Origin: Parabacteroides faecis | GTDB lineage: Bacteria > Bacteroidota > Bacteroidia > Bacteroidales > Tannerellaceae | NCBI RefSeq assembly: GCF_014647375.1 | Contig: NZ_BMPB01000011.1 | Coordinates: 203,539-267,538 of the forward strand | DNA: 64,000 bases | Direction of reading: 5' to 3' | Part shown: piece by piece, positions 1-64,000 of the stretch | Position numbering within the stretch: the first letter of the stretch is position 1 | How the letters are laid out: each line of letters begins with the position of its first letter | Translations under genes and position numbers: made by a program | Notes under the pieces: model-generated | The model's database searches: none | The model's input: only the letters and a program-made list of their open reading frames with translations | Told to the model about the DNA's origin: nothing

Positions 1-1
1 G

Positions 2-2869
2 GCCATCATGGATACGGAAGACCGTGAACTGTTCGTTCGCAAGCTCGACGAGATCGATGTAAAGACGATCAAGAGCGAAGCGGTAGAAAACATCGTAGAT
101 GCACGCCGTGCTGCTCGCGAACTGGGATACCCGGTGATCGTGCGTGCCGCTTATGCACTGGGTGGTCTGGGATCGGGCTTCTGTGATAATGAAGAAGAAC
201 TGGATGTGCTGGTTGAAAAAGCCTTTTCTTTCTCTCCGCAGGTCTTGGTTGAGAAGAGCCTGAAAGGTTGGAAAGAGGTGGAATACGAAGTAGTGCGTGA
301 CCGTTTCGACAACTGTATCACGGTTTGTAATATGGAGAACTTCGACCCGCTGGGAATCCACACCGGCGAATCGATCGTGATCGCTCCTTCACAGACACTG
401 AGCAATACGGATTATCACAAACTGCGCGAACTGGCTATCCGCATTATCCGTCATATCGGAATTGTGGGAGAATGTAACGTGCAGTATGCCTACGACCCTG
501 AAAGCGAGGATTACCGAGTGATCGAGGTGAATGCCCGTCTGAGCCGTTCCTCGGCATTGGCATCGAAGGCAACAGGTTATCCGCTGGCTTTTGTCGCTGC
601 TAAATTAGGTTTAGGCTATGGCTTGTTTGACCTGAAGAACTCGGTAACGAAAACGACCAGTGCCTTCTTTGAACCGGCACTCGACTATGTGGTCTGCAAG
701 ATACCGCGTTGGGACCTGGGTAAATTCCATGGCGTTGCCCGCGAACTGGGTTCCAGCATGAAGTCGGTAGGAGAGGTGATGGCTATCGGCCGCACATTTG
801 AAGAGGCTATTCAGAAAGGTCTGCGTATGATCGGTCAAGGTATGCACGGCTTTGTGGAAAACAAAGAGCTGCTCATCCCGGATATCGACAAGGCGCTGAA
901 TGAGCCGACTGATCATCGTATCTTCGTGATAAGCAAGGCTTTCCGTGCCGGCTATACGATTGACCAGATCCATGACCTGACAAAGATCGACAAATGGTTC
1001 CTTCAGAAACTATATAATATTATCCAGACCGCAGGAGCTTTGGAAAGTTTCAGCCGGATAGTCGATATCCCCGACAATCTGTTCCGTCTGGCGAAGAAGC
1101 AAGGTTTCTCTGATTTCCAGATTGCCCGTGCTATCTTCAAAGATCAGATGGAAGACGGTGAAAAGGCGATCCTTCAGGTTCGTCAGGACCGTAAATACCG
1201 CGGCATCCTTCCGGTGGTGAAACAGATCGATACGCTGGCAGCCGAATATCCGGCACAGACCAACTATCTGTACCTGACTTACAGCGGAACGGAAAGCGAT
1301 GTGCATTATCTGGGAGATAAACGCTCTATCGTGGTGCTGGGTTCGGGTGCTTACCGTATCGGTAGTTCGGTAGAGTTCGACTGGTGCGGTGTGCAGGCGC
1401 TCAACACGATCCGCAAGGAGGGCTGGCGCTCCGTTATGATCAACTACAATCCTGAAACGGTTTCGACCGACTACGATATGTGCGACCGTCTTTACTTCGA
1501 TGAGCTGACATTCGAACGTGTAATGGATATTCTCGAACTGGAGAATCCGCACGGTGTGATTGTCTCTACCGGAGGCCAGATCCCGAATAACCTGGCGATG
1601 CGTTTGGACGAACAGCATGTCAATATCCTTGGAACATCGGCCAAGAGTATCGATAATGCGGAAGACCGTGAGAAGTTCTCAGCCATGCTCGACCGTATCG
1701 GGGTGGATCAGCCTCGCTGGAAAGAGTTGAGCAGTACGGAAGATATCAATCAGTTTGTGGAGGAAGTAGGTTTTCCTGTATTGGTTCGTCCGAGTTACGT
1801 ACTGAGTGGTGCGGCCATGAATGTCTGCTCCAACCAGGAGGAACTGGAACGCTTCCTGCAACTGGCGGCTAACGTCAGCAAGAAGCATCCGGTGGTAGTA
1901 AGCCAGTTCATCGAACATGCCAAGGAGGTGGAGATGGATGCGGTAGCCGATCATGGGGAGATCGTAATGTATGCGATCAGCGAGCATATCGAGTTTGCAG
2001 GCGTACACTCCGGTGATGCAACGATCCAGTTCCCGGCGCAGAAGTTGTATGTGGAAACGGTTCGCCGTATCAAACGTATCAGCAAGCAGATTGCGAAGGA
2101 ATTGAATATCTCCGGCCCGTTCAATATCCAGTATCTGGCTAAAGGCAACGAGATCAAGGTGATCGAGTGTAATCTCCGTGCTTCGCGCAGCTTCCCGTTC
2201 GTGAGCAAGGTCCTGAAGATAAACTTTATCGAGCTGGCTACCCGTATCATGTTGGGTTTGCCTGTCGAAAAGCCGAATAAGAATGAGTTCGACCTCGATT
2301 ATGTAGGTATCAAGGCTTCCCAGTTCTCTTTCAACCGCTTACAGAAAGCTGACCCTGTACTGGGTGTGGATATGGCTTCGACCGGTGAGGTGGGTTGTAT
2401 CGGCGATGATGTCTCCGAAGCGATCCTGAAGAGTATGCTTTCCGTCGGTCTGCGTATCCCGGAAAAGAATATTCTGCTTTCGACCGGTACGCCGAAACAG
2501 AAGGTGGCGATGCTGGATGCTGCCAAGATGTTGGCAACAAAGGGTTACAATCTCTTCGCGACAGGCGGAACACATCGTTTCCTGAAAGAGAACGGCATCC
2601 CGAGCACCCGTGTTTACTGGCCGAGCGAGGAAGGCAAACAGCCGCAGGCACTCACCATGCTCCACGAAAAAAAGATCGACATGGTAGTAAATATCCCGCG
2701 TGACCTTTCCGCCGGTGAGTTGGATAACGGCTATAAGATCCGCCGTGCCGCTATCGACCTGAATACGACACTTATCACAAATGCCCGTCTGGCAAGTGCC
2801 TTTATCGAAGCGTTCTGTACGCTGACGGTAGATGATATACAGATTAAGAGCTGGCAGGAATATAGGTAA
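2..2869 (+). CDS. carB: Carbamoyl-phosphate synthase large subunit, 5'-truncated by window edge
   Basis: Catalyses formation of carbamoyl phosphate from bicarbonate, ATP and glutamine-derived ammonia for pyrimidine and arginine synthesis, in complex with the small subunit CarA. The frame is open from base 2 with no start; the first visible Met (base 8) aligns to roughly residue 125 of the about 1,075-residue family, so about 120 N-terminal residues lie outside the window. Seen: first ATP-grasp half with the VEVNARLSRSSALASKATGYP stretch (split at SALAS), the oligomerisation region, second half with VLGSGAYRIGSSVEFDW followed by a second ATP-grasp domain (IECNLRASRSFPF), and a C-terminal MGS-like allosteric domain (LLSTGTPKQK, LFATGGTHRFL). 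Ends in a clean stop followed by a strong hairpin. Assignment is very secure; which of possibly two Bacteroidales carB paralogues this is cannot be told. Confidence 0.95.
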   Translation, partial: AIMDTEDRELFVRKLDEIDVKTIKSEAVENIVDARRAARELGYPVIVRAAYALGGLGSGFCDNEEELDVLVEKAFSFSPQVLVEKSLKGWKEVEYEVVRDRFDNCITVCNMENFDPLGIHTGESIVIAPSQTLSNTDYHKLRELAIRIIRHIGIVGECNVQYAYDPESEDYRVIEVNARLSRSSALASKATGYPLAFVAAKLGLGYGLFDLKNSVTKTTSAFFEPALDYVVCKIPRWDLGKFHGVARELGSSMKSVGEVMAIGRTFEEAIQKGLRMIGQGMHGFVENKELLIPDIDKALNEPTDHRIFVISKAFRAGYTIDQIHDLTKIDKWFLQKLYNIIQTAGALESFSRIVDIPDNLFRLAKKQGFSDFQIARAIFKDQMEDGEKAILQVRQDRKYRGILPVVKQIDTLAAEYPAQTNYLYLTYSGTESDVHYLGDKRSIVVLGSGAYRIGSSVEFDWCGVQALNTIRKEGWRSVMINYNPETVSTDYDMCDRLYFDELTFERVMDILELENPHGVIVSTGGQIPNNLAMRLDEQHVNILGTSAKSIDNAEDREKFSAMLDRIGVDQPRWKELSSTEDINQFVEEVGFPVLVRPSYVLSGAAMNVCSNQEELERFLQLAANVSKKHPVVVSQFIEHAKEVEMDAVADHGEIVMYAISEHIEFAGVHSGDATIQFPAQKLYVETVRRIKRISKQIAKELNISGPFNIQYLAKGNEIKVIECNLRASRSFPFVSKVLKINFIELATRIMLGLPVEKPNKNEFDLDYVGIKASQFSFNRLQKADPVLGVDMASTGEVGCIGDDVSEAILKSMLSVGLRIPEKNILLSTGTPKQKVAMLDAAKMLATKGYNLFATGGTHRFLKENGIPSTRVYWPSEEGKQPQALTMLHEKKIDMVVNIPRDLSAGELDNGYKIRRAAIDLNTTLITNARLASAFIEAFCTLTVDDIQIKSWQEYR

Positions 2870-2879
2870 GAACGAAATG

Positions 2880-2913
2880 AAAAGGAGGATGTTACAGCAT
2901 CCTCCTTTTGTTT
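2880..2913. terminator. Bidirectional intrinsic terminator between carB and the PIN toxin gene
   Basis: Perfect 12-bp stem (2880-2891 AAAAGGAGGATG with 2898-2909 CATCCTCCTTTT), 6-nt loop, followed by T-rich sequence on the plus strand. It sits just after the carB stop and just beyond the stop of the convergent toxin gene, so it can serve both. Confidence 0.85.
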
Positions 2914-3320
2914 TATCTTTCAATCCAATTAATAACAGTAAGTTTCGATATTCGATCAAAATGCTTTTCATTATCAGTGACCATAACCAGATTGTTAGCA
3001 CTGGCAGTACAAGCAATGAACAAATCAAAATCATCAACAAGTTTACCTGCTTTCCTTAATTTTGCTTTTTCTTCTGCGTACCTATCGATGGCTGTGGCAA
3101 ACGGGATGATTGTAATTTTCTCAAGGAAAGCTTTTAGAATAGTCTCATTTGCTAGGGGATTAGAGCAACATTCTACTCCGTATTTCAATTCTGCAACAGT
3201 CACTTCGGATATACAACAATTATTCCATCCTACCTGACTAATCTTTTTATTGATATCGTATTTACCTCTGAACAGGAAAACACAGATATTCGTATCTAAT
3301 AGATATTGTGCTTTCATCAT
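2913..3320 (-). CDS. PIN-domain ribonuclease toxin, VapC type
   Basis: 135-residue single PIN domain, the usual length for VapC toxins, which are Mg-dependent RNases that cleave tRNA or rRNA. The four acidic active-site positions are visible: D9 in LLDTN, E44 in VAELKYG, D99 in DDFDLFIA and D116 in VTDNEKHF. It follows the antitoxin gene directly, with a 4-base ATGA overlap, the typical translational coupling of type II toxin-antitoxin pairs. Seen: fold motifs and gene order. Known: VapC mechanism. Not known: the RNA target here. The toxin looks intact. Confidence 0.88.
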   Translation of the reverse strand: MMKAQYLLDTNICVFLFRGKYDINKKISQVGWNNCCISEVTVAELKYGVECCSNPLANETILKAFLEKITIIPFATAIDRYAEEKAKLRKAGKLVDDFDLFIACTASANNLVMVTDNEKHFDRISKLTVINWIER

Positions 3321-3637
3321 TCAAAGGATTCTATATGTCGTGTCCCTAATACCCGGCTGTTACGTATTTCGTTGATTAACTCTTCGGCACTTTTATCATC
3401 TTCCCATGCTCCATAAAATTTATCTGGCAAATCTTTGTATTCTTCTTTTGCTTTATCATCCAGGATAGAGTTAGAAAGTCTAGCTATTAGTTTTAGCTTT
3501 ATGTCTGTACTGAGGTTCTTCAATAATCCCCAATAGGTTTCTATTATGCTGGTCTTTTCCGGGTTGGCATAAGATGCTATAGGTTCGGAAACCTTGTCGG
3601 ATGGCTTGTTCTCATTTTTGTAAGGCTTTGTTGTCAT
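3317..3637 (-). CDS. Probable antitoxin partner of the PIN toxin
   Basis: 106-residue, charged, low-complexity N-terminus (Lys/Asn/Ser rich to about residue 30), then a helical central part and a C-terminal segment with WEDDKSAEELINEIRNSR, a pattern seen in many Bacteroidetes antitoxins that wrap around PIN toxins. No clear DNA-binding fold was recognised. Upstream of and overlapping the toxin by 4 bases, so co-transcribed. The role is inferred from position, size and the C-terminal motif rather than from a firm family match. A TAnnTTTG -7 element lies about 35 bases upstream on the same strand. Confidence 0.7.
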   Translation of the reverse strand: MTTKPYKNENKPSDKVSEPIASYANPEKTSIIETYWGLLKNLSTDIKLKLIARLSNSILDDKAKEEYKDLPDKFYGAWEDDKSAEELINEIRNSRVLGTRHIESFE

Positions 3638-3671
3638 AAAGATTATAGATTAAGTTGTTTATACTATGCGA

Positions 3672-3679
3672 CAAATGTA
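3672..3679 (-). promoter_or_regulatory. Candidate -7 element for the antitoxin-toxin operon
   Basis: Plus-strand CAAATGTA reads TACATTTG on the minus strand, matching the Bacteroidetes TAnnTTTG consensus, about 35 bases before the antitoxin start. No matching -33 TTTG at ideal spacing was found. Confidence 0.5.
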
Positions 3680-3875
3680 AGTATAATATTTTACACCGCA
3701 TGAGATATCAAAACAGAATTACAGCAAATGGTTTATATAACTTTACAGAAGCTGAATCATCCTTTCGGATGGTGTGGAAACCGATGATATGGGTTTACAC
3801 ATAAAATTAAAATATCCATTTAAATTTATTAGCTTTAGTTGCACAAATATATGGAGAATAGTTAAGAAGTTATTT

Positions 3876-3883
3876 TAATTTTG
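3876..3883 (+). promoter_or_regulatory. Candidate -7 element for lutABC
   Basis: TAATTTTG matches TAnnTTTG, 62 bases before the lutA ATG. The -33 position is not consensus, so this is a plausible but partial promoter. Confidence 0.45.
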
Positions 3884-3945
3884 TAGTTCGTTGGAAAACA
3901 TATCTTAAGAGAGAACAGTTATACTTATGTTATAATTCAACCAAT

Positions 3946-4686
3946 ATGAAGATAGGACTATTTATCCCGTGTTATATCAACGCGGTGTATCCGGAGGTTG
4001 GCGTAGCCTCCTACAAACTCTTGAAGCATTTGGGCCTGGACGTCGATTATCCTTTAGACCAGACTTGTTGCGGCCAGCCGATGGCAAATGCCGGTTTTGA
4101 AAACGAATCCCTGAAACTGGCTCTCCGTATGGAAGATTTATTTAAACAGTACGACTATGTGGTCGGACCGTCTGCCAGTTGTGTTGCATTCGTAAAAGAG
4201 AATCATCCCGGCATCCTGGAAAAGGCCGGACATGTTTGTCAGAACAGCAGTAAGATATACGATATCTGCGAGTTTCTGCATGATGTAGTGAAACCGGAAG
4301 AACTGCCTTCTGTTTTCCCCCATAAAGTGAGTATTCATAACAGTTGCCACGGGGTGCGCGAGTTGCATCTGTCATCCCCCAGCGAAATGAATATCCCATA
4401 CTTTTCCAAACTGCGTGATCTGTTGCAGTTGGTAAAAGGCATCGAGATACTCGAACCGAAGCGCATCGACGAATGTTGCGGTTTCGGAGGAATGTTTGCC
4501 GTCGAAGAGCCGGAAGTCTCTGTTTGTATGGGACATGACAAGGTGAAAGACCATATGAGTACCGGGGCCGAATATATCACCGGAGCCGATAGTTCCTGTC
4601 TGATGCATATGCAGGGTGTCATCGAGCGTGAACACCTGCCGATAAAGACCATTCATATCACTCAAATATTAGCCGCAGGATTATGA
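3946..4686 (+). CDS. lutA: L-lactate utilisation protein LutA, Cys-rich Fe-S oxidoreductase subunit
   Basis: 246 residues made of two CCG domains, the family that ligates iron-sulfur clusters in heterodisulfide reductase, GlpC and lactate oxidation enzymes. Seen: first CCG motif at C41-C42 (QTCCGQPMANAG) and second at C177-C178 (DECCGFGGMFAV), plus upstream Cys residues of each repeat. Known: LutABC (E. coli YkgEFG) supports growth on L-lactate by oxidising it to pyruvate in the cytoplasm. First gene of a three-gene operon; its stop overlaps the lutB start by 4 bases (ATGA). Length matches the family (about 240). High confidence. Confidence 0.92.
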   Translation: MKIGLFIPCYINAVYPEVGVASYKLLKHLGLDVDYPLDQTCCGQPMANAGFENESLKLALRMEDLFKQYDYVVGPSASCVAFVKENHPGILEKAGHVCQNSSKIYDICEFLHDVVKPEELPSVFPHKVSIHNSCHGVRELHLSSPSEMNIPYFSKLRDLLQLVKGIEILEPKRIDECCGFGGMFAVEEPEVSVCMGHDKVKDHMSTGAEYITGADSSCLMHMQGVIEREHLPIKTIHITQILAAGL

Positions 4687-6056
4687 GTACGAAACATTCA
4701 ATAGCAGCTGCCCGTTTCATAGCTAACAGGAAACAGGAAGCCTGGCACGATGAGACCCTTTGGATGGTACGTGTCAAAAGAGATAAGATGAGTCATTCGC
4801 TTCCCGAATGGGAGCGTTTGCGTGAGTTGGCCTGTGATATCAAAATGTATTCCAACAGCCATTTGGATACGTTGCTGGAAGAGTTTGAAAAGAATGCCAT
4901 AGCCAACGGAGCCATCGTACATTGGGCGAAAGATGCGAAAGAGCATAATGAGATCGTCGAAAAGATCCTTCAGCAGCATAATGCGCATACGCTGATCAAG
5001 AGCAAATCCATGCTGACGGAAGAATGCGGTATGAATGAGTATCTGTTCAGTAAGGGGTATGACATCGTCGAGAGTGATCTCGGTGAACGTATCCTTCAAT
5101 GGATGCACCTTCATCCGAGCCATATCGTGATGCCTGCCATCCATATCAAACGCCAGGAGGTGGGCGAGATGATGGAACGTGTCCTGGGTACGGAGAAAGG
5201 CAATTCAGATCCAACTTATCTGACACATGCTGTTCGTAAGAATATGCGTGAAAAATTCCTGACGGCTGATGTTGCTATGACGGGAGCCAACTTTGCTGTT
5301 GCTTCGACCGGTGAGATTGTGGTTTGTACCAATGAGGGAAATGCAGATATGGGGACTTCATTCCCTAAAGTCCATATCGCTACATTCGGGATGGAGAAGA
5401 TCGTTCCCAACCAGGAGGCTTTGGGCGTCTTTACCCGCCTGCTTGCCCGTTCCGGTACCGGACAGCCGATAACCTCTTATACTTCTCATTACCGTAAACC
5501 TCAGGATGGCGGTGAGTTTCATCTAATCATCGTAGATAACGGACGTAGTGATATTCTGGCAAAGCCGGATCATATCCGTACGCTAAATTGTATCCGTTGC
5601 GGCGAATGTATGAACACCTGCCCGGTATATCGTCGGACTGGCGGTTATTCCTATACCTATTTTATACCCGGTCCGATCGGTATCAATCTGGGCATGTTGA
5701 AAAATCCGGAAGAGTATTCTGATAATGTTTCGGCTTGTTCCCTGTGTTTATCCTGTTCAAATGTCTGTCCTGTAAAGATAGACCTGGGCGAACAGATTTA
5801 CCGTTGGCGTCAGGATCTGGACAAGATTGGAAAAGCCAGCTCGGAGAAGAAAGTAATGTCGGGCGGTATGAAGTTCCTGATGGAGCGTCCGGCACTGTTC
5901 AATACAGCGTTGAAGTTTGCTCCTCTGGTAAATAAATCACCTCGTTTTATGATCTATAATGGATTGAATGCCTGGGGAAAGGGGCGTGAGTTACCGACCT
6001 TTGCCAAAGAATCGTTCAATGATATGTGGAAGAAAAACAAGATACAAAAACCGTAG
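4683..6056 (+). CDS. lutB: Lactate utilisation iron-sulfur protein LutB
   Basis: 457-residue protein with an N-terminal LUD domain (about residues 60-290; FLTADVAMTGANFAVASTG is the typical core) and a C-terminal ferredoxin-like region with two 4Fe-4S motifs, CIRCGECMNTCP beginning at C303 and CSLCLSCSNVCP beginning at C352, followed by the family-typical tail. Presumed electron-carrying subunit of the LutABC lactate oxidase complex. Translationally coupled to lutA and followed 37 bases later by lutC. Full length for the family; nothing missing among the eight cluster cysteines. Confidence 0.93.
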   Translation: MSTKHSIAAARFIANRKQEAWHDETLWMVRVKRDKMSHSLPEWERLRELACDIKMYSNSHLDTLLEEFEKNAIANGAIVHWAKDAKEHNEIVEKILQQHNAHTLIKSKSMLTEECGMNEYLFSKGYDIVESDLGERILQWMHLHPSHIVMPAIHIKRQEVGEMMERVLGTEKGNSDPTYLTHAVRKNMREKFLTADVAMTGANFAVASTGEIVVCTNEGNADMGTSFPKVHIATFGMEKIVPNQEALGVFTRLLARSGTGQPITSYTSHYRKPQDGGEFHLIIVDNGRSDILAKPDHIRTLNCIRCGECMNTCPVYRRTGGYSYTYFIPGPIGINLGMLKNPEEYSDNVSACSLCLSCSNVCPVKIDLGEQIYRWRQDLDKIGKASSEKKVMSGGMKFLMERPALFNTALKFAPLVNKSPRFMIYNGLNAWGKGRELPTFAKESFNDMWKKNKIQKP

Positions 6057-6093
6057 GGGTAGGGTTTGCCTGCCTGTAAAAACATAGGAAAGA

Positions 6094-6672
6094 ATGAGTA
6101 GTAAAGAATCTATATTATCCCGTATCCGTAGTCATACCGGTACTCGTTACGAGCAGCCGGAAATCACATTGGATGCCATTCATTATGAAGATAAAACCGG
6201 ACAGTTTTCCGAATCGTTAAAGGCTGCGGGTGGTGCGGCCGTTGTTCTGCAAGCGGGGGAAGATATCAATGAGCTGATCCGGAAACATTTTCCTGACGCG
6301 AAACGTATTGCGTCGAATCTGTCTGAAATAACTTGTGCCACTTTCGATCCTGATTCGGTATCCGACCCCAGGGAATTGAATAATACAGACCTTGCTATTG
6401 TGGAGGGTTGTTTCGGGGTTGCCGAGAATGGTGCCGTATGGATTACGCAGCAAGTAAAACATAAAGCACTTTATTTCATCTCGACCGGATTGGTGATCCT
6501 TATCAATAAGGAAGATTTGGTTAATAATATGCATGAAGCTTATAAGCGGGTGGAAGGTACAGACTATAAATATGGCTTTTTTGTCTCCGGTCCGTCCAAA
6601 ACAGCCGATATAGAACAGGCATTGGTGTTCGGTGCACATGGACCGATGAATGTCTTGGTTATTTTAAGATAA
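6094..6672 (+). CDS. lutC: Lactate utilisation protein LutC, LUD domain
   Basis: 192-residue single LUD domain protein (YkgG/LutC). Seen: family-typical DLAIVEGCFGVAENGAVW and a C-terminal SGPSKTADIEQALVFGAHGP, the most conserved LUD block. Known: LutC is required with LutA and LutB for lactate oxidation. Last gene of the operon, 37 bases after lutB. No clear intrinsic terminator follows; an inverted-repeat element begins about 25 bases downstream. Confidence 0.92.
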   Translation: MSSKESILSRIRSHTGTRYEQPEITLDAIHYEDKTGQFSESLKAAGGAAVVLQAGEDINELIRKHFPDAKRIASNLSEITCATFDPDSVSDPRELNNTDLAIVEGCFGVAENGAVWITQQVKHKALYFISTGLVILINKEDLVNNMHEAYKRVEGTDYKYGFFVSGPSKTADIEQALVFGAHGPMNVLVILR

Positions 6673-6697
6673 AACTACTTTTTATTTGATGGAAAAT

Positions 6698-6783
6698 GGT
6701 CAAAAGATCAGGGCTGCACCGGCTTCGCTGTTCCAATGAAAGACAAAGCGGACGCTTATTAGTTGAGGTCTTGATCTTTTGGT
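6698..6783. repeat. Inverted-repeat element downstream of lutC
   Basis: Perfect 10-bp arms CAAAAGATCA (6701-6710) and TGATCTTTTG (6772-6781) bracket about 61 bp with higher GC than the surrounding spacer. Could be a small dispersed intergenic repeat or an RNA structure. Not a standard terminator because no T-run follows directly. A genome search would tell. Confidence 0.4.
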
Positions 6784-6920
6784 CACATTTCTTTCAAGAG
6801 AAAAGCAACATCCAAATCTGATTAGGACCGACCCCATAATCTGTATCCTCTCAAATCGTTTTTCACTTTATAGATTACGTGTGTACATTATAATATATAT
6901 ATATAACTATTTAGTATAGA

Positions 6921-7490
6921 ATGAAACAATTGGAACTCATTATAAAAGAACTAGATCTTCCGGCTGGCTATTATGATAGACTGACAGAACTATTAGAAGA
7001 GAAACAACTTCCCCAAAAAGAATATCTTCTGAAGACCGGACAGGTTTGTACTTTTATCGGAGTAGTGGAAGAAGGTGTGTTACGGTCATTCCGTGAACAG
7101 GATGGAGAGGAGTTTATAAGCGACTTTTATGTCCCAGGTTCTTTTGTCACCTCTTATCGGAGTTTTCTGCGAAAAGAACCGAGCGTAGGAGCTATTCAGG
7201 CATTGGAAGATACAACGCTTAGCAGTCTTTCATATGCGAATTTTGAACTTTTGACAAATGAATCTCCTTTATGGTTTAAGTTTGGAAAACACATTGCCGA
7301 TACCCTGTTTGTGAAGAAATGTGTCAAGGAAACTTCTCTTTTGAAGGATTCAGCCTTGGAAAGATACCGATTGTTAGTAAAAAACTATCCCGGTATAGAA
7401 CAACATGTAGCACAGTATCATATCGCTTCTTACCTAGGAATCAAACCGGAATCTTTGAGCCGGATCAAATCTCTTAACATAGGTCAATGA
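6921..7490 (+). CDS. Crp/Fnr-family transcriptional regulator
   Basis: 189 residues: a cyclic-nucleotide-binding-type beta-roll (about residues 25-115, VVEEGVLRSFREQDGEEFISDFYVPGSF split in the middle) and a C-terminal winged HTH (HIASYLGIKPESLSRIKS). Typical of small Bacteroidetes Crp-like activators that often lack real cAMP binding; the canonical RE..R phosphate cassette is not evident. The HTH ends only a few residues before the stop, which is normal for this subgroup. It precedes a cupin gene by about 50 bases on the same strand, so the two may be co-expressed. The target is unknown. Confidence 0.85.
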   Translation: MKQLELIIKELDLPAGYYDRLTELLEEKQLPQKEYLLKTGQVCTFIGVVEEGVLRSFREQDGEEFISDFYVPGSFVTSYRSFLRKEPSVGAIQALEDTTLSSLSYANFELLTNESPLWFKFGKHIADTLFVKKCVKETSLLKDSALERYRLLVKNYPGIEQHVAQYHIASYLGIKPESLSRIKSLNIGQ

Positions 7491-7541
7491 AATAGTCGCT
7501 CTTTCACTCTTTCTTTGCCATATAATTAAAAACATAGAAAG

Positions 7542-7889
7542 ATGGTACAAGAAAAAGTATTCAGAAGAGATTTGTTGACAGCCTGTTTTTCAAAGCAGAC
7601 CGTGTCGAGAGTTGAGATAAAAGAAGTAACTCTTCCTCCTGCAGGAAAAGCTGATTATCATTTACATCGTTGCCCGGTGGTAGGATGTATCGTTTCCGGG
7701 GCCCTTCTGTTCCAGTTGAAAGGAGGAGATCCGATGATAATAAAAACAGGCGAAGCTTTCTTCGAACCCAGGGATCAGCCGGTACTTCATTTTGATAACG
7801 CTTCGGAGACAGAACCGTTGGTTTTTACAGCCTTTTATTTGGTAGAGGAAAATGAGGACCTGATCACAATCCTTCCTGATATATCTTGA
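7542..7889 (+). CDS. Small cupin-domain protein
   Basis: 115-residue single cupin barrel. Seen: HLH at about residue 41 with a G-rich strand (VVGCIVSGALLFQLKGG), the E of GEAFFEP and the H of VLHFDNAS, together a plausible metal-binding His/Glu set. Small cupins of this type act as sensors, isomerases or dioxygenase-like enzymes; the sequence does not say which. Located between a Crp-type regulator and an exported aldo/keto reductase. Fold secure, function unknown. Confidence 0.8.
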   Translation: MVQEKVFRRDLLTACFSKQTVSRVEIKEVTLPPAGKADYHLHRCPVVGCIVSGALLFQLKGGDPMIIKTGEAFFEPRDQPVLHFDNASETEPLVFTAFYLVEENEDLITILPDIS

Positions 7890-7936
7890 TTATTCACTCT
7901 TTTCTGTTAAAGTTCGGGTAATTAGGTAAATAGTAT

Positions 7937-7944
7937 TATTTTTG
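7937..7944 (+). promoter_or_regulatory. -7 promoter element for the aldo/keto reductase gene
   Basis: TATTTTTG fits TAnnTTTG and lies 50 bases before the ATG at 7995. It overlaps the in-frame GTG at 7944, which argues that GTG is not the start codon. Confidence 0.55.
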
Positions 7945-7994
7945 TGAAATCCTTAATCTGTATTCACGAAAATAATACTCAATATTCTTTTACC

Positions 7995-8906
7995 ATGAGC
8001 AACATAAAAATGATGAACAGAAGAAAATTTATCCGGACAGGTGTTGCCGGAGTAGCTGGTTTGTCGCTGGCACAGGTTGGTTGGGCTGATATGCAGCGGG
8101 TACTTCCTTCCGATGTGACGGTCGATAAAGTGGAGTTAGGCAAAACAGGACTGGAAGTTTCCCGTATCGCTTTGGGTACCGGAACGAAAGGATGGAATTA
8201 TGAATCCAACCAAACCCGTATCGGAATGGATAATTTCCTGAAACTGGCTCATCACGGCTATGAAAGGGGAATCCGTTTCTTCGATATGGCCGATATGTAC
8301 GGTTCCCAGCCTTTCGTGGGTAAGGCCTTAAAAGAACTGCCTCGTGAAAAAGTAACTCTGATGACAAAGATGTGGACGTATGATGATGGATCGGAGAAAA
8401 GAGAACCGGTCAGGAAAACCCTCGACCGTTTCCGTCAGGAAGCCGGTACCGAATATTTCGATATCTTACTGATGCATTGCATGACCAGCGGCGACTGGCC
8501 TGAAACACGTAAATTCTATATGGACGGTCTTGCCCAGGCAAAAGAAGAGGGTATTGTGAAGGCTGTCGGAATATCTTGCCATAACTGGGAGGCTATGAAG
8601 GAAGCAGCCGATAATCCGTGGTGCGATATTATTCTGGCCCGTCTGAATCCTTTCCAGAGCCATATGGACGGAACACCCGAAGATGTGAATGTTCTTTTAG
8701 GGAAGGCCCGGGAGAATGGAAAAGGTATCATGGGAATGAAAATATTCGGTGAAGGAAAGCATGTTGCAGATGATGAACGCGAACGTTCGATCCGGTTTGC
8801 TGTTACCGGGAGCAATTTACACTGTATGACGCTTGGCCTGGAGTCGATCGCCCAGATGGATGACGCCATTGAAAGGGTAATGAGGAATGTAAAAAATATC
8901 CGATAG
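7995..8906 (+). CDS. Tat-exported aldo/keto reductase
   Basis: About 303 residues from the ATG at 7995 (alternatives 8010 and 8013). The N-terminus has a Tat signal, NRRKFIRTGVAGVAGLSLA, so the enzyme should be exported folded with its nicotinamide cofactor. The reductase barrel follows: GKTGLEVSRIALGTG, then the catalytic tetrad D (DMAD), Y (MYGS), K (LMTKMW) and H (LLMHC). These enzymes reduce carbonyl or sugar substrates with NAD(P)H; substrate unknown. The frame extends upstream to a GTG at 7944, but that extension overlaps the promoter and would bury the Tat signal, so 7995 is preferred. Confidence 0.87.
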   Translation: MSNIKMMNRRKFIRTGVAGVAGLSLAQVGWADMQRVLPSDVTVDKVELGKTGLEVSRIALGTGTKGWNYESNQTRIGMDNFLKLAHHGYERGIRFFDMADMYGSQPFVGKALKELPREKVTLMTKMWTYDDGSEKREPVRKTLDRFRQEAGTEYFDILLMHCMTSGDWPETRKFYMDGLAQAKEEGIVKAVGISCHNWEAMKEAADNPWCDIILARLNPFQSHMDGTPEDVNVLLGKARENGKGIMGMKIFGEGKHVADDERERSIRFAVTGSNLHCMTLGLESIAQMDDAIERVMRNVKNIR

Positions 8907-8953
8907 TGCTACGCATTGGCTTGTTTAGGGGCAACGGTGACAAATAAAATATT

Positions 8954-9006
8954 AGCAGGAATCGCATTGATCCTGCTGATAATATCGTGTATTTTACGGT
9001 TTTTTT
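8954..9006 (+). terminator. Possible terminator after the aldo/keto reductase gene
   Basis: A 7-bp stem AGCAGGA/TCCTGCT (8954-8960 with 8971-8977) is followed, after a short gap containing a very small second hairpin, by seven T (9000-9006). The distance between main stem and T-run makes it a weak call. Confidence 0.35.
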
Positions 9007-9011
9007 ATTCT

Positions 9012-9431
9012 TTATCTCAATTGTCCTAATATGCGTTCCCAGCGAATTGATTTCCAAAAACTTTTTTGGGGAGTCAATGAAAATAGAACGAAGTCGGATT
9101 TTCCGATAATAGCTTCTTCCGGAATGAAACCGAAGATACGGCTGTCATGTGAATTGTCGTGATTATCCCCTTCCATGAAATAAAAAGATTGTTTAGGTGT
9201 GTAAAAGGAAACATGTTTCCCATTAATAATTATATGAGATTTTAATTCAGAAACTTTATTGTTTTCGCGAATGATTAATGACCGATATAAAGGTAGAGTG
9301 TTCCGATTAATTATCAATGTATCACCTTTTTCAATCACTTGTACAATACGTTTGACCAATAACAGTTGTGGATTTGACGGACTATTGAACACGACTATAT
9401 TCCTATTTTCATGTTCAAATCTCTTTCTTTG
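9012..9431 (-). pseudogene. C-terminal remnant of a type I signal peptidase
   Basis: The open frame encodes only the back half of an S26 signal peptidase: NIVVFNSPSNPQ, then LLLVKRIVQVIEKGDTLII, which corresponds to the catalytic-Lys box (normally VKRxxGxPGD, here altered to QVIEKGD), and box E FMEGDNHDNSHDSRIFGF. The N-terminal membrane anchor and the nucleophilic-Ser segment (SMxPTL-like) are absent: an in-frame TAA lies at 9432-9434 and a different gene occupies the space upstream. Without the Ser it cannot be an active peptidase, so it is called a pseudogene. A GTG at 9392 could start translation of a short fragment. It ends the AT-rich minus-strand cluster whose other members look intact. 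Confidence 0.65.
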
Positions 9432-9867
9432 TTAGCAGATATTTCTTATCCTCTTTCCAAACCATATAAAAACAAGTCTCTTGGCAGTATCTGTTATCAG
9501 CTATAAAGTCTGAGACAAAGACTGAATATCCCGGAACAGCTTCTTCCATACTCTCTTTATCAACTTCTTGACAGATTATGAATGTATTGTTTTTTGTGTA
9601 TGACTCATTCTTATTTAAAAGTTGTATCAGTTGGTAATACATGTTCATTGTTGTATCTGACGGTATAATAACAGCGTATTGATACGTAGGTTTCCATATG
9701 GAATCCAATTCAGGGAACATAAGTATTATTCTATTATTGAGAGAATCGTTTTTATTATCTCCAATAGTAATAGTTGCATTTCTACAAAAATTAAATTGAT
9801 AATGAGAACAACACCAAACTATTGTACATAATATGATGCAAAGAATAATTGAGCCTTTCTTCTTCAT
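9415..9867 (-). CDS. Hypothetical single-pass or lipid-anchored protein
   Basis: 150 residues with an N-terminal hydrophobic segment (GSIILCIILCTIVWCC) that could be a membrane anchor or a poor SPII signal. The rest is soluble with LNNRIILMFPELDSIW and YAVIIPSDTTMNMYYQLI; no known domain was recognised, though the alternation of short strands resembles the thioredoxin-like or TlpA-associated proteins of this kind of cluster. Starts 2 bases after the stop of the upstream thioredoxin-like gene, and overlaps the signal peptidase remnant, so it is part of the same operon. Confidence 0.6.
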   Translation of the reverse strand: MKKKGSIILCIILCTIVWCCSHYQFNFCRNATITIGDNKNDSLNNRIILMFPELDSIWKPTYQYAVIIPSDTTMNMYYQLIQLLNKNESYTKNNTFIICQEVDKESMEEAVPGYSVFVSDFIADNRYCQETCFYMVWKEDKKYLLTKKEI

Positions 9868-9869
9868 AA

Positions 9870-10475
9870 TTATAAATATTTTTTGTTAGCTAACGAGTTC
9901 CCTGCATAAAATAGTGAAGCTACACTTTTGATATAAAAATCTGTAAGTTCCGGCTTTGATTTTTCGGGAAGGAAGAAGTCAGAAGCCATTTTGTTTGGAT
10001 GTAAAACAAAATAATAAGGAGCTTCATATTGTTCTATATACCAATTATCATATAAACAATCATTCGGTATATGAAAAATCGTAATATTGTTGCACTTTTT
10101 TGCTCTCAGTAATTTTTTTATTATGGATGGACTATAAGTTACCAATAATGCACATTTGATCCCATTTTCTTTTAACTCTTTAATTTTATCTAATTCATTG
10201 GATACGCATGTTTGACAGCTTGTTTCTTTGATACGTAGCATTAAAATTGGTTTTTTCAATTTTTCAACGAAAGCACATAAACTGTCGTTTTGAAATTTTT
10301 TATCAGGAACAAAGTTTCTCCATTGATTATTGGCATTTGCTTCCGCATTTCTTAAGAGAGTGAACATCATCATATCATCAATATTATCAGAAGGCCGTCG
10401 ATTATTGTAGAATAAGCCGGCGGCGATAGCCAAAGTGATAACTGAAACAATTATATTGATCAAACTTATTTTCAT
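9870..10475 (-). CDS. Membrane-anchored thioredoxin-like protein
   Basis: 201 residues with an N-terminal transmembrane segment (ISLINIIVSVITLAIAAGLFY) and a periplasmic thioredoxin-like part: ILMLRIKETSCQTCVSNEL gives a strand followed by a CxxC (SCQTC) at the start of a helix, then the GIKCALLVTYS strand and a PYYFVLHPN strand. Probably a thiol-disulfide or metal-handling protein on the periplasmic side; activity is not proven by sequence. Its start overlaps the stop of the beta-propeller lipoprotein gene by 4 bases, so it is translationally coupled to it. Confidence 0.68.
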   Translation of the reverse strand: MKISLINIIVSVITLAIAAGLFYNNRRPSDNIDDMMMFTLLRNAEANANNQWRNFVPDKKFQNDSLCAFVEKLKKPILMLRIKETSCQTCVSNELDKIKELKENGIKCALLVTYSPSIIKKLLRAKKCNNITIFHIPNDCLYDNWYIEQYEAPYYFVLHPNKMASDFFLPEKSKPELTDFYIKSVASLFYAGNSLANKKYL

Positions 10476-11710
10476 AAATTTTTGATTTTAAAGAATACCA
10501 AAACTAGATTATCATCCTCTTTTATATTCTCGAATAATCTCATATTTTCCTCTTTTGCTGAATAATGAGTTATTTCATCTATATGTTGTTTCAATCCTTT
10601 CAGGGTTGTAGGAGGAACTAAGGCTACGAAATAATCATTATAACTGTATATGCCGCTTGAAAATTCCATGGAAAAATCCGTATCATAGTAAAATCCTGCA
10701 GTATTTACTGTTTTTTTACTTCTTTTGTCGTAAAACGAAACAAAACGCCTGTCTTGTTTGTCGCATGTCACAAACAGAATATGTGTATCATTCTCAGCAT
10801 AAATAAATAGATAAGTATGAGCTAATAGATAATTGTTAAAATCATCGTAACTTTCAAATGTTCCCATTTTATTCTTTTCGAAAGGAGTAAAATCACTGTA
10901 ATCGAATTTATACCTCATGTATAAAGCCGTATCTGTTACAGTATATACTTCATTGAGATACATAGGGGTATATAAAATTTCATCTCTTTTCCGACTTAAA
11001 GGATCGTATCCCAAAGATGAGTGAACTGTTTCTGAATAAGTACAGGCTGCTTTTTTTAAGTGTCCTAAGCTGTCAGTATATAAAATTTTATATTCGCTAT
11101 ATTGCCCTAAATGGTTGTTCCGGTCCCCTTTATCTGTGGCTGTTACATATTCACCATTAGGAAGAATTTGAAAATTGCGTCCTATTCTAAAAGGAACATC
11201 ATGGGATGCTATATAATTTCCATCTAGGGAAAATTTCATCCATTTTCTTTTTTGATTGTCATAAATGACAATTTGTTGTTGTTTTGTGTCGATTGCAAAT
11301 GCTTTTGGTAAATAGAATTCGAAAGGAGCACCACCTTTTTCTCCCAAGGCCTTTAAGAACTTTCCTTTGTTATCAAAAATATAAAGCTTCTCTGTTCCAA
11401 GTCTGTCGAATGCATAGATTTTATTATCATAAAATCCAATGTTGGTGCAATAGGCAAATAGAGATTCATCTGTTGTTTCTAGCGGAACATAATGGAATTC
11501 TTCAATCAATTCAGACGATGGAACCGGTTCTTTGATGTTATTTGTTACTTTTATAATTTCAAATTTATCTTCTTCTACCGGAATTACGGTTATACTATCT
11601 AAACTGACAGTAGGGAAAGGTCTGTTTTTCATTCTGATTTCTTGACAACCAAAACACAAAAAGCCTATTCCTAAACCTAAAATCATATTTTGTAGATACC
11701 ATTTTTTCAT
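10472..11710 (-). CDS. 6-bladed beta-propeller lipoprotein
   Basis: 412 residues from the ATG at 11710; the frame opens further up (11764) but the preferred start gives a proper lipoprotein signal, ILGLGIGFLCFGC. Seen: ELIEEFHYVPLETTDESLF near the N-terminus, the hallmark of the Bacteroidetes 6-bladed beta-propeller (BF3164-like) lipoproteins, then repeated blade-like stretches (YIFDNKGKFLKALGEKGG, FYLPKAFAID). Such proteins commonly sit beside small exported peptide genes, thioredoxin-like proteins and signal peptidases, exactly the neighbours seen here. Function of the family is unknown; likely periplasmic or surface-exposed binding. Confidence 0.8.
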   Translation of the reverse strand: MKKWYLQNMILGLGIGFLCFGCQEIRMKNRPFPTVSLDSITVIPVEEDKFEIIKVTNNIKEPVPSSELIEEFHYVPLETTDESLFAYCTNIGFYDNKIYAFDRLGTEKLYIFDNKGKFLKALGEKGGAPFEFYLPKAFAIDTKQQQIVIYDNQKRKWMKFSLDGNYIASHDVPFRIGRNFQILPNGEYVTATDKGDRNNHLGQYSEYKILYTDSLGHLKKAACTYSETVHSSLGYDPLSRKRDEILYTPMYLNEVYTVTDTALYMRYKFDYSDFTPFEKNKMGTFESYDDFNNYLLAHTYLFIYAENDTHILFVTCDKQDRRFVSFYDKRSKKTVNTAGFYYDTDFSMEFSSGIYSYNDYFVALVPPTTLKGLKQHIDEITHYSAKEENMRLFENIKEDDNLVLVFFKIKNL

Positions 11711-11788
11711 ATTTGTTATATTTTTAAGAGGATGCGCTAAAAGTATTATCCTCCTTTTGTACATCCTCTGATTTGTTCGAAATTACAT

Positions 11789-11929
11789 TTAATTAGCTCT
11801 ACAGTCTTTTGTGCAAAATGGATTCCAACCATCATTACATTCCCAAGTATTCCCTTTATAGGTTATAACGGCACCACCTCCTGCATATGTGATCTTTTGA
11901 CCCTTGATATAACGGAGATAACATAGTAG
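11789..11929 (-). pseudogene. Tail of a small Cys/Trp-rich peptide gene, start missing
   Basis: A 46-codon open frame without a start (in-frame TGA at 11930-11932) ends in a distinctive Gly-rich then Cys/Trp-rich tail, GNTWECNDGWNPFCTKDC, about 80 bases before the beta-propeller start. Small secreted peptides with such tails (NVEALA-type) commonly precede beta-propeller lipoprotein genes in Bacteroidales, so this is read as the 3' remnant of one. The NVEALA leader is absent. Identification rests on context and composition, not on a family match. Confidence 0.45.
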
Positions 11930-12144
11930 TCATAGTAAAAAACTAAAAAAACGCATCCAATATGCCATAGATTGTCGATTGTCCATCCATTTTCCGTATA
12001 ATGGCTGAACACCATCCATTGGTCATCCTATCCTGTCAGAAAACTATTCCTCAAGATAGGATAATATACAATAAAGCAGATTATTAATAAAAAGAGGTTA
12101 ATCCACTTTGAATACAAATAGTCATTGGCCTTAATCTTTTTCAT
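11900..12144 (-). pseudogene. N-terminal remnant of a large polytopic glycosyltransferase/TPR-type membrane protein
   Basis: From the ATG at 12144 the frame gives KWINLFLLIICFIVYYPILR, a first transmembrane helix, then LTG, a TAG at 12028-12030, then DDQWMVFSHYTENGWTIDNL. Large Bacteroidetes membrane proteins of the TMTC-like/TPR type have a GWDDQW motif after the first helix, so the TAG looks like a nonsense change of the Trp codon TGG. The similarity fades within about 40 codons and the remnant runs into the peptide tail gene, where a second frame (LSPLYQG) may continue the match. Called a decayed, truncated gene; recognition is from memory of the motif. Confidence 0.5.
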
Positions 12145-12369
12145 AATATACGGTATTTGTTTCAGTGTATGAAATTTACTAATTGAGTAAAGTTTTGATA
12201 ACTAGCGTGTTTAAGGTGTAATTAGCTGTTTTTTCAATTTATTACCCGAATCTTGGTGATAAAAATAGTTATTTATTTTAGAAAATTGTATTTTAATTGA
12301 AAAAAAACGACTTGATTGAGTTTTTTATTTTTAGATATTTGTCAGTAATCCGAATAGCTATACAATTGA
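12145..12369. other. AT-rich spacer before the ABC-F promoter
   Basis: Sequence between the start of the decayed membrane protein gene and the ABC-F promoter. No ORF or clear structure was seen apart from poly-A and poly-T tracts. Confidence 0.5.
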
Positions 12370-12400
12370 TTTGGTTATTCTGAAAAAATACCTATCTTTG
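12370..12400 (+). promoter_or_regulatory. Promoter of the ABC-F leader transcript
   Basis: TTTG at 12370-12373 and TATCTTTG at 12393-12400 match the Bacteroidetes -33/-7 consensus (TTTG, then TAnnTTTG) with a 19-bp spacer. Transcription should start around 12407, giving a leader of about 180 nt before the ABC-F start. Confidence 0.75.
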
Positions 12401-12424
12401 CCCCATAATTTTATAAATACACCG

Positions 12425-12442
12425 ATGAAAATATCCAAGTAA
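12425..12442 (+). CDS. Putative five-residue leader peptide MKISK
   Basis: ATG AAA ATA TCC AAG TAA lies about 18 nt after the predicted transcription start and its stop codon overlaps the base of the first leader hairpin. A ribosome stalled here would cover the left arm of that hairpin. Short leader ORFs of this kind precede several antibiotic-responsive ABC-F genes. Inference from position only. Confidence 0.5.
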   Translation: MKISK

Positions 12443-12545
12443 GCCGGTTTCAGAACATATTTATGAGTAGCTCCCGATCCGAACGGGAGTAAGTTTCTGT
12501 ATAACCTTCCGGCTATGTCCTGCGCTGTATCCTGGCGCATTTTTT
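12442..12545 (+). terminator. Attenuator: leader hairpins and intrinsic terminator before the ABC-F gene
   Basis: A compound stem pairs AGCCGG (12442-12447) with CCGGCT (12509-12514) and CAGAA (12451-12455) with TTCTG (12495-12499), enclosing an inner hairpin CTCCCG/CGGGAG (12471-12476 with 12484-12489). It is followed by TGCGC/GCGCA (12521-12525 with 12535-12539) and six T (12540-12545), an intrinsic terminator 44 bases before the ABC-F start. A terminator between promoter and gene implies conditional read-through. Confidence 0.7.
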
Positions 12546-12588
12546 ATTTCCAGATTTTAGTTTCTAACATTTTTAAAGCAGATAGACT

Positions 12589-14205
12589 ATGTGCATATCA
12601 GTACAACAACTTTGCTATATCCATGCGGATAAAGAACCACTATTTCAAGATATCAGTTTGACGGTAAACAAAGGGGAGCAATTATCATTAGTGGGAAATA
12701 ACGGTTCCGGTAAATCAACTTTGTTACGTATTATTGAAGGAAGTCTGAAACCCTCCTCCGGGGAGGTCGTTTGTTCTTCCAAACCCTATTATGTGCCGCA
12801 ACATTTCGGTCAATACGATCAGTTGACTGTGGTACAAGCCTTGTTGGTCGAATCCAAAATCAATGCATTACATGCCATTATAGCGGGAGATGCGTCGGCC
12901 GATAATTTTACCGTTCTGGATGATGACTGGAATATTGAAGAACGAAGCCTGGCCGCCCTTTCCTCCTGGGGATTGGAACATATCCGGCTGGACCAATCGA
13001 TGAGTACATTGAGCGGCGGTGAAAAGACGAAAGTGTATTTAGCCGGTATTCAGATACATTCTCCTGAGATCATCCTGATGGACGAACCGACCAACCATCT
13101 GGATGTAAATAGCAGAAAGAAGCTTTATAGCTTTATCGAGTCGAGCCGTGCCACCATGCTTATTGTCAGCCATGACAGGACACTGCTCAACCTGCTGCCT
13201 TACACCTGTGAACTGGAAAGAAGTAAGATTACATTGTATGGTGGAAATTACGACTTTTATAAAGAACAGAAAGAGGTCGCATTGACAGCCTTGCAGAATC
13301 AATTGAGCGAGAAAGAAAAAGAGTTGCGGTTAGCAAAGAAGATTGCCCGGGAAACACTTGAAAGAAAGAGCAAATCGAGTGTAAGAGGGGAGAAAGCCGC
13401 CATAAAGAAAGGCATTCCCCGGATAATGATGGGAGCCATGAAACAGCATGCCGAACAAAGTACCGTTAAATTGAAGGATATACACGATGAGAAAATGGGG
13501 TCGATCAATTCCACCATTACGGATATCCAGAACACGCTGCCGGATATGAAACAGATGAAAACGGATTTCAATTCCCCCAATCTTCATACCGGTAAAACAT
13601 TGATCACTGTAAAGGATATGAACTTTGGCTATGATCAGGATGGTTTATGGAAAGAACCGTTGAACCTGCAGGTTCGGAGTGGCGACCGTATCCAGTTCAG
13701 CGGAAATAACGGAGCGGGAAAAACGACATTGCTGAAGTTGTTGCTGGGCGAATTGGAACCGACTGAGGGAACAATTACCCGTGCAGACTTCAAATATGTA
13801 TATATCGACCAGGAATATTCGATCGTGAAACCTCACCTGACGGTTTTTGAACAGTTGGAGCAATTCAACCTGTTTGCCAAACCGGAGCATGAGTTAAAAA
13901 TGATCCTGAGCCGTTTCCTTTTTCCGGTCGGCACATGGGATAAAAACTGTTCAAAATTAAGCGGAGGGGAGAAGATGAGGCTTGCTATTTGCTGCCTGAT
14001 GGTCAGTAATAGCACGCCGGATATATTTGTTTTGGATGAACCAACGAACAATTTGGATATCCGGAGTGTTAGTATAATAACAACGGCCATCAAGGACTAC
14101 AATGGTACAGTGCTTTTGGTTTCGCACGATCTTTACTTTGTGAAAGAAATAAAAATAAACAGGTTCGTTGAACTTTTTTCTTCAACCCCTGTTATTAAGA
14201 TATAG
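12589..14205 (+). CDS. ABC-F family ATPase, possible ribosome-protection (antibiotic resistance) type
   Basis: 538 residues, two ABC domains and no transmembrane part, hence a cytoplasmic ABC-F protein acting on the ribosome. Domain 1: Walker A GNNGSGKST, signature LSGGE, Walker B with DEPTNHLD. Linker about residues 225-330, charged and helical, with IPRIMMGAMKQHAEQS, the interdomain region that reaches toward the peptidyl-transferase centre. Domain 2: Walker A GNNGAGKTT, LSGGE, DEPTNNLD, and a short C-terminus. The attenuator-type leader and leader peptide are features of drug-inducible ABC-F resistance genes, which favours a protective role over a housekeeping factor such as EttA, but no resistance spectrum can be read from the sequence. 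Confidence 0.88.
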   Translation: MCISVQQLCYIHADKEPLFQDISLTVNKGEQLSLVGNNGSGKSTLLRIIEGSLKPSSGEVVCSSKPYYVPQHFGQYDQLTVVQALLVESKINALHAIIAGDASADNFTVLDDDWNIEERSLAALSSWGLEHIRLDQSMSTLSGGEKTKVYLAGIQIHSPEIILMDEPTNHLDVNSRKKLYSFIESSRATMLIVSHDRTLLNLLPYTCELERSKITLYGGNYDFYKEQKEVALTALQNQLSEKEKELRLAKKIARETLERKSKSSVRGEKAAIKKGIPRIMMGAMKQHAEQSTVKLKDIHDEKMGSINSTITDIQNTLPDMKQMKTDFNSPNLHTGKTLITVKDMNFGYDQDGLWKEPLNLQVRSGDRIQFSGNNGAGKTTLLKLLLGELEPTEGTITRADFKYVYIDQEYSIVKPHLTVFEQLEQFNLFAKPEHELKMILSRFLFPVGTWDKNCSKLSGGEKMRLAICCLMVSNSTPDIFVLDEPTNNLDIRSVSIITTAIKDYNGTVLLVSHDLYFVKEIKINRFVELFSSTPVIKI

Positions 14206-14244
14206 TGTTTTTCATGGTATTAGAATTAAGTTAGATTAGGTTAT

Positions 14245-14277
14245 CCGTCTTGTTCGTGAGAATAGGGCGGTTTTTTT
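14245..14277 (+). terminator. Intrinsic terminator of the ABC-F gene
   Basis: Imperfect stem, with GU pairs, of CCGTCTTGTTC (14245-14255) and GAATAGGGCGG (14260-14270), followed by seven T. Lies between the ABC-F stop and the convergent GldB-like gene. Confidence 0.75.
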
Positions 14278-14282
14278 ATGTC

Positions 14283-15278
14283 TTATGGTTTATATTTGGA
14301 TAGAGTTAGTATATCCTGTGCATTTTCGTTTTTCATCAGTGCTTCGGGGGTTGCATTGGTTTCATTCATATACTTCAGAATGATTTGCAGTCCTACCCAG
14401 CTTCCGATATTGCCGGGAGCATCGCTTGCCAGGAATTGTGCGGGCATATCTTCAAAATATTTTGTAGTAGCCATCTGATCCGGTGTGTACAAATGTTTAC
14501 GTTCGACAATCGCTTTCCAAAGATTTGCTTCATTGTTTTTGCACCATTCCCATGCTTCGTCCGTGTAACCGAACAATTGGGCGGGAGACATATCCGGTAA
14601 GGCAGATAAAACCAGATATTTGATCTTACCTTCATAGACCATCCGGTCGAGTAGTACATTCTCTTTGCCGGTGAAAGGATATTCGGACATCAGCCAACCT
14701 GCGACATAATCGGGAACTATATGTGACGGTTGCATTTTGCGAAGTTGATAATCATAGAAAAAATCCTGGTATAGCGGATAATCCTGCCCCATATATTTAT
14801 CGATGGAAATAGACAATAGGCTATCTCCGACCAGCACATTCTGATTTAAACCAGAAATGTGCATATATAAAGCCGGAATCTGCATTGCTGGAAATTTTTC
14901 ATGTACCCAGGCAAATGCATTACCAAGTGATTGTTCCATCTCTGTTACCGATTCGTATTTTGCAATAGCATCCGCATAGAGCTTTTTCAGGGTCGGCTCC
15001 GAATAAAAGTTTTCCAACTTGGTGAAAAAGCCGGGCAGATCCGGTGACTGCATATTCAGAATACCTTTCCCCAGAATCTCTGTCATTTGAGGATATTGAT
15101 TTAATAACTGCTGATTGAGCGTGGTGTCATCGGAACAAATCAGTTCATACAACGCTTTATCAAACCGGTTAACAGGCATCGGAGTCGCATCCGTGATATT
15201 GTTTGCGTTCGTATTTTGTCCGTTACAACTACAAAAGCAGACGGTCATAAGGAATGTCAGGAATATTTTGAAATTCAT
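14283..15278 (-). CDS. GldB-like lipoprotein
   Basis: 331 residues with a lipoprotein signal (FLTFLMTVCFCSC) and the GldB-type body: RFDKALYELI near the start, YPLYQDFFYDYQLRKM in the centre and EWCKNNEANLWKAIVERKHLYTPD before a C-terminal GNIGSWVGLQIILKYM block. GldB is essential for gliding in Flavobacterium, but homologues occur in non-gliding Bacteroidales, where the role is unknown; probably a periplasmic envelope lipoprotein. Monocistronic on the minus strand, divergent from the MATE exporter gene. Confidence 0.82.
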   Translation of the reverse strand: MNFKIFLTFLMTVCFCSCNGQNTNANNITDATPMPVNRFDKALYELICSDDTTLNQQLLNQYPQMTEILGKGILNMQSPDLPGFFTKLENFYSEPTLKKLYADAIAKYESVTEMEQSLGNAFAWVHEKFPAMQIPALYMHISGLNQNVLVGDSLLSISIDKYMGQDYPLYQDFFYDYQLRKMQPSHIVPDYVAGWLMSEYPFTGKENVLLDRMVYEGKIKYLVLSALPDMSPAQLFGYTDEAWEWCKNNEANLWKAIVERKHLYTPDQMATTKYFEDMPAQFLASDAPGNIGSWVGLQIILKYMNETNATPEALMKNENAQDILTLSKYKP

Positions 15279-15433
15279 CGTTCTATCTTTATGTTATATA
15301 TTTACTTTTTTCTCTGTCATTTTAATACGTTAAAAAATATTACCCGCGGGGGTATTTTCATTTACCCGGTATATTAATCCGATTTATCCGGCATAGTAAT
15401 GACAAATTGATAAACGGATATTTATCCGTTATA

Positions 15434-15464
15434 TTGTGTGGAAAACTTCTTATTACTACCTTTG
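15434..15464 (+). promoter_or_regulatory. Promoter of the MATE exporter gene
   Basis: TACCTTTG at 15457-15464 matches TAnnTTTG; TTG at 15434-15436 lies 20 bp upstream as a -33 element. Transcription would start near 15471, close to the ATG at 15486. Confidence 0.65.
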
Positions 15465-15485
15465 CAGCCCTTTTGAATATCCTTT

Positions 15486-16808
15486 ATGCAATTTACGAAT
15501 AAACAAATCTGGCAGATTACCTATCCTGTACTTATCAGTTTGCTGATGGAACACATGATCGGGTTGACCGACACGGCTTATTTGGGTCGGGTAGGAGAGG
15601 TTGAATTAGGTGCATCGGCATTGGCCGGTGTGTATTACCTGGTTATTTATATGTTGGGGTTCGGCTTCAGTGTCGGAGCACAGGTTCTGATTGCCCGGCG
15701 TAACGGTGCTCACGATTATACACGGATCGGTCCGGTCTTCATGCAAGGGACACTTTTTCTGTTGTTACTTGCGGCGGTTTTATTTACCGCATCTCATTTG
15801 TATTCTCCGTTGATCCTTCGGAAACTGATTGGTTCGGACGATGTATATCGGGCTACCATGAGTTATGTCGACTGGCGTGTGTATGGCTTTTTCTTCTCTT
15901 TTATTGCCGTCATGTTCAGGGCGTTTTATGTGGGTATTACCAAGACAAAGATATTGACTGCCAACTCAGTCGTGATGGTATTGACCAATGTTGTCCTGAA
16001 TTATATCCTGATATTTGGTAAGTTCGGTTTTCCTGCATTGGGAATTGCCGGTGCGGCGATTGCTTCCTCTATTTCAGAGGCGGTGTCGGTCCTGTTCTTT
16101 ATTATTTATACCTGGAAGAAGATCGATTATAAGAAATATGCGATGTTCAGTTTTGTGGGGATCGATTTCAGGATGCTCAAACAAATATTGAATGTGTCTG
16201 TCTGGATTATGGTACAGCATGGCATTGCATTCGTGGGGTGGTTTATCTTCTTTGTGGTGATGGAGCATCAGGGAGAACGTCCGTTGGCTGTTACGAATGT
16301 GGTGAGGAGTATTTCTTCTTTTCTTTTTATGTTTGTGAATGCGTTTGCTTCCACATCCAGCTCTTTGGTCAGTAACCTGATCGGTTCCGGTAAATCGGAT
16401 CAGGTTCTGGGATTATGCGGACGTATGATACGGCTTTGTTATTTCTTCGTGCTGCCGTTAGCTATATTGATCGCCTTGTTCCCGGATTTGGTTTTGCGCA
16501 TCTATACGGATAATCCGGACCTGATACAGAGTTCGACTCCTTCTCTTTGGGTGATGCTTTCTTCTTATATATTGGCCGTTCCTGCTTTTATCTACTTTTT
16601 TAGTGTGTCGGGAACCGGGAATACACAGTCGGCACTGATGATAGATATGGCTAGTATCTTTGTGTATGTGGCTTATACATTTCTGGTCGGTATCTGGTTG
16701 CATGCCGATGTCGCTGTTTGCTGGACAACCGAACATGTTTATAACGGGATGTTGCTGATTTCGTTCTTTTATCTCTGGAAGGGAAATTGGAGGAACAAAA
16801 GGCTATAA
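15486..16808 (+). CDS. MATE-family multidrug/sodium antiporter
   Basis: 440-residue polytopic inner-membrane protein with about 12 hydrophobic helices in two related halves. Seen: N-terminal QIWQITYPVLISLLMEHMIG with TDTAYLGRVGEVELGASALA, the MATE signature start, and a second-half copy starting near LKQILNVSVWIMVQHG. MATE proteins export cationic drugs or metabolites using a Na+ or H+ gradient. Substrate unknown; DinF-like and NorM-like subgroups cannot be separated here. Own promoter, and a perfect palindrome 12 bases after the stop may end the transcript. Confidence 0.9.
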   Translation: MQFTNKQIWQITYPVLISLLMEHMIGLTDTAYLGRVGEVELGASALAGVYYLVIYMLGFGFSVGAQVLIARRNGAHDYTRIGPVFMQGTLFLLLLAAVLFTASHLYSPLILRKLIGSDDVYRATMSYVDWRVYGFFFSFIAVMFRAFYVGITKTKILTANSVVMVLTNVVLNYILIFGKFGFPALGIAGAAIASSISEAVSVLFFIIYTWKKIDYKKYAMFSFVGIDFRMLKQILNVSVWIMVQHGIAFVGWFIFFVVMEHQGERPLAVTNVVRSISSFLFMFVNAFASTSSSLVSNLIGSGKSDQVLGLCGRMIRLCYFFVLPLAILIALFPDLVLRIYTDNPDLIQSSTPSLWVMLSSYILAVPAFIYFFSVSGTGNTQSALMIDMASIFVYVAYTFLVGIWLHADVAVCWTTEHVYNGMLLISFFYLWKGNWRNKRL

Positions 16809-16820
16809 GTTTATCCTGAA

Positions 16821-16838
16821 CAAAACATATATGTTTTG
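16821..16838. terminator. Perfect 18-bp palindrome after the MATE gene
   Basis: CAAAACATATATGTTTTG is its own reverse complement, 12 bases after the stop. Could be a weak terminator stem or an operator; no T-run follows immediately. Confidence 0.4.
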
Positions 16839-16843
16839 TAATT

Positions 16844-16894
16844 AAAAGTCCCTTATTTTGAAATCAAAAGTCCTTTATTTAAAACTCAAAAGTC
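16844..16894. repeat. Three direct repeats at 22-bp spacing upstream of PUL 1
   Basis: AAAAGTC occurs at 16844-16850, 16866-16872 and 16888-16894, with the first two followed by C(C/T)TTATTT. The exact 22-bp period is about two helical turns, so three protein subunits could bind on one DNA face. Binding protein unknown; about 240 bp upstream of the inverted repeat. Confidence 0.45.
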
Positions 16895-17132
16895 AGGTCT
16901 TAACATTTCAAAGGATAGATATTTTATCCAAAGCCTACTGATAGATGGTCCGGTGCTTATCCAACTAACTTTAACATCCCCCTTGTTCCCCTCTCCGGGC
17001 ATGGAAAAGTTATTCTTGCATTATAAAAGAAAGGCTCATCTCTTTATAATGTAAGCTATTTGCGGATATAACCGGAATTTCCTATTGCCATATTTTTTCG
17101 CATTTTCATATTTGTTGTTTAAAGGTATCCTC

Positions 17133-17398
17133 AGTTCTAGTGGAACTATGTTAATTTAATCCGGATTGTTAATTGTTACAAATATCCGTATTAAATAAAA
17201 ATCACAAGTTACAAAAATGATATTTAATATAATAAAACTGGCACTATCCTTAATTATGTTCCAAAAATTATCCTGAAAACAATTACTTGATCAACTGAAT
17301 CTTTATGTGTTAATGATGTGTAAAATGATTAATGCGTTGAAATACAATGAATAGTCTCTTCCTGTGTTTGTGCTATTAACCATAGTTCCACTAGAACT
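17133..17398. repeat. Putative invertible promoter segment upstream of the PUL 1 susC
   Basis: Perfect 18-bp inverted repeat: AGTTCTAGTGGAACTATG at 17133-17150 and its exact reverse complement at 17381-17398. Each arm is itself partly palindromic (AGTTC/GAACT), as expected for recombinase half-sites. They enclose 230 bp with no ORF, and the susC start is 104 bp downstream. This is the size and placement of phase-variable invertons in Bacteroidales. No full TTTG/TAnnTTTG promoter was found pointing to susC in the present orientation. No invertase gene is in the window, so it would act in trans. Confidence 0.7.
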
Positions 17399-17502
17399 AA
17401 GAGTCAGTAACATTAATATAATTGCTTATGAAGACATAAAATGAACCTATTTAATTGTATCAATAATTAACATATTTAATTGTTAAACTTAATATCAATA
17501 TA

Positions 17503-20500
17503 ATGAATAAATCTATATACAGTAATATAAAAGGAAAAGCTGTATCCCTAACTATTCTATGTGCTTTTAGCTATACAACATCTTTCGCATCGGTTAATAT
17601 AGGAGTAGATAGGGGCAAATCGGCTTCAAGTGGGATAATACCGAATCAAAGTCAGACAACCTTTAATTTAAAAGGAAAAGTAATAGATGATATGGGAGAG
17701 CCTCTTCCCGGTGCAAATATAGTTCTTGTAGGTGGTACGAGAGGTGTTGCCACAGATATCGACGGATCGTTTGTGATCAGTGTTTCGATTGGTGAAAAAC
17801 TAACTGTTTCTTATTTGGGTATGGAAGATCAGATTATAACGGTCAAGGATAAGAAAGATCTTATAATCACGATGAGACCTAAAACAGATGAACTGGAGGA
17901 AGTGACCGTTGTCGCTTTTGCCAAACAAAAGAAAGAAAGTGTTATCGGATCTATTACTACTTTGAATCCATCGGAACTAAAAGTTCCTTCCAGTAACCTG
18001 ACTACAGCAATGGCCGGTCGTTTGGCCGGTGTGATTGCCTATCAACGAAGTGGTGAACCGGGAAAAGATAATGCCGAGTTCTTTATTCGTGGTGTGACTA
18101 CTTTCGGTTATAAAAAAGATCCTCTTATTCTTATTGATAATAATGAAGTTACCACAACGGAATTATCCCGTATTCAACCGGACGATATTGCCTCTTTCTC
18201 TATTATGAAGGATGCCACAGCAACTGCCCTTTACGGTTCTCGTGGTGCGAATGGCGTTATCTTGGTTACAACGAAAGAAGGAGCGGAAGGGGCTGCACAG
18301 GTCAGTGTCCGATTGGAAGGTTCTATGTCACAGCCAACGAAAATGGTGGAATTAGCCGATCCGATAACTTATATGCGCCTTCATAATGAAGCCGTATTGA
18401 CACGTAACCCGATGGGAGCACTACCTTATTCGCAACAGAAGATAGATAATACGATTGCCGGTGTGAATCCGTACGCTTATCCGGCTACGGACTGGTATAA
18501 CGAACTGTTCAAGAAAAATACGTTCAACTACCGTGCCAACTTTAACGTAAGTGGTGGTGGTAAAGTAGCTCGCTATTACATTGCCGGTAGTTATATTTCG
18601 GATAAGGGTGTATTGAATGTCGATAAAAAGAGTAGTTTCAATAATAATATCAACCTGAAACGATATATGCTTCGTGCCAATGTAAATATCAATGTTACTA
18701 AAACAACAGAAGCAGTCGTTCGTTTGAGTGGCGCATTTGATGACTATACCGGACCGATAGATGGTGGCGATCAACTGTTCGCTAAAGTTATGCGTACTAA
18801 CCCCGTTTTATTCGCTCCTTCTTATCCGGCAGATAAAGCCAATCAATATACCAAACATATATTATTCGGTAATGCAGATAAGGGACAGTACAACAACCCA
18901 TACGCGGATATGCTGAAAGGATATAAAGATACGCAGACATCTCAGATGGCAGCTCAGTTCGAAGTGAAGCAGAATCTGGATTTTATCACGGAAGGGCTGT
19001 CTCTTCGTGCTATGTTTAATACGAACCGATATGGCTATTTTGATGTCTCTCGTCAATATATACCATTCTTTTATAGGATAGGCTCATATAATAAGTTGGA
19101 AGATACCTATATTTTAGCACCTCTTAACGAACAGGATGGGCGGGAAACATTAGACTTTGTTCCCGGTAATAAAGTTGTTAGTTCTACAACTTATTTTGAA
19201 ACAGCAGCTAACTGGAGTCAAACTTATAATGAAAAGCATGCTGTCGGTGCTATGTTGGTTTTCACACTTCGTCAATCCCTGACTTCCGACGCCAATACAT
19301 TACAACTTTCATTACCTTCACGCAATGTGAACTTTGCCGGTCGTGCTACTTATGCTTATGATTCGCGTTACTTCCTTGAAGCAAACTTTGGTTATAACGG
19401 TTCCGAACGTTTTGCAAAAAAAGAACGTTTTGGTTTCTTCCCTTCAATGGGACTTGGTTGGCTTGTTTCCAGTGAAGCGTTCTGGAATGACGATCTGAAG
19501 AAAACGATTAATAAATTGAAACTGAAAGTTACTCACGGATTATCCGGTAACGATGCGATTGGTAGACCTGAAGACCGCTTTTTCTATATCTCGGAAGTAA
19601 ATATGAATAGCGATGGTAAGCAATCGTCGTTCGGTACCTACGGGAATTTTGGAGGACGTACGTTGAATGGTGTTTCGATTTCTCGTTATCCGAACGAAGA
19701 TATAACCTGGGAGACTGCCCGGAAAACAAACATGGGTGTAGAGTTAGGATTGTTTGATAAGTTAGAATTGCAAGCAGATTATTTTATGGAATCTCGTTGG
19801 AATATTCTAATGTCACGTGCTTCTATTCCTACTACTATGGGACTTCAGGCCGATGTAATGGCTAATGTGGGAAAAGCTAAAAGTAGTGGTATCGATCTGT
19901 CGTTGAACTATAACCACATGATCAATAATGATGCCTGGTTGACGGGGATGGCCAATTTCACTTATGCGACCAGTGAGTTTACAGCCTATGAAGAACCGGA
20001 TTACAGCGATACCCCCTGGAAATCTAAACTGGGGACTTCCCTAAATCAGAATTTCGGTTATGTAGCTGAACGTTTGTTTGCAGATGAAGAAGATATCCGC
20101 AATTCGCCGACTCAGTTTGGTAATTATATGGCCGGTGATATCAAATATAAAGATATCAATAACGATGGTAAGATTACCGAATTGGATATGGTACCGATGG
20201 GATATCCGACCAGTCCGGAAATTGTGTATGGTTTCGGTCTATCCGGAGGATATAAACAATGGGATTTGTCTTTCTTCTTTCAGGGATTGGCTCGTGAATC
20301 ATTCTGGATCGACACATCAACGGATAACGGAACTCTACCTTTCCTCAACGGACAGAATGCTTTGTTAAAAGCGTATGCAGATGATCACTGGTCTGAAGAT
20401 AATCGTAATCTGTATGCTTTGTGGCCACGTTTATCTTATGAAGCTGTAGAGAATAATCAGAAACCGTCTACCTGGTTTATGCGCAATGGTTCGTTCTTGC

Positions 20501-20703
20501 GTTTGAAATCATTGGAGTTTGGATATACTGTTCCGACCAATGTGGTTAAAAAAGCCTTTGTAAAGAACCTTCGTATCTATTTCAGTGGTACGAATCTGCT
20601 AACATTCAGTCCTTTCAAATTGTGGGATCCTGAAATGGGTGGAAATGGTTTGGGCTATCCGGTTCAGCGTGTATTCAATTTGGGAGCTCAGATTTCCTTC
20701 TAA
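17503..20703 (+). CDS. SusC/RagA-family TonB-dependent outer membrane transporter (PUL 1)
   Basis: 1,066 residues: signal sequence, a carboxypeptidase-D-like beta domain (FNLKGKVIDDMGEPLPGANI to about residue 125), a TonB-box region (LEEVTVVAFAKQKKESVIGS), a plug with RGVTTFGYKKDPLILID and ATALYGSRGANGVILVTTK, and a large beta-barrel ending in a C-terminal Phe strand. There is no N-terminal STN domain, so it should not signal to a FecR/ECF pair. It imports glycans or peptides in partnership with the SusD lipoprotein encoded 57 bases downstream. Starts at the ATG at 17503, behind the putative invertible promoter. Confidence 0.93.
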   Translation: MNKSIYSNIKGKAVSLTILCAFSYTTSFASVNIGVDRGKSASSGIIPNQSQTTFNLKGKVIDDMGEPLPGANIVLVGGTRGVATDIDGSFVISVSIGEKLTVSYLGMEDQIITVKDKKDLIITMRPKTDELEEVTVVAFAKQKKESVIGSITTLNPSELKVPSSNLTTAMAGRLAGVIAYQRSGEPGKDNAEFFIRGVTTFGYKKDPLILIDNNEVTTTELSRIQPDDIASFSIMKDATATALYGSRGANGVILVTTKEGAEGAAQVSVRLEGSMSQPTKMVELADPITYMRLHNEAVLTRNPMGALPYSQQKIDNTIAGVNPYAYPATDWYNELFKKNTFNYRANFNVSGGGKVARYYIAGSYISDKGVLNVDKKSSFNNNINLKRYMLRANVNINVTKTTEAVVRLSGAFDDYTGPIDGGDQLFAKVMRTNPVLFAPSYPADKANQYTKHILFGNADKGQYNNPYADMLKGYKDTQTSQMAAQFEVKQNLDFITEGLSLRAMFNTNRYGYFDVSRQYIPFFYRIGSYNKLEDTYILAPLNEQDGRETLDFVPGNKVVSSTTYFETAANWSQTYNEKHAVGAMLVFTLRQSLTSDANTLQLSLPSRNVNFAGRATYAYDSRYFLEANFGYNGSERFAKKERFGFFPSMGLGWLVSSEAFWNDDLKKTINKLKLKVTHGLSGNDAIGRPEDRFFYISEVNMNSDGKQSSFGTYGNFGGRTLNGVSISRYPNEDITWETARKTNMGVELGLFDKLELQADYFMESRWNILMSRASIPTTMGLQADVMANVGKAKSSGIDLSLNYNHMINNDAWLTGMANFTYATSEFTAYEEPDYSDTPWKSKLGTSLNQNFGYVAERLFADEEDIRNSPTQFGNYMAGDIKYKDINNDGKITELDMVPMGYPTSPEIVYGFGLSGGYKQWDLSFFFQGLARESFWIDTSTDNGTLPFLNGQNALLKAYADDHWSEDNRNLYALWPRLSYEAVENNQKPSTWFMRNGSFLRLKSLEFGYTVPTNVVKKAFVKNLRIYFSGTNLLTFSPFKLWDPEMGGNGLGYPVQRVFNLGAQISF

Positions 20704-20760
20704 TGAGAGTAATAACGAGTTTTGTCTTATTTGATTCTATTAATCAATAAATTAGTTTAC

Positions 20761-22698
20761 ATGAAAGCATTTTATAAAATATTAATGTTTACAGCATTAC
20801 TACAGGTATTAACCTCGTGTGACGGTTATCTGGATTTAGTTCCGGATAACGTAGCAACGGTTGAGTCGGCTTTTACGAATCGAGCTGCTGCTGAAAAGTT
20901 TTTATATACTTGTTACAGTTATCGTCCGCAGTGGGGGGATTTATTTAATGATCCGGCTATTAACGGGGGAGACGAGACATGGCAGTTTTATCCGATAGCA
21001 TCACATGTATTTCCTACTTTTACAGCTTCTTATTTGCAACGTGGTTTTCAAAAACTAGATGATCCTTATCTGAATTTTTGGGATGGTCTGCAAGGTGGTA
21101 AAGGGTTATTCATTGGTATCCGTGATTGCAATATCTTCCTGGAGAACATAGCTAGTACGGTTGATTTGGAAGAATCTGAACGTATTCGTTGGATTGCTGA
21201 AGTGAAATTCCTAAAGGCATATTATCATTATTATCTGTTGAAATGTTATGGTCCTATACCTATTATAAATGAAAACCTTCCGGTTTCTGCTTCACCTGAA
21301 CAGGTTGCGGTTTATCGTGATAAAGTGGATGATGTGGTGACTTATGTAAATGATCTGATTTTAGAAGCATTGCCAGATTTGCCGGATTATAAAGACATGG
21401 TTATGAGTCTTGAGGCAGGTCGTGTAGACAAACAGATCGCTTTGGCTGTTCGTGCAGAGATGTTAGTTATGGCAGCCAGTCCTTTGTTTAATGGCAATAC
21501 GGAAATGGCGGGACTGATAGATAATCGCGGAACAGTTTTATTTAATCAGACTTATGATCCTGAAAAATGGAAAATTGCAGCAGAAGCTTGTAAAGAAGCG
21601 ATAGAATCCTGTCATAGTGTCGGTAAGAAACTTTATACGGAAATTGAACCGATCACATTGACTCAAGATCCTGTATTTCAAATACAAACCATGTTGCGTC
21701 AGGTCGTTTGTGAACGTTGGAACTGTGAGTTGATATGGGGAGGTACAAACAGTCAATGTAATGATCGTTCCAATCATGCGACCCCTCGTGTTTTACGTGT
21801 TAATTCAGAAGTAATCAATACTATTAGTGCTCAATGGGCTCCGACAATTAAAACAGTAGAAAGTTTTTATACATCCAATGGGGTTCCTATGAACGAAGAT
21901 AAGGAATGGAATAAAGAATCTTGGTATGCAAAGCGGTATGAGTTACGTCCCGAACCTTCTTCCGGAGATGAGAAATATTTAGTCAAAGAAGGGCAGCGCA
22001 CTTGTTATATGCATTACAACCGTGAACCTCGTTTTTATGCCAGTATAGGTTTTGACCAGGGAATCTATTACGGAAACGGAAAAACTGAGTTCGAGTCATG
22101 CAATTATACCAACTTTTTGAATTTGGGCTGGTCCGGTTATCAAGGAGGTAGTTCCTATTCCATAACCGGTTACGCTCCTAAGAAAATGGCCAGTTATAAA
22201 AACGGTATTACTGCCAATAATATTTCATCTCCAGAATTTTATCCTTTTCCTGTTATCCGTTTGGCCGATCTTTATTTGCTCTATGCGGAAGCTTTGAATG
22301 AATATTCCGGTCCTTCGACAGAAGTATACGAATACATAGACCGGGTTCGTGAACGTGCCGGATTGGAAGGTGTAGTAGAGTCATGGAGTAAATATTCTAC
22401 CGATCCGTCTAAACCAACAACGAAAGATGGTTTGCGTAGTATCATTCACGGTGAAAGAACGATTGAGTTTGCGTTTGAATCCAAACGTTACTGGGATGTA
22501 CGTCGTTGGAAAGAGATCGACACTTACAATACTCAACCTCAGGGATGGAATATTATGGGTGAGACACCTGAAGACTTTTATAAATTGCAGAATGTGGCCG
22601 AGGTTCCTGTAAAAGTAACGGTGAAAGATTATTTTATGCCTATCCGGGAGACGAATATTATTACTAATAAGAATCTTATACAAAATTACGGATGGTAA
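20761..22698 (+). CDS. SusD/RagB-family surface nutrient-binding lipoprotein (PUL 1)
   Basis: 645 residues from the ATG at 20761; an upstream in-frame TTG at 20722 is disfavoured because this start gives a perfect lipoprotein signal ending LLQVLTSC. The SusD fold is evident: EVKFLKAYYHYYLLKCYGPIPII (split at YHYY) near residue 160, the TPR-like helices, and the C-terminal YIDRVRERAGL, HGERTIEFAFESKRYWDVRRW and NLIQNYGW end. It forms a lid on the SusC barrel and binds substrate at the cell surface. Confidence 0.93.
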   Translation: MKAFYKILMFTALLQVLTSCDGYLDLVPDNVATVESAFTNRAAAEKFLYTCYSYRPQWGDLFNDPAINGGDETWQFYPIASHVFPTFTASYLQRGFQKLDDPYLNFWDGLQGGKGLFIGIRDCNIFLENIASTVDLEESERIRWIAEVKFLKAYYHYYLLKCYGPIPIINENLPVSASPEQVAVYRDKVDDVVTYVNDLILEALPDLPDYKDMVMSLEAGRVDKQIALAVRAEMLVMAASPLFNGNTEMAGLIDNRGTVLFNQTYDPEKWKIAAEACKEAIESCHSVGKKLYTEIEPITLTQDPVFQIQTMLRQVVCERWNCELIWGGTNSQCNDRSNHATPRVLRVNSEVINTISAQWAPTIKTVESFYTSNGVPMNEDKEWNKESWYAKRYELRPEPSSGDEKYLVKEGQRTCYMHYNREPRFYASIGFDQGIYYGNGKTEFESCNYTNFLNLGWSGYQGGSSYSITGYAPKKMASYKNGITANNISSPEFYPFPVIRLADLYLLYAEALNEYSGPSTEVYEYIDRVRERAGLEGVVESWSKYSTDPSKPTTKDGLRSIIHGERTIEFAFESKRYWDVRRWKEIDTYNTQPQGWNIMGETPEDFYKLQNVAEVPVKVTVKDYFMPIRETNIITNKNLIQNYGW

Positions 22699-22728
22699 TG
22701 AATTTTATATCTAATACATTATAATAAG

Positions 22729-23925
22729 ATGAATATGAAAAATAAGATTATACTGTCTGTTATGACACTGGGTTTGATCACCTGGTCATGCAGTGAGTCA
22801 CCTGTTGGACAACAACCTCTAGATTCTATAGCTCCTGGAGCTGTATCGAATGTGAGTGTGAAAAATATTCCCGGAGGGGCTATTCTTAGTTATACTTTGC
22901 CGGATGATGAAGATTTACTTTATGTAAAAGCACTTTATGATTTGAAAGAAGGTGTCGCTGAGGCTAAAAGTTCTCTTTATAATGATACGATTAAGGTAGT
23001 AGGTTTTGGCGATACCGAACCACGTGAAGTCTCACTTATAGCAGTGGATCGGAGTCGTAATGAATCTGTCCCTGTGAAAGTAACAGTGAACCCCGAAGAA
23101 CCTCCTGTGTTAACAATCGGTAAAACACTTGATTTAGTGCAAGACTTTGGTGGTGTACAAGGACAATGGACAAATACAAATCGGGATGAAGTCACTGTTC
23201 ATATAGTACGTAAAGATGAATACGGAGATTATCAACCTTTGGAAACATTCTATACGACGGTTGTAGAAGGTAGTGGAGCTGCTCGTGGGTTGGATACAAT
23301 TCCAATGAATTTTGGAATCTATGTAAAAGATCGCTGGGGAAATGTCAGTCCGACTCTTTATAAAGAGTTGACACCTATGTTCGAAACCTCATTTGATAAG
23401 ACTAAATGGTCCGATGCTAAATTACCGAACGATATTGGTGAAGGAGTAGGTTGGGGAATGTCTCGTATATGGGATGGTATTTATGGTCCAGGTGATAATG
23501 GCTTTAGTTCGCCAGGTGGAACAGGGGTTTGGCCTCAATCGATTACTATTGATTTAGGAGCGGTAGGTAAGATCAGTCGTTTATTACTCTATCAACGTGG
23601 AGATGCCTATATTTTTTCTGAAGGAAACCTAAAACAGTTTGAAGTTTATGGTACTACAGATCTAGATCCTACGGGTAATTGGGATAGTTGGACCTTATTG
23701 GGTACTTTCGAATCTGTAAAGCCTTCAGGTCTTCCTTTAGGTCAGCATAGTTCGGAAGATGATGATGTTGCCCTTACATCTGGAGAGAATTTCATTATGC
23801 CGTTGGATGTCCCACCTGTTCGTTGGATTCGTATCAAGGTTACCAGAACTTGGGCTGGTGGTGATAACTTCCAGATTGGAGAATTGTTTGTGTTTGGAGA
23901 CAACAGATCCGAATTATATCAATAA
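22729..23925 (+). CDS. Surface lipoprotein with DUF4959-like and discoidin-like domains (PUL 1)
   Basis: 398 residues with a lipoprotein signal (LGLITWSC). An Ig-like N-terminal part (PGAVSNVSVKNIPGGAILSY, residues about 32-125) is the usual start of DUF4959 proteins; a middle beta domain follows, then a C-terminal F5/8-type C (discoidin-like) domain from about residue 220 (LPNDIGEGVGWGMSRIWDG to VRWIRIKVTRTW). In SusE/SusF position, so probably a surface glycan- or ligand-binding protein cooperating with SusC/SusD. Start may be the ATG at 22735. Confidence 0.82.
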   Translation: MNMKNKIILSVMTLGLITWSCSESPVGQQPLDSIAPGAVSNVSVKNIPGGAILSYTLPDDEDLLYVKALYDLKEGVAEAKSSLYNDTIKVVGFGDTEPREVSLIAVDRSRNESVPVKVTVNPEEPPVLTIGKTLDLVQDFGGVQGQWTNTNRDEVTVHIVRKDEYGDYQPLETFYTTVVEGSGAARGLDTIPMNFGIYVKDRWGNVSPTLYKELTPMFETSFDKTKWSDAKLPNDIGEGVGWGMSRIWDGIYGPGDNGFSSPGGTGVWPQSITIDLGAVGKISRLLLYQRGDAYIFSEGNLKQFEVYGTTDLDPTGNWDSWTLLGTFESVKPSGLPLGQHSSEDDDVALTSGENFIMPLDVPPVRWIRIKVTRTWAGGDNFQIGELFVFGDNRSELYQ

Positions 23926-23943
23926 TTATAAAAAGAATAGTTT

Positions 23944-25101
23944 ATGAAATTCAATAAAATATATTTTGTATTACTGATGCTGTTGGTGGTTGCCAGCCAG
24001 TCGTGTTCGGATATGAATGAGCTTACTGACAAGTATCTTGACGAAGGGGAGATTACTTATGCAGCGAAAGTAGATAGCGTGGGTGTCCGGGCTGGTGAGA
24101 ACCGGATTCAATTAGATGTTTATGTAAAAGCTCAACGTGTAGAAAATTTGCGCGTTTATTGGAATAATTATGAAGATTCTGTCGATGTGGAGATCGGAGG
24201 AAAGACTGGTGTTTTTCCTATTATGCTCGATGGTATGCCAGAAAGTGGATATCTGTTCCAGTTAGTCAGCTTTGATAAGTTTGGTAATCGTTCGTTAGAG
24301 TTTGAAGCTACCGGATCGTCTTATGGAGAGAGCTATAAGAACAGTCTTTCTAATCGAACTTATACTACCGAATTTACCCATTATGATGTGGAAGGCGATT
24401 CGATGGTGATCTATTGGGGAGGAACAGTTAGAGGTGCGGTTGGCATGGAGTTACAATATACTGATACTTCCGACAAAACGGTTCGCATGGAAGTTCCGGC
24501 TGATGCTACTACGACAACTCTGTATAACTTGAAGGGAAATATAAGTTACAACTCACGCTTCTTACCAGAGGAGAATGCTATAGATACTTTTATTTCTACT
24601 TCTAAAAGTATACCGGTTTATTATGAACGTCCGATAGACAAATCGAATTGGAAGATTGTCGGTTTCAGCTCAGCTTCAGCTTCCCCTGAATGGCCGGCAA
24701 CGAATGCCATCGATGGTGATATTAATACTCCTTGGCATACGGAGCATAACCCTACGGCTCCTTTCCCTCATTATTTTATTGTAGATATGGGAGAAGTGGT
24801 TGATATATCGAGTTTTGAAGTATATCGCCGTATGGATGATTCAGGTGGTGCTCAACCGACTCATCAGATATTCTATGCTGAATCGTTGGCTGATCCGACA
24901 GATGCAGATGATGCAGGCTGGATGAATTATGGCATTTACAATTTGGATAATGTAGTCGATATCCCTCAATTTTCAAGGACGGCTAATGTTGTTAAAGCAC
25001 GCTATTTCATGTATTATGTCGCTTCGAACTCTCGTTCATCGTATGCTTATATTGGTGAAATAGGGGCTTATTCTCCGGCAGGTGATGGCTTGATTCATTA
25101 G
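23944..25101 (+). CDS. Surface lipoprotein with DUF4998-like and discoidin-like domains (PUL 1)
   Basis: 385 residues with a lipoprotein signal (LMLLVVASQSC). The N-terminal half (YAAKVDSVGVRAGENRIQL, VYWNNYEDSVDVEI) matches DUF4998-type beta domains of Bacteroidetes PULs; the C-terminal quarter is an F5/8-type C domain (FSSASASPEWPATNAIDGD, PHYFIVDMGEVVDISSFEVY, FMYYVASNSRSSYAYIGEI). 18 bases after the preceding gene and last of the PUL 1 operon, with a strong terminator 26 bases downstream. Likely ligand binding at the surface; no catalytic domain. Confidence 0.82.
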   Translation: MKFNKIYFVLLMLLVVASQSCSDMNELTDKYLDEGEITYAAKVDSVGVRAGENRIQLDVYVKAQRVENLRVYWNNYEDSVDVEIGGKTGVFPIMLDGMPESGYLFQLVSFDKFGNRSLEFEATGSSYGESYKNSLSNRTYTTEFTHYDVEGDSMVIYWGGTVRGAVGMELQYTDTSDKTVRMEVPADATTTTLYNLKGNISYNSRFLPEENAIDTFISTSKSIPVYYERPIDKSNWKIVGFSSASASPEWPATNAIDGDINTPWHTEHNPTAPFPHYFIVDMGEVVDISSFEVYRRMDDSGGAQPTHQIFYAESLADPTDADDAGWMNYGIYNLDNVVDIPQFSRTANVVKARYFMYYVASNSRSSYAYIGEIGAYSPAGDGLIH

Positions 25102-25126
25102 GTATTTATTACCCTTTTCATTTGCT

Positions 25127-25176
25127 AATCCGGTGTCAATAGTAATACTTTAATCACTATTAGCACCGGATTTGTT
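25127..25176 (+). terminator. Intrinsic terminator of the PUL 1 operon
   Basis: 17-bp arms at 25127-25143 and 25156-25172 pair with 15 matches (AATCCGGTG against CACCGGATT at the base), followed by TTGTTTAT. Confidence 0.8.
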
Positions 25177-25259
25177 TATAATAACCGGTTTGCAGAATAT
25201 ATGAGATATTCTTTGATTAAAGAAATATGTGATATGAACTATAAACTTAGTTTAACCTT

Positions 25260-25631
25260 ATGGATAATATATTGAAAAACAAATTACGTGAACGGGTATT
25301 GTGGTTTTGGGGATTCTTCGGTTCCAAAAGAGACAAGGTGGCATATATAAGTACAGAAGAATGGCCTTATATAGAGCGTTGGACAAACTATATTTTTGAT
25401 GATTTTCTTGTGCGACTAAGTAAGCATTATCCAAATCTTTCTCATAATGATTTGAGAATATGTTGTTTAATAAAACTAAAAGTAGATCGTTTGCATATTG
25501 CTTCATTAATGGGAATATCGCCATCCTCTGTATCTACCTGCAAGTTTAGGATTAAGAAAAAAATTGATGCAGGGAATGTTAATAAAATACTTAATCACAT
25601 GTCTTTGGAGTCATATTTATTGACTTTTTAG
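25260..25631 (+). CDS. Short LuxR/sigma-type helix-turn-helix protein
   Basis: 123 residues. The C-terminal half, DLRICCLIKLKVDRLHIASL followed by MGISPSSVSTCKFRIKKKI, matches the DNA-binding end of Bacteroidetes TPR-HTH regulators, which are normally several hundred residues with N-terminal TPRs and a membrane helix. Here only the linker and HTH are present behind a credible ATG. Either a standalone small regulator or a remnant of a longer one; no upstream in-frame continuation was seen. Sits between the PUL 1 terminator and an AT-rich island, so it could act on either. Confidence 0.62.
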   Translation: MDNILKNKLRERVLWFWGFFGSKRDKVAYISTEEWPYIERWTNYIFDDFLVRLSKHYPNLSHNDLRICCLIKLKVDRLHIASLMGISPSSVSTCKFRIKKKIDAGNVNKILNHMSLESYLLTF

Positions 25632-25975
25632 TTGATAGCGTTATAAAAAGATAAGGATATGTTATAGATGGAAATAGTAAATCTAATTCTTTCAGTATTA
25701 TTGTTTGCTAATATATTGGTCTATTAGATATTTATTCTTCATTGTCTATGTTTTTCTTTTTTGTTGTATGACTAATAAATTGATTAATAGTGTTCTATGG
25801 TGTAATGATGTGATGACTTTGTCTATCGATGAAATGTTATAATTAGATTTTTTTATTGTTTATTTGTAATGAAAAAAATGGTGATTTGATGTGTGTTGAT
25901 TTTTGAAAATAAATTTACTTTAAATGAATGATGTTTATAGAGTATTCTTATTGTTTTAATTTTAATTGATTCAAA
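25632..25975. other. AT-rich intergenic region
   Basis: 344 bases, very AT-rich, no convincing ORF, hairpin or repeat and no full promoter consensus. It marks the beginning of the low-GC island. Confidence 0.5.
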
Positions 25976-26920
25976 ATGAAAAAAAACTATTTATTATTAA
26001 GTGCTGTTTTATTACTATTTTCTTGTAGTAATGCTATTTTGCCAGATGAGGAATCGGCTGTCTCTGATTTATTAGCCCAGCCAAAGACTTGGCAGAAACA
26101 GTTAGAATATGCCCAAAAGAACAATGATCTAAAAACAAAAACAAGTTTTCAGGGGATTAGTTTTCAGGGGTATACGTACAAGGGTAAAATTGATAGAGAA
26201 GTCGATATTCCTGTAATAATTGAAGAATTACTTTCAGATAATTCGGCAATTGTTCAGTATACAGATTTAAATTTTTCAAATTTTGAGATTATTCCGATAG
26301 GGATGGTAAGGCAATCTGTGAAAACATTAAGTAGCGAAGATCCATTTTCATATCTCAAATCCCAACTACAAACTTCTATTATGATAGGAATGGAATTATT
26401 AGAGTTAGAATGGACTTACAAGGGAGATACTTTTTATTCCACAGCAATAGTCTCGAATGAACATGGTGGTCTTATTTATGATAATATAGGAATTTATATT
26501 ATTGAAAAAAGCTCTAAATTAGAGCAAAAAGATAAAGAGATAGAATTGAATGTACCATTTGTTAAAACGAAATCTGAATCTGAAGGTCCTGTAGTACGGC
26601 AGTTTAGCCAGTCAGATTCGGGACGTAATTATTATGGTCAGACGGTTTTTTCATATAGCATTAGCTGTAATTCATATTTTAATGCAGGGGTCTTATATGA
26701 TCGAAAATTAAGATCAAGTCATGATTCTGCTTTTGGATGGTCCTGTAGTGCTGATGTAAGAACAATTAGTGGTCAGATCAATATTTCAACATATCATGAA
26801 TTTGCTTGGGCATATGCTTATGGTGCAGCTTGTTCAGTATCGATTGGATGGAATGGAAATGGTTTTAAGATATCTGGAGGAGGGACTGGGTCAACTGGAA
26901 CGACAGTTCACAGACAATAA
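25976..26920 (+). CDS. Hypothetical lipoprotein of unknown family
   Basis: 314 residues with a good lipoprotein signal (LLLSAVLLLFSC). After it come a Gln/Lys-rich linker, a beta-rich central domain (about residues 60-180; GISFQGYTYKGKI, LLELEWTYKGDTFYSTAIV), a polar linker rich in Lys/Glu/Ser, and a C-terminal part with scattered Cys and aromatic residues (VFSYSISCNSYFNAGVLYD) ending in a Gly/Thr-rich tail GGGTGSTGTT. Family not recognised. Low GC, like everything to 32.3 kb. The next intact gene is 336 bases downstream. Confidence 0.6.
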   Translation: MKKNYLLLSAVLLLFSCSNAILPDEESAVSDLLAQPKTWQKQLEYAQKNNDLKTKTSFQGISFQGYTYKGKIDREVDIPVIIEELLSDNSAIVQYTDLNFSNFEIIPIGMVRQSVKTLSSEDPFSYLKSQLQTSIMIGMELLELEWTYKGDTFYSTAIVSNEHGGLIYDNIGIYIIEKSSKLEQKDKEIELNVPFVKTKSESEGPVVRQFSQSDSGRNYYGQTVFSYSISCNSYFNAGVLYDRKLRSSHDSAFGWSCSADVRTISGQINISTYHEFAWAYAYGAACSVSIGWNGNGFKISGGGTGSTGTTVHRQ

Positions 26921-27039
26921 TGAAATCTGGTGGTCAATAGTAACTGACGTAATATTGATTACTATTGATTATAGGGTTTGTAAATTATATACTCTTACTG
27001 GATATGGTTATTTTTTGATGATTAGAGAGTTGTGGTTGA

Positions 27040-27246
27040 ACTAATGGCAATGATTGTGTTAGACGTTGTGCAGAGCAAAGAAAAGCAGCGGATATGATAA
27101 CTTATTGTGCAACAGCTTTTAATATTGCAACATGCTTAGCAATTGCAGGAGCTAGTGTTACTACCTGGTGGGGGGCTGAATTTGGAATAGCAGCTGCTAG
27201 AGATTATGCACATGACAGTTATGATGTTTGTGTGAGGGGTTGCTAA
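27040..27246 (+). pseudogene. Start-less ORF with Cys-rich ends
   Basis: A frame open from 27040 (in-frame TGA at 27037-27039) to a stop at 27244-27246 encodes NGNDCVRRCAEQRKAADM, an Ala-rich central hydrophobic helix (NIATCLAIAGASVTTWWGAE) and a DVCVRGC end. The only ATG, at about 27094, would cut off the first Cys pair. The composition looks protein-like rather than random, so this is called the 3' part of a broken small gene, or a gene with an unusual start. Function unknown. The remaining sequence from 26921 to 27039 shows nothing recognisable. Confidence 0.4.
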
Positions 27247-27256
27247 ATGTATAAAT

Positions 27257-27553
27257 ATGATGAAAATGAATAAGTATATAAATCTGATTTTTTCATTGTT
27301 ATTAGTTGTTTATATGTTTGTTAGTTATATAATTACAGATGGTAGGCAGTTGTTATATGGTAGTGATAGGTTTATGACATATCTTCCTCCTATTTTAATG
27401 GTAATTACACTATATATAGCTATTGTTCATGGAAAACAAATACTTATAATGTATAAAAGTAAACAGATATATAAAGCTATATATGTGTTAATTATGACAT
27501 TGATTCTGTTATCCTTATTTATATATACAGTATTACTTTATTATAGTATATAA
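27257..27553 (+). CDS. Small three-helix membrane protein, hypothetical
   Basis: 98 residues, three hydrophobic segments (about 9-27, 42-62 and 73-95: NLIFSLLLVVYMFVSYII, YLPPILMVITLYIAIV, YVLIMTLILLSLFIYTVLLY) with short charged loops. No family recognised. Starts 10 bases after the start-less Cys-rich ORF on the same strand and is followed by another broken small gene, so it may be part of the same small-peptide module, for example as an immunity or export helper; that role is speculative. Confidence 0.5.
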   Translation: MMKMNKYINLIFSLLLVVYMFVSYIITDGRQLLYGSDRFMTYLPPILMVITLYIAIVHGKQILIMYKSKQIYKAIYVLIMTLILLSLFIYTVLLYYSI

Positions 27554-27621
27554 TTGTTGATTATACCGAATAAAAATAGTTTCATGAAAATAATTTACTA
27601 TATATTGTTTGTAACAGAAAG

Positions 27622-27818
27622 ATGAAAGATCAAATTAAATATTTGAATTTGTTATTATTTATTATTGCAATATTTGGAAGTATATTTTTTATTCCAAGTT
27701 TTTTGTTGATAGATATTATGTAATTCAATATGATTGGATACGAATGAATTGTCAAGATTGCCTTCAATTTTGTAAACGAAATGGTTATTGGAATCAAACT
27801 GGATGTCCGTTAAACTAA
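27622..27818 (+). pseudogene. Small membrane-anchored Cys-rich peptide gene with a frameshift
   Basis: ATG at 27622 opens a 33-codon frame with a transmembrane-type segment (YLNLLLFIIAIFGSIFFIP) that stops at 27721-27723. The overlapping frame continues as FVDRYYVIQYDWIRMNCQDC and then LQFCKRNGYWNQTGCPLN up to 27818. Joining them at the six-T run (27699-27704) gives one coherent product of about 65 residues: a membrane anchor followed by a tail with four Cys. Read as a slippage frameshift, either real inactivation, phase variation or sequencing error. Confidence 0.45.
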
Positions 27819-27830
27819 AATTTATATAAA

Positions 27831-28127
27831 ATGAAAGGATTTGATATATGTATTAATGATGAAAATGTTAAAGCTGGGCTTGAAGCAGGGGTGGTGGTAA
27901 TTAATATTGATGTCTATAATCGAATATCTGTTTGTGGTGTAGACTATAGTAATTTTGCATCTGTTAATTGGATTCAGTCAAAACTTAACCCTGAGGATAA
28001 GATAAAAGTAACAGTTTTAGATATTGATGAGAATTCACCATTTAGTGTTGATGTGATTGATAGACAAGAACTTCTCAAAGAGTATAAGATGTTGAAACAG
28101 GATTTAGAAAAGGAAGGATTGCTGTAA
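27831..28127 (+). CDS. Small hypothetical protein, paralogue of the next gene
   Basis: 98 residues, no signal or membrane segment, so cytoplasmic. Begins MKGFDICINDENVKAGLEAG and contains VNWIQSKLNPEDKIKVTVLDI, matching at equivalent places the next protein (MKGIEILLGKEII; YCWLESELELNDVIKLEVKEI), so the two are tandem duplicates. Family not identified. Small acidic cytoplasmic proteins in tandem next to small secreted peptides suggest immunity or inhibitor roles, which is inference. Stop and next start overlap by one base (TAATG). Confidence 0.6.
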   Translation: MKGFDICINDENVKAGLEAGVVVINIDVYNRISVCGVDYSNFASVNWIQSKLNPEDKIKVTVLDIDENSPFSVDVIDRQELLKEYKMLKQDLEKEGLL

Positions 28128-28477
28128 TGAAAGGAATTGAAATATTGTTAGGCAAAGAGATAATAGATATTGCATTAGGACATGATATTAGTATAAATGT
28201 TTGTATCTATAATAGATATGGTAAATGTTATATACAAGTATCTGGACTTGACCAAGATATGATCTCATACTGTTGGCTTGAATCTGAACTAGAATTGAAT
28301 GATGTAATTAAGTTAGAGGTTAAAGAAATAAATAAAAGTTCAGACCTTAAAGAAAAGAGGAAAATTTTTTCCAAAACTATCCTTGCTGGTAAAGAAGATA
28401 TTAAAAAAATTAATAAGGAACGTTTGGAACGTTTTCTAGTACTTGAAAAAATTTTGAAAGATGAAAATATATTATAA
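28127..28477 (+). CDS. Small hypothetical protein, paralogue of the preceding gene
   Basis: 116 residues; same N-terminal beta-rich layout as its neighbour (MKGIEILLG, ISINVCIYNRYGKCYIQVSG, YCWLESELELNDVIKLEV) with a longer Lys/Glu-rich helical tail (KEDIKKINKERLERFLVLEK). Soluble, cytoplasmic. Start coupled to the preceding stop. Function unknown; see the neighbour for the immunity-type hypothesis. A 145-base AT-rich gap separates it from the O-antigen-ligase-like gene. Confidence 0.6.
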   Translation: MKGIEILLGKEIIDIALGHDISINVCIYNRYGKCYIQVSGLDQDMISYCWLESELELNDVIKLEVKEINKSSDLKEKRKIFSKTILAGKEDIKKINKERLERFLVLEKILKDENIL

Positions 28478-28622
28478 TATATAATATATGTCAAGTTAGT
28501 TGCGGTAAATAATGTATATGAGATTTATAGTATGATAATATTTGTTTTATTTTGGATGTTTAAATATTTGTTAGTGATTGAGAAGAATAGTAAAATTTGT
28601 ATAATTTGCCATTTGTATTAAA

Positions 28623-30344
28623 GTGTTTATAAATAAATATTTTGTAGGAGTTAATAAAAAAGATATAGTTTTGAATGTAACTATCACTTTTGTTCTATTT
28701 TGTATAATGTTTTTATCATTTAAAGGATTTGTTGAGGTCAGTATACTCTCGAAGTGGTATGCTTTTGTAGCTGGGGGTATATTCTACTTCTTGATAACTT
28801 TGTTTGTGATAAAAGAAATAATTATATCTCTTGACAAAATAGTTATAATGACTATTATCTTTATATACTATTTACTCATTCATATGTGTTTAATTTCGTT
28901 AGAACAAAACAGAATATATGTATTATCAGTTATTGTTTTTATTCTATTTTATCTTTCTTTTAAGCAACTTCCTATAGGTTCTCATCAAAGTATAAATTTT
29001 ATCATACTTTGTGTATGTTTTATTCAAGCTTGTTTTGGTCTGATACAATGTATGGAGGTGTTTCATATTTATGGCTCATTTAATCTAGTTGGTAGTTTTG
29101 ATAATCCTGCAGGTTTTTCTGCTTGTCTTTCTACTGGGATTCCATTCTGCTTGTCTGTGGTAAGTAAGAAAGGAGAGAAGAATTATATTGAACTATTTCT
29201 TTTAACTATTATTGTTATATCTATAATTTTATCTGGTTCAAGAACTGGAGTTATAGCAGTATTTACTATTTTTGTTGTATACTTTAAGGATGAATGTTGT
29301 AATATTTTAGTGAATCGTAAAAAACTTATTTTACCACTATTTCTTATATTATTTATTATAATAATGGGACTATTAATTTTGAAAATAGATTCTATTATAG
29401 GAAGGTTTTTTATATGGAAAAATTCTTGTATTATGATACTTAATAAACCTATATTTGGGTATGGTACAGGTGGATTTATGAGTAACTATATGTTGTATCA
29501 AGCTGATTATTTTCAAAAAAACTCTAATACTCTATACTCTATGTTGGCAGATAATGTTATTCATCCATTCAATGAATATTTGTTTTTAACTATAGAATAC
29601 GGTATTATAGGATTAATATTAGTAATTTTAATATTGTTAGTTATAATAAAATCTTCGAGACGAATAACTATATCACATATATGTTTGCTCTCAGTTGGAA
29701 TATTTGCTTGTTTTTCCTATCCGTTACGTTATCCATTTGTTCTAGTTCTTTTAGCATATAGTTTAGCTAATATTAAAACAAAAGAGGTTTTTAGTATTTC
29801 TATTAATGTTTTAGGTAAAGTTGTTAGCATTATGTTGATTGGTATTATTAGCGCTGTTTTGGTAAATGATATACGATTTGAAAGACTTTGGGGAAATTTA
29901 GTACAAAAAAATAAATTTAGGAATAAGGAGTTATTACTTAATAGTTATGAGAAATTATATTTTGAATGGAATGGGGATCCTGCGTTTCTTTATAACTATG
30001 GGGCAATATTAAATAGAGTGGAAAGTTATGAAATAAGTAATATTATATTAAATAAGTGTACTCATTATTGGAATGATTATGATGTACAGCTTTTATTAGC
30101 AGACTGTTATCTGCAGAAAGAAAAATTTGAAAAGGCAGAGGAATGTTTTGTATTGGCTTCAAATATGTGTCCGAATCGTTTTATTCCTTTATATCAGTTA
30201 GTACATTTGTATGATCGGATTGGTCAAAAGGAAAAGGCGTATAATCTTGCTGAAAAGATTATCCATAAAAAAGTGAAGATATCTTCTTTTAAAGTTCAAA
30301 GAATAAAAAACGAAATGATAGAATATGTTCAAAAAGGACTCTAA
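28623..30344 (+). CDS. O-antigen ligase (Wzy_C) family membrane protein with C-terminal TPRs
   Basis: 573 residues from a GTG start. About ten to twelve transmembrane helices up to residue 420; the Wzy_C signature is visible as LSGSRTGVIAVFTIF, FGYGTGGFMSNYM and the periplasmic-loop HPFNEYLFLTIEYGIIG (the family's H-P-N-E-G pattern). The C-terminal 150 residues are TPR-like (DVQLLLADCYLQKEKFEKAEE, split at LQKE; FIPLYQLVHLYDRIGQKEKA). The family includes O-antigen ligases, polymerases and protein O-oligosaccharyltransferases. No lipopolysaccharide genes are near; small secreted peptides and a lipoprotein are, so a protein-glycosylating role is possible. Overlaps the next gene by 20 bases. Confidence 0.75.
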   Translation: MFINKYFVGVNKKDIVLNVTITFVLFCIMFLSFKGFVEVSILSKWYAFVAGGIFYFLITLFVIKEIIISLDKIVIMTIIFIYYLLIHMCLISLEQNRIYVLSVIVFILFYLSFKQLPIGSHQSINFIILCVCFIQACFGLIQCMEVFHIYGSFNLVGSFDNPAGFSACLSTGIPFCLSVVSKKGEKNYIELFLLTIIVISIILSGSRTGVIAVFTIFVVYFKDECCNILVNRKKLILPLFLILFIIIMGLLILKIDSIIGRFFIWKNSCIMILNKPIFGYGTGGFMSNYMLYQADYFQKNSNTLYSMLADNVIHPFNEYLFLTIEYGIIGLILVILILLVIIKSSRRITISHICLLSVGIFACFSYPLRYPFVLVLLAYSLANIKTKEVFSISINVLGKVVSIMLIGIISAVLVNDIRFERLWGNLVQKNKFRNKELLLNSYEKLYFEWNGDPAFLYNYGAILNRVESYEISNIILNKCTHYWNDYDVQLLLADCYLQKEKFEKAEECFVLASNMCPNRFIPLYQLVHLYDRIGQKEKAYNLAEKIIHKKVKISSFKVQRIKNEMIEYVQKGL

Positions 30345-32289
30345 AGCATTATTTATTAGTTTTTTACTAATAACTGTATTTATCTCGTGTCATTCAATTG
30401 ATAAATTGGATCAGGCTTTATCTCTGGCAGAAGAGAATAGATCTGAGTTGGAGAAAGTACTTGAGTATTATAAAAATGATCCTAATCCTTTGAAGTTGAA
30501 AGCAGCTATTTTTCTTATTGAGAATATGCCGGGACATCGTTCTTATATAGGGGATGAGATAGAAAATTATTATAAAGAGCTGGAATCAATTATAAATACA
30601 GATACGACTGTTGATGTCAAGAATGAGGAAATAAAAAAAATCACTCGTAACTACTCGAAAGTCTCTTTTCAGGAAGAAGAAGATATAAAGATAGTTACTG
30701 CTGATTATCTTATACGTAATATTGATCAGGCTTTTGATTTGTGGGGAAATGGACGGCTCGTTAAGCAAGTTGATTTTGAACAGTTTTGTGAATTGATACT
30801 ACCCTATAAGTGTTTTGAATATCAGCAATTGGATGCATGGCGGGATACTTTATCTGTGCGGTTTGATAAAAAATTAAAATCTAAACTGGGTTATGATCAA
30901 TCTGATAACTCTTCCTATTTTGTTGCTTCCCAAATAAATGTGGATATAAATGCTTCATTTTCGGGAACAAAAGAAGCTGAAACTAAAAAGCCTGTAGGAT
31001 TACCTTTTTTGAATTCATCAATTTATAAAGTCGCTTATGAAGATTGTTTTGGATCTGCTTTGTTGGCAACAATGGTAATGAGAAGCCATGGACTTCCTGT
31101 TACTATGGATTATATTCCCCAATGGGGAGGAAAGGAGGGAGCACATGCATGGTATACGCTTTTAAGCGATAATGGAAATTATTTGCCATTCAGTTTTGGT
31201 CTTAGTTCTAATCCAGGGGATCTATTTTTTCCATATGAATCTATTCCAAAGGTATATAGAATTACTTATACAGCTAATGAGAGGGTTGTTTGCTATTTGA
31301 ATGAAGCAACCTATAAACATCCTTTTTTCGAAGTTTTTGAAAAGGATGTTACAAATGAATATGTACAAACGAGTAATTTATCTGTCCAATTAGTAAAAAC
31401 TCATTTAAAAGATAAATATGTTTATTTAGCTGTTTTTGATAATCGGTCATGGAATGTTGTGGATTTGGGTGTTTGTAAAGGTGGTGGGGGTGAATTTCAA
31501 AATGTAGGTAGGAATATTATCTATTTGGTATTAGGGTATAATGGAAGTACTTTAGTTCCGGTTTCTTATCCGTTTCTCGTCGAAAAAAATGGAGACCTAA
31601 AATACTTTATTGCGGATACAGCAAGTAGAAGAAATATTTGTTTATGTCGTAAGTATCCTAAAAGTGTAGCTCTGGTAGATATTGAATATAGAATGGTGGG
31701 AGGTGAGATCCAGGCTTCTAATGATAAAGATTTTGGTCAGTATCAGCTGTTATACAAAATAAAAGATTTTGCTTATCCTGACTTGATAAAACTGAATCCT
31801 GATCAAGAATATCGTTATTGGCGTTATCTTTCGGAAAAGAACAGTTATTGTAATATTGCAGAGTTACAGTTTTTTGAAAAAGATAAGGATAGCATCGCTT
31901 CAGGTAAAATTATTGGAACGGATAAGATATATCAGAACAATCCGGATATGGTCAGGGAGAAGGCTTTTGATGGAGATTATTTGACATTTTTTCATGCAGA
32001 ACAACCGGATAGTGCATGGATTGGGTTAGATATGGGGAAAGCTGTTACAATAGATCGTGTACGTTGTTTGCCAAGAAGTGATGATAATGCGGTACATTAC
32101 GGAGACGTTTATGAATTGCAATATTGGGATCGGACAGGATGGAAGTCTTTAGGAATAAAGAAAGCAAAAGATAAATATTTATGTTTTGACTTTGTTCCGG
32201 ATAATGTTCTATTACTGTTGAGTAATCGAACAAGAGGAAAACAAGAACGTATTTTTACTTTTGAAAATGGACGGCAGATATGGTGGTAA
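30325..32289 (+). CDS. Lipoprotein with transglutaminase-like and discoidin-like domains
   Basis: 654 residues with a lipoprotein signal (FISFLLITVFISC). An N-terminal helical region is followed by a transglutaminase-like core: C241 (YEDCFGSALLATMVMRSHG), H274 (GAHAWYTLL) and a nearby Asp (D282 in SDNG) as a candidate third residue. Downstream are beta domains and a C-terminal F5/8-type C domain (YWRYLSEKNSYCNIAELQFF, VREKAFDGD, WIGLDMGKAVTIDRVRCLP). Could be a peptidase, transferase or inactive binding fold on the surface or in the periplasm. Overlaps the O-antigen-ligase-like gene by 20 bases, so tightly coupled to it. Last gene of the AT-rich island. Confidence 0.75.
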   Translation: MFKKDSKALFISFLLITVFISCHSIDKLDQALSLAEENRSELEKVLEYYKNDPNPLKLKAAIFLIENMPGHRSYIGDEIENYYKELESIINTDTTVDVKNEEIKKITRNYSKVSFQEEEDIKIVTADYLIRNIDQAFDLWGNGRLVKQVDFEQFCELILPYKCFEYQQLDAWRDTLSVRFDKKLKSKLGYDQSDNSSYFVASQINVDINASFSGTKEAETKKPVGLPFLNSSIYKVAYEDCFGSALLATMVMRSHGLPVTMDYIPQWGGKEGAHAWYTLLSDNGNYLPFSFGLSSNPGDLFFPYESIPKVYRITYTANERVVCYLNEATYKHPFFEVFEKDVTNEYVQTSNLSVQLVKTHLKDKYVYLAVFDNRSWNVVDLGVCKGGGGEFQNVGRNIIYLVLGYNGSTLVPVSYPFLVEKNGDLKYFIADTASRRNICLCRKYPKSVALVDIEYRMVGGEIQASNDKDFGQYQLLYKIKDFAYPDLIKLNPDQEYRYWRYLSEKNSYCNIAELQFFEKDKDSIASGKIIGTDKIYQNNPDMVREKAFDGDYLTFFHAEQPDSAWIGLDMGKAVTIDRVRCLPRSDDNAVHYGDVYELQYWDRTGWKSLGIKKAKDKYLCFDFVPDNVLLLLSNRTRGKQERIFTFENGRQIWW

Positions 32290-32296
32290 GTTTTAT

Positions 32297-33421
32297 TTAC
32301 CGCTTTATCAAAACTGTCAATCGTAACGACAAGTCAAAGAAAACCATTTTAGCATTTACATTCTGTGTTATATGGCGTTCTGCTTTAGCCAGTTCTTCCA
32401 TTATATCGAATACATTCCGTTCGTTGACGAAAGGGGCAAACTTGACGGCAAAACCAGCTTCGTCCATATTCATATAATTCAAATCCGGAGACTGAAAACG
32501 ATACATAAAGTTTTCGCGTATCAAATGCTGGCAATATTGGAGGAAGTTCTTTTGCCGTTCCCGTCCGATACCGGCCAGAATATCTCCCATTGCTTTCATT
32601 CCTTTTACATTTCGTGCCCAGGAATTACGCATCATCGTTTTAAACTGTTCCAGATAGAAGCTGTTCTCTTCGCTGAGGCTGATCGCTTCTACTGCCTTCA
32701 GGTAATTGCCATTGGCCAGATGGGCAACATGTTTGGCATCGTCGGCTGCCAAACCGAATTGCATCATCATAGCTGTTGTTATCGCTTCGGGATGGATGGA
32801 ACGGACATTAATCCGTTGTGCCCGTGAGAGAATTGTTCCCAATACCTGGTCGGGTATTTCCGAGACCATCAGGATAACTGTATTTAAAGGAGGTTCCTCG
32901 ATAACTTTCAGAAGTTTGTTAGCACAGGTCGGATGTAGTTTTTCGGGTAACCAGACCAATAAGATACGGTAAGTCGCTTCATATATTTTCAAGTTCAGTT
33001 TACGGATAATCTCGTCGCTTTCCTTTGAATAGATGATAGCCTGTGAGTTACCGGCATCTATATAATCGAGCCAGCCGTCTATATTGAAATAGGGACGGTC
33101 TTTCAGGAACCCGCGCCACTCGGTCAGATAATCGTCGCACACTTCTTTTTTCTTTTCTTTCTTGGCAACGATAGGAAAGACAAAATGTAAATCCGGATGT
33201 GCCAGTTCATTGTATTTCAGGCAGGACGGACATGTCCCGCAAGCATCAGTCTCTGTCCGGTGAGTACAATTCAGGTAACGGGCATATGCCAGTGCCAGAG
33301 GAAAAGCTCCTGCACCTCCCTGTTCTGTAAATAGCTGGGCATGTGGAACAACACCTGTTTGTGCTGAATGGATAAGTTGTTTCTTTATTTCTTCCTGACC
33401 GATTATATTTTTGAAATACAT
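32297..33421 (-). CDS. holB: DNA polymerase III delta-prime subunit
   Basis: 374 residues. Component of the clamp loader. Seen: IIGQEEIKKQLIHSAQTGVV and PHAQLFTEQGGAGAFPLALA, where the P-loop-like site lacks the Lys, as in delta-prime; zinc-binding CGTCPSC; and KLHPTCANKLLKVIEEPPLNT with the sensor ILSRAQRINV. Length is usual for the Bacteroidetes protein. A TACCTTTG -7 element lies 26 bases upstream. Convergent with the transglutaminase-fold lipoprotein, 7 bases apart, marking the return to normal GC and core genome. Confidence 0.92.
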   Translation of the reverse strand: MYFKNIIGQEEIKKQLIHSAQTGVVPHAQLFTEQGGAGAFPLALAYARYLNCTHRTETDACGTCPSCLKYNELAHPDLHFVFPIVAKKEKKKEVCDDYLTEWRGFLKDRPYFNIDGWLDYIDAGNSQAIIYSKESDEIIRKLNLKIYEATYRILLVWLPEKLHPTCANKLLKVIEEPPLNTVILMVSEIPDQVLGTILSRAQRINVRSIHPEAITTAMMMQFGLAADDAKHVAHLANGNYLKAVEAISLSEENSFYLEQFKTMMRNSWARNVKGMKAMGDILAGIGRERQKNFLQYCQHLIRENFMYRFQSPDLNYMNMDEAGFAVKFAPFVNERNVFDIMEELAKAERHITQNVNAKMVFFDLSLRLTVLIKR

Positions 33422-33446
33422 GAATGCTCCTTTTGTATTGTTAGAA

Positions 33447-33454
33447 CAAAGGTA
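33447..33454 (-). promoter_or_regulatory. -7 promoter element of holB
   Basis: Plus-strand CAAAGGTA reads TACCTTTG on the minus strand, a match to TAnnTTTG, 26 bases before the holB start. Confidence 0.55.
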
Positions 33455-33497
33455 CGAATAATCGGGAAAAATAAGAATATATCGGTATGATATAGCT

Positions 33498-34085
33498 TCA
33501 GACCAAATGAATAAAGTATAGAAGAGGTAGATAATCCTTTAATTCTTTGCGTAAAATCTTTAGAGCCTGCTGGATCCGGTAGTCTATAGTTTTACTGGAA
33601 ACTCCTGCCTGTTCAGCTATCTCCTTGTAGCTCATGTGCTGGAACCTGTGCATGACGAATGCCTGCCGGTAGCTGTCCGGTAGTTTGTTAATAGCTTTTT
33701 TGAGCAATTCTCTTAGCTCGGTAATCTGGTAGTAATCGGTGTCCTGTAACATTTCCTGCATTTGCTCAAAGAAAATGGTATCAGCTTTGTTTTTTGCCTG
33801 TAGACTGGCTATTTTATTGATGGCTCTATTATATATAATCTTGAATAGATATTGGCTGAGTGACTTTTCTATAACCAGCTCTTTGCGGGATTCCCATAAC
33901 CAGAACAGAACATCCTGAACGATCTCTTCTGAATCTTCTAAAGAAATAAACTTGTGGCAATAGGCACACAGCATTGGGTAATATTTCCGGAATAAGAAGG
34001 TATATGCTTCCCTGTCCGATTGACGTAAAGCTGACAAAAGAAGATTATCATTCTGGTATTGCTCTTTATATATACTCCCTTTCAT
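33498..34085 (-). CDS. ECF RNA polymerase sigma factor (PUL 2)
   Basis: 195 residues with sigma region 2 (YTFLFRKYYPMLCAYCHKFI, EEIVQDVLFWLWESRKEL) and region 4 (LPDSYRQAFVMHRFQHMSYK, EIAEQAGVSSKTIDYRIQQA), the Bacteroidetes PUL-type sigma-70 (FecI-like) layout. Expected to direct transcription of PUL 2 when released by the FecR-like protein encoded divergently 108 bases away. Full length; C-terminus ends with a hydrophobic YLPLLYFIHLV. Confidence 0.92.
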   Translation of the reverse strand: MKGSIYKEQYQNDNLLLSALRQSDREAYTFLFRKYYPMLCAYCHKFISLEDSEEIVQDVLFWLWESRKELVIEKSLSQYLFKIIYNRAINKIASLQAKNKADTIFFEQMQEMLQDTDYYQITELRELLKKAINKLPDSYRQAFVMHRFQHMSYKEIAEQAGVSSKTIDYRIQQALKILRKELKDYLPLLYFIHLV

Positions 34086-34193
34086 ATGTTTTTCTTATCT
34101 AAGAGCAAATATCATAATTTTTTTTTGAAAAAAGTCAATTTCTGTTTAGGAACTCATCTGATCTCACCTGTCATAATAATAAAAGGAGATTAA

Positions 34194-35195
34194 ATGAGCG
34201 AGAATAATATAAATATTGTAGAGGAGCTACTTCCCCGCTATTGTGACGGAAATGTTTCAGCAGAGGAGAAAGAGAAAGTTGAAATCTGGATTCGTCAATC
34301 TGAAGAACATTATAAAATTGCTCAGCAGATACAACTGATATACCTGGCTTCGGATACTATTGCTATCATGGATCAGGTAAATACAGATAATGCTTTGGAT
34401 AAAGTCGACGGGCGTATCCGAAGAAGTCAGCTGAAGACGCTGTTTATGTGGGGACAGAGGGTTGCTGCGATATTATTTATTCCGTTGTTGGCTGCTTATC
34501 TGTTGGAAGTTCTTATTCCTGAAAAGCGGGATATCCGTATGTTGGAAGTCCGGACAAATCCGGGAATGACAACCAGCCTGACATTACCGGACGGCACAAA
34601 GGTGAATCTAAATTCCGAGTCGTCGCTGGTATATCCGGAAACGTTCGATGGGGATCTCCGTTCGGTCCGGTTGGAAGGTGAGGCTTTCTTTGAAGTTGTA
34701 AAAAATCCGGAAAAACGGTTTGTTGTAACGACTCCTCACAATGCCAGGGTCGAAGTATTGGGAACTTCTTTTAATATGGAGGCTTTTAAGTGGGATTCTA
34801 TTGTTTCGACCACATTGATCAGTGGTAAAGTCGCTTTTATTTCCAGGTCCGGACAGGTGAATATGAAGCCGGGGGAAAAGCTGGTTTATAATATACAAGC
34901 AGACCGGGCGAGCATATATCAGACAAATGGAGAAGCTGAAATATCCTGGAAGAATGGAATGATTATTTTCAGGAAAACTCCGTTTGAAGAGGCTTTACGT
35001 ATGTTGACAAAAAGGTTTAATGTAGATTTTGTAGTGTCGAATAATAAATATGTAAAAGACTTTTATACCGGATCGTTTACCAATCATCGATTGGAACAGA
35101 TATTAGACATATTCAATGCTTCTTCCGGAATTAAGTGGCGTTATATTCCGTCGGAAAATCAATTGGATAGGAAAAGTAAAGTAGAAATCTATTAA
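34194..35195 (+). CDS. FecR-family anti-sigma factor (PUL 2)
   Basis: 333 residues: cytoplasmic N-terminus with a sigma-binding segment (ELLPRYCDGNVSAEEKEKVE), one transmembrane helix at about residues 88-107 (VAAILFIPLLAAYLLEVLI), a periplasmic FecR domain (about 115-215; LPDGTKVNLNSESSLVYPE, VEVLGTSFNMEAF) and a C-terminal DUF4974-type domain (FRKTPFEEALRMLTKRFNVD). It links the STN domain of the SusC encoded next to the ECF sigma factor, so substrate import is sensed and the sigma factor released. 155 bases before susC. Confidence 0.92.
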   Translation: MSENNINIVEELLPRYCDGNVSAEEKEKVEIWIRQSEEHYKIAQQIQLIYLASDTIAIMDQVNTDNALDKVDGRIRRSQLKTLFMWGQRVAAILFIPLLAAYLLEVLIPEKRDIRMLEVRTNPGMTTSLTLPDGTKVNLNSESSLVYPETFDGDLRSVRLEGEAFFEVVKNPEKRFVVTTPHNARVEVLGTSFNMEAFKWDSIVSTTLISGKVAFISRSGQVNMKPGEKLVYNIQADRASIYQTNGEAEISWKNGMIIFRKTPFEEALRMLTKRFNVDFVVSNNKYVKDFYTGSFTNHRLEQILDIFNASSGIKWRYIPSENQLDRKSKVEIY

Positions 35196-35289
35196 AAACA
35201 GAAGCGTATGGCAAACGGACCCCCTTGAAACAAAAACATTCGGATAAATATTGGCGTATTCATCCGAATGAAATGAACTAACTGAGAGA

Positions 35290-35309
35290 AACCTGTTTGG
35301 CGACAGGTT
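35290..35309 (+). promoter_or_regulatory. Hairpin in the leader of the PUL 2 susC
   Basis: AACCTG (35290-35295) pairs with CAGGTT (35304-35309) around an 8-nt loop, about 40 bases before the susC ATG. It may stabilise the mRNA or modulate translation; no T-run follows. Confidence 0.4.
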
Positions 35310-35350
35310 CGTTTCAAATCATTTTTTCCTTAAAAAAAGTACACAAAGTT

Positions 35351-38300
35351 ATGCAAAAATTATCTATTACCCAATTTCTATGGGTGACAAAGTCACTTGG
35401 GTTAACCTTAAAAAAGATTCCATTGGTTATGAAACTGTTTTTTGTCTTTTTGATAAGTTCAATTAGCTTACTACATGCCTCTGGTAGCTATGCACAAACT
35501 GCCCGGATTAGTTTGGATACTAAAAATCAAACAGTGCAGGAAGTCTTGGAACAGATAGAAGCTAAAAGTAATTTTTCTTTCTTTTATAACAATCGTCATG
35601 TCGATTTGAATCGTAAAGTATCGGTATCTGTCGATGATGCTGATATATTTAAAATACTGGATACCGTTTTTTCCGGGACCAATGTCGGTTATTCAGTTGT
35701 GGAAAATCGAATTGTGTTGTCTGTAAAATCGTCAAATCCTATTATATCCCAAAAAGGGAAGAAGATTACAGGGACGGTGGTCGATGCTGCGGGTATCCCT
35801 ATTATCGGAGCAAATGTAATGGTCAAAGGAACGACCAATGGTGCTGTAACGGATATAGACGGACATTTTTCTTTAAATGTAGAAAAGGGAGACTTGCTGG
35901 AGATCTCTTATATCGGCTATCTTTCATCTGAAATAAAGATTGGTAATGAACAGTCGTTGGCTGTTACATTAAAAGAAGATACCAAAACATTGGATGAAGT
36001 GGTAGTTGTCGGATATGGTACACAGAAAAAAGGAAACTTGACAGGATCTATCGCAACGGTTAAAAGCGAAGAAATGACCGTTGCTCCGGTTTCCAGTACT
36101 ATAAATAGTTTAGGTGGTAGATTACCCGGATTAGTCTCTCAGCAGGCAAGCGGACAACCTGGGGCGGACCAGGCAACTATAAAAGTGCGTGGATTTGCGG
36201 ATAATGCTATTTGGATCGTGGACGGAATAGAAACTGATTTTAACCGGGTCGATCCGAATCAGATCGAGTCTATCAGTATATTGAAAGATGGTTCCGCTTC
36301 AATTTATGGAGCTCGTGCCGGTAATGGTGTTATTTTGGTAACCACAAAGAGAGGTGTTGTCCAAAAGCCGACCATTGCTATTAATTCATCCATTACTTTT
36401 CAAGGTATTACTACTATGCCTAAACCTGTATCTTCGGGTGATTATGCTACTTTGAAACGGGAAGAGTGGCTTCAGTCCGGTAAACCGGAATCGACTGCTC
36501 CCTATACGGAAGAACAGATACAGAAGTTCTATGACGGTACGGATCCGCAGTATGTAAATACAGATTGGTATAACGAATTGATCAGAAACTGGTCTCCGTT
36601 GAACCAGCATAATATATCGGTACGCGGAGGTAGTGAGAAGATTAAATATTATGGTTTTTTGGGCTATTTAGGCCAGGAATCTATTTGGAAAAATAATGGT
36701 GGAGATTATAAGCGTTATAATTTACAGTCGAATATCGATGCCAACATCACAGATCAGCTATCGTTGCAGTTGGACTTGTCTTTCATAAAATCTGATAATA
36801 TGACGACAGTTCGTGGCCAGTCCGCAGGGGAAAATACGGTTTGGCAGGATTTTTGGAATACGTTGCCTATTTATCCGGCTCATTTGCCAGATCCGACGAG
36901 AATCTCTTATGCTGATGGAAAGGGAACAGGGGGTGCACATGTTACATCCAATACTGATTTATCCGGATATACCAAAGATGAAAAGCTTACTTTAACCGGT
37001 ACAATCGCTTTAAAATATAATATTAAATGGGTAAAGGGACTCTCTGCTAAATTCTTTGTTAATTATTATGACGATATTAAATTCCAGAAGAGATTTAACA
37101 GACCATCTTCCTTTTATAGATATGATGTGGCGAGTGATACATATATCAGTGCAGGAGGATTGGGAAATTCGGCCCAATTATCACAACGGGATGATCGGAG
37201 TAAGATGCTGACCAGGCAGTTCTCTGTTAATTATGATAATACGTTGGCAGAAGATCATACCTTGTCTGTTTTGGCTCTGTATGAAGCGATTGATTATTCG
37301 GGAAACTGGATGTCAGCAAGTAGAGAAGATATGCTGACTCCTTCCATTGAGGAATTATTTGTCGGTAATACTGAAACAATGAAAAATGACGGAGCCTCAT
37401 CGGAGATGGGACGTAAGAGTTTTGTCGGAAGATTCAATTATTCCTATAAGAATAAATATTTGTTGGAAACAACATTAAGAGCGGATGCCTCGGCTAAGTT
37501 TGCTCCCGGACACAGATGGGGCTTTTTCCCGAGTGCTTCATTAGGGTGGAGAATCACAGAGGAATCCTTTATGGAAAATGCTAAATCTGTATTGGATGAC
37601 TTAAAGGTTAGGGCAAGTTACGGACGTTCAGGTAATGATGCTGTGGGTAACTTCCAGTATCTATCCGGTTATAAGCTGAATGGATATTATCTGTTGGGAG
37701 ATAAAAGTATGTCCGGTATTGTGACAACAGGCTTGGCTAATCCTATTTTGTCCTGGGAAAAATTTGAAATATGGAATGTCGGTCTGAATTATTCATTCCT
37801 GAATCAGTTGATTTATGGAGAAGGGGATGTTTTCTACCGGAAGAGATCAGGTATCCCGGCTAAACGCTCTATGAGTTTGTCTCCTACATTTGGTGCTAGT
37901 TTTCCTGATGAGAATCTTAATAGTATGACAGATAGAGGTTTTGAATTTATTGTCGGTAGTTCAAAAAACTTTAAAGATTTCAGCTATAACATCAGCGGTA
38001 ATATTTCGTGGTCCAGAGCAAAATGGGATCATTATGAAGAGCAGATGTATACAGATCCTGACCAGAAAAGGATAAATCAGAAGTCCGGACAATGGATAGA
38101 CAGACAATTTGGATACGTATCGGACGGATTGTTTACTTCTCAGGAAGAAATTGATAATTTGGGTTTTGATCAGGATAATAAGCAAAATGCATCTTTACGG
38201 CCGGGAGATATTCGCTATGTAGATGTAAACGGCGATAAAGTGTTGGACTGGAAAGACCAGGTTGAGATAGGTAAAGGAACGATGCCTCATTGGATGTATG

Positions 38301-38752
38301 GACTGAATGTCGATCTGAAATATAAAGATTTTGATTTTGCGGCTCTTTTCCAGGGTGCTTTCGGATATAACAGCAATATCACATTATGGCATAATACATT
38401 AACATTCCCACAGGAGCTGTATGATCTTCGTTGGTGTGAACAAAATAATGTATCTGATGCTCTTTATCCTCGTTTAGGTGGTGCTGCTACCAATGGTTAT
38501 ACATCTGATTATTTTTATAAAAAAGCAGGTTATTTACGTCTGAAATCGTTGGCTATTGGATATAATTTGCCCAAAGAGCTTTGTACGAAATTATTTATAA
38601 AGCAATGCAGAGTCTATTTTGCAGGTACCAATTTGTTGACATTCGATAAGTTAAGAAAATATCATATTGACCCGGAGGCCCCTTCCGGACAAGGCGGATA
38701 TTATTATCCTCAACAAAAAACTCTTTCTGTAGGTGTTAATTTGTCATTCTAA
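35351..38752 (+). CDS. SusC/RagA-family TonB-dependent transporter with STN signalling domain (PUL 2)
   Basis: 1,133 residues from the ATG at 35351; a TTG at 35297 in the same frame is disfavoured. Signal peptide ends near GSYAQ. Then an STN (secretin/TonB short N-terminal) domain (about residues 55-120; QTVQEVLEQIEAKSNFSFFY), a carboxypeptidase-D-like domain (GKKITGTVVDAAGIPIIGAN), a TonB box (LDEVVVVGYGTQKKGNLTGS), plug (IKVRGFADNAIWIVDGIETD, SASIYGARAGNGVILVTTK) and a C-terminal barrel ending SVGVNLSF. The STN domain is what distinguishes trans-envelope signalling transporters and pairs with the FecR/sigma genes just upstream. Confidence 0.94.
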   Translation: MQKLSITQFLWVTKSLGLTLKKIPLVMKLFFVFLISSISLLHASGSYAQTARISLDTKNQTVQEVLEQIEAKSNFSFFYNNRHVDLNRKVSVSVDDADIFKILDTVFSGTNVGYSVVENRIVLSVKSSNPIISQKGKKITGTVVDAAGIPIIGANVMVKGTTNGAVTDIDGHFSLNVEKGDLLEISYIGYLSSEIKIGNEQSLAVTLKEDTKTLDEVVVVGYGTQKKGNLTGSIATVKSEEMTVAPVSSTINSLGGRLPGLVSQQASGQPGADQATIKVRGFADNAIWIVDGIETDFNRVDPNQIESISILKDGSASIYGARAGNGVILVTTKRGVVQKPTIAINSSITFQGITTMPKPVSSGDYATLKREEWLQSGKPESTAPYTEEQIQKFYDGTDPQYVNTDWYNELIRNWSPLNQHNISVRGGSEKIKYYGFLGYLGQESIWKNNGGDYKRYNLQSNIDANITDQLSLQLDLSFIKSDNMTTVRGQSAGENTVWQDFWNTLPIYPAHLPDPTRISYADGKGTGGAHVTSNTDLSGYTKDEKLTLTGTIALKYNIKWVKGLSAKFFVNYYDDIKFQKRFNRPSSFYRYDVASDTYISAGGLGNSAQLSQRDDRSKMLTRQFSVNYDNTLAEDHTLSVLALYEAIDYSGNWMSASREDMLTPSIEELFVGNTETMKNDGASSEMGRKSFVGRFNYSYKNKYLLETTLRADASAKFAPGHRWGFFPSASLGWRITEESFMENAKSVLDDLKVRASYGRSGNDAVGNFQYLSGYKLNGYYLLGDKSMSGIVTTGLANPILSWEKFEIWNVGLNYSFLNQLIYGEGDVFYRKRSGIPAKRSMSLSPTFGASFPDENLNSMTDRGFEFIVGSSKNFKDFSYNISGNISWSRAKWDHYEEQMYTDPDQKRINQKSGQWIDRQFGYVSDGLFTSQEEIDNLGFDQDNKQNASLRPGDIRYVDVNGDKVLDWKDQVEIGKGTMPHWMYGLNVDLKYKDFDFAALFQGAFGYNSNITLWHNTLTFPQELYDLRWCEQNNVSDALYPRLGGAATNGYTSDYFYKKAGYLRLKSLAIGYNLPKELCTKLFIKQCRVYFAGTNLLTFDKLRKYHIDPEAPSGQGGYYYPQQKTLSVGVNLSF

Positions 38753-38768
38753 TAAAAAGTCTAATCGT

Positions 38769-40580
38769 ATGAAAAAAATATTTTTGTCATTAATGATAAT
38801 CGCTTCATCTTTTGTTTCCTGTTCAGATGTTCTGGACAAAACTCCATTAGATATCATCTCTGATGAAGCTGTATGGAATGATGAAGCTTTGATTGAAGCT
38901 TATTTAGTTCAATGTTACTATCACATGTCTTATTTTGGAAATGAAAGTGGTGGTGCAGGTTGGCAAGGTGATGGCTATTTCCCTGCATTCGTTGTGAACC
39001 ATGTTTCTGATGAATGTTTGTCTCAATGGAGAGATTGGGGAGAAGCTATGACCGGATATAATTATAAGTTTGGCGGACTAAAAATTGATGGTGGTTTGTT
39101 GGACTGGTGGGGATATGATCCTATCCGTAAAATCAATGAATTTATAGAAAAAGTCCCGGAATCTCCGTTAAATCAGGATCTTAAAGGTACTCGAGTTGCA
39201 GAAGCTCGTTTTTTGAGAGCTTTTTCTTATTTTGCCATGGCAAAACGTTATGGTGGTGTTCCCTTGATTTTGAAAGCGCAGCAGTTGACTGATCCGGAGG
39301 AAGAATTATATCCTAAACGGGATACGGAAGAAGCCGTCTATAATTTTATTATATCTGAAACAAGTGAAATAGCTAATGAATTGCCGGAAGAGGCCGGAAG
39401 CGGAAACCTGGGACGTGCAACGAAATATGCTGCTTTGGCTTTGAAGTCGCGGGCAGCTTTATACGCTGCAAGTATTGCACAGTTCGGTAAGGTGCAATTG
39501 GATGGAGTAGTGGGAATCCCTGCAGAAAAGGCAAAGGATTTTTATCAGATATCTTATGATGCTTCCAAGGAGATCATAAATAGCGGAAAATTTGCTTTAT
39601 ATGATCAGGATGCGGATAAAGTAACAAACTTTAAAAATATATTTTTAGTTAAAAATAATAGTGAGGTTATCTTTGCAAAAAGACACGATAGTTCAAACGG
39701 TTTGATAACAGGTGGAAATGGATGGGCTGTTGATTTCTTTCAGTGTCCTCGTCCCCAGGGTTGGAACAGAGGTAACCTGGACGGTCCTTATCTGGAGTTA
39801 GTGGAAGATTTTGAGTATGTGGATGGTACTCCCGGAAAACTGAACCGTTCAGAAGTGGAGAATGGTCTGTGGACTATGGATAAGTTGTGGGGGAAAAAGG
39901 ATCCTCGTTTCTTTGCAACGATATATACACAGGAAACTCCGTGGAAAGGTAGCTTTGTGGACTACCATAATGGCTTGCTTTTACCGGATGGGACGATTAT
40001 GACGAAGGATTCTTACAAGGGAGTGTTATGTACAGGCGATCAGGATCTGGAAGGTACTTGTTTTGGTGTAATGAAATATTTGGATGAATCTCATGATAAT
40101 ATGGCAGGAACAGAGTCTGCATGGGCTACTTCTTCCCAGGATTTCTTATTATTCCGTTATGCGGAAACCTTACTGAATTTAGCGGAAGCTGCTTATGAAT
40201 TAGGTAAGAATGGTGAAGCTTTGGATGCTATCAATCAGATACGGGAACGTGCCGGAATTGCCTCGCTGAAAGAGATCAGCCAGGATAAGATACGTCATGA
40301 AAGAAAAGTCGAACTGGCATTTGAAGGACACCGGTATTGGGATGTCAGACGTTGGAGAACTGCAACCACTGAATTATCAAGAAGTTTTTCTGGTCTTCGA
40401 TATATATTAGACTATTCTAGTTATACAGATGATGAGAAAAAATATAAACTGGAAATTCTGGATAATATCGACGGAAGTGTTTCTACACCGTTGTTCAAAG
40501 AGGAAAATTATTATTTGCCTATAACTTTGAGCAGAACGTCTAGCAATCCTAATATGGTAGAAAATCCAGGATATAAATAA
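38769..40580 (+). CDS. SusD/RagB-family surface-binding lipoprotein (PUL 2)
   Basis: 603 residues from the ATG at 38769, which gives a lipoprotein signal (LMIIASSFVSC); the upstream start at 38733 overlaps susC. SusD features: ARFLRAFSYFAMAKRYGGVP, NLGRATKYAALALKSRAALY, and the C-terminal AINQIRERAGIASL, RHERKVELAFEGHRYWDVRR, and NPNMVENPGYK end. Binds substrate at the surface for the partner SusC. Followed by a hairpin that may reduce read-through into the enzyme genes. Confidence 0.94.
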   Translation: MKKIFLSLMIIASSFVSCSDVLDKTPLDIISDEAVWNDEALIEAYLVQCYYHMSYFGNESGGAGWQGDGYFPAFVVNHVSDECLSQWRDWGEAMTGYNYKFGGLKIDGGLLDWWGYDPIRKINEFIEKVPESPLNQDLKGTRVAEARFLRAFSYFAMAKRYGGVPLILKAQQLTDPEEELYPKRDTEEAVYNFIISETSEIANELPEEAGSGNLGRATKYAALALKSRAALYAASIAQFGKVQLDGVVGIPAEKAKDFYQISYDASKEIINSGKFALYDQDADKVTNFKNIFLVKNNSEVIFAKRHDSSNGLITGGNGWAVDFFQCPRPQGWNRGNLDGPYLELVEDFEYVDGTPGKLNRSEVENGLWTMDKLWGKKDPRFFATIYTQETPWKGSFVDYHNGLLLPDGTIMTKDSYKGVLCTGDQDLEGTCFGVMKYLDESHDNMAGTESAWATSSQDFLLFRYAETLLNLAEAAYELGKNGEALDAINQIRERAGIASLKEISQDKIRHERKVELAFEGHRYWDVRRWRTATTELSRSFSGLRYILDYSSYTDDEKKYKLEILDNIDGSVSTPLFKEENYYLPITLSRTSSNPNMVENPGYK

Positions 40581-40587
40581 ATTTAAT

Positions 40588-40631
40588 AAAAACGGTCAGT
40601 TTCAGGTAATGGATCTGGACTGATCGTTTTT
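40588..40631 (+). terminator. Terminator or attenuating hairpin between susD and the enzyme genes of PUL 2
   Basis: AAAAACGGTCAG (40588-40599) pairs with CTGATCGTTTTT (40620-40631), 12 bp with one GU pair, U-rich 3' side. It lies between susD and the first GH99-like gene and would make enzyme transcripts less abundant than susCD. Confidence 0.65.
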
Positions 40632-40650
40632 ATGAAAGAAAAAATAAGAT

Positions 40651-41871
40651 ATGAATCTAAAAGTAATTATTTGTTTGATTATGCTGGCTTTTACTGCAAC
40701 GGGTATGAGTCAGGCGAAAGATGTAAGTGATGAAATTACAGTAGCGTGCTATTATTTCCCTAATTATCATACACGTGATACTACCGATTTGCGTATTAGC
40801 CGTCAGCATTTTGAAAACTGGTCGGAATGGGAGTTGGTAAAGCATGCCAAACCTCGCTTTGATGGTCATTATCAGCCTAAAGTACCAGCATGGGGATATA
40901 CTGACGAAAAAGACCCCAAAGTGATGGAGCAGAAAATACAGGCTGCATCGACGCATGGTATCGATGTGTTTATTTTCGATTGGTATACCTATGAGGGGAA
41001 ACCTTTTTTAAACCGTTGTCTGGATGAAGGTTTTCTTCACGCATCGAATACTGATTCCATTAAATTTGCTCTTATGTGGGCAAACCACGACTGGATGGAA
41101 TTATATCCTTATACTGCTGGTGATAAACATGATTATTTATATAACGGAAAGGTTACCTCTGAAATGTTCGATCGTATTGGTGATAATTTGATCGAGCAAT
41201 ATTTTACTAAGTCAAATTATTGGTTGATAGATGGGAAGGCTTATTTCTCTATTTATGATATTCAAAATTTTATTAATAGTTTCGGTTCTTTGGAAGCTAC
41301 GATAAAAGAAATGAAAAAATTAGATCGGAAAGCTATTGATGCCGGATTGAAGGGGATACATTGGAATTTGGTAGCTTGGAGTACGGCAATTTTGCCCGGT
41401 CAGGATGCTCCGCTGAACAATAGAGAATTATTAGAAAAGTTGAAGTTCGATTCTGCGACTTCTTATGTCTGGATTCATCATGTCGGATTGCCGCAGGTTG
41501 AAACCGATTTTAATTATGTCAGGGATAAATACCTGGAACATTGGGATAATGCCGTGAAAGATTATGGAGTTCCTTATTATCCGAATGTAACTATGGGATG
41601 GGATCCAAGTCCGAGAACGAATCAGGAGAAGGAGTGGAGTGGTAGTAATTATGGCTATCCTTATACGAACACGATGTCGAATAATACTCCGGCAAATTTC
41701 AAAAAAGCTTTACAAATGACCCGGGATAGATTATTGGCAGACCCTGATGGCCCGCGTATTTTAAATATCAATTGTTGGAATGAATGGACGGAAGGTAGTT
41801 ATCTGGAACCCGATACGAAAAACGGAATGTCCTATCTGGAAGCTGTAAAAAGTGTTTTTAATAAAGAATAG
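40651..41871 (+). CDS. GH99/WbsX-like glycoside hydrolase, paralogue 1
   Basis: 406 residues with a signal peptide. The whole mature protein is a GH99-like (WbsX, PF14307-type) barrel: VACYYFPNYHTRD at the start, WGYTDEKDPKVMEQKIQAA, GIDVFIFDWYTYEGKPFLNR, and near the end INCWNEWTEGSYLEPD. GH99 enzymes (endo-alpha-1,2-mannosidases/mannanases) use two Glu in a NEWxE motif; both are present here. True substrate of this subfamily in PULs is uncertain, so a hydrolase acting on an alpha-linked backbone is the best call. First of four paralogues in this operon, 70 bases after susD. Confidence 0.82.
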   Translation: MNLKVIICLIMLAFTATGMSQAKDVSDEITVACYYFPNYHTRDTTDLRISRQHFENWSEWELVKHAKPRFDGHYQPKVPAWGYTDEKDPKVMEQKIQAASTHGIDVFIFDWYTYEGKPFLNRCLDEGFLHASNTDSIKFALMWANHDWMELYPYTAGDKHDYLYNGKVTSEMFDRIGDNLIEQYFTKSNYWLIDGKAYFSIYDIQNFINSFGSLEATIKEMKKLDRKAIDAGLKGIHWNLVAWSTAILPGQDAPLNNRELLEKLKFDSATSYVWIHHVGLPQVETDFNYVRDKYLEHWDNAVKDYGVPYYPNVTMGWDPSPRTNQEKEWSGSNYGYPYTNTMSNNTPANFKKALQMTRDRLLADPDGPRILNINCWNEWTEGSYLEPDTKNGMSYLEAVKSVFNKE

Positions 41872-41876
41872 AAAAT

Positions 41877-43073
41877 ATGAAAAATCGATTGTGTTTATTA
41901 TTTGTGTTTTTGTGTTGCTCGATCCTTTTGTTTGGACAAGGAAAGAAGCAGAAGTATGATATCGCAGCATTTCTCTATCCGGCGTATGCTTCTGACGATC
42001 CGCGTTTACGTCCGTTCTGGCCGATGGGAATAGGTGAGTGGGAGACTGTTATGACAATGCAAAAGAGAAATCCCGGACATTATTGGGACCGCAAACCTTT
42101 GTGGGGATATATTAATGAAGCAGATCCTTCGGTTATGTCGATGGAGATAGAACAGGCAACAAAGCATGGTGTAAATGTTTTTATTTTTGACTGGTATTGG
42201 TATGACGGTCGTCCGTTTATGGAGACGACTTTGGATAATGGTTTCCTCAAAGCTGATAATGTGGATAAAATGCAGTTCTACCTGATGTGGGCAAACCATG
42301 ATGTGGTGAATGTCTGGGATACCCGCCTGGCCAGAGTCAAAGAAGATAATGTGATCTGGACCGGCAAAGTGGACCGTCAGGAGTTTGAAAAGATCTGCAA
42401 ACGTAATATCGAGAAATATTTCAAACATCCTCAATATTATAAGATAGACGGAAAACCTGTTTTTATGATTTATGATATACCACAGTTAATAGCAGGTTTG
42501 GGAGGAGTCGAAGAAACAGCAGATGCTTTGGAATGGTTTAAGAAGGAAACGAAAAAGGCAGGGTTTCCCGGACTAGAGTTGCAGATAACGATGTGGTCCA
42601 TTAATATGAACTATAGTGGGTTCGATGCTGGAAAAACAACGAATCCGGAGAATTCATTCGTAAAGAAATTAGGATTCACTAGCGGTACTCATTATCAGTT
42701 TGCCCATTTTACGAATGTAAATGAAGATTATAATGTCATTATGGATGCGGTTGAAAAAGAATGGGAACGCATTGATTCTTCTTATGACTTTACTTATTAT
42801 CCTCATATAAGTGTGGGATGGGATAATAGTCCCCGTACAGGTGTAAGTGCAGTTGTGAAGAATAATACACCCGAAAATTTTGAAAAAGCACTTCGTCGTG
42901 CTAAAGCTTTTGCCGACCGGCATCCGAAACAAAAGCCATTGATAACGATAAATAGTTGGAATGAATGGACAGAAACTAGCTATTTGATGCCTTGTGATAT
43001 GTTTGGGTACGGCTATTTGGAAGCGGTTAAACGGGTATTTGTGGATTTAAATGAATTATCAAATGAAAAATAA
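41877..43073 (+). CDS. GH99/WbsX-like glycoside hydrolase, paralogue 2
   Basis: 398 residues; signal sequence LLFVFLCCSILLFGQ. Same domain: YDIAAFLYPAYASDDPRLRP, WGYINEADPSVMSMEIEQA, VFIFDWYWYDGRPFMETTLD, and INSWNEWTETSYLMPCD. The catalytic-type NEWTE is kept but the next residues differ from the other three (TETSYLMPCD instead of xEGSYLEPD), which suggests a changed substrate subsite. Five bases after paralogue 1, and its end overlaps the GH106-like gene if that starts at 43051. Confidence 0.82.
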   Translation: MKNRLCLLFVFLCCSILLFGQGKKQKYDIAAFLYPAYASDDPRLRPFWPMGIGEWETVMTMQKRNPGHYWDRKPLWGYINEADPSVMSMEIEQATKHGVNVFIFDWYWYDGRPFMETTLDNGFLKADNVDKMQFYLMWANHDVVNVWDTRLARVKEDNVIWTGKVDRQEFEKICKRNIEKYFKHPQYYKIDGKPVFMIYDIPQLIAGLGGVEETADALEWFKKETKKAGFPGLELQITMWSINMNYSGFDAGKTTNPENSFVKKLGFTSGTHYQFAHFTNVNEDYNVIMDAVEKEWERIDSSYDFTYYPHISVGWDNSPRTGVSAVVKNNTPENFEKALRRAKAFADRHPKQKPLITINSWNEWTETSYLMPCDMFGYGYLEAVKRVFVDLNELSNEK

Positions 43074-46000
43074 ATATTGGGGAGGGGTTATAGCTCTTCT
43101 TATTCTTGCATTTGTTAATGTACAATGTGACTCTAGTGTAAGATTTATTGGAGATACATTAGAAGAAGGATTTAAATCACCTCCTAAAGGTGCGAATCCG
43201 GGAGTTTATTGGTACTTTATGGATGGAAATCTTTCGAAGGAAGGGATAACGAAAGATTTGGAATCAATGGTTCAGGTGGGAATTTCTCATGCAATCTTTC
43301 TTGAAGTAAATGCTGGAGTTCCTCGTGGAAAAGTTGATATGCTCAGTCCGGAATGGATGGACATATTTAAACATATGGTTTCAGAAAGCGAAAGGTTAGG
43401 AGTGCGTTTATCCATTGCCACCGGACCGGGATGGGCTGGAACTGGTGGACCATGGGTGGATGTAGAAGAATCCATGCAACATCTGGTAGCTAGTACGGTG
43501 GTGGTAAATGCTTCTGACATATCCGGTGTTATCCTTCCTAAACCTGTTGCGAGAAAACGCTTTTATGGCGATTTTGTGTTTACACCGGAACAGAGGAAAG
43601 ATTGGGAAAATTTTTATGAAGATGTAGCGGTATTGGCCTTCCCTACGCCGGAAGGAGATGAAACGATTGTGGATACAGATGAAAAGGCTCTTTATGGCAG
43701 ACATCCTTTTAGTTCCATGTTTGGTGTAAAACAATTTTTACCAACATCTGCTTCTTATCCTGAAGCGGAAGGATCGGTTGTGAATCCTGCAGATATGATA
43801 GATCTTACCTCCCGATTGAGGGCAGATGGTTCCATTGAAGGAACGCTTCCGGAGGGCAGGTGGACTATTATGCGATTTGGAGTACGTAATACGGGCGCCG
43901 TTACGAGTCCGGCTCCGGCTCCCGGATTAGGTTTTGAAACGGATAAAATGGATACAACAGCCATATCTCATCATTTGAATAATTTTGTAGGGGAAATATT
44001 TCGTTATGCTGGTTTTCAAAAAAGAACATCACGGTCTCCTTATGGTGGTCTGGCTATGCTTCATTTTGATAGTTGGGAGATGGGATCGCAGAACTGGACT
44101 TCTAAGTTCCGTGAAGAATTTAAACAACGGAGAAAGTATGATCCACAACCATTTTATCCGGCATATACAGGTGTTATTGTTGGTAGTCGTGAATTAACAG
44201 AAAGGTTTTTATGGGATTTGCGTAAAACAATACAAGAACTGATACTGGAAAATCATCTTGGATATATTAGGCAATATGCTCACGAATATGGGTTGGGATT
44301 ATCGATAGAGCCTTATGATATGACCCCTGTTGCAGATTTAGAACTTGCAGCAGCAGCAGATGTTCCTATGTGTGAATTTTGGAGGGCTGGATTTGGTTTT
44401 AATACGACCTTCAGTTTGATGGAGGCAACTTCTGTGGCACATCTCAAAGGACAGCCTGTTGTTCCTGCCGAAAGTTTTACGGCTCTTAATGATGGCTGGG
44501 ATTTGTATCCTGGTCAGTTGAAGAATCAGACAGACTGGGCTTTAGCATCAGGTGTTAATCGGATGATGTTTCATACTTTTGTACATCAATGTTTTCCTGA
44601 TAGTGTAAAGCCTGGGATGACGATGGGGGGGATTGGAGTTCAATGGAACCGTAATCAAACCTGGTGGGAGATGAGTAAAGCGTATCATGATTATCTTTCC
44701 CGTTCTCAGTTTTTATTGCAACAGGGACGTACCGTTTCAGATATTCTTTATTTCTGCCCGGAAGGAAATCCTCATGTATTTAAAGCGCCGGTTTCGGCTT
44801 ATAATAAACCGGATTCTGCTTATGATGTTCTTTATATTCATGCTAATACGACTTTTGAAAAAAGGTCGGCTTCAGAAAATCAGGATGTAAATATTCTTCC
44901 GGATAAGAGAGGGTATGCTTTTGACGCATGTCCGCCTAGTCTTTTATATAAAGCAACGGTGAAAGATGGGCGAATTATATTTCCTAGTGGAGCTGAGTAT
45001 AGTATACTGGTATTACCCAATTGGGAGACAATGACACCGGATATACTCAAAAAAATAAAAGAGTTGGTAATAGGTGGAGCCACAGTTGTCGGTATGCCAC
45101 CTAAAAAGTCTCCGAGCTTACAGAATTATCCTCAATGCGATAACGAAATTAAAGCATTAGTAAAGGATATTTGGGGAGAGGGAGAAATGCCCATAACTGT
45201 AGGAAAACGTATGGTTGGAAAAGGACAGATTATTTGGGGACAAGATCTTATAAAGAATCAGGATAATTTGTATCCGGATTATGATTGTACAGCAAGTATA
45301 CTTTCTGATATGAATATTCCGGAAGATTTTACCTCTAATGGGGCTTTACGATATACACATCGTACAGTGGCCGAATATGACATTTATTTTGTTTCCAATC
45401 GCTCAGGAAAGAAAATTCAAACAGATTGTATTTTTCGTGTAGATAATAAAATTCCGGAATTGTGGGATGCTGTGACTGGGGAAATTAGGGATCTGAAATC
45501 TTTTTCAACAAAAGATGGACAGACGATTGTTCCGATGCAGTTCGATATAGATCAGAGTTTTTTTGTGGTGTTTCGTAAAAAGGGAGAACCATCTTCTGGA
45601 AAAAGTAATTTCTCTTCGTTTACTACAGTTTTAACCCTGGATAAACCATGGTCTGTTTCCTTTGATCCGAGTAAGGGGGGGCGCAGAAAAGGTTGTATTT
45701 GATAAGCTTACAGATTGGAGTACAAATGAAAATGATAGTATTAAGTTTTATTCTGGTACAGGGGTATATCGTCAAACATTTGATATGAAAAATATCTCGG
45801 ATAAACAATATTATCTTCATTTAGGTGAAGTAAATGTTATTGCTAAAGTTTGGCTTAATAAAAAAGAGATAGGAACTGTTTGGACATATCCGTGGCAGCT
45901 TAATATTAGTGATTATATTAAACTAGGAGAAAATCAACTAGAAATAGAGGTCATTAATCCTTGGGTTAATAGATTAATAGGTGATAAGGTTTTATCTGAT

Positions 46001-46123
46001 GGGGGTGTACAGAAACATTATACCAGTACTACCTACCAGCCTTACAATAAAGAATCTCCTTTGTTAAAATCCGGTTTGCTAGGTCCCGTGAGAATTCTAG
46101 AGGTTGTAGAAAAAAGTAATTAA
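43063..46123 (+). pseudogene. GH106-like (alpha-L-rhamnosidase family) lipoprotein, frameshifted at a G-run
   Basis: Reconstructed product of about 1,019 residues: lipoprotein signal (ALLILAFVNVQC), then the GH106 N-terminal half (GVYWYFMDGNLSKEGITKDL, LGVRLSIATGPGWAGTGGPW), the barrel (YDMTPVADLELAAAADVPMC) and C-terminal beta domains (WTYPWQLNISDYIKLGENQL, LLKSGLLGPVRI). The frame breaks at seven G (45675-45681): the first frame ends at 45702, and removing one G reads SKGGAEKVVFDKLTDWS, joining cleanly to the second frame. The second piece (45662-46123) has no credible start of its own. GH106 enzymes release alpha-L-rhamnose. The start is 43063 or 43051. Confidence 0.82.
45675..45681 (+). 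repeat. Seven-G homopolymer at the GH106-like frameshift
   Basis: Seven consecutive G where six restore the frame. Such a tract is prone to slippage; read it as a phase-variation site, a fixed mutation or a sequencing error. Confidence 0.85.
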
Positions 46124-46136
46124 ATTGTGTTTTTGT

Positions 46137-47339
46137 ATGAGGTATATGTTTAAAAAAATAGGAAATCTGAGAAATCAGTTATATTTATTATTTGTTTTTT
46201 TATGTTGTCCGATCTTTGTCTTTGGAGGGGGAAATAAGCAAAAGTATGATATTGCAGCTTATATCTGGCCTGCTTATCAGGATGATCCGCGCTTTAAGGA
46301 GATGGGTGTTTTCCCGGATGGAAAGGGAGAATGGGAAGCTATCTATAAGGCAAAACCGAAATTTGAAGGGCATCGCCAACCCAGGGTTCCTCTGTGGGGA
46401 TATTTGGATGAGGCGGATCCGAAAGTTCAGGAGAAAGTTATCGATACAGCGCTTGAATATGGAGTTAACACATTTATATTTGACTGGTATTGGTATGATG
46501 ACAAGCCTTTTTTGGAGAGGGTCTTGAATGATGGTTTCCTGAAAGCCGGGAATAATGAAAAAATGAATTTCTATTTAATGTGGGCTAATCATACACATAC
46601 TACTTATCTGGATCCTAAGGAGCCGGATAAAAGTAAAGTGTTTTGGAAGGGAGAAGTGGATTTTGATATTTTTGATCGTTTTACGGATCACGTTATCAAG
46701 GACTATTTTATGAAGCCTAATTATTATAGAATAGATGGAAAACCGGTGTTTGCTATTTATGAACTGGGTACATTCATTAATGGTTTGGGTGGCATGGAAG
46801 AAGCAAAGAAAGCATTAGACCATTTTAGAGAGAAATGTATGAAAGCAGGCTTGCCAGGTGTTCATTTGCAGGCTATTTTGTGGGGTGCCCTTCCGGCAAC
46901 ATTATCGGCTGTTCCGGGAGATAAGTCGGAGACTCAGGAGAATACAGTTAAATATTTAGGTTTTAATAGTTTGACCAATTATCAATGGTGCCATTTTGTC
47001 CCGGCTAATCAGGATTATGCCTCCTGGGGAGAAAAAGCTGTTTCCAAATATAAAGAATTCAGTGAAAATTTTTCTATCCCTTATTTTCCACATGTCTCTA
47101 TTGACTGGGATAATAATCCTCGTTTCCCTGGTGGTCCACAGCCTGCTGTATCAGGGGTTACACCTCAAAAATTTGAGAAATTCCTTTACAAAGCCAAAGA
47201 GTTTGTGGATAAACATCCGGATCAGACTCCTTTAGTAACGATCAATGCCTGGAATGAATGGGGAGAAGGAAGTTACCTGGAACCGGATACAGAATATGAA
47301 TATGGCTTTTTAGAAGCTATAAAAAAGGTTTTTAAATAA
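46137..47339 (+). CDS. GH99/WbsX-like glycoside hydrolase, paralogue 3
   Basis: About 400 residues from the ATG at 46137 (46146 also possible; the in-frame TTG at 46125 is unlikely). Signal sequence LYLLFVFLCCPIFVFG is nearly the same as in paralogue 2. Domain: YDIAAYIWPAYQDDPRFKEM, HRQPRVPLWGYLDEADPK, FIFDWYWYDDKPFLERVLND, and INAWNEWGEGSYLEPD with the GH99-type Glu pair. Much closer to paralogue 4 than to 1 or 2 (shared GHRQPRVPLWGYLD and PGVHLQAI/PGVHFQAI blocks). Starts 13 bases after the GH106-like gene. Confidence 0.82.
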   Translation: MRYMFKKIGNLRNQLYLLFVFLCCPIFVFGGGNKQKYDIAAYIWPAYQDDPRFKEMGVFPDGKGEWEAIYKAKPKFEGHRQPRVPLWGYLDEADPKVQEKVIDTALEYGVNTFIFDWYWYDDKPFLERVLNDGFLKAGNNEKMNFYLMWANHTHTTYLDPKEPDKSKVFWKGEVDFDIFDRFTDHVIKDYFMKPNYYRIDGKPVFAIYELGTFINGLGGMEEAKKALDHFREKCMKAGLPGVHLQAILWGALPATLSAVPGDKSETQENTVKYLGFNSLTNYQWCHFVPANQDYASWGEKAVSKYKEFSENFSIPYFPHVSIDWDNNPRFPGGPQPAVSGVTPQKFEKFLYKAKEFVDKHPDQTPLVTINAWNEWGEGSYLEPDTEYEYGFLEAIKKVFK

Positions 47340-47378
47340 TGTTATACATAATTGCTTTATTTCTTTAAATTTAAGTAT

Positions 47379-48551
47379 ATGAAAAATTTATTTATTATCA
47401 TTTTAGCTTCTGTGTGTTTGAGCAGTTGCGGGATGAAAAAGGAAGAAAAAAAGTACTATGACATTGCTGCATATGTATGGCCGGCCATGTTTAACGAACC
47501 TCGTTATGCCGAACTCGGAATTTTCAAGGACGGTAACGGAGAGTGGGAGGCTATATACAATTCGAAACCTAAGTATGAAGGTCACCGACAACCCCGCGTG
47601 CCGCTGTGGGGGTATCTGGATCAGTCTGATCCTAAAACACAGGAGAAAAATATTGAGACGGCAATTGAGTATGGTGTCAATGTATTTATCTTCGACTGGT
47701 ATTGGTATGAGAACAGACCGTTCCTGGAAGATGTCCTTAATAAGGGGTTTTTGAAAGCAGAGAACAGGGAAAAAATCAAGTTTTACCTTATATGGGCCAA
47801 TCACGACGCGAACTCCTATTGGGATCCTAAGAACCCGGACAAGAGCCAGATCTACTGGCAGGGAGAAGTGAGTCGTGAGGAGTTCGACGGCTTTGCCGAT
47901 CGTTTGATCAGCGAATACTTGAAACAGCCTAATTATTATACTATCGACGGAAAACCGGTTTTTGCTATCTATGAGATCAGCACATTTATAGATGGAATGG
48001 GGGGACAAGAGCAGGCCCGTGATGCGTTGGAAAGCTTCCGGGCAAAATGTATCGCAGCAGGCCTTCCCGGTGTACATTTCCAGGCTATAGTGTGGGGAGA
48101 TATTCCGGCGACGTTAATAGGTACGCCCGGAGATGACACACCGACACAGGATAATACCCTCAATTATTTAGGTTTTGAGAGTCTAACAAATTATCAATGG
48201 GTTCACTTTGTTCGTCCAAACGAGGATTATCAGACTTATGGTGAAAAGGCGGTGGCTAAATATGGGGAGTTCGACAAGGATTTTAGTAGTCCTTATTTTC
48301 CGCATGTCTCAATAGACTGGGATCCCAGCCCTCGTTTTGAGGTCGCTACTCCCGAACATCTTACAGGTGTAACCCCAGAGAAGTTCGAAGGGTTTCTTCG
48401 TGTTGCGAAAGAATATGTAGATGCTCATCCTAACCAGCCGCCGTTGATAACTATCAACTCATGGAACGAGTGGTCGGAGGGCAGCTATTTGGAACCCGAT
48501 GCGGAATTCGGCTACGGATATTTAAAAGCGATAAAAAAAGTTTTTAAATAG
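47379..48551 (+). CDS. GH99/WbsX-like glycoside hydrolase, paralogue 4 (lipoprotein)
   Basis: 390 residues from the ATG at 47379 with a true lipoprotein signal (IIILASVCLSSC), unlike paralogues 1-3. Domain: YDIAAYVWPAMFNEPRYAEL, HRQPRVPLWGYLDQSDPK, FIFDWYWYENRPFLEDVLNK, PHVSIDWDPSPRFEVATPE and INSWNEWSEGSYLEPD with both presumed catalytic Glu. Its codon usage is noticeably more GC-rich than that of paralogue 3, despite similar protein, so the pair diverged long ago or came from different donors. Last gene of PUL 2, followed by a strong terminator. Confidence 0.82.
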   Translation: MKNLFIIILASVCLSSCGMKKEEKKYYDIAAYVWPAMFNEPRYAELGIFKDGNGEWEAIYNSKPKYEGHRQPRVPLWGYLDQSDPKTQEKNIETAIEYGVNVFIFDWYWYENRPFLEDVLNKGFLKAENREKIKFYLIWANHDANSYWDPKNPDKSQIYWQGEVSREEFDGFADRLISEYLKQPNYYTIDGKPVFAIYEISTFIDGMGGQEQARDALESFRAKCIAAGLPGVHFQAIVWGDIPATLIGTPGDDTPTQDNTLNYLGFESLTNYQWVHFVRPNEDYQTYGEKAVAKYGEFDKDFSSPYFPHVSIDWDPSPRFEVATPEHLTGVTPEKFEGFLRVAKEYVDAHPNQPPLITINSWNEWSEGSYLEPDAEFGYGYLKAIKKVFK

Positions 48552-48576
48552 CTCCTTACACAAGCTATATAGATTC

Positions 48577-48614
48577 AAGACCTGTTTCGAATAAAACCGA
48601 AACAGGTCTTTTTT
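48577..48614 (+). terminator. Intrinsic terminator of PUL 2
   Basis: Perfect 13-bp stem AAGACCTGTTTCG (48577-48589) with CGAAACAGGTCTT (48598-48610) and a following T-run. Confidence 0.9.
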
Positions 48615-48675
48615 GTAATGTTAAAAAACAAAATAGATAAGGGCTCAATCTATTTACTTCTACTTATAGTGAAGA

Positions 48676-48780
48676 TCAATGTATCGGTTGTATTTTTTCA
48701 AAGATACATTTTGCGATATAGAATAACAGTAAAAAAGGATATACTGCAACATCCATGGCAATGAATAATACGTATTTCAT
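48676..48780 (-). CDS. Possible 34-residue single-helix membrane peptide
   Basis: ATG at 48780 reads MKYVLFIAMDVAVYPFLLLF then YIAKCIFEKIQPIH and stops at 48676. One hydrophobic helix with a short basic tail, plausible as a small membrane protein, in an otherwise gene-free 462-base spacer between PUL 2 and thrC. No homologue recognised and no promoter found; could be chance. Confidence 0.25.
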   Translation of the reverse strand: MKYVLFIAMDVAVYPFLLLFYIAKCIFEKIQPIH

Positions 48781-48962
48781 TTCAGTCTTATTTAAATTTT
48801 ATATGTAAGACAGAAATCTGTCAAAAACCCCTATCGGTATAAGACATTATTTCTTACTTTTCTTTAAGATGCTCAGAAAGATAAAAAAGCTGCATCCTGC
48901 ATTCTATTGGATGTAATTATTTATGAATTAGTCTTTGTGGAAGGAAAATTTTAGGATGGGTG

Positions 48963-48998
48963 AAATGTCCCTCCCGGTAATAACCCAAAGGGACATTT
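48963..48998 (-). terminator. Terminator after the threonine operon
   Basis: AAATGTCCCT (48963-48972) pairs with AGGGACATTT (48989-48998), 10 bp perfect, 15 bases beyond the thrC stop on the minus strand; short T stretch only. Confidence 0.65.
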
Positions 48999-49013
48999 TA
49001 CTTTTATATTCTG

Positions 49014-50327
49014 TTATTGGGCCATCAGGTAAGACTTGAATGTTTCAAAATCTTTACTGAGCTCAATACTTTGTTTTGTGCCCTGCATGAAAGCCTTCAA
49101 CTTAGCCGGGATTTCTATATCTGTTTCCAGAATACGGTCGACGGTTCCTTTAAACTTAGCCGGATGGGCTGTCTCAAGGAAAAGACCGGTCTCGTTTGCA
49201 TCAAGTCCGTTCTGTATCAAAGCTTGGAAACCACAAGCCCCATGCGGGTCGAGCAGATATCCGTCATTTTTATATACATATCTGATCGTATGTTCGATCT
49301 CTTCATCGGTAAAGCGGTATCCGTTGATGCGCTGGCATATTTCTTTATGTTTATCGTTATAGATATCGAACAAATCCATGATACGGGCAAAGTTACTCGG
49401 ATCGCCGACATCCATGGCGTTTGCTATGGTTGCAACAGAAGGATGTGGAGTGTAAACACCTGTTTTCAGATATTCGAGGAATACATCGTTGCGATTATTG
49501 GCGGCAATAAAGCGCTTAACAGGCAATCCCATCCAGTTTGCGAAAAGACCGGCAGTGATATTTCCAAAGTTACCGCTGGGGACAGATATCACCAGATTAT
49601 CCGCTTTACCTATTTTATCTAATTGTGCATATGCATTGAAATAGTAAAACGATTGCGGCAGGAAACGAGCTACATTGATCGAATTGGCAGAGGTCAGTCT
49701 CATGTGACGGTTCAATTCATCATCCATAAAAGCTGATTTTACCAATGCCTGGCAATCATCGAAAGTACCGTCTATTTCCAGGGCTGTGATGTTTTGTCCG
49801 AGTGTTGTGAACTGGCATTCCTGAATCGGGCTTACTTTTCCTTTCGGATAAAGTACATACACATGGATACCCGGCACACCTAAAAATCCGTTGGCTACGG
49901 CACTTCCGGTATCTCCTGAAGTGGCAACCAGTACATTGACCTGCTTCAAGCCTTCTTTCTTAATGAAATATCCCAACAAACGTGCCATAAAACGGCCGCC
50001 AACATCTTTGAATGCAAGTGTCGGACCGTGAAAAAGCTCAAGGCTATAAATGTTTTCACTGACGTTTACTACCGGCGTTTCAAATGACAACGTATCTTTT
50101 ACGATTTCGTTTAATGTCTCCGTTTCAATATCTTCACCGAAGAAAGCTTGTGCTACTGTACAGGCTATTTCGTGAAAAGACTGATTCTTCATATTCTTGA
50201 TTGTCGCTTCATCCAGACGGACAATACGCTCGGGCATATATAACCCTTTGTCTCCTGCAAGGCCTTTTACAACGGCTTCTTCGAGAGTAGCCAGGGGAGC
50301 TTGTTTGTTTGTGCTGTAATATTTCAT
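49014..50327 (-). CDS. thrC: Threonine synthase
   Basis: 437 residues. PLP enzyme converting O-phosphohomoserine to threonine, last step of the pathway. Seen: N-terminal MKYYSTNKQAPLATLEEAVV, PLP-lysine motif HGPTLAFKDVGGRF, glycine-rich phosphate loop VATSGDTGSAVANGF and SVPSGNFGNITAGL. Length is that of the E. coli-type (class II) enzyme. Its start overlaps the stop of the preceding phosphoglycerate-mutase-like gene by 4 bases, so the pair is translationally coupled. Confidence 0.95.
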   Translation of the reverse strand: MKYYSTNKQAPLATLEEAVVKGLAGDKGLYMPERIVRLDEATIKNMKNQSFHEIACTVAQAFFGEDIETETLNEIVKDTLSFETPVVNVSENIYSLELFHGPTLAFKDVGGRFMARLLGYFIKKEGLKQVNVLVATSGDTGSAVANGFLGVPGIHVYVLYPKGKVSPIQECQFTTLGQNITALEIDGTFDDCQALVKSAFMDDELNRHMRLTSANSINVARFLPQSFYYFNAYAQLDKIGKADNLVISVPSGNFGNITAGLFANWMGLPVKRFIAANNRNDVFLEYLKTGVYTPHPSVATIANAMDVGDPSNFARIMDLFDIYNDKHKEICQRINGYRFTDEEIEHTIRYVYKNDGYLLDPHGACGFQALIQNGLDANETGLFLETAHPAKFKGTVDRILETDIEIPAKLKAFMQGTKQSIELSKDFETFKSYLMAQ

Positions 50328-51526
50328 AATAATTCTCTTATAAATTCATCTTTTTCTAGTACGCCATATTTTCCGTTCAGTACACTGAACTCGTCGAAGC
50401 GGGTGACTGCATCCGGTTCCTGTCCGGGTTTATAGATCAGAAAAGGAACGGGGGTGTTGGTATGGGTACGGATCGAACAAGGGGTCGGGTGATCGGGGAG
50501 TACGGCGATAGCTACCGGTTCATCCCATTTTTGTAGTTCTTCGTAGATGATACGGATCGCCCGTTTATCCAGATATTCGATTGTTTTTATTTTCAGTTCT
50601 ACATCTCCTTCGTGACCGGCTTCATCGCTTGCTTCCACGTGGAGGTAAACAAAATCGTTTGTTTTCAATGCTTCAAGGGCAGCATATGCTTTCCCTTCAT
50701 AGTTTGTATCGTATAGACCGGTTGCGCCTTCCACGTTGATGACTTCCAGACCGGCATAGACTCCGATACCCCGTATTAAATCGACTGCCGAAATAACAGA
50801 ACCTTTCCCGAAGCCGTACATTTCCTGCATGGTCTGCATAGCAGGACGATAACCGGGAGACCAGGGCCAAATGCTGTTTGCCGGATCTTTTCCCGCCGCT
50901 ATACGTTTTAGGTTGACCGGATGATCTTTCAATAGTTCCTGCGACTTCAGGATCAGGTCATTCAACAGGTCGGCTGTCTCTTTTGCTTCCGGTGCTTCCG
51001 GTTTGATCATCAGCGGACGGAAGGGGTGGAGAGGAACATCATGGGGCGGGGTACAATCCAGCCGTTTATCGCCGTTCTTGACGACCAGCAGATGGCGGTA
51101 TGAAACACCGGTATAGAATTTAACTTTGTCGGAACCAAGTTTTTCGTTGAGGTATTGGATTAGCTCGTCGGCTTCTTCGGTAGAGATATGTCCGGCAGAA
51201 TGATTCTTCAGGATCTCTCCCTCAACACAAATAAGATTACAGCGCATAGCCATCTCTCCAGGTTGCAAGGTGACGCCAATGCTTGCTGCTTCCAATACGC
51301 CGCGTCCTTCATATACTTTAGGCAGGTCGTATCCCAATACGGCCATATTGGCAACTTCGCTTCCCGGATGGAATCCGTCGGCAACGGTTTTCATTTGTCC
51401 GGTGACTCCCAAGGCTGCTAGTTTGTCCATATAGGGAGTGTCTGCATATTGCATAGGGGTTTTGCCTCCTAATGCCTCGATTGGCTCATCTGCCATTCCG
51501 TCTCCTAAAATAATAATACTTTTCAT
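50324..51526 (-). CDS. apgM-type phosphoglycerate mutase-like protein, proposed homoserine kinase
   Basis: 400 residues of the alkaline-phosphatase superfamily, archaeal-type 2,3-bisphosphoglycerate-independent phosphoglycerate mutase. Seen: metal site IIILGDGMADEPI, the active-site Ser region HPGSEVANMAVLGYD, VYLHVEASDEAGHEG and VLPDHPTPC. Between thrA and thrC in an operon lacking a GHMP-type thrB, it is the candidate enzyme that phosphorylates homoserine; this role has been proposed for the family from exactly this gene order and is not proven by sequence. Coupled to thrC. Confidence 0.85.
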   Translation of the reverse strand: MKSIIILGDGMADEPIEALGGKTPMQYADTPYMDKLAALGVTGQMKTVADGFHPGSEVANMAVLGYDLPKVYEGRGVLEAASIGVTLQPGEMAMRCNLICVEGEILKNHSAGHISTEEADELIQYLNEKLGSDKVKFYTGVSYRHLLVVKNGDKRLDCTPPHDVPLHPFRPLMIKPEAPEAKETADLLNDLILKSQELLKDHPVNLKRIAAGKDPANSIWPWSPGYRPAMQTMQEMYGFGKGSVISAVDLIRGIGVYAGLEVINVEGATGLYDTNYEGKAYAALEALKTNDFVYLHVEASDEAGHEGDVELKIKTIEYLDKRAIRIIYEELQKWDEPVAIAVLPDHPTPCSIRTHTNTPVPFLIYKPGQEPDAVTRFDEFSVLNGKYGVLEKDEFIRELL

Positions 51527-51568
51527 CTTTATTGAGAATTAAAGAAGGTGTGGAAAAACAATAACCTA

Positions 51569-51602
51569 TTCCGATAACCTATGTTTAATGAGGTTACCGG
51601 AA
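51569..51602 (-). promoter_or_regulatory. Intercistronic hairpin between thrA and the apgM-type gene
   Basis: 12-bp arms at 51569-51580 (TTCCGATAACCT) and 51591-51602 (AGGTTACCGGAA) pair with one mismatch. No strong T-run, so more likely an mRNA-processing or stability element than a full terminator. Confidence 0.5.
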
Positions 51603-51630
51603 TGTGGCTATAATTTAATCATCTTCGGAT

Positions 51631-54072
51631 TTATCGAATATTAGCTATGGAAATGATATCGGCGAAAACGCCTGCCGCCGTTACATCGGCTCCGGCTCCA
51701 TAACCTTTTATTATCATAGGATACTCGTGGTATCTTTCGGTAGAGATCATAATGATGTTGTTGCTGCCTTCCAGTTCGTAGAACGGGTGGTGGCTATCCA
51801 CTTCCTGTAAACCGATTTCACAGGCACCTTTCTCCATCTTGGCAACAAAACGAAAACGTTTACCTTCGGCTTCCAGTTGCTGGCGTTTGCTTTCAAATCC
51901 GGCATCCAGTTCCTTTACTTTGCACCAGAAGTCGTCAAGCGAACCTTCAAAGTATTTGTCCGGAACGAACAGATTGCGTTTTACATCTTCCTGTTCAACC
52001 TTATAACCGGCTTCGCGTGCCAGGATTACCAGTTTACGCAATACATCCTTACCACTCAGGTCGATACGAGGATCAGGTTCTGAATAACCTTCTTCTTTTG
52101 CCATCAGGATCGCTTTACTGAAAGGTATATCTGCACTGAGTGTATTGAATATATAATTTAATGTACCTGAAAGAACTGCTTCCAGCTTCAGGATATGGTC
52201 ACCGCTGTTTCTCAGGTCGTTCATCGTATTGATGATAGGAAGTCCGGCTCCTACGTTTGTTTCAAACAGGAATTTGATACCGCGGTGACGGGCTGTTTCT
52301 TTCAGCTTGATATAATTGCTGTAAGAAGAAGAAGCTGCGATCTTATTGGCTGCCACAACCGAAACGTTATTATAGAGTAATGTTTCATACAGGTCGGATA
52401 CTGCCGGGGTTGCCGTACAATCCACAAATACGGAATTAAAGATGTTCATTTTCAGTATCTCGTCTTTCAGGTGTTCGGGAGAACTTTCTTCTCCGTTCTT
52501 CTTCAGTTCGTCGATACAGTTTTCCAGGTTCAGACCTTCACGCAGGAAAAGAGCGCGTTTACTGTTGGCGATCCCTACCACATTCAGCTTCAGACCGTTT
52601 TGTTCCATCAGTTTAGGTTGCTGAATACGTATCTGTTCCAGTAGATTACCACCCACTGTTCCTACTCCTGCAATAAACAGGTTCAATACCTTATATTGTG
52701 ACAGAAAAAAGGAATCGTGGATAGAGTTCAATGCCTTGCGTAGGTATTTGAGCTTGATGACGAAAGAAATATTTGTTTCGGAAGCGCCTTGTGCACAAGC
52801 GATCACGCTGATACCTGCACTACCCAGTGTACCGAACAGTCTGCCTGCAATACCCGGTGTGCGTTTCATATTTTCTCCGACGATGGCGACTGTCGCCAGA
52901 TCTTTCTCGGCAACCGTATCGTTCATGTCTCCCTGGGCACGTTCAAGGGCAAACTCTTCGTTCAGGACTTCTACTGCCAGGTCTGCATCGGCATTACGGA
53001 CAGCGAAGGTCGTATTGTTTTCAGAACTTGCCTGTGATACCATAAATACACTGATACCGTTTTTAGCCAGTGTTTTAAAGATACGGTAGTTGACACCGAT
53101 CACACCGACCATACCTAAACCTTGTACGGTGATCAGGCAAGTATCATTGATGGAAGAAATACCTTTGATGATGGCTTTTCCTTCTTCCTTTACTTTTTCC
53201 TTGGAGATATAAGTACCTGGTGCTTCCGGATTAAATGTATTCAGGATGCGGATAGGAATATTTTTATGATAAACCGGGTAGATCGTCGGCGGATAGATCA
53301 CTTTGGCTCCGAAGTTACACAACTCCATAGCTTCGGTAAATGTCAACCGGTCGATAACGTATGCAGAACTGATCACACGTGGGTCGGCTGTCATAAAGCC
53401 GTCCACATCCGTCCAGATTTCCAGAACGGAAGCATCGAGGGCTGTAGCCAGGATAGATGCGGTATAGTCGGAACCTCCGCGTCCCAGGTTCGTTACTTCT
53501 CCGTTTTCTGTGCTCGAAGAGATAAAACCGGGAACGAGCGATACTTTCGGCAGCGGATTGAATGTCTCTTTGATCAGTTGGTTGGTTTTCTCGAAATCTA
53601 CAGTATGTTTATTGAACTGTTTGATTGTCTTGATGAATTTCCGGGAGTCGAATAATTTGGCATCTTCAATCACATTGGATACGATCAAAGAAGAGATACG
53701 TTCCCCATAGCTGACAATCGTATCGGATGTCTTGACCGACAGATCATTGATCAGGTACACACCTTTGAAGATATTTCCCAGTTCGTCCAACAGGCTCATC
53801 ACTTTCTTCTGTACCTCGATACGTTGCATCTTGTCCGGGATAACTCCCTGGATCACGTCCAGGTGGCGTGTTATGATTTCGGAGAATTCTCTCTCGTATC
53901 CTACATCGCCTTTGGCTGCCATGGCAGATGTTGCCAGCAGTTTGTCGGTAATGCCGCCCAATGCAGATACGACAACGATTACAGGCTCTTCAATAGCCTC
54001 TACTATCTTCTTAACACTCAGAATACTATTCACGGAACCTACGGACGTTCCGCCGAATTTCAATACTTTCAT
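51631..54072 (-). CDS. thrA: Bifunctional aspartokinase/homoserine dehydrogenase
   Basis: 813 residues from the ATG at 54072 (MKVLKFGGTSVGSV); the frame runs up to 54147, but that extension is translated from the heptamer repeats and is rejected. Domains: aspartokinase (KFGGTS; NLGRGGSDYTASILATAL), two ACT regulatory domains (about 310-450), and homoserine dehydrogenase (VGTVGGNLLEQI; SVVAANKIAASSS; VLSGTLNYIFNTL; GYSEPDPRIDLSGKDVLRKL). First and third reactions from aspartate to homoserine; expected to be feedback-inhibited by threonine. First gene of the operon, 104 bases before the apgM-type gene. Confidence 0.95.
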   Translation of the reverse strand: MKVLKFGGTSVGSVNSILSVKKIVEAIEEPVIVVVSALGGITDKLLATSAMAAKGDVGYEREFSEIITRHLDVIQGVIPDKMQRIEVQKKVMSLLDELGNIFKGVYLINDLSVKTSDTIVSYGERISSLIVSNVIEDAKLFDSRKFIKTIKQFNKHTVDFEKTNQLIKETFNPLPKVSLVPGFISSSTENGEVTNLGRGGSDYTASILATALDASVLEIWTDVDGFMTADPRVISSAYVIDRLTFTEAMELCNFGAKVIYPPTIYPVYHKNIPIRILNTFNPEAPGTYISKEKVKEEGKAIIKGISSINDTCLITVQGLGMVGVIGVNYRIFKTLAKNGISVFMVSQASSENNTTFAVRNADADLAVEVLNEEFALERAQGDMNDTVAEKDLATVAIVGENMKRTPGIAGRLFGTLGSAGISVIACAQGASETNISFVIKLKYLRKALNSIHDSFFLSQYKVLNLFIAGVGTVGGNLLEQIRIQQPKLMEQNGLKLNVVGIANSKRALFLREGLNLENCIDELKKNGEESSPEHLKDEILKMNIFNSVFVDCTATPAVSDLYETLLYNNVSVVAANKIAASSSYSNYIKLKETARHRGIKFLFETNVGAGLPIINTMNDLRNSGDHILKLEAVLSGTLNYIFNTLSADIPFSKAILMAKEEGYSEPDPRIDLSGKDVLRKLVILAREAGYKVEQEDVKRNLFVPDKYFEGSLDDFWCKVKELDAGFESKRQQLEAEGKRFRFVAKMEKGACEIGLQEVDSHHPFYELEGSNNIIMISTERYHEYPMIIKGYGAGADVTAAGVFADIISIANIR

Positions 54073-54080
54073 CTTTTTAT

Positions 54081-54243
54081 AGTTGACAGTTGACAATTGA
54101 CAGTTGACAATTGCCCGAAAAGGACTTTTGTAACATGTAAAAGTCAACTTGAATTATTAATATGGATAACTTGATAAAGTGAAAAAAGGATAATTGACCA
54201 TTAGTGACATTTATCTGTCAACTGTCACTTGTCAACTGTCCAC
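54081..54243. repeat. Inverted arrays of a heptamer repeat in the thrA leader
   Basis: AGTTGAC-type heptamers run from 54081 to about 54113 (five units, some AATTGAC), and the reverse-complement type (CTGTCAA) from about 54215 to 54243. The best 23-bp arms, 54087-54109 and 54216-54238, match at 22 positions and enclose 106 bp. In the mRNA this would be a long stem ending 15 bases before the thrA ATG. Confidence 0.75.
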
Positions 54244-54450
54244 TGATGCGTAGTGTTTAAATTCTAACCCCCCAAGGGGTCATCAATGCCCATGTATAAT
54301 ATGCTATACCTGCAATCATTCGGTTCTATTTCTTGTTTTTGTTGCTTATTGCAGGGGCAATATTACACATTATTTTTCAAATACAAGCAATTTTTGTGCA
54401 GAAAGTGATAAAATCGTGGAAAGTTGATAGGAAAATAGAGTGGATGATTA
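54244..54450. other. Upstream part of the thrA leader / intergenic region
   Basis: About 200 bases between the heptamer array and the emrB-like stop. A minus-strand TAATATTG resembles a -7 element with one mismatch. A short minus-strand ORF (54319-54257) exists but has only two Thr codons, so it is not called. No firm promoter. Confidence 0.4.
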
Positions 54451-56013
54451 CTATTGTTTAGTTGTTTTCCCCTTTTTTACTTTCCTGAGCCAGAATACAG
54501 GAATAAGGCAAAGTAACGTCACGATAAATGCAATATAGAAATCGTCATTGATGCCGCCTATATAGGCTTCCAGGTCGAGGCGTTCGAGTATCAGTTGTTC
54601 GGCAAGTGATTTGGCGGTTCCCTCCGTTGCCCCGGTTGTTTGCAAGGCAAAGGCACTTAGTTTGTTGATGGTCTGGTGGTATATTTCTCCCGTATAATTC
54701 AGTGCTTCGCTGTACCGTTGGGTGTGGTAACTGGTACGTTGCGTAAGTACATGGCTGAAAATAGCCACACCGAAACTACCACCCATCTGCCGGATGATGT
54801 TGGTAAGGCTAGAAGCCTGTGCCATCATGTCTATGCGGATATTGGCAAGCGAAAGTGTCAACAGAGGCGTGAAAAGTATTCCCATACCGATACCACGGAG
54901 ATACAGGCTCATCATGATATACCATTTCTCGGTCAGGAATGACAGGAAGATGTTGAGATAGAAACTCAAAGCCATCAGGATCAGTCCGCCTGCGATCAAT
55001 ATTTTAGGATTTATCTTTTGTCCCAGGGCGCCGGCGGTAGGGGAGCAGAAACCCTGAATGATCCCTACGGGAATGAAGAACATACCGGCCTGGAGGGCTG
55101 AATATCCCAGATTATTCTGCAAGTAAAGCGGAATCAGGAAGGTACTTCCGAACATACCTACCCCGAAGATGAACATCATCACATTTGCCAGGGTGAAATT
55201 CCTGTCTTTGAATATGCGCAGGTTGATCAGTGGATATTTTACAGTCAGCTCTATATAAATGAATAGAATGAACATAATGGCCGATATCCACATCGAACCT
55301 AATACGATAGGACTGTTCCAGCCCTGCGTATTGGTTGAAGAGTTGACTTCCGACAATCCGTACATGAATAAAGGCAGAAAGATACCGGAAGTGATGAATC
55401 CGGGAATATCAAAAGGCTGTACTGTCTCTGCTTTGTATTCTTTTTGTAAAACGACAGTGACGAATAAAGCTATTATCCCGACCGGCACATTTACATAAAA
55501 TATATAATTCCAGTTCAGGTTATCAACCAGATAACCACCGATAGAAGGGCCGAACGAAACGGATGCCGCAGATGCAATAGCCCAGAAGCCGAGTGCAGTG
55601 CCTCGTTGTTCCGGAGGGAATACATTACTGACAATAGCCATGCCGACCGGCATGATAGCTCCGCAGCCCAACCCTTCGATTACACGCCAGAAGATTAGTT
55701 CTTCGATAGAGGTAGAGTTCCCGCACATGAAAGAGCCGAAGGTAAAAACCAGTAGAGAAAGGAAATAAATGCGTTTATACCCGAACCGGTCGGATAGCCA
55801 TGCCGCAGCCGGAAGGATACTCGCAATGGCCAGCATATACCCTGTCAACACCCATTCGGCTGTATTGATACTGGCACCGAGTGTCCCCATGATGGCTGGC
55901 AGTCCGGTATTTACCACGGTCGAGTCCAGTACGGCCATAAAAGTCCCGATCATGATATTGCCTAATACCAGCCATTTGTAAGCTCCGCTATTTGTATTTT
56001 CGTCTTTCCCCAT
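54451..56013 (-). CDS. EmrB/QacA-family (DHA2) MFS multidrug transporter
   Basis: 520 residues, about 14 transmembrane helices. Seen: motif C-type GSFMCGNSTSIEELIFWRVI, the A motif WLSDRFGYKRIYF, MAVLDSTVVNTGLPAIMG (the DHA2 family D1 motif), and an HTxxH-free but long central periplasmic loop. Proton-driven export of drugs, bile salts or fatty acids, normally through a membrane-fusion protein. The start overlaps the stop of the emrA-like gene by one base, so the two form one export unit; an outer membrane channel is not encoded here. Confidence 0.9.
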   Translation of the reverse strand: MGKDENTNSGAYKWLVLGNIMIGTFMAVLDSTVVNTGLPAIMGTLGASINTAEWVLTGYMLAIASILPAAAWLSDRFGYKRIYFLSLLVFTFGSFMCGNSTSIEELIFWRVIEGLGCGAIMPVGMAIVSNVFPPEQRGTALGFWAIASAASVSFGPSIGGYLVDNLNWNYIFYVNVPVGIIALFVTVVLQKEYKAETVQPFDIPGFITSGIFLPLFMYGLSEVNSSTNTQGWNSPIVLGSMWISAIMFILFIYIELTVKYPLINLRIFKDRNFTLANVMMFIFGVGMFGSTFLIPLYLQNNLGYSALQAGMFFIPVGIIQGFCSPTAGALGQKINPKILIAGGLILMALSFYLNIFLSFLTEKWYIMMSLYLRGIGMGILFTPLLTLSLANIRIDMMAQASSLTNIIRQMGGSFGVAIFSHVLTQRTSYHTQRYSEALNYTGEIYHQTINKLSAFALQTTGATEGTAKSLAEQLILERLDLEAYIGGINDDFYIAFIVTLLCLIPVFWLRKVKKGKTTKQ

Positions 56014-57032
56014 TATTGTTCCTTGATGATCTTAACAGTTGCAGACATACCTGATACCAGTTTGGGCATTCCGGTCTTTTCTTTGCCTTTTTTTACGCTG
56101 TCGATGGATATTTTTAGAGGGATGCGTTGGGCTACTTTCGTATAATTCCCGGAAGCATTATTCGGAGGAATCAATGAAAACTCGGATGCTGTGTTCGTTC
56201 CGATATAGAATATTTTTCCGGTAAAGGTAAGTCCGGGATAAGCATCCAAGGTGAAATCGGCAGATTGTCCTAAACGAATCGTTTTGAATTTAGTTTCTTC
56301 CAGGTAAACGGCTACCCACAGGTCTTTCCCTTCATTAATGGTGAAAAGCGTTTGTCCGGGCTGGATCATATCGCCCGGCAATGACCATCGTTTCGCTATT
56401 ACACCATCTGTCGGAGCTATAATGCGGTAATAGCCTAGTGAAACACGGGTGGATTCAATAGCGGCATCAGCCGAGGCGATCGCTGCTTCACCGGATGCGA
56501 TCTGTGCACGTGATACCTTGATCTGGTCTTTGGCCATATCCACTTTGATGCCTGTACTTTTCCAACTGTCTTCCGCATCCTGGAATGTTTCCTGCGAAAC
56601 GGCGTTGGTGCTGTATAATTTTTTATCCCGTTGATAGTTTACTTCTGCTTGATGGTAAGCTATTTCAGCCAGTTGAAGGTTTTTGACAGCGGTGTTGAGG
56701 TTTTCTTTTTCCAGTTTCAGGTTAGCTATCATTTGTTCACGGCGGGCAACGGCTTCCTGTAACTCTGCGATAATGCTGCTGCTGTCGAGTTCGGCAAGGA
56801 TCATACCGGCTTTGACCGTATCGCCTTCCCATGCATATTGCCGGACCATTGGCCCCATGACCTGGGTAGCGACGCTTACCCGGTAACTGTCGAGGTTGGC
56901 ATCGTCGGTCGAAATATATTTACGATAGTTCCACCACCATAGAAAGGCAATAATGACGGCGATAACCAATATGACAATAAGCCATATCATACTTTTGCTG
57001 GGCGTTTTCTTAGAGGTACTTACACTATCCAT
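56013..57032 (-). CDS. EmrA/HlyD-family membrane fusion protein
   Basis: 339 residues: N-terminal transmembrane anchor (IWLIVILVIAVIIAFLWWW), first biotinyl-lipoyl half (VMGPMVRQYAWEGDTVKAGM), a helical hairpin (about residues 80-190, Ala/Gln-rich coiled coil), second lipoyl half (GYYRIIAPTDGVIAKRWSLP) and beta-barrel (VAVYLEETKFKTIRLGQSAD). Bridges the MFS pump to an outer membrane channel in the periplasm. First gene of the two-gene operon; 91 bases from the EamA transporter upstream. Confidence 0.9.
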   Translation of the reverse strand: MDSVSTSKKTPSKSMIWLIVILVIAVIIAFLWWWNYRKYISTDDANLDSYRVSVATQVMGPMVRQYAWEGDTVKAGMILAELDSSSIIAELQEAVARREQMIANLKLEKENLNTAVKNLQLAEIAYHQAEVNYQRDKKLYSTNAVSQETFQDAEDSWKSTGIKVDMAKDQIKVSRAQIASGEAAIASADAAIESTRVSLGYYRIIAPTDGVIAKRWSLPGDMIQPGQTLFTINEGKDLWVAVYLEETKFKTIRLGQSADFTLDAYPGLTFTGKIFYIGTNTASEFSLIPPNNASGNYTKVAQRIPLKISIDSVKKGKEKTGMPKLVSGMSATVKIIKEQ

Positions 57033-57123
57033 AGTTTTGACGTATATTTTACTGCTTAAAACAAATAAAATATATAAAGGTTCCGGTTATAAGAGTGATT
57101 AACAAGTTTGTGCGAAAGCTTTT

Positions 57124-58044
57124 TTAGCGATTCTCCTTTTCCAGGTCGGCCCGGCTTTTACTTTGAGTCACTAAATAAACCCCAACAAAAACAAGGACTG
57201 CCGACAATGCTTTTTGGAAGGAGAAAGTATCTTGTCCCACCATAACGGTAATCAGCGAAGCAATGATTGGCTGTACATAATTATACATACTGACTGTTGT
57301 GGGGCGAATACGTTTCAAAGACATCGGGATCAGCAGGTAAGGAATAAATGTAGCACCTATCAGGACGAAACTGATGGCTCCGATCTCTTTCATGTCGAAT
57401 ACTTCCCGTTGGAAGGCGGGTGTCTCAAGCACATGCTGGTACGTGAATGGCAACAATACGAGCGTGGAAAAAAGAAACATCCACTTCATCATTGTCACGG
57501 CCGAATAGCGTAAACTCAAAGGTTTGGATAAAACCAGATAGATCGAATAAATAACCGCACTGGTTGTGATCATCAGGTTTCCGGTAAGGCCACTGGCCTG
57601 TCCGGGGCTATGCGTGGATGCTAATATTAAGGAAACGCCTCCGCAACATCCTAATAATACACCGAATGCTTTCATCTTTGTGATCGGCTCTTTCAGGATA
57701 ACGGCAGCCAGCAGCATGACGAAGATAGGGACAGCCGTCGCAATGATGGACGCATCGACCGGTGATGTCCGGTTGAGTCCGACGATAAATAATCCCTGAT
57801 TGAAACCTACGCCACAAAGGGCACAGATAAAGAGCATGCCGAGGTCTTTCATTGTAACCTTTTCCCGTTTAGTAAACAACGAGGCAATCCAAAAGAGCAG
57901 GCAGGCGGACCCCATTCGCATAATGGTAAGTGCCTCGGGTTGCACATGAGCCGGTAACAGATATTTGGAAATGGGCATATTGATAGCGAACATTATATTT
58001 GCTATCAGAATCAATATATGGCCCTTTAGTTTTTCTGAGTTCAT
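57124..58044 (-). CDS. EamA/DMT-family transporter
   Basis: 306 residues, ten transmembrane helices as two EamA repeats (first: GHILILIANIMFAINMPISK to VILKEPITKMKAFGVLLGCC; second: LTGNLMITTSAVIYSIYLVL to TFSFQKALSAVLVFVGVYLV). Family members export amino acids, purines or other metabolites; substrate unknown. On the minus strand, divergent from cutC with 139 bases between. A TAnnTTTG element lies 23 bases upstream of its start. Confidence 0.87.
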   Translation of the reverse strand: MNSEKLKGHILILIANIMFAINMPISKYLLPAHVQPEALTIMRMGSACLLFWIASLFTKREKVTMKDLGMLFICALCGVGFNQGLFIVGLNRTSPVDASIIATAVPIFVMLLAAVILKEPITKMKAFGVLLGCCGGVSLILASTHSPGQASGLTGNLMITTSAVIYSIYLVLSKPLSLRYSAVTMMKWMFLFSTLVLLPFTYQHVLETPAFQREVFDMKEIGAISFVLIGATFIPYLLIPMSLKRIRPTTVSMYNYVQPIIASLITVMVGQDTFSFQKALSAVLVFVGVYLVTQSKSRADLEKENR

Positions 58045-58066
58045 CGTCTTGCTGCTTTACTGAACG

Positions 58067-58074
58067 CAAATGTA
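58067..58074 (-). promoter_or_regulatory. -7 promoter element of the EamA transporter gene
   Basis: CAAATGTA reads TACATTTG on the minus strand, matching TAnnTTTG, 23 bases upstream of the start. Confidence 0.5.
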
Positions 58075-58140
58075 ATCATAATACTTACATAACTGACTTA
58101 TGTCTGCATGAATTGTAAATCGGGATTCAAATATAATCCT

Positions 58141-58148
58141 TATCTTTG
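58141..58148 (+). promoter_or_regulatory. -7 promoter element of cutC
   Basis: TATCTTTG matches TAnnTTTG, 36 bases before the cutC ATG; the -33 TTG candidate is a few bases too distant. Confidence 0.55.
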
Positions 58149-58183
58149 TGTTTGAAAAAGAACAAACATAATTAAAGATATAT

Positions 58184-58921
58184 ATGAAACCAACCCGTAT
58201 CATTGAGATCTGTGCCAATTCAGCTCAAAGTTGTGTGGAAGCCGAAGCAGGAGGCGCTAAACGTGTGGAACTATGTGCCGGTATTCCTGAAGGAGGTACG
58301 ACTCCCAGCTATGGCGAGATCAAGACAGCTCAGGCATTAACCTCTTCTATTGATATAAATGTCATTATCCGGCCGCGTGGTGGTGATTTTCTGTATACTC
58401 CGGCTGAGATAGATGCTATGTTGCTGGATATTGAATTGTGTAAACAGCTGAAAGTTCATGGAGTTGTTTTCGGATGCCTGACAAAAGAAGGAGACATTGA
58501 TGTCCCTCTGATGCGGAGATTGATAGAGGCTGCCAAACCGTTGTCGGTAACTTGTCACCGGGCCTTTGATGTGTGCCGTGATCCGTTCGCTGCACTGGAG
58601 CAACTGATAGAGTTAGGTTGCGACCGTATCCTGACTTCCGGCCAACAGTCGGATGCTGTAAAGGGCATTCCTCTGATCGCCGAACTGGTAAAACGTGCCG
58701 ACGGACGTATCATCGTCATGCCGGGTTGCGGCGTACGGGAAAATAATATCGCACAGATAGAAGCGGAAACGGGAGCGAAAGAGTTCCATACTTCTGCCCG
58801 CAGCATCGTTTACAGCCGGATGGAATACCGGAATGAGAACGTTCCGATGGGAAGCAGCATTGTTTCTTCGGAATTTGAAACAGTGGAGACGGATCGTAAA
58901 AAAGTGGCAGCTTACCTGTAA
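58184..58921 (+). CDS. cutC: Copper homeostasis protein CutC
   Basis: 245-residue TIM-barrel protein of the CutC family. Seen: IEICANSAQSCVEAEAGGAK, RVELCAGIPEGGTTPSYGEI, VIIRPRGGDFLY, GVVFGCLTKEGDID, PLSVTCHRAFDVC and GAKEFHTSAR, the conserved barrel-mouth motifs. Linked to copper tolerance in E. coli, but the biochemical activity is uncertain. Full length. Followed 6 bases later by the DUF5916 gene, likely the same transcript though functionally unrelated. Confidence 0.93.
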   Translation: MKPTRIIEICANSAQSCVEAEAGGAKRVELCAGIPEGGTTPSYGEIKTAQALTSSIDINVIIRPRGGDFLYTPAEIDAMLLDIELCKQLKVHGVVFGCLTKEGDIDVPLMRRLIEAAKPLSVTCHRAFDVCRDPFAALEQLIELGCDRILTSGQQSDAVKGIPLIAELVKRADGRIIVMPGCGVRENNIAQIEAETGAKEFHTSARSIVYSRMEYRNENVPMGSSIVSSEFETVETDRKKVAAYL

Positions 58922-58927
58922 TAGAAA

Positions 58928-61591
58928 ATGAAATACCGATTGTCCTTTGTTGCCTTTTTATTGTTTACCAGTGCTTTTTGTAAGGCACAACAGGATTCTA
59001 TTGTCCCCTTTGACAAAGCCTACAAGCGGGTTTATAATATAACAAAGGTAACAGGAGCAAAGCCGGTTATGGATGGGCGCCTGGATGAAGATTTCTGGAT
59101 GAAGCAGGGAGAATGGTCTGACCGTTTCGTCCAGATTATCCCTTATGAACGGAAGATACCGGCTTCTCCCACCCGGGTAAAGCTGTTTTATGATAATAAA
59201 TACATCTATGTCGGAGTCTATTGTAAAGATAGCCATCCGGAAAAGATGATCCGCTTTATTGGCAACCGCGACGATAATAGCATGGGAGACCTTATCAGTG
59301 TGGCCTTCGATACGTATCATGATTACCGGGCGGCTCCGGAATTCAACATCAATCTGGGAGGAAACAAGACTGACCTGGTCGTTACCGATAAGCTGAATGT
59401 CAATCTGAGCTGGAATGCCGTATGGGAAGGAAAGACCCATATCGATATGGCCGACTCCAGCTGGACGGCAGAGTTGCGTATCCCGTTCAGCCAGTTGCGT
59501 TATAACCAGCTTTCGGACGATGGGATATGGGGACTTCATGTCCGTCGCATTATCCGCCGGAACAATGAGGTACAGAACTGGAGTATGATCCCTTTGAAGA
59601 ATAACGGTCATGTCTTTTCTTTCGGGGAAATGCACGGAATGACCGATCTGCCGAAACCGCGCGGAATAGAATTTCTTCCTTATGTAATGGGCAAATACCG
59701 GAATGAACCGAAGATACCCGGCAGTCCTTATCAGAAAGGACATAGCTGGGGAGGTAATATCGGGTTGGATGCCAAATTCGCTCTTTCCGATTTTACGTTG
59801 GACCTGACTGTCAATCCAGATTACGGACAGGTGGAACTGGACCCTTCGGTGATGAACCTGACTGCTTATGAAACCTTTTATGACGAAAAACGTCCTTTCT
59901 TCCTGGAAGGAAAACATATCCTGGATTTTGCCAACGGTAGTGACATGATGTTCTACACCCGCCGTATCGGTGCTGCGCCGTCTTATACTCCGTTGGGTAT
60001 TGATAATATAAATAGTTTCGCCGACAGTAAAGACAATGTACCGATCATTGGTGCTTTGAAACTGACGGGAACGAACAGGCACGGTGTGACCCTGGGAGTC
60101 GTGCAGAGTGTAACAGCCCGGTCTTCCGCCAAAGTAACCCGTAGCGGGATGGAGGACGTCGAAGTTGTGGAACCCCTGACCAATTATACGGTGGCACGTG
60201 TCCAGAAAAACTGGAAAGGAAACAGTTTGCTGGGAGGAATGCTTACCTCTGTCAACCGTGCACTCGACCAGCCTTACCTGGAAGATTTTATGGTGCGTAA
60301 TGCGTTTACGGCCGGAGTTGATTTTACGCAGTATTTCAATAACCGCCTTTATTATATAGATGTAAAAGGAATGTTCAGTTCTTTGAACGGCAGCAAGGAG
60401 GCGATAACCGTTCTGCAAACGAACCCGGTTCATTATTATCAGCGGGAGTCTGCTGCCGGTTATTTAGGCGTGGACCCGGAGCGTCGCTCTTTGAACGGGA
60501 CCGGCGGTTATGTGAAGGCCGGACGTAAAGGGAATGCCAAGTGGGCTTTTTCCGAAACATTCAGCTGGTCGTCTCCCGGCTTCGACCTGAACGATATGGG
60601 ATATATGAAGGAGACGGACAACCGGACGAACGAGACGGAAGTGGCTTACCGTCAAACGGATATCTGGAAGCATTTCCGGTATAATGCGTTTACGTTGACT
60701 CAGAAGAACCAATGGAATTATGGCGGAACACCTTTCAGTAACGATGCGGCCCTTCGTTGGCAAAGCATGACGATGAACCGTTATGAGATGGATATGAAAG
60801 AAACATTTGTCTGGAACCGTCTGGACAGCCGTATGCTTCGTGGTGGTCCCGACATGCGCCTGAATCCTTATTTCCAGACTTCGCTTAAAGTGAATACGGA
60901 CAAAGCCCAACGGATGATGTTTATGTTGAAATATGAAGGAAATCATAACCTGGACGGCTATAACCGTTTTAATACGCTGTCGCCTAGCCTTACCTTCCGT
61001 TTAGGCAACCATGTTTATTTATCGGGACAGGTAGATTATGCCTGGAATACGGACAATATGCAGTATGTCGGCACATTGAAATCGTCGGCTGCCTCATCTG
61101 CTCAGGATGATCCATCACTGATCTACCTGATGGGGCATATGGATCAGAAAACATACGGGGTAACGATGAGGTTGCAGGTGAACGTGACACCGGATATCTC
61201 TATCCAGTTCTACGGTTCCCCGTTTACTTCTACGGCGAAGTTCAGTGATTTTAAAGAGGCTGCCGATACGAAGTCTCATACTTATGACGAGCGTTTCCAT
61301 ATCTTTTCCGGAGATGAACTCAACTATGCTGACGGAACTTATCATATCAAGAGCGAAGGTCGTGAAGCCTCCTTTAAGAATCCGGATTTCAGCTTTAACG
61401 AGTTCCGCTCCAACCTGGTGGCACGTTGGGAATATTTGCCGGGTTCTACCTTGTATTTTGTCTGGGAGCACCGCATGTCCAACCAGGAAAGCCGGAAGAT
61501 AGATGGCTGGGGTAGTAACCTGGACCGTATGTTCGGACTTCCGGCAACCAATACTTTTATGCTGAAGATGAATTACTGGTTCAATTTGTAA
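58928..61591 (+). CDS. DUF5916 outer membrane protein with N-terminal CBM9-like domain
   Basis: 887 residues with a signal peptide (VAFLLFTSAFCKAQ). Residues about 40-210 form a CBM9-like beta domain (TGAKPVMDGRLDEDFWMKQG, VKLFYDNKYIYVGVYCKD, WTAELRIPFSQLRYNQ); the rest is a DUF5916 beta-barrel (LDLTVNPDYGQVELDPSVMN, FYDEKRPFFLEGKHILDF) ending in an aromatic strand (MLKMNYWFNL) suited for outer membrane insertion. Function unknown; the family is widespread in Bacteroidetes. Not in a PUL here. Long antisense ORFs over this gene are artefacts of its base composition. Confidence 0.87.
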   Translation: MKYRLSFVAFLLFTSAFCKAQQDSIVPFDKAYKRVYNITKVTGAKPVMDGRLDEDFWMKQGEWSDRFVQIIPYERKIPASPTRVKLFYDNKYIYVGVYCKDSHPEKMIRFIGNRDDNSMGDLISVAFDTYHDYRAAPEFNINLGGNKTDLVVTDKLNVNLSWNAVWEGKTHIDMADSSWTAELRIPFSQLRYNQLSDDGIWGLHVRRIIRRNNEVQNWSMIPLKNNGHVFSFGEMHGMTDLPKPRGIEFLPYVMGKYRNEPKIPGSPYQKGHSWGGNIGLDAKFALSDFTLDLTVNPDYGQVELDPSVMNLTAYETFYDEKRPFFLEGKHILDFANGSDMMFYTRRIGAAPSYTPLGIDNINSFADSKDNVPIIGALKLTGTNRHGVTLGVVQSVTARSSAKVTRSGMEDVEVVEPLTNYTVARVQKNWKGNSLLGGMLTSVNRALDQPYLEDFMVRNAFTAGVDFTQYFNNRLYYIDVKGMFSSLNGSKEAITVLQTNPVHYYQRESAAGYLGVDPERRSLNGTGGYVKAGRKGNAKWAFSETFSWSSPGFDLNDMGYMKETDNRTNETEVAYRQTDIWKHFRYNAFTLTQKNQWNYGGTPFSNDAALRWQSMTMNRYEMDMKETFVWNRLDSRMLRGGPDMRLNPYFQTSLKVNTDKAQRMMFMLKYEGNHNLDGYNRFNTLSPSLTFRLGNHVYLSGQVDYAWNTDNMQYVGTLKSSAASSAQDDPSLIYLMGHMDQKTYGVTMRLQVNVTPDISIQFYGSPFTSTAKFSDFKEAADTKSHTYDERFHIFSGDELNYADGTYHIKSEGREASFKNPDFSFNEFRSNLVARWEYLPGSTLYFVWEHRMSNQESRKIDGWGSNLDRMFGLPATNTFMLKMNYWFNL

Positions 61592-61655
61592 CTGGATTAC
61601 TTCAGCTATACAGATTAAATAGTATCTTTACAAAAACAAAATAAAATAAAGCATC

Positions 61656-61859
61656 ATGGAAGAAGCACCAAGAAGACTTTATCGTTCGAATAACGGAATG
61701 ATTGCCGGAGTTTGCGGCGGCATAGCCGATTACTTTGGCTGGGATCCGACACTGGTACGCGTCGGTTATATCCTGTTGAGTATATTTACTGTGTTTTCCG
61801 GGGTAATAGCTTATTTGATACTCTGGATAGTTATACCTAAAAAAGGACTATACGAATAA
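61656..61859 (+). CDS. Small PspC-domain membrane protein
   Basis: 67 residues, a single PspC domain: [37 protein letters not shown], then [19 protein letters not shown], a membrane helix and KKG tail. PspC-type proteins take part in phage-shock or membrane-stress responses; the stand-alone small form is common in Bacteroidetes. Stop and uvrB start overlap by one base (TAATG), so it is coupled to uvrB. Confidence 0.88.
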
Positions 61860-63883
61860 TGAATTTCGAGTTATCTTCACCATTCAGCCCGACGGGGGAT
61901 CAGCCGGAAGCAATAGCGGCTCTTTCGGAGGGCATTCAGAGTGGTGTGCCTTTCCAGACGCTCCTCGGAGTAACAGGTTCGGGAAAGACATTTACTATTG
62001 CCAATGTGATCAAGGAGGTGCAGAAACCGACCCTGATCCTAAGTCATAACAAAACACTTGCTGCGCAGCTGTATAGCGAGTTCAAAGCCTTTTTCCCGAA
62101 TAACGCCGTAGAGTATTTCGTTTCCTATTACGATTATTACCAGCCGGAGGCTTACCTGCCTTCTACGGATACTTATATCGAGAAGGATTTGCAGATCAAC
62201 GAAGAGATAGACAAACTGCGTCTCCGTACCACAGCTTCCTTATTGTCGGGACGGAAAGATGTGATCGTTGTTTCTTCCGTATCCTGTTTGTACGGTATGG
62301 CGGACCCGACAGCCTTTGCCGAGAAGGTGACGCATCTGGAAAAAGGTATGCAGATCGACCGCGATAAACTGTTGCGCCGGTTTGTAGATGCCTTATATGT
62401 GAACAACAAGCTGGAGTTTAACAGTGGTTGTTTCCGTGTGAACGGCGATACGGTCGATATTTTCCCCGCCATCGAGTCATTCGACGGCGTAGCTTACCGT
62501 ATTGAATTCTGGGGAGACGAAATCGACCGTTTGTCTTCTTTCGACCCGAAGACAGGGCAGGAGATAGATGAGCAGGATGAGCTGAATATCTATCCGACAA
62601 ACCTGTTCGTGACTACACAGGAACGTATCAATGCGGCGATCGGCCAGATCGATGTCGATCTCGGTACACAGGTGAATTTCCTGAAAGAGATCGGCAAGCA
62701 CTATGAAGCGAAACGTCTATACGAACGTGTCACTTTCGACCTGGAGATGATCCGCGAGCTGGGACATTGTTCGGGCATCGAGAACTATTCCCGTTATTTC
62801 GACGGGCGTATGGCCGGTGAGCGTCCTTATTGCCTGCTCGATTATTTCCCGAAAGATTTTATGTTGGTGATTGATGAAAGCCATGTGACGATACCCCAGA
62901 TACGAGCCATGTACGGAGGGGATTATTCCCGTAAGAAGAACCTGGTGGAATATGGTTTCCGCCTGCCTGCGGCGATGGATAACCGTCCGCTGATGTTTGA
63001 TGAGTTCGAGTCGCTTACTCCGCTGGCTATTTATGTCAGTGCGACGCCAGCCGATTATGAGTTGGAGAAGAGTGAGGGAATCGTTGTCGACCAGGTGATC
63101 CGTCCGACCGGACTGCTCGATCCGGTCATTGAAGTTCGTCCGACATTGAACCAGATCGACGACCTGATGGAAGAGATAACCCTGCGTTCGGCCAAAGATG
63201 AACGTGTCCTGGTAACGACCCTGACCAAACGTATGGCGGAAGAACTGACTGCTTATCTGACCCGGATGGGAATACGTTGTAATTATATCCATAGCGATGT
63301 AGATACATTGGAACGTATTCAGATCATGGACGATTTGCGGAAAGGTTTGTTCGATGTGCTGATCGGGGTGAACTTGCTTCGTGAGGGACTGGACTTGCCG
63401 GAAGTTTCTTTAGTCGCTATTTTGGATGCGGATAAAGAAGGTTTCCTTCGTTCCCACCGCTCCCTGACGCAGACAGCCGGACGTGCTGCCCGTAATGTGA
63501 ACGGAAAAGTAATTTTCTATGCAGATAAGATCACGGCCAGCATGCAACTGACAATGGATGAGACAACCCGCCGCCGGGAGAAACAGCTTGCCTATAACGA
63601 AAAGCATGGGATTACCCCGAGGCAGGTTATTAAGACGAGTGTATCTCTTCTGGGTGAGAAACAGCAACCGGCCACAGCAGAACTGTATGCTTATGTCGAA
63701 CCGGAACCAAGCCTGGTTGCCGATCCGGTGGTTAAGTATATGAACCGTCCGCAACTTGAAAAAGCAATCGAACGAACGAAGAAGCAAATGACGGAGGCTG
63801 CCAAGAAGCTTGACTTTATCGAGGCCGCCCAGTTCAGGGATGAATTGATTAAGTTGGAGGAGTTACTGAAAACAAAGGTATAA
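61859..63883 (+). CDS. uvrB: UvrABC excision nuclease subunit B
   Basis: 674 residues, full family length. DNA-damage verification helicase-like subunit of nucleotide excision repair. Seen: Walker [16 protein letters not shown], the beta-hairpin region [20 protein letters not shown], Walker [13 protein letters not shown], helicase motifs ([52 protein letters not shown]) and the C-terminal UVR domain ([20 protein letters not shown]) that binds UvrC. Coupled to the PspC gene. Nothing odd. Confidence 0.97.
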
Positions 63884-64000
63884 AGGGGAAATCTCCTCTT
63901 ATGGATGGGGAAAATGATGAGAATATGAGTCAATATATAGAAATAATTGAACCTATCTGAGCATAAGTCTCAGTCATCAATAAGACATACTTAGTTACAG
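63884..64000. other. Window tail after uvrB
   Basis: 117 bases without a recognisable gene; no clear terminator was identified. Confidence 0.4.

Follow-up and report, generated by a model that had tools for sequence, protein, structure and literature searches.

What does a perfect inverted repeat do just upstream of a SusC/SusD operon in Parabacteroides faecis? The window that we analysed is a 64-kb stretch of that genome (G000:C11:203539-267538), and a sequence-only reading of it had proposed a phase-variable promoter in this place. Based on sequence comparisons within the genome and across the genus, we consider it probable (about 0.88) that 17133-17398 is an invertible promoter flipped by a tyrosine recombinase, which would switch the SusC/SusD operon on and off. 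The recombinase would bind the AGTTC/GAACT half-sites in both arms, pair the identical TAGTG spacers, and invert the segment in between. A single outward promoter near one arm would then point toward susC (ON) or away from it (OFF), and individual cells would thereby turn the nutrient-uptake operon on or off. Coordinates are collected in Table 1.

Table 1. Features of the putative invertible promoter and the operon downstream (window positions).
Feature	Position	Strand	Evidence or remark
Left arm, AGTTC-TAGTG-GAACT-ATG	17133..17150	+	Core site 17133-17147
Non-coding interval bounded by the arms, putatively inverting	17151..17380	.	Class evidence
Candidate -7 box GATATTTG, 5/6 matches to TAnnTTTG	17179..17186	-	46 nt from left arm outer end; would point at susC once inverted
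Block 85% identical to the C3 paralogous element	17207..17245	-	39 bp; 60 vs 62 nt inside left arm; upstream of the GATATTTG box
Rival -7 box TGTGTTTG, 5/6 matches	17363..17370	+	28 nt from right arm outer end; faces susC now
Right arm	17381..17398	-	Exact reverse complement of left arm; core site 17384-17398
susC, encoding a SusC/RagA TonB-linked outer membrane protein; leads the putatively switched operon	17503..20703	+	Pfam; NCBIfam name SusC/RagA
susD (SusD_RagB)	20722..22698	+	ORF taken from the first TTG behind a stop codon; true start may be downstream
DUF4959-DUF5126-DUF5000 protein	22729..23925	+	Pfam
DUF4998 and F5/8 type C domain (F5_F8) protein	23944..25101	+	Pfam

The two arms are perfect over 18 bp and lie 230 bp apart; counted outwards to 17130 and 17401, the inverted repeat extends to 21 nt at 95%. 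Each arm is partly palindromic, with the half-sites mirrored around the spacer. The real window contains one perfect 18-bp inverted repeat whose arms are 30-1000 bp apart, namely this one; 100 simulations of the 64-kb window under a first-order Markov model produced none. Upstream, a MatE protein on the plus strand ends at 16808; downstream, 104 bp separate the end of the right arm from the susC start, and the ORF list of the window holds no ORF of at least 80 aa in 16809-17502. The geometry put forward by the sequence-only reading (a perfect 18-bp repeat with partly palindromic arms, a non-coding interval of 230 bp, and 104 bp to the susC operon) was therefore confirmed. It had also described the operon as enzyme-free and without a dedicated sigma/anti-sigma pair, which agrees with Pfam: the four operon proteins and the upstream MatE protein matched no enzyme family and no sigma/anti-sigma family. 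Between the operon and a Wzy_C gene at 28623, the interval 25260-28477 carries several small to medium ORFs, and the five that were scanned had no Pfam match.

The arm core recurs throughout the genome. AGTTC-N5-GAACT occurs at 66 sites in 6.66 Mb, against 1 for a reversed control pattern. Perfect pairing accounts for 45 of the 66 sites (22 pairs, one of them joined by a third site); a further 12 are paired to a site whose arm carries one or two mismatches, and 9 have no partner. Another element, with both arms imperfect, was detected by similarity on contig C3, giving 35 elements in total. This is the number found so far, since the scan was seeded from perfect sites and further doubly imperfect elements would escape it. 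Most of the 35 paired elements lie just upstream of a susC or sigma-factor gene. By blastp against the window SusC, with ORFs taken from their first start codon, SusC-like ORFs start within about 185 bp of 18 of 34 elements and at 350 bp from one more; a sigma-factor gene of the ECF kind (sigma-70 regions by Pfam) lies within 200 bp of seven. The window element belongs to this class by its two oppositely oriented AGTTCN5GAACT sites, which share one spacer, and by its position just upstream of susC. A genome search with the arm sequence had been suggested as a check, and it found the motif dispersed, yet as paired opposite sites with matching spacers and not as the plain repeat that would have spoken against inversion.

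Other members of the class have longer or more complex layouts. L107:8540-9110 (G000:C10:57039-57609) has its right arm within a gene for a FecR anti-sigma factor (Pfam FecR, FecR_C) and SusC-like genes to either side, so that two systems would trade the 5' portion of that anti-sigma gene upon inversion; the same orientation was called for this element in congeners G019, G022 and G024. Two long elements of the same class, L111:8121-9787 (1667 bp) and L113:8431-9625 (1195 bp), hold a FecR gene and an AraC-type regulator between their arms. L108:8565-8760 (G000:C10:84064-84259) is a three-site element whose right arm is duplicated 34 bp apart.

The spacer of the window element, TAGTG, is present in both of its arms and in no other pair among the 66 perfect genome sites. 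When partners were sought with the arm as the sole criterion (up to one mismatch, distance 60-700 bp, spacer ignored), spacers were exactly complementary in 33 of 34 neighbour pairs of this genome, with L108 and L123 each counted twice for an extra arm; the sole exception was a stray second match near L125. Exact spacers were likewise retained in 12 of 13 pairs with one arm mismatch, the thirteenth being the stray match near L125. The corresponding count in 60 stretches from three congeners was 52 of 55 neighbour pairs. Variable 5-nt spacers that are identical within a pair suit the strand exchange of tyrosine recombinases. Among 43 comparisons of orthologs that matched at both flanks, the spacer was identical in 28 and different in 15 (7 loci), and all 15 differing spacers were altered in both arms together, in elements preselected for matching spacers. 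The idea that selection has made spacers private to each element found no support: 29 distinct spacers occur in 35 elements, where 26.5 ± 2.3 are expected from composition (P = 0.19), and five spacers are common to 11 elements.

Orientation was compared between this genome and G019, G022 and G024. Inner segments were inverted relative to their flanks unambiguously at four loci, two of which had both flanks matched, and a fifth locus was ambiguous. At L114/L169 (own genome and G022), both flanks matched and the inner segment scored z = 32.7 inverted vs -1.4 direct. At L168/L210 (G022 and G024), both flanks were about 95% identical and the inverted inner segment scored z = 58.2, with L183 of G019 in agreement. 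The other two loci were placed by one flank only: L099, inverted between the own genome and all three congeners, and L108/L195, inverted between the own genome and G019. An inversion called at L123/L167 was withdrawn because its flanks are susC paralogs that match either way (reversed 367 and 702 bits, collinear 284 and 518), and three other rows that scored as inverted were paralog comparisons. Many of the remaining pairs had the same orientation, and many were beyond calling. The window element itself had no ortholog in 39 genus genomes including its own, where its own copy and short matches were all that was returned; no such paired repeat was found, either, upstream of the susC relatives inspected (29 of 79 loci, some with little upstream sequence).

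The -7 box of Bacteroides promoters is described as TAnnTTTG (PMC4747536). In 21 of 34 own elements it stands at one end, 28-34 nt in from the outer edge of the arm, and in 0 of 34 at both ends; the other 128 positions between 15 and 149 nt hold 7 boxes in total. Among 54 elements of the congeners, 30 have the box at one end, 1 at both ends and 23 at neither. Set against the gene table by eye, 18 own boxes (the 21 box-bearing elements without the unclear cases L104, L105 and L110) divide into 14 that face away from the susC or sigma-factor gene and 4 that face toward it. Paired sites, spacer identity, inverted orthologous segments, and a box at one end only make promoter inversion well supported for the class, and from membership in that class we infer it for the window element. 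The central claim of an invertible promoter is thus supported, by a genome-wide family of paired sites before susC and sigma-factor genes and by oppositely oriented orthologs in congeners.

Which way the window element is turned is harder to read. No perfect TAnnTTTG facing susC lies within 20-59 nt of the right arm outer end, in line with what the sequence-only reading had noted; the nearest is the 5/6 box TGTGTTTG. A class promoter matrix scored -5.9 at the right end and -15.2 at the left end, both poor. The matrix spans positions 27-35 only, with the left box (at 46) outside it, and its best right-end position is not TGTGTTTG. In the C3 paralog, GATTTTTG is the only 5/6 box within 20-59 nt; it lies 48 nt from the end that faces away from the paralog's susC, and no 5/6 box points toward that susC over the same range. 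We lean toward the left-arm box GATATTTG as the promoter, and toward OFF as the captured state, because the paralog has its sole 5/6 box at the same end and the 85% identical block at the same offset. The preference is a modest one because 5/6 boxes are common, with at least one at 20-59 nt in 42 of 68 arm ends, and because the matrix scores are poor at both ends. The earlier suggestion of an OFF state is therefore plausible from the shared box position and upstream block, and weakened by how often such boxes occur.

The poor boxes also raise the question of whether the switch still works. In a worn-out inverton, the arms would persist after the promoter had decayed, and inversion would no longer alter susC expression. 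Neither end of the window element has a full TAnnTTTG at 20-59 nt, and the element is one of 13 of the 34 own elements without a box at 28-34 nt, as such decay might leave them. However, its arms are both perfect over 18 bp and its spacers match, whereas 12 of the 34 elements have a mutated arm, and its box position and upstream block are common to the C3 paralog; we regard a worn-out element as unlikely. It is highly improbable that the arms are merely a dispersed repeat, or the binding site of a dimeric regulator, and undergo no inversion. A regulator site might be palindromic outside the spacer and present in 66 copies, 9 of them without a partner, but regulators do not need a second copy, about 130-600 bp distant, in which the same spacer is inverted, and orthologous segments were found inverted.

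If the segment does invert, the enzyme might be a serine recombinase of the Mpi type and not a tyrosine recombinase. Variable, pair-matched 5-nt spacers are generally known to suit tyrosine recombinases. The arm AGTTCTAGTGGAACTATG also lacks the repeat given for Mpi, ARACGTTCGTN (PMC8375218), so that we find an Mpi-type enzyme very unlikely here, even though Mpi is described as a global invertase of scattered promoters in Bacteroides fragilis (PMC4747536) and our recombinase survey covered Phage_integrase (tyrosine) matches.

For the preferred tyrosine-recombinase mechanism, the enzyme of the window element is probably the recombinase encoded at G000:C3:454683-455873, a 397-aa protein with Arm-DNA-bind_5, Phage_int_SAM_5 and Phage_integrase domains that is unlinked to the window element. 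Two queries singled it out: one with seven recombinases joined, run on 16 genomes, and a single one run on 39. Our confidence goes no further than this because 13 of the 23 Phage_integrase matches in the genome were outside the set of ten that served as queries (the XerD-like L138; the L139-L141 triple; L144, L146, L147, L150, L151, L153, L156, L158 and L159). Full-length orthologs of at least 59% identity occur in 19 of 39 genus genomes, own included, with stop codons flagged in the matched stretch of those in G012 and G026. All four of the most site-rich genomes (45-66 sites) carry an ortholog. Among the 36 genomes with site counts, the ratio of sites to control was at least 2 in 10 of the 18 gene-bearing genomes and in 1 of the 18 others (Mann-Whitney P = 0.011, uncorrected for relatedness). 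The gene-less exception is G004, with 21 sites, and 8 of the 18 genomes with the gene have no site excess; some genomes scored as gene-less hold partial matches (e.g., G005, 68% over 282 aa).

An invertase beside similar arms had been named as something to look for. An AGTTC pair lies about 5 kb from the candidate gene in all five gene-bearing congeners with listed sites (G012, G033, G016, G017 and G023), but the own-genome context has none. The nearest named homolog in a plasmid collection (77.6%) is WP_005855634.1 of Parabacteroides distasonis, annotated as 'site-specific integrase', which also sits among susC/susD genes with an AGTTC pair about 5 kb away. The neighbour gene rarA is common to that record (by product name) and to the recombinase context (by ORF reading). 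Across ten contexts of the recombinase, a susC-like gene lies within a few kb in all ten; an AGTTC pair falls within only two (G033 and G012) and is absent near the gene in eight, including the own genome.

A related motif, AGTTC-N5-AGACT, occurs at 12 sites across eight of the ten contexts and is absent from L293 and from the own context L288, which stops at a contig end. Nine AGTTC-TGCAA-AGACT sites (one with CGCAA) were checked for frame: seven start cut susC cassettes and two lie in full-length susC. As read from these motifs, the susC shufflon appears to share its half-site and the length of its spacer with the promoter elements. At L288:12711-15551, the end of G000 contig C3, the contig breaks off within the susC cluster next to the candidate invertase; a shufflon may have disrupted the assembly there. 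It is about an even chance that one shufflon invertase runs a genome-wide switchboard, in which AGTTC is the constant half-site and the 5-nt spacer an address. The susC cassettes with TGCAA would shuffle mutually, solitary promoters with other spacers would flip alone, and the two arms would drift together so that each switch stays self-compatible.

Other recombinases were rejected or set aside. C1:630546 (L155) is present in the four site-rich genomes (75-76% in the three congeners) but was rejected for its own local inverted repeat of another motif, and C23:12608 (L153) also carries its own local repeat. C1:365538 (L142) was rejected for having close orthologs (62-64%) in G033 and G061 only, and C3:184754 (L157), with its near kin L156 and L158, has relatives of 94% and 77% in G022 and of at most 67% elsewhere among the matches listed. 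For six of the seven proteins in the joined query against 16 genomes, the matches listed were patchy in five cases, and XerC was in all 16 and thus uninformative.

Two tyrosine recombinase genes have local inverted repeats, CTTATTT-NTG-AAATAAG (L263:9976-10419 and L267 at about 10530-10940). The first of these repeats is kept in G019, G022 and G024; a gene for a protein with an HU-type DNA-binding domain follows it in the own genome. Such local Tsr switches, whose own promoter lies beside the recombinase gene, resemble the window element in that inverted repeats enclose a short intergenic segment and a tyrosine recombinase, a probable one in our case, acts on them; they differ in that the two local genes here use CTTATTT-NTG-AAATAAG and not AGTTC sites.

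Among systems already described, one of the closest is Tsr0667 of Bacteroides fragilis, a single tyrosine recombinase reported to shuffle three SusC/SusD clusters and invert nine other, scattered regions (PMC4747536). Our candidate likewise lies in a susC cluster and the AGTTC half-site recurs at scattered promoters, a likeness in gene setting; about 35 elements are found here, compared to the three clusters and nine other regions reported there. A shufflon overlapping susC start codons has also been described (PMC5729914). The Mpi capsule promoters of B. fragilis share the principle of one enzyme flipping many promoters, most of them away from its gene, and differ in recombinase (serine), repeat, and target (capsule) (PMC4747536, PMC8375218). 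A 2025 survey defines inverton group 131, with 72 invertons, 68 of them in Bacteroidota, enriched near TonB receptors and SusD, and its account of the group gives no significantly linked invertase group (PMC11892184). As described there, group 131 has the same kind of target gene and a Bacteroides-type promoter motif inside the segment, a likeness by description and not by comparison of repeat motifs (PMC11892184).

The window element itself is one more case of a known kind. What is newer is the reading of spacers as addresses and the assignment of the enzyme; neither was encountered in the passages returned by full-text literature searches, a scope that leaves key papers outside. Invertible promoters that diversify SusC/SusD uptake are a known hedging route in gut Bacteroidales, and this genome shows the depth to which it can run, with about 35 like elements. 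If group 131 is the same class, the C3 recombinase is a candidate master enzyme for invertons that the survey left without a linked invertase. The switchboard reading, if true, would give a large class of SusC/SusD invertons the invertase that it lacks, and the spacer rule would allow one to predict which switches cross-recombine.
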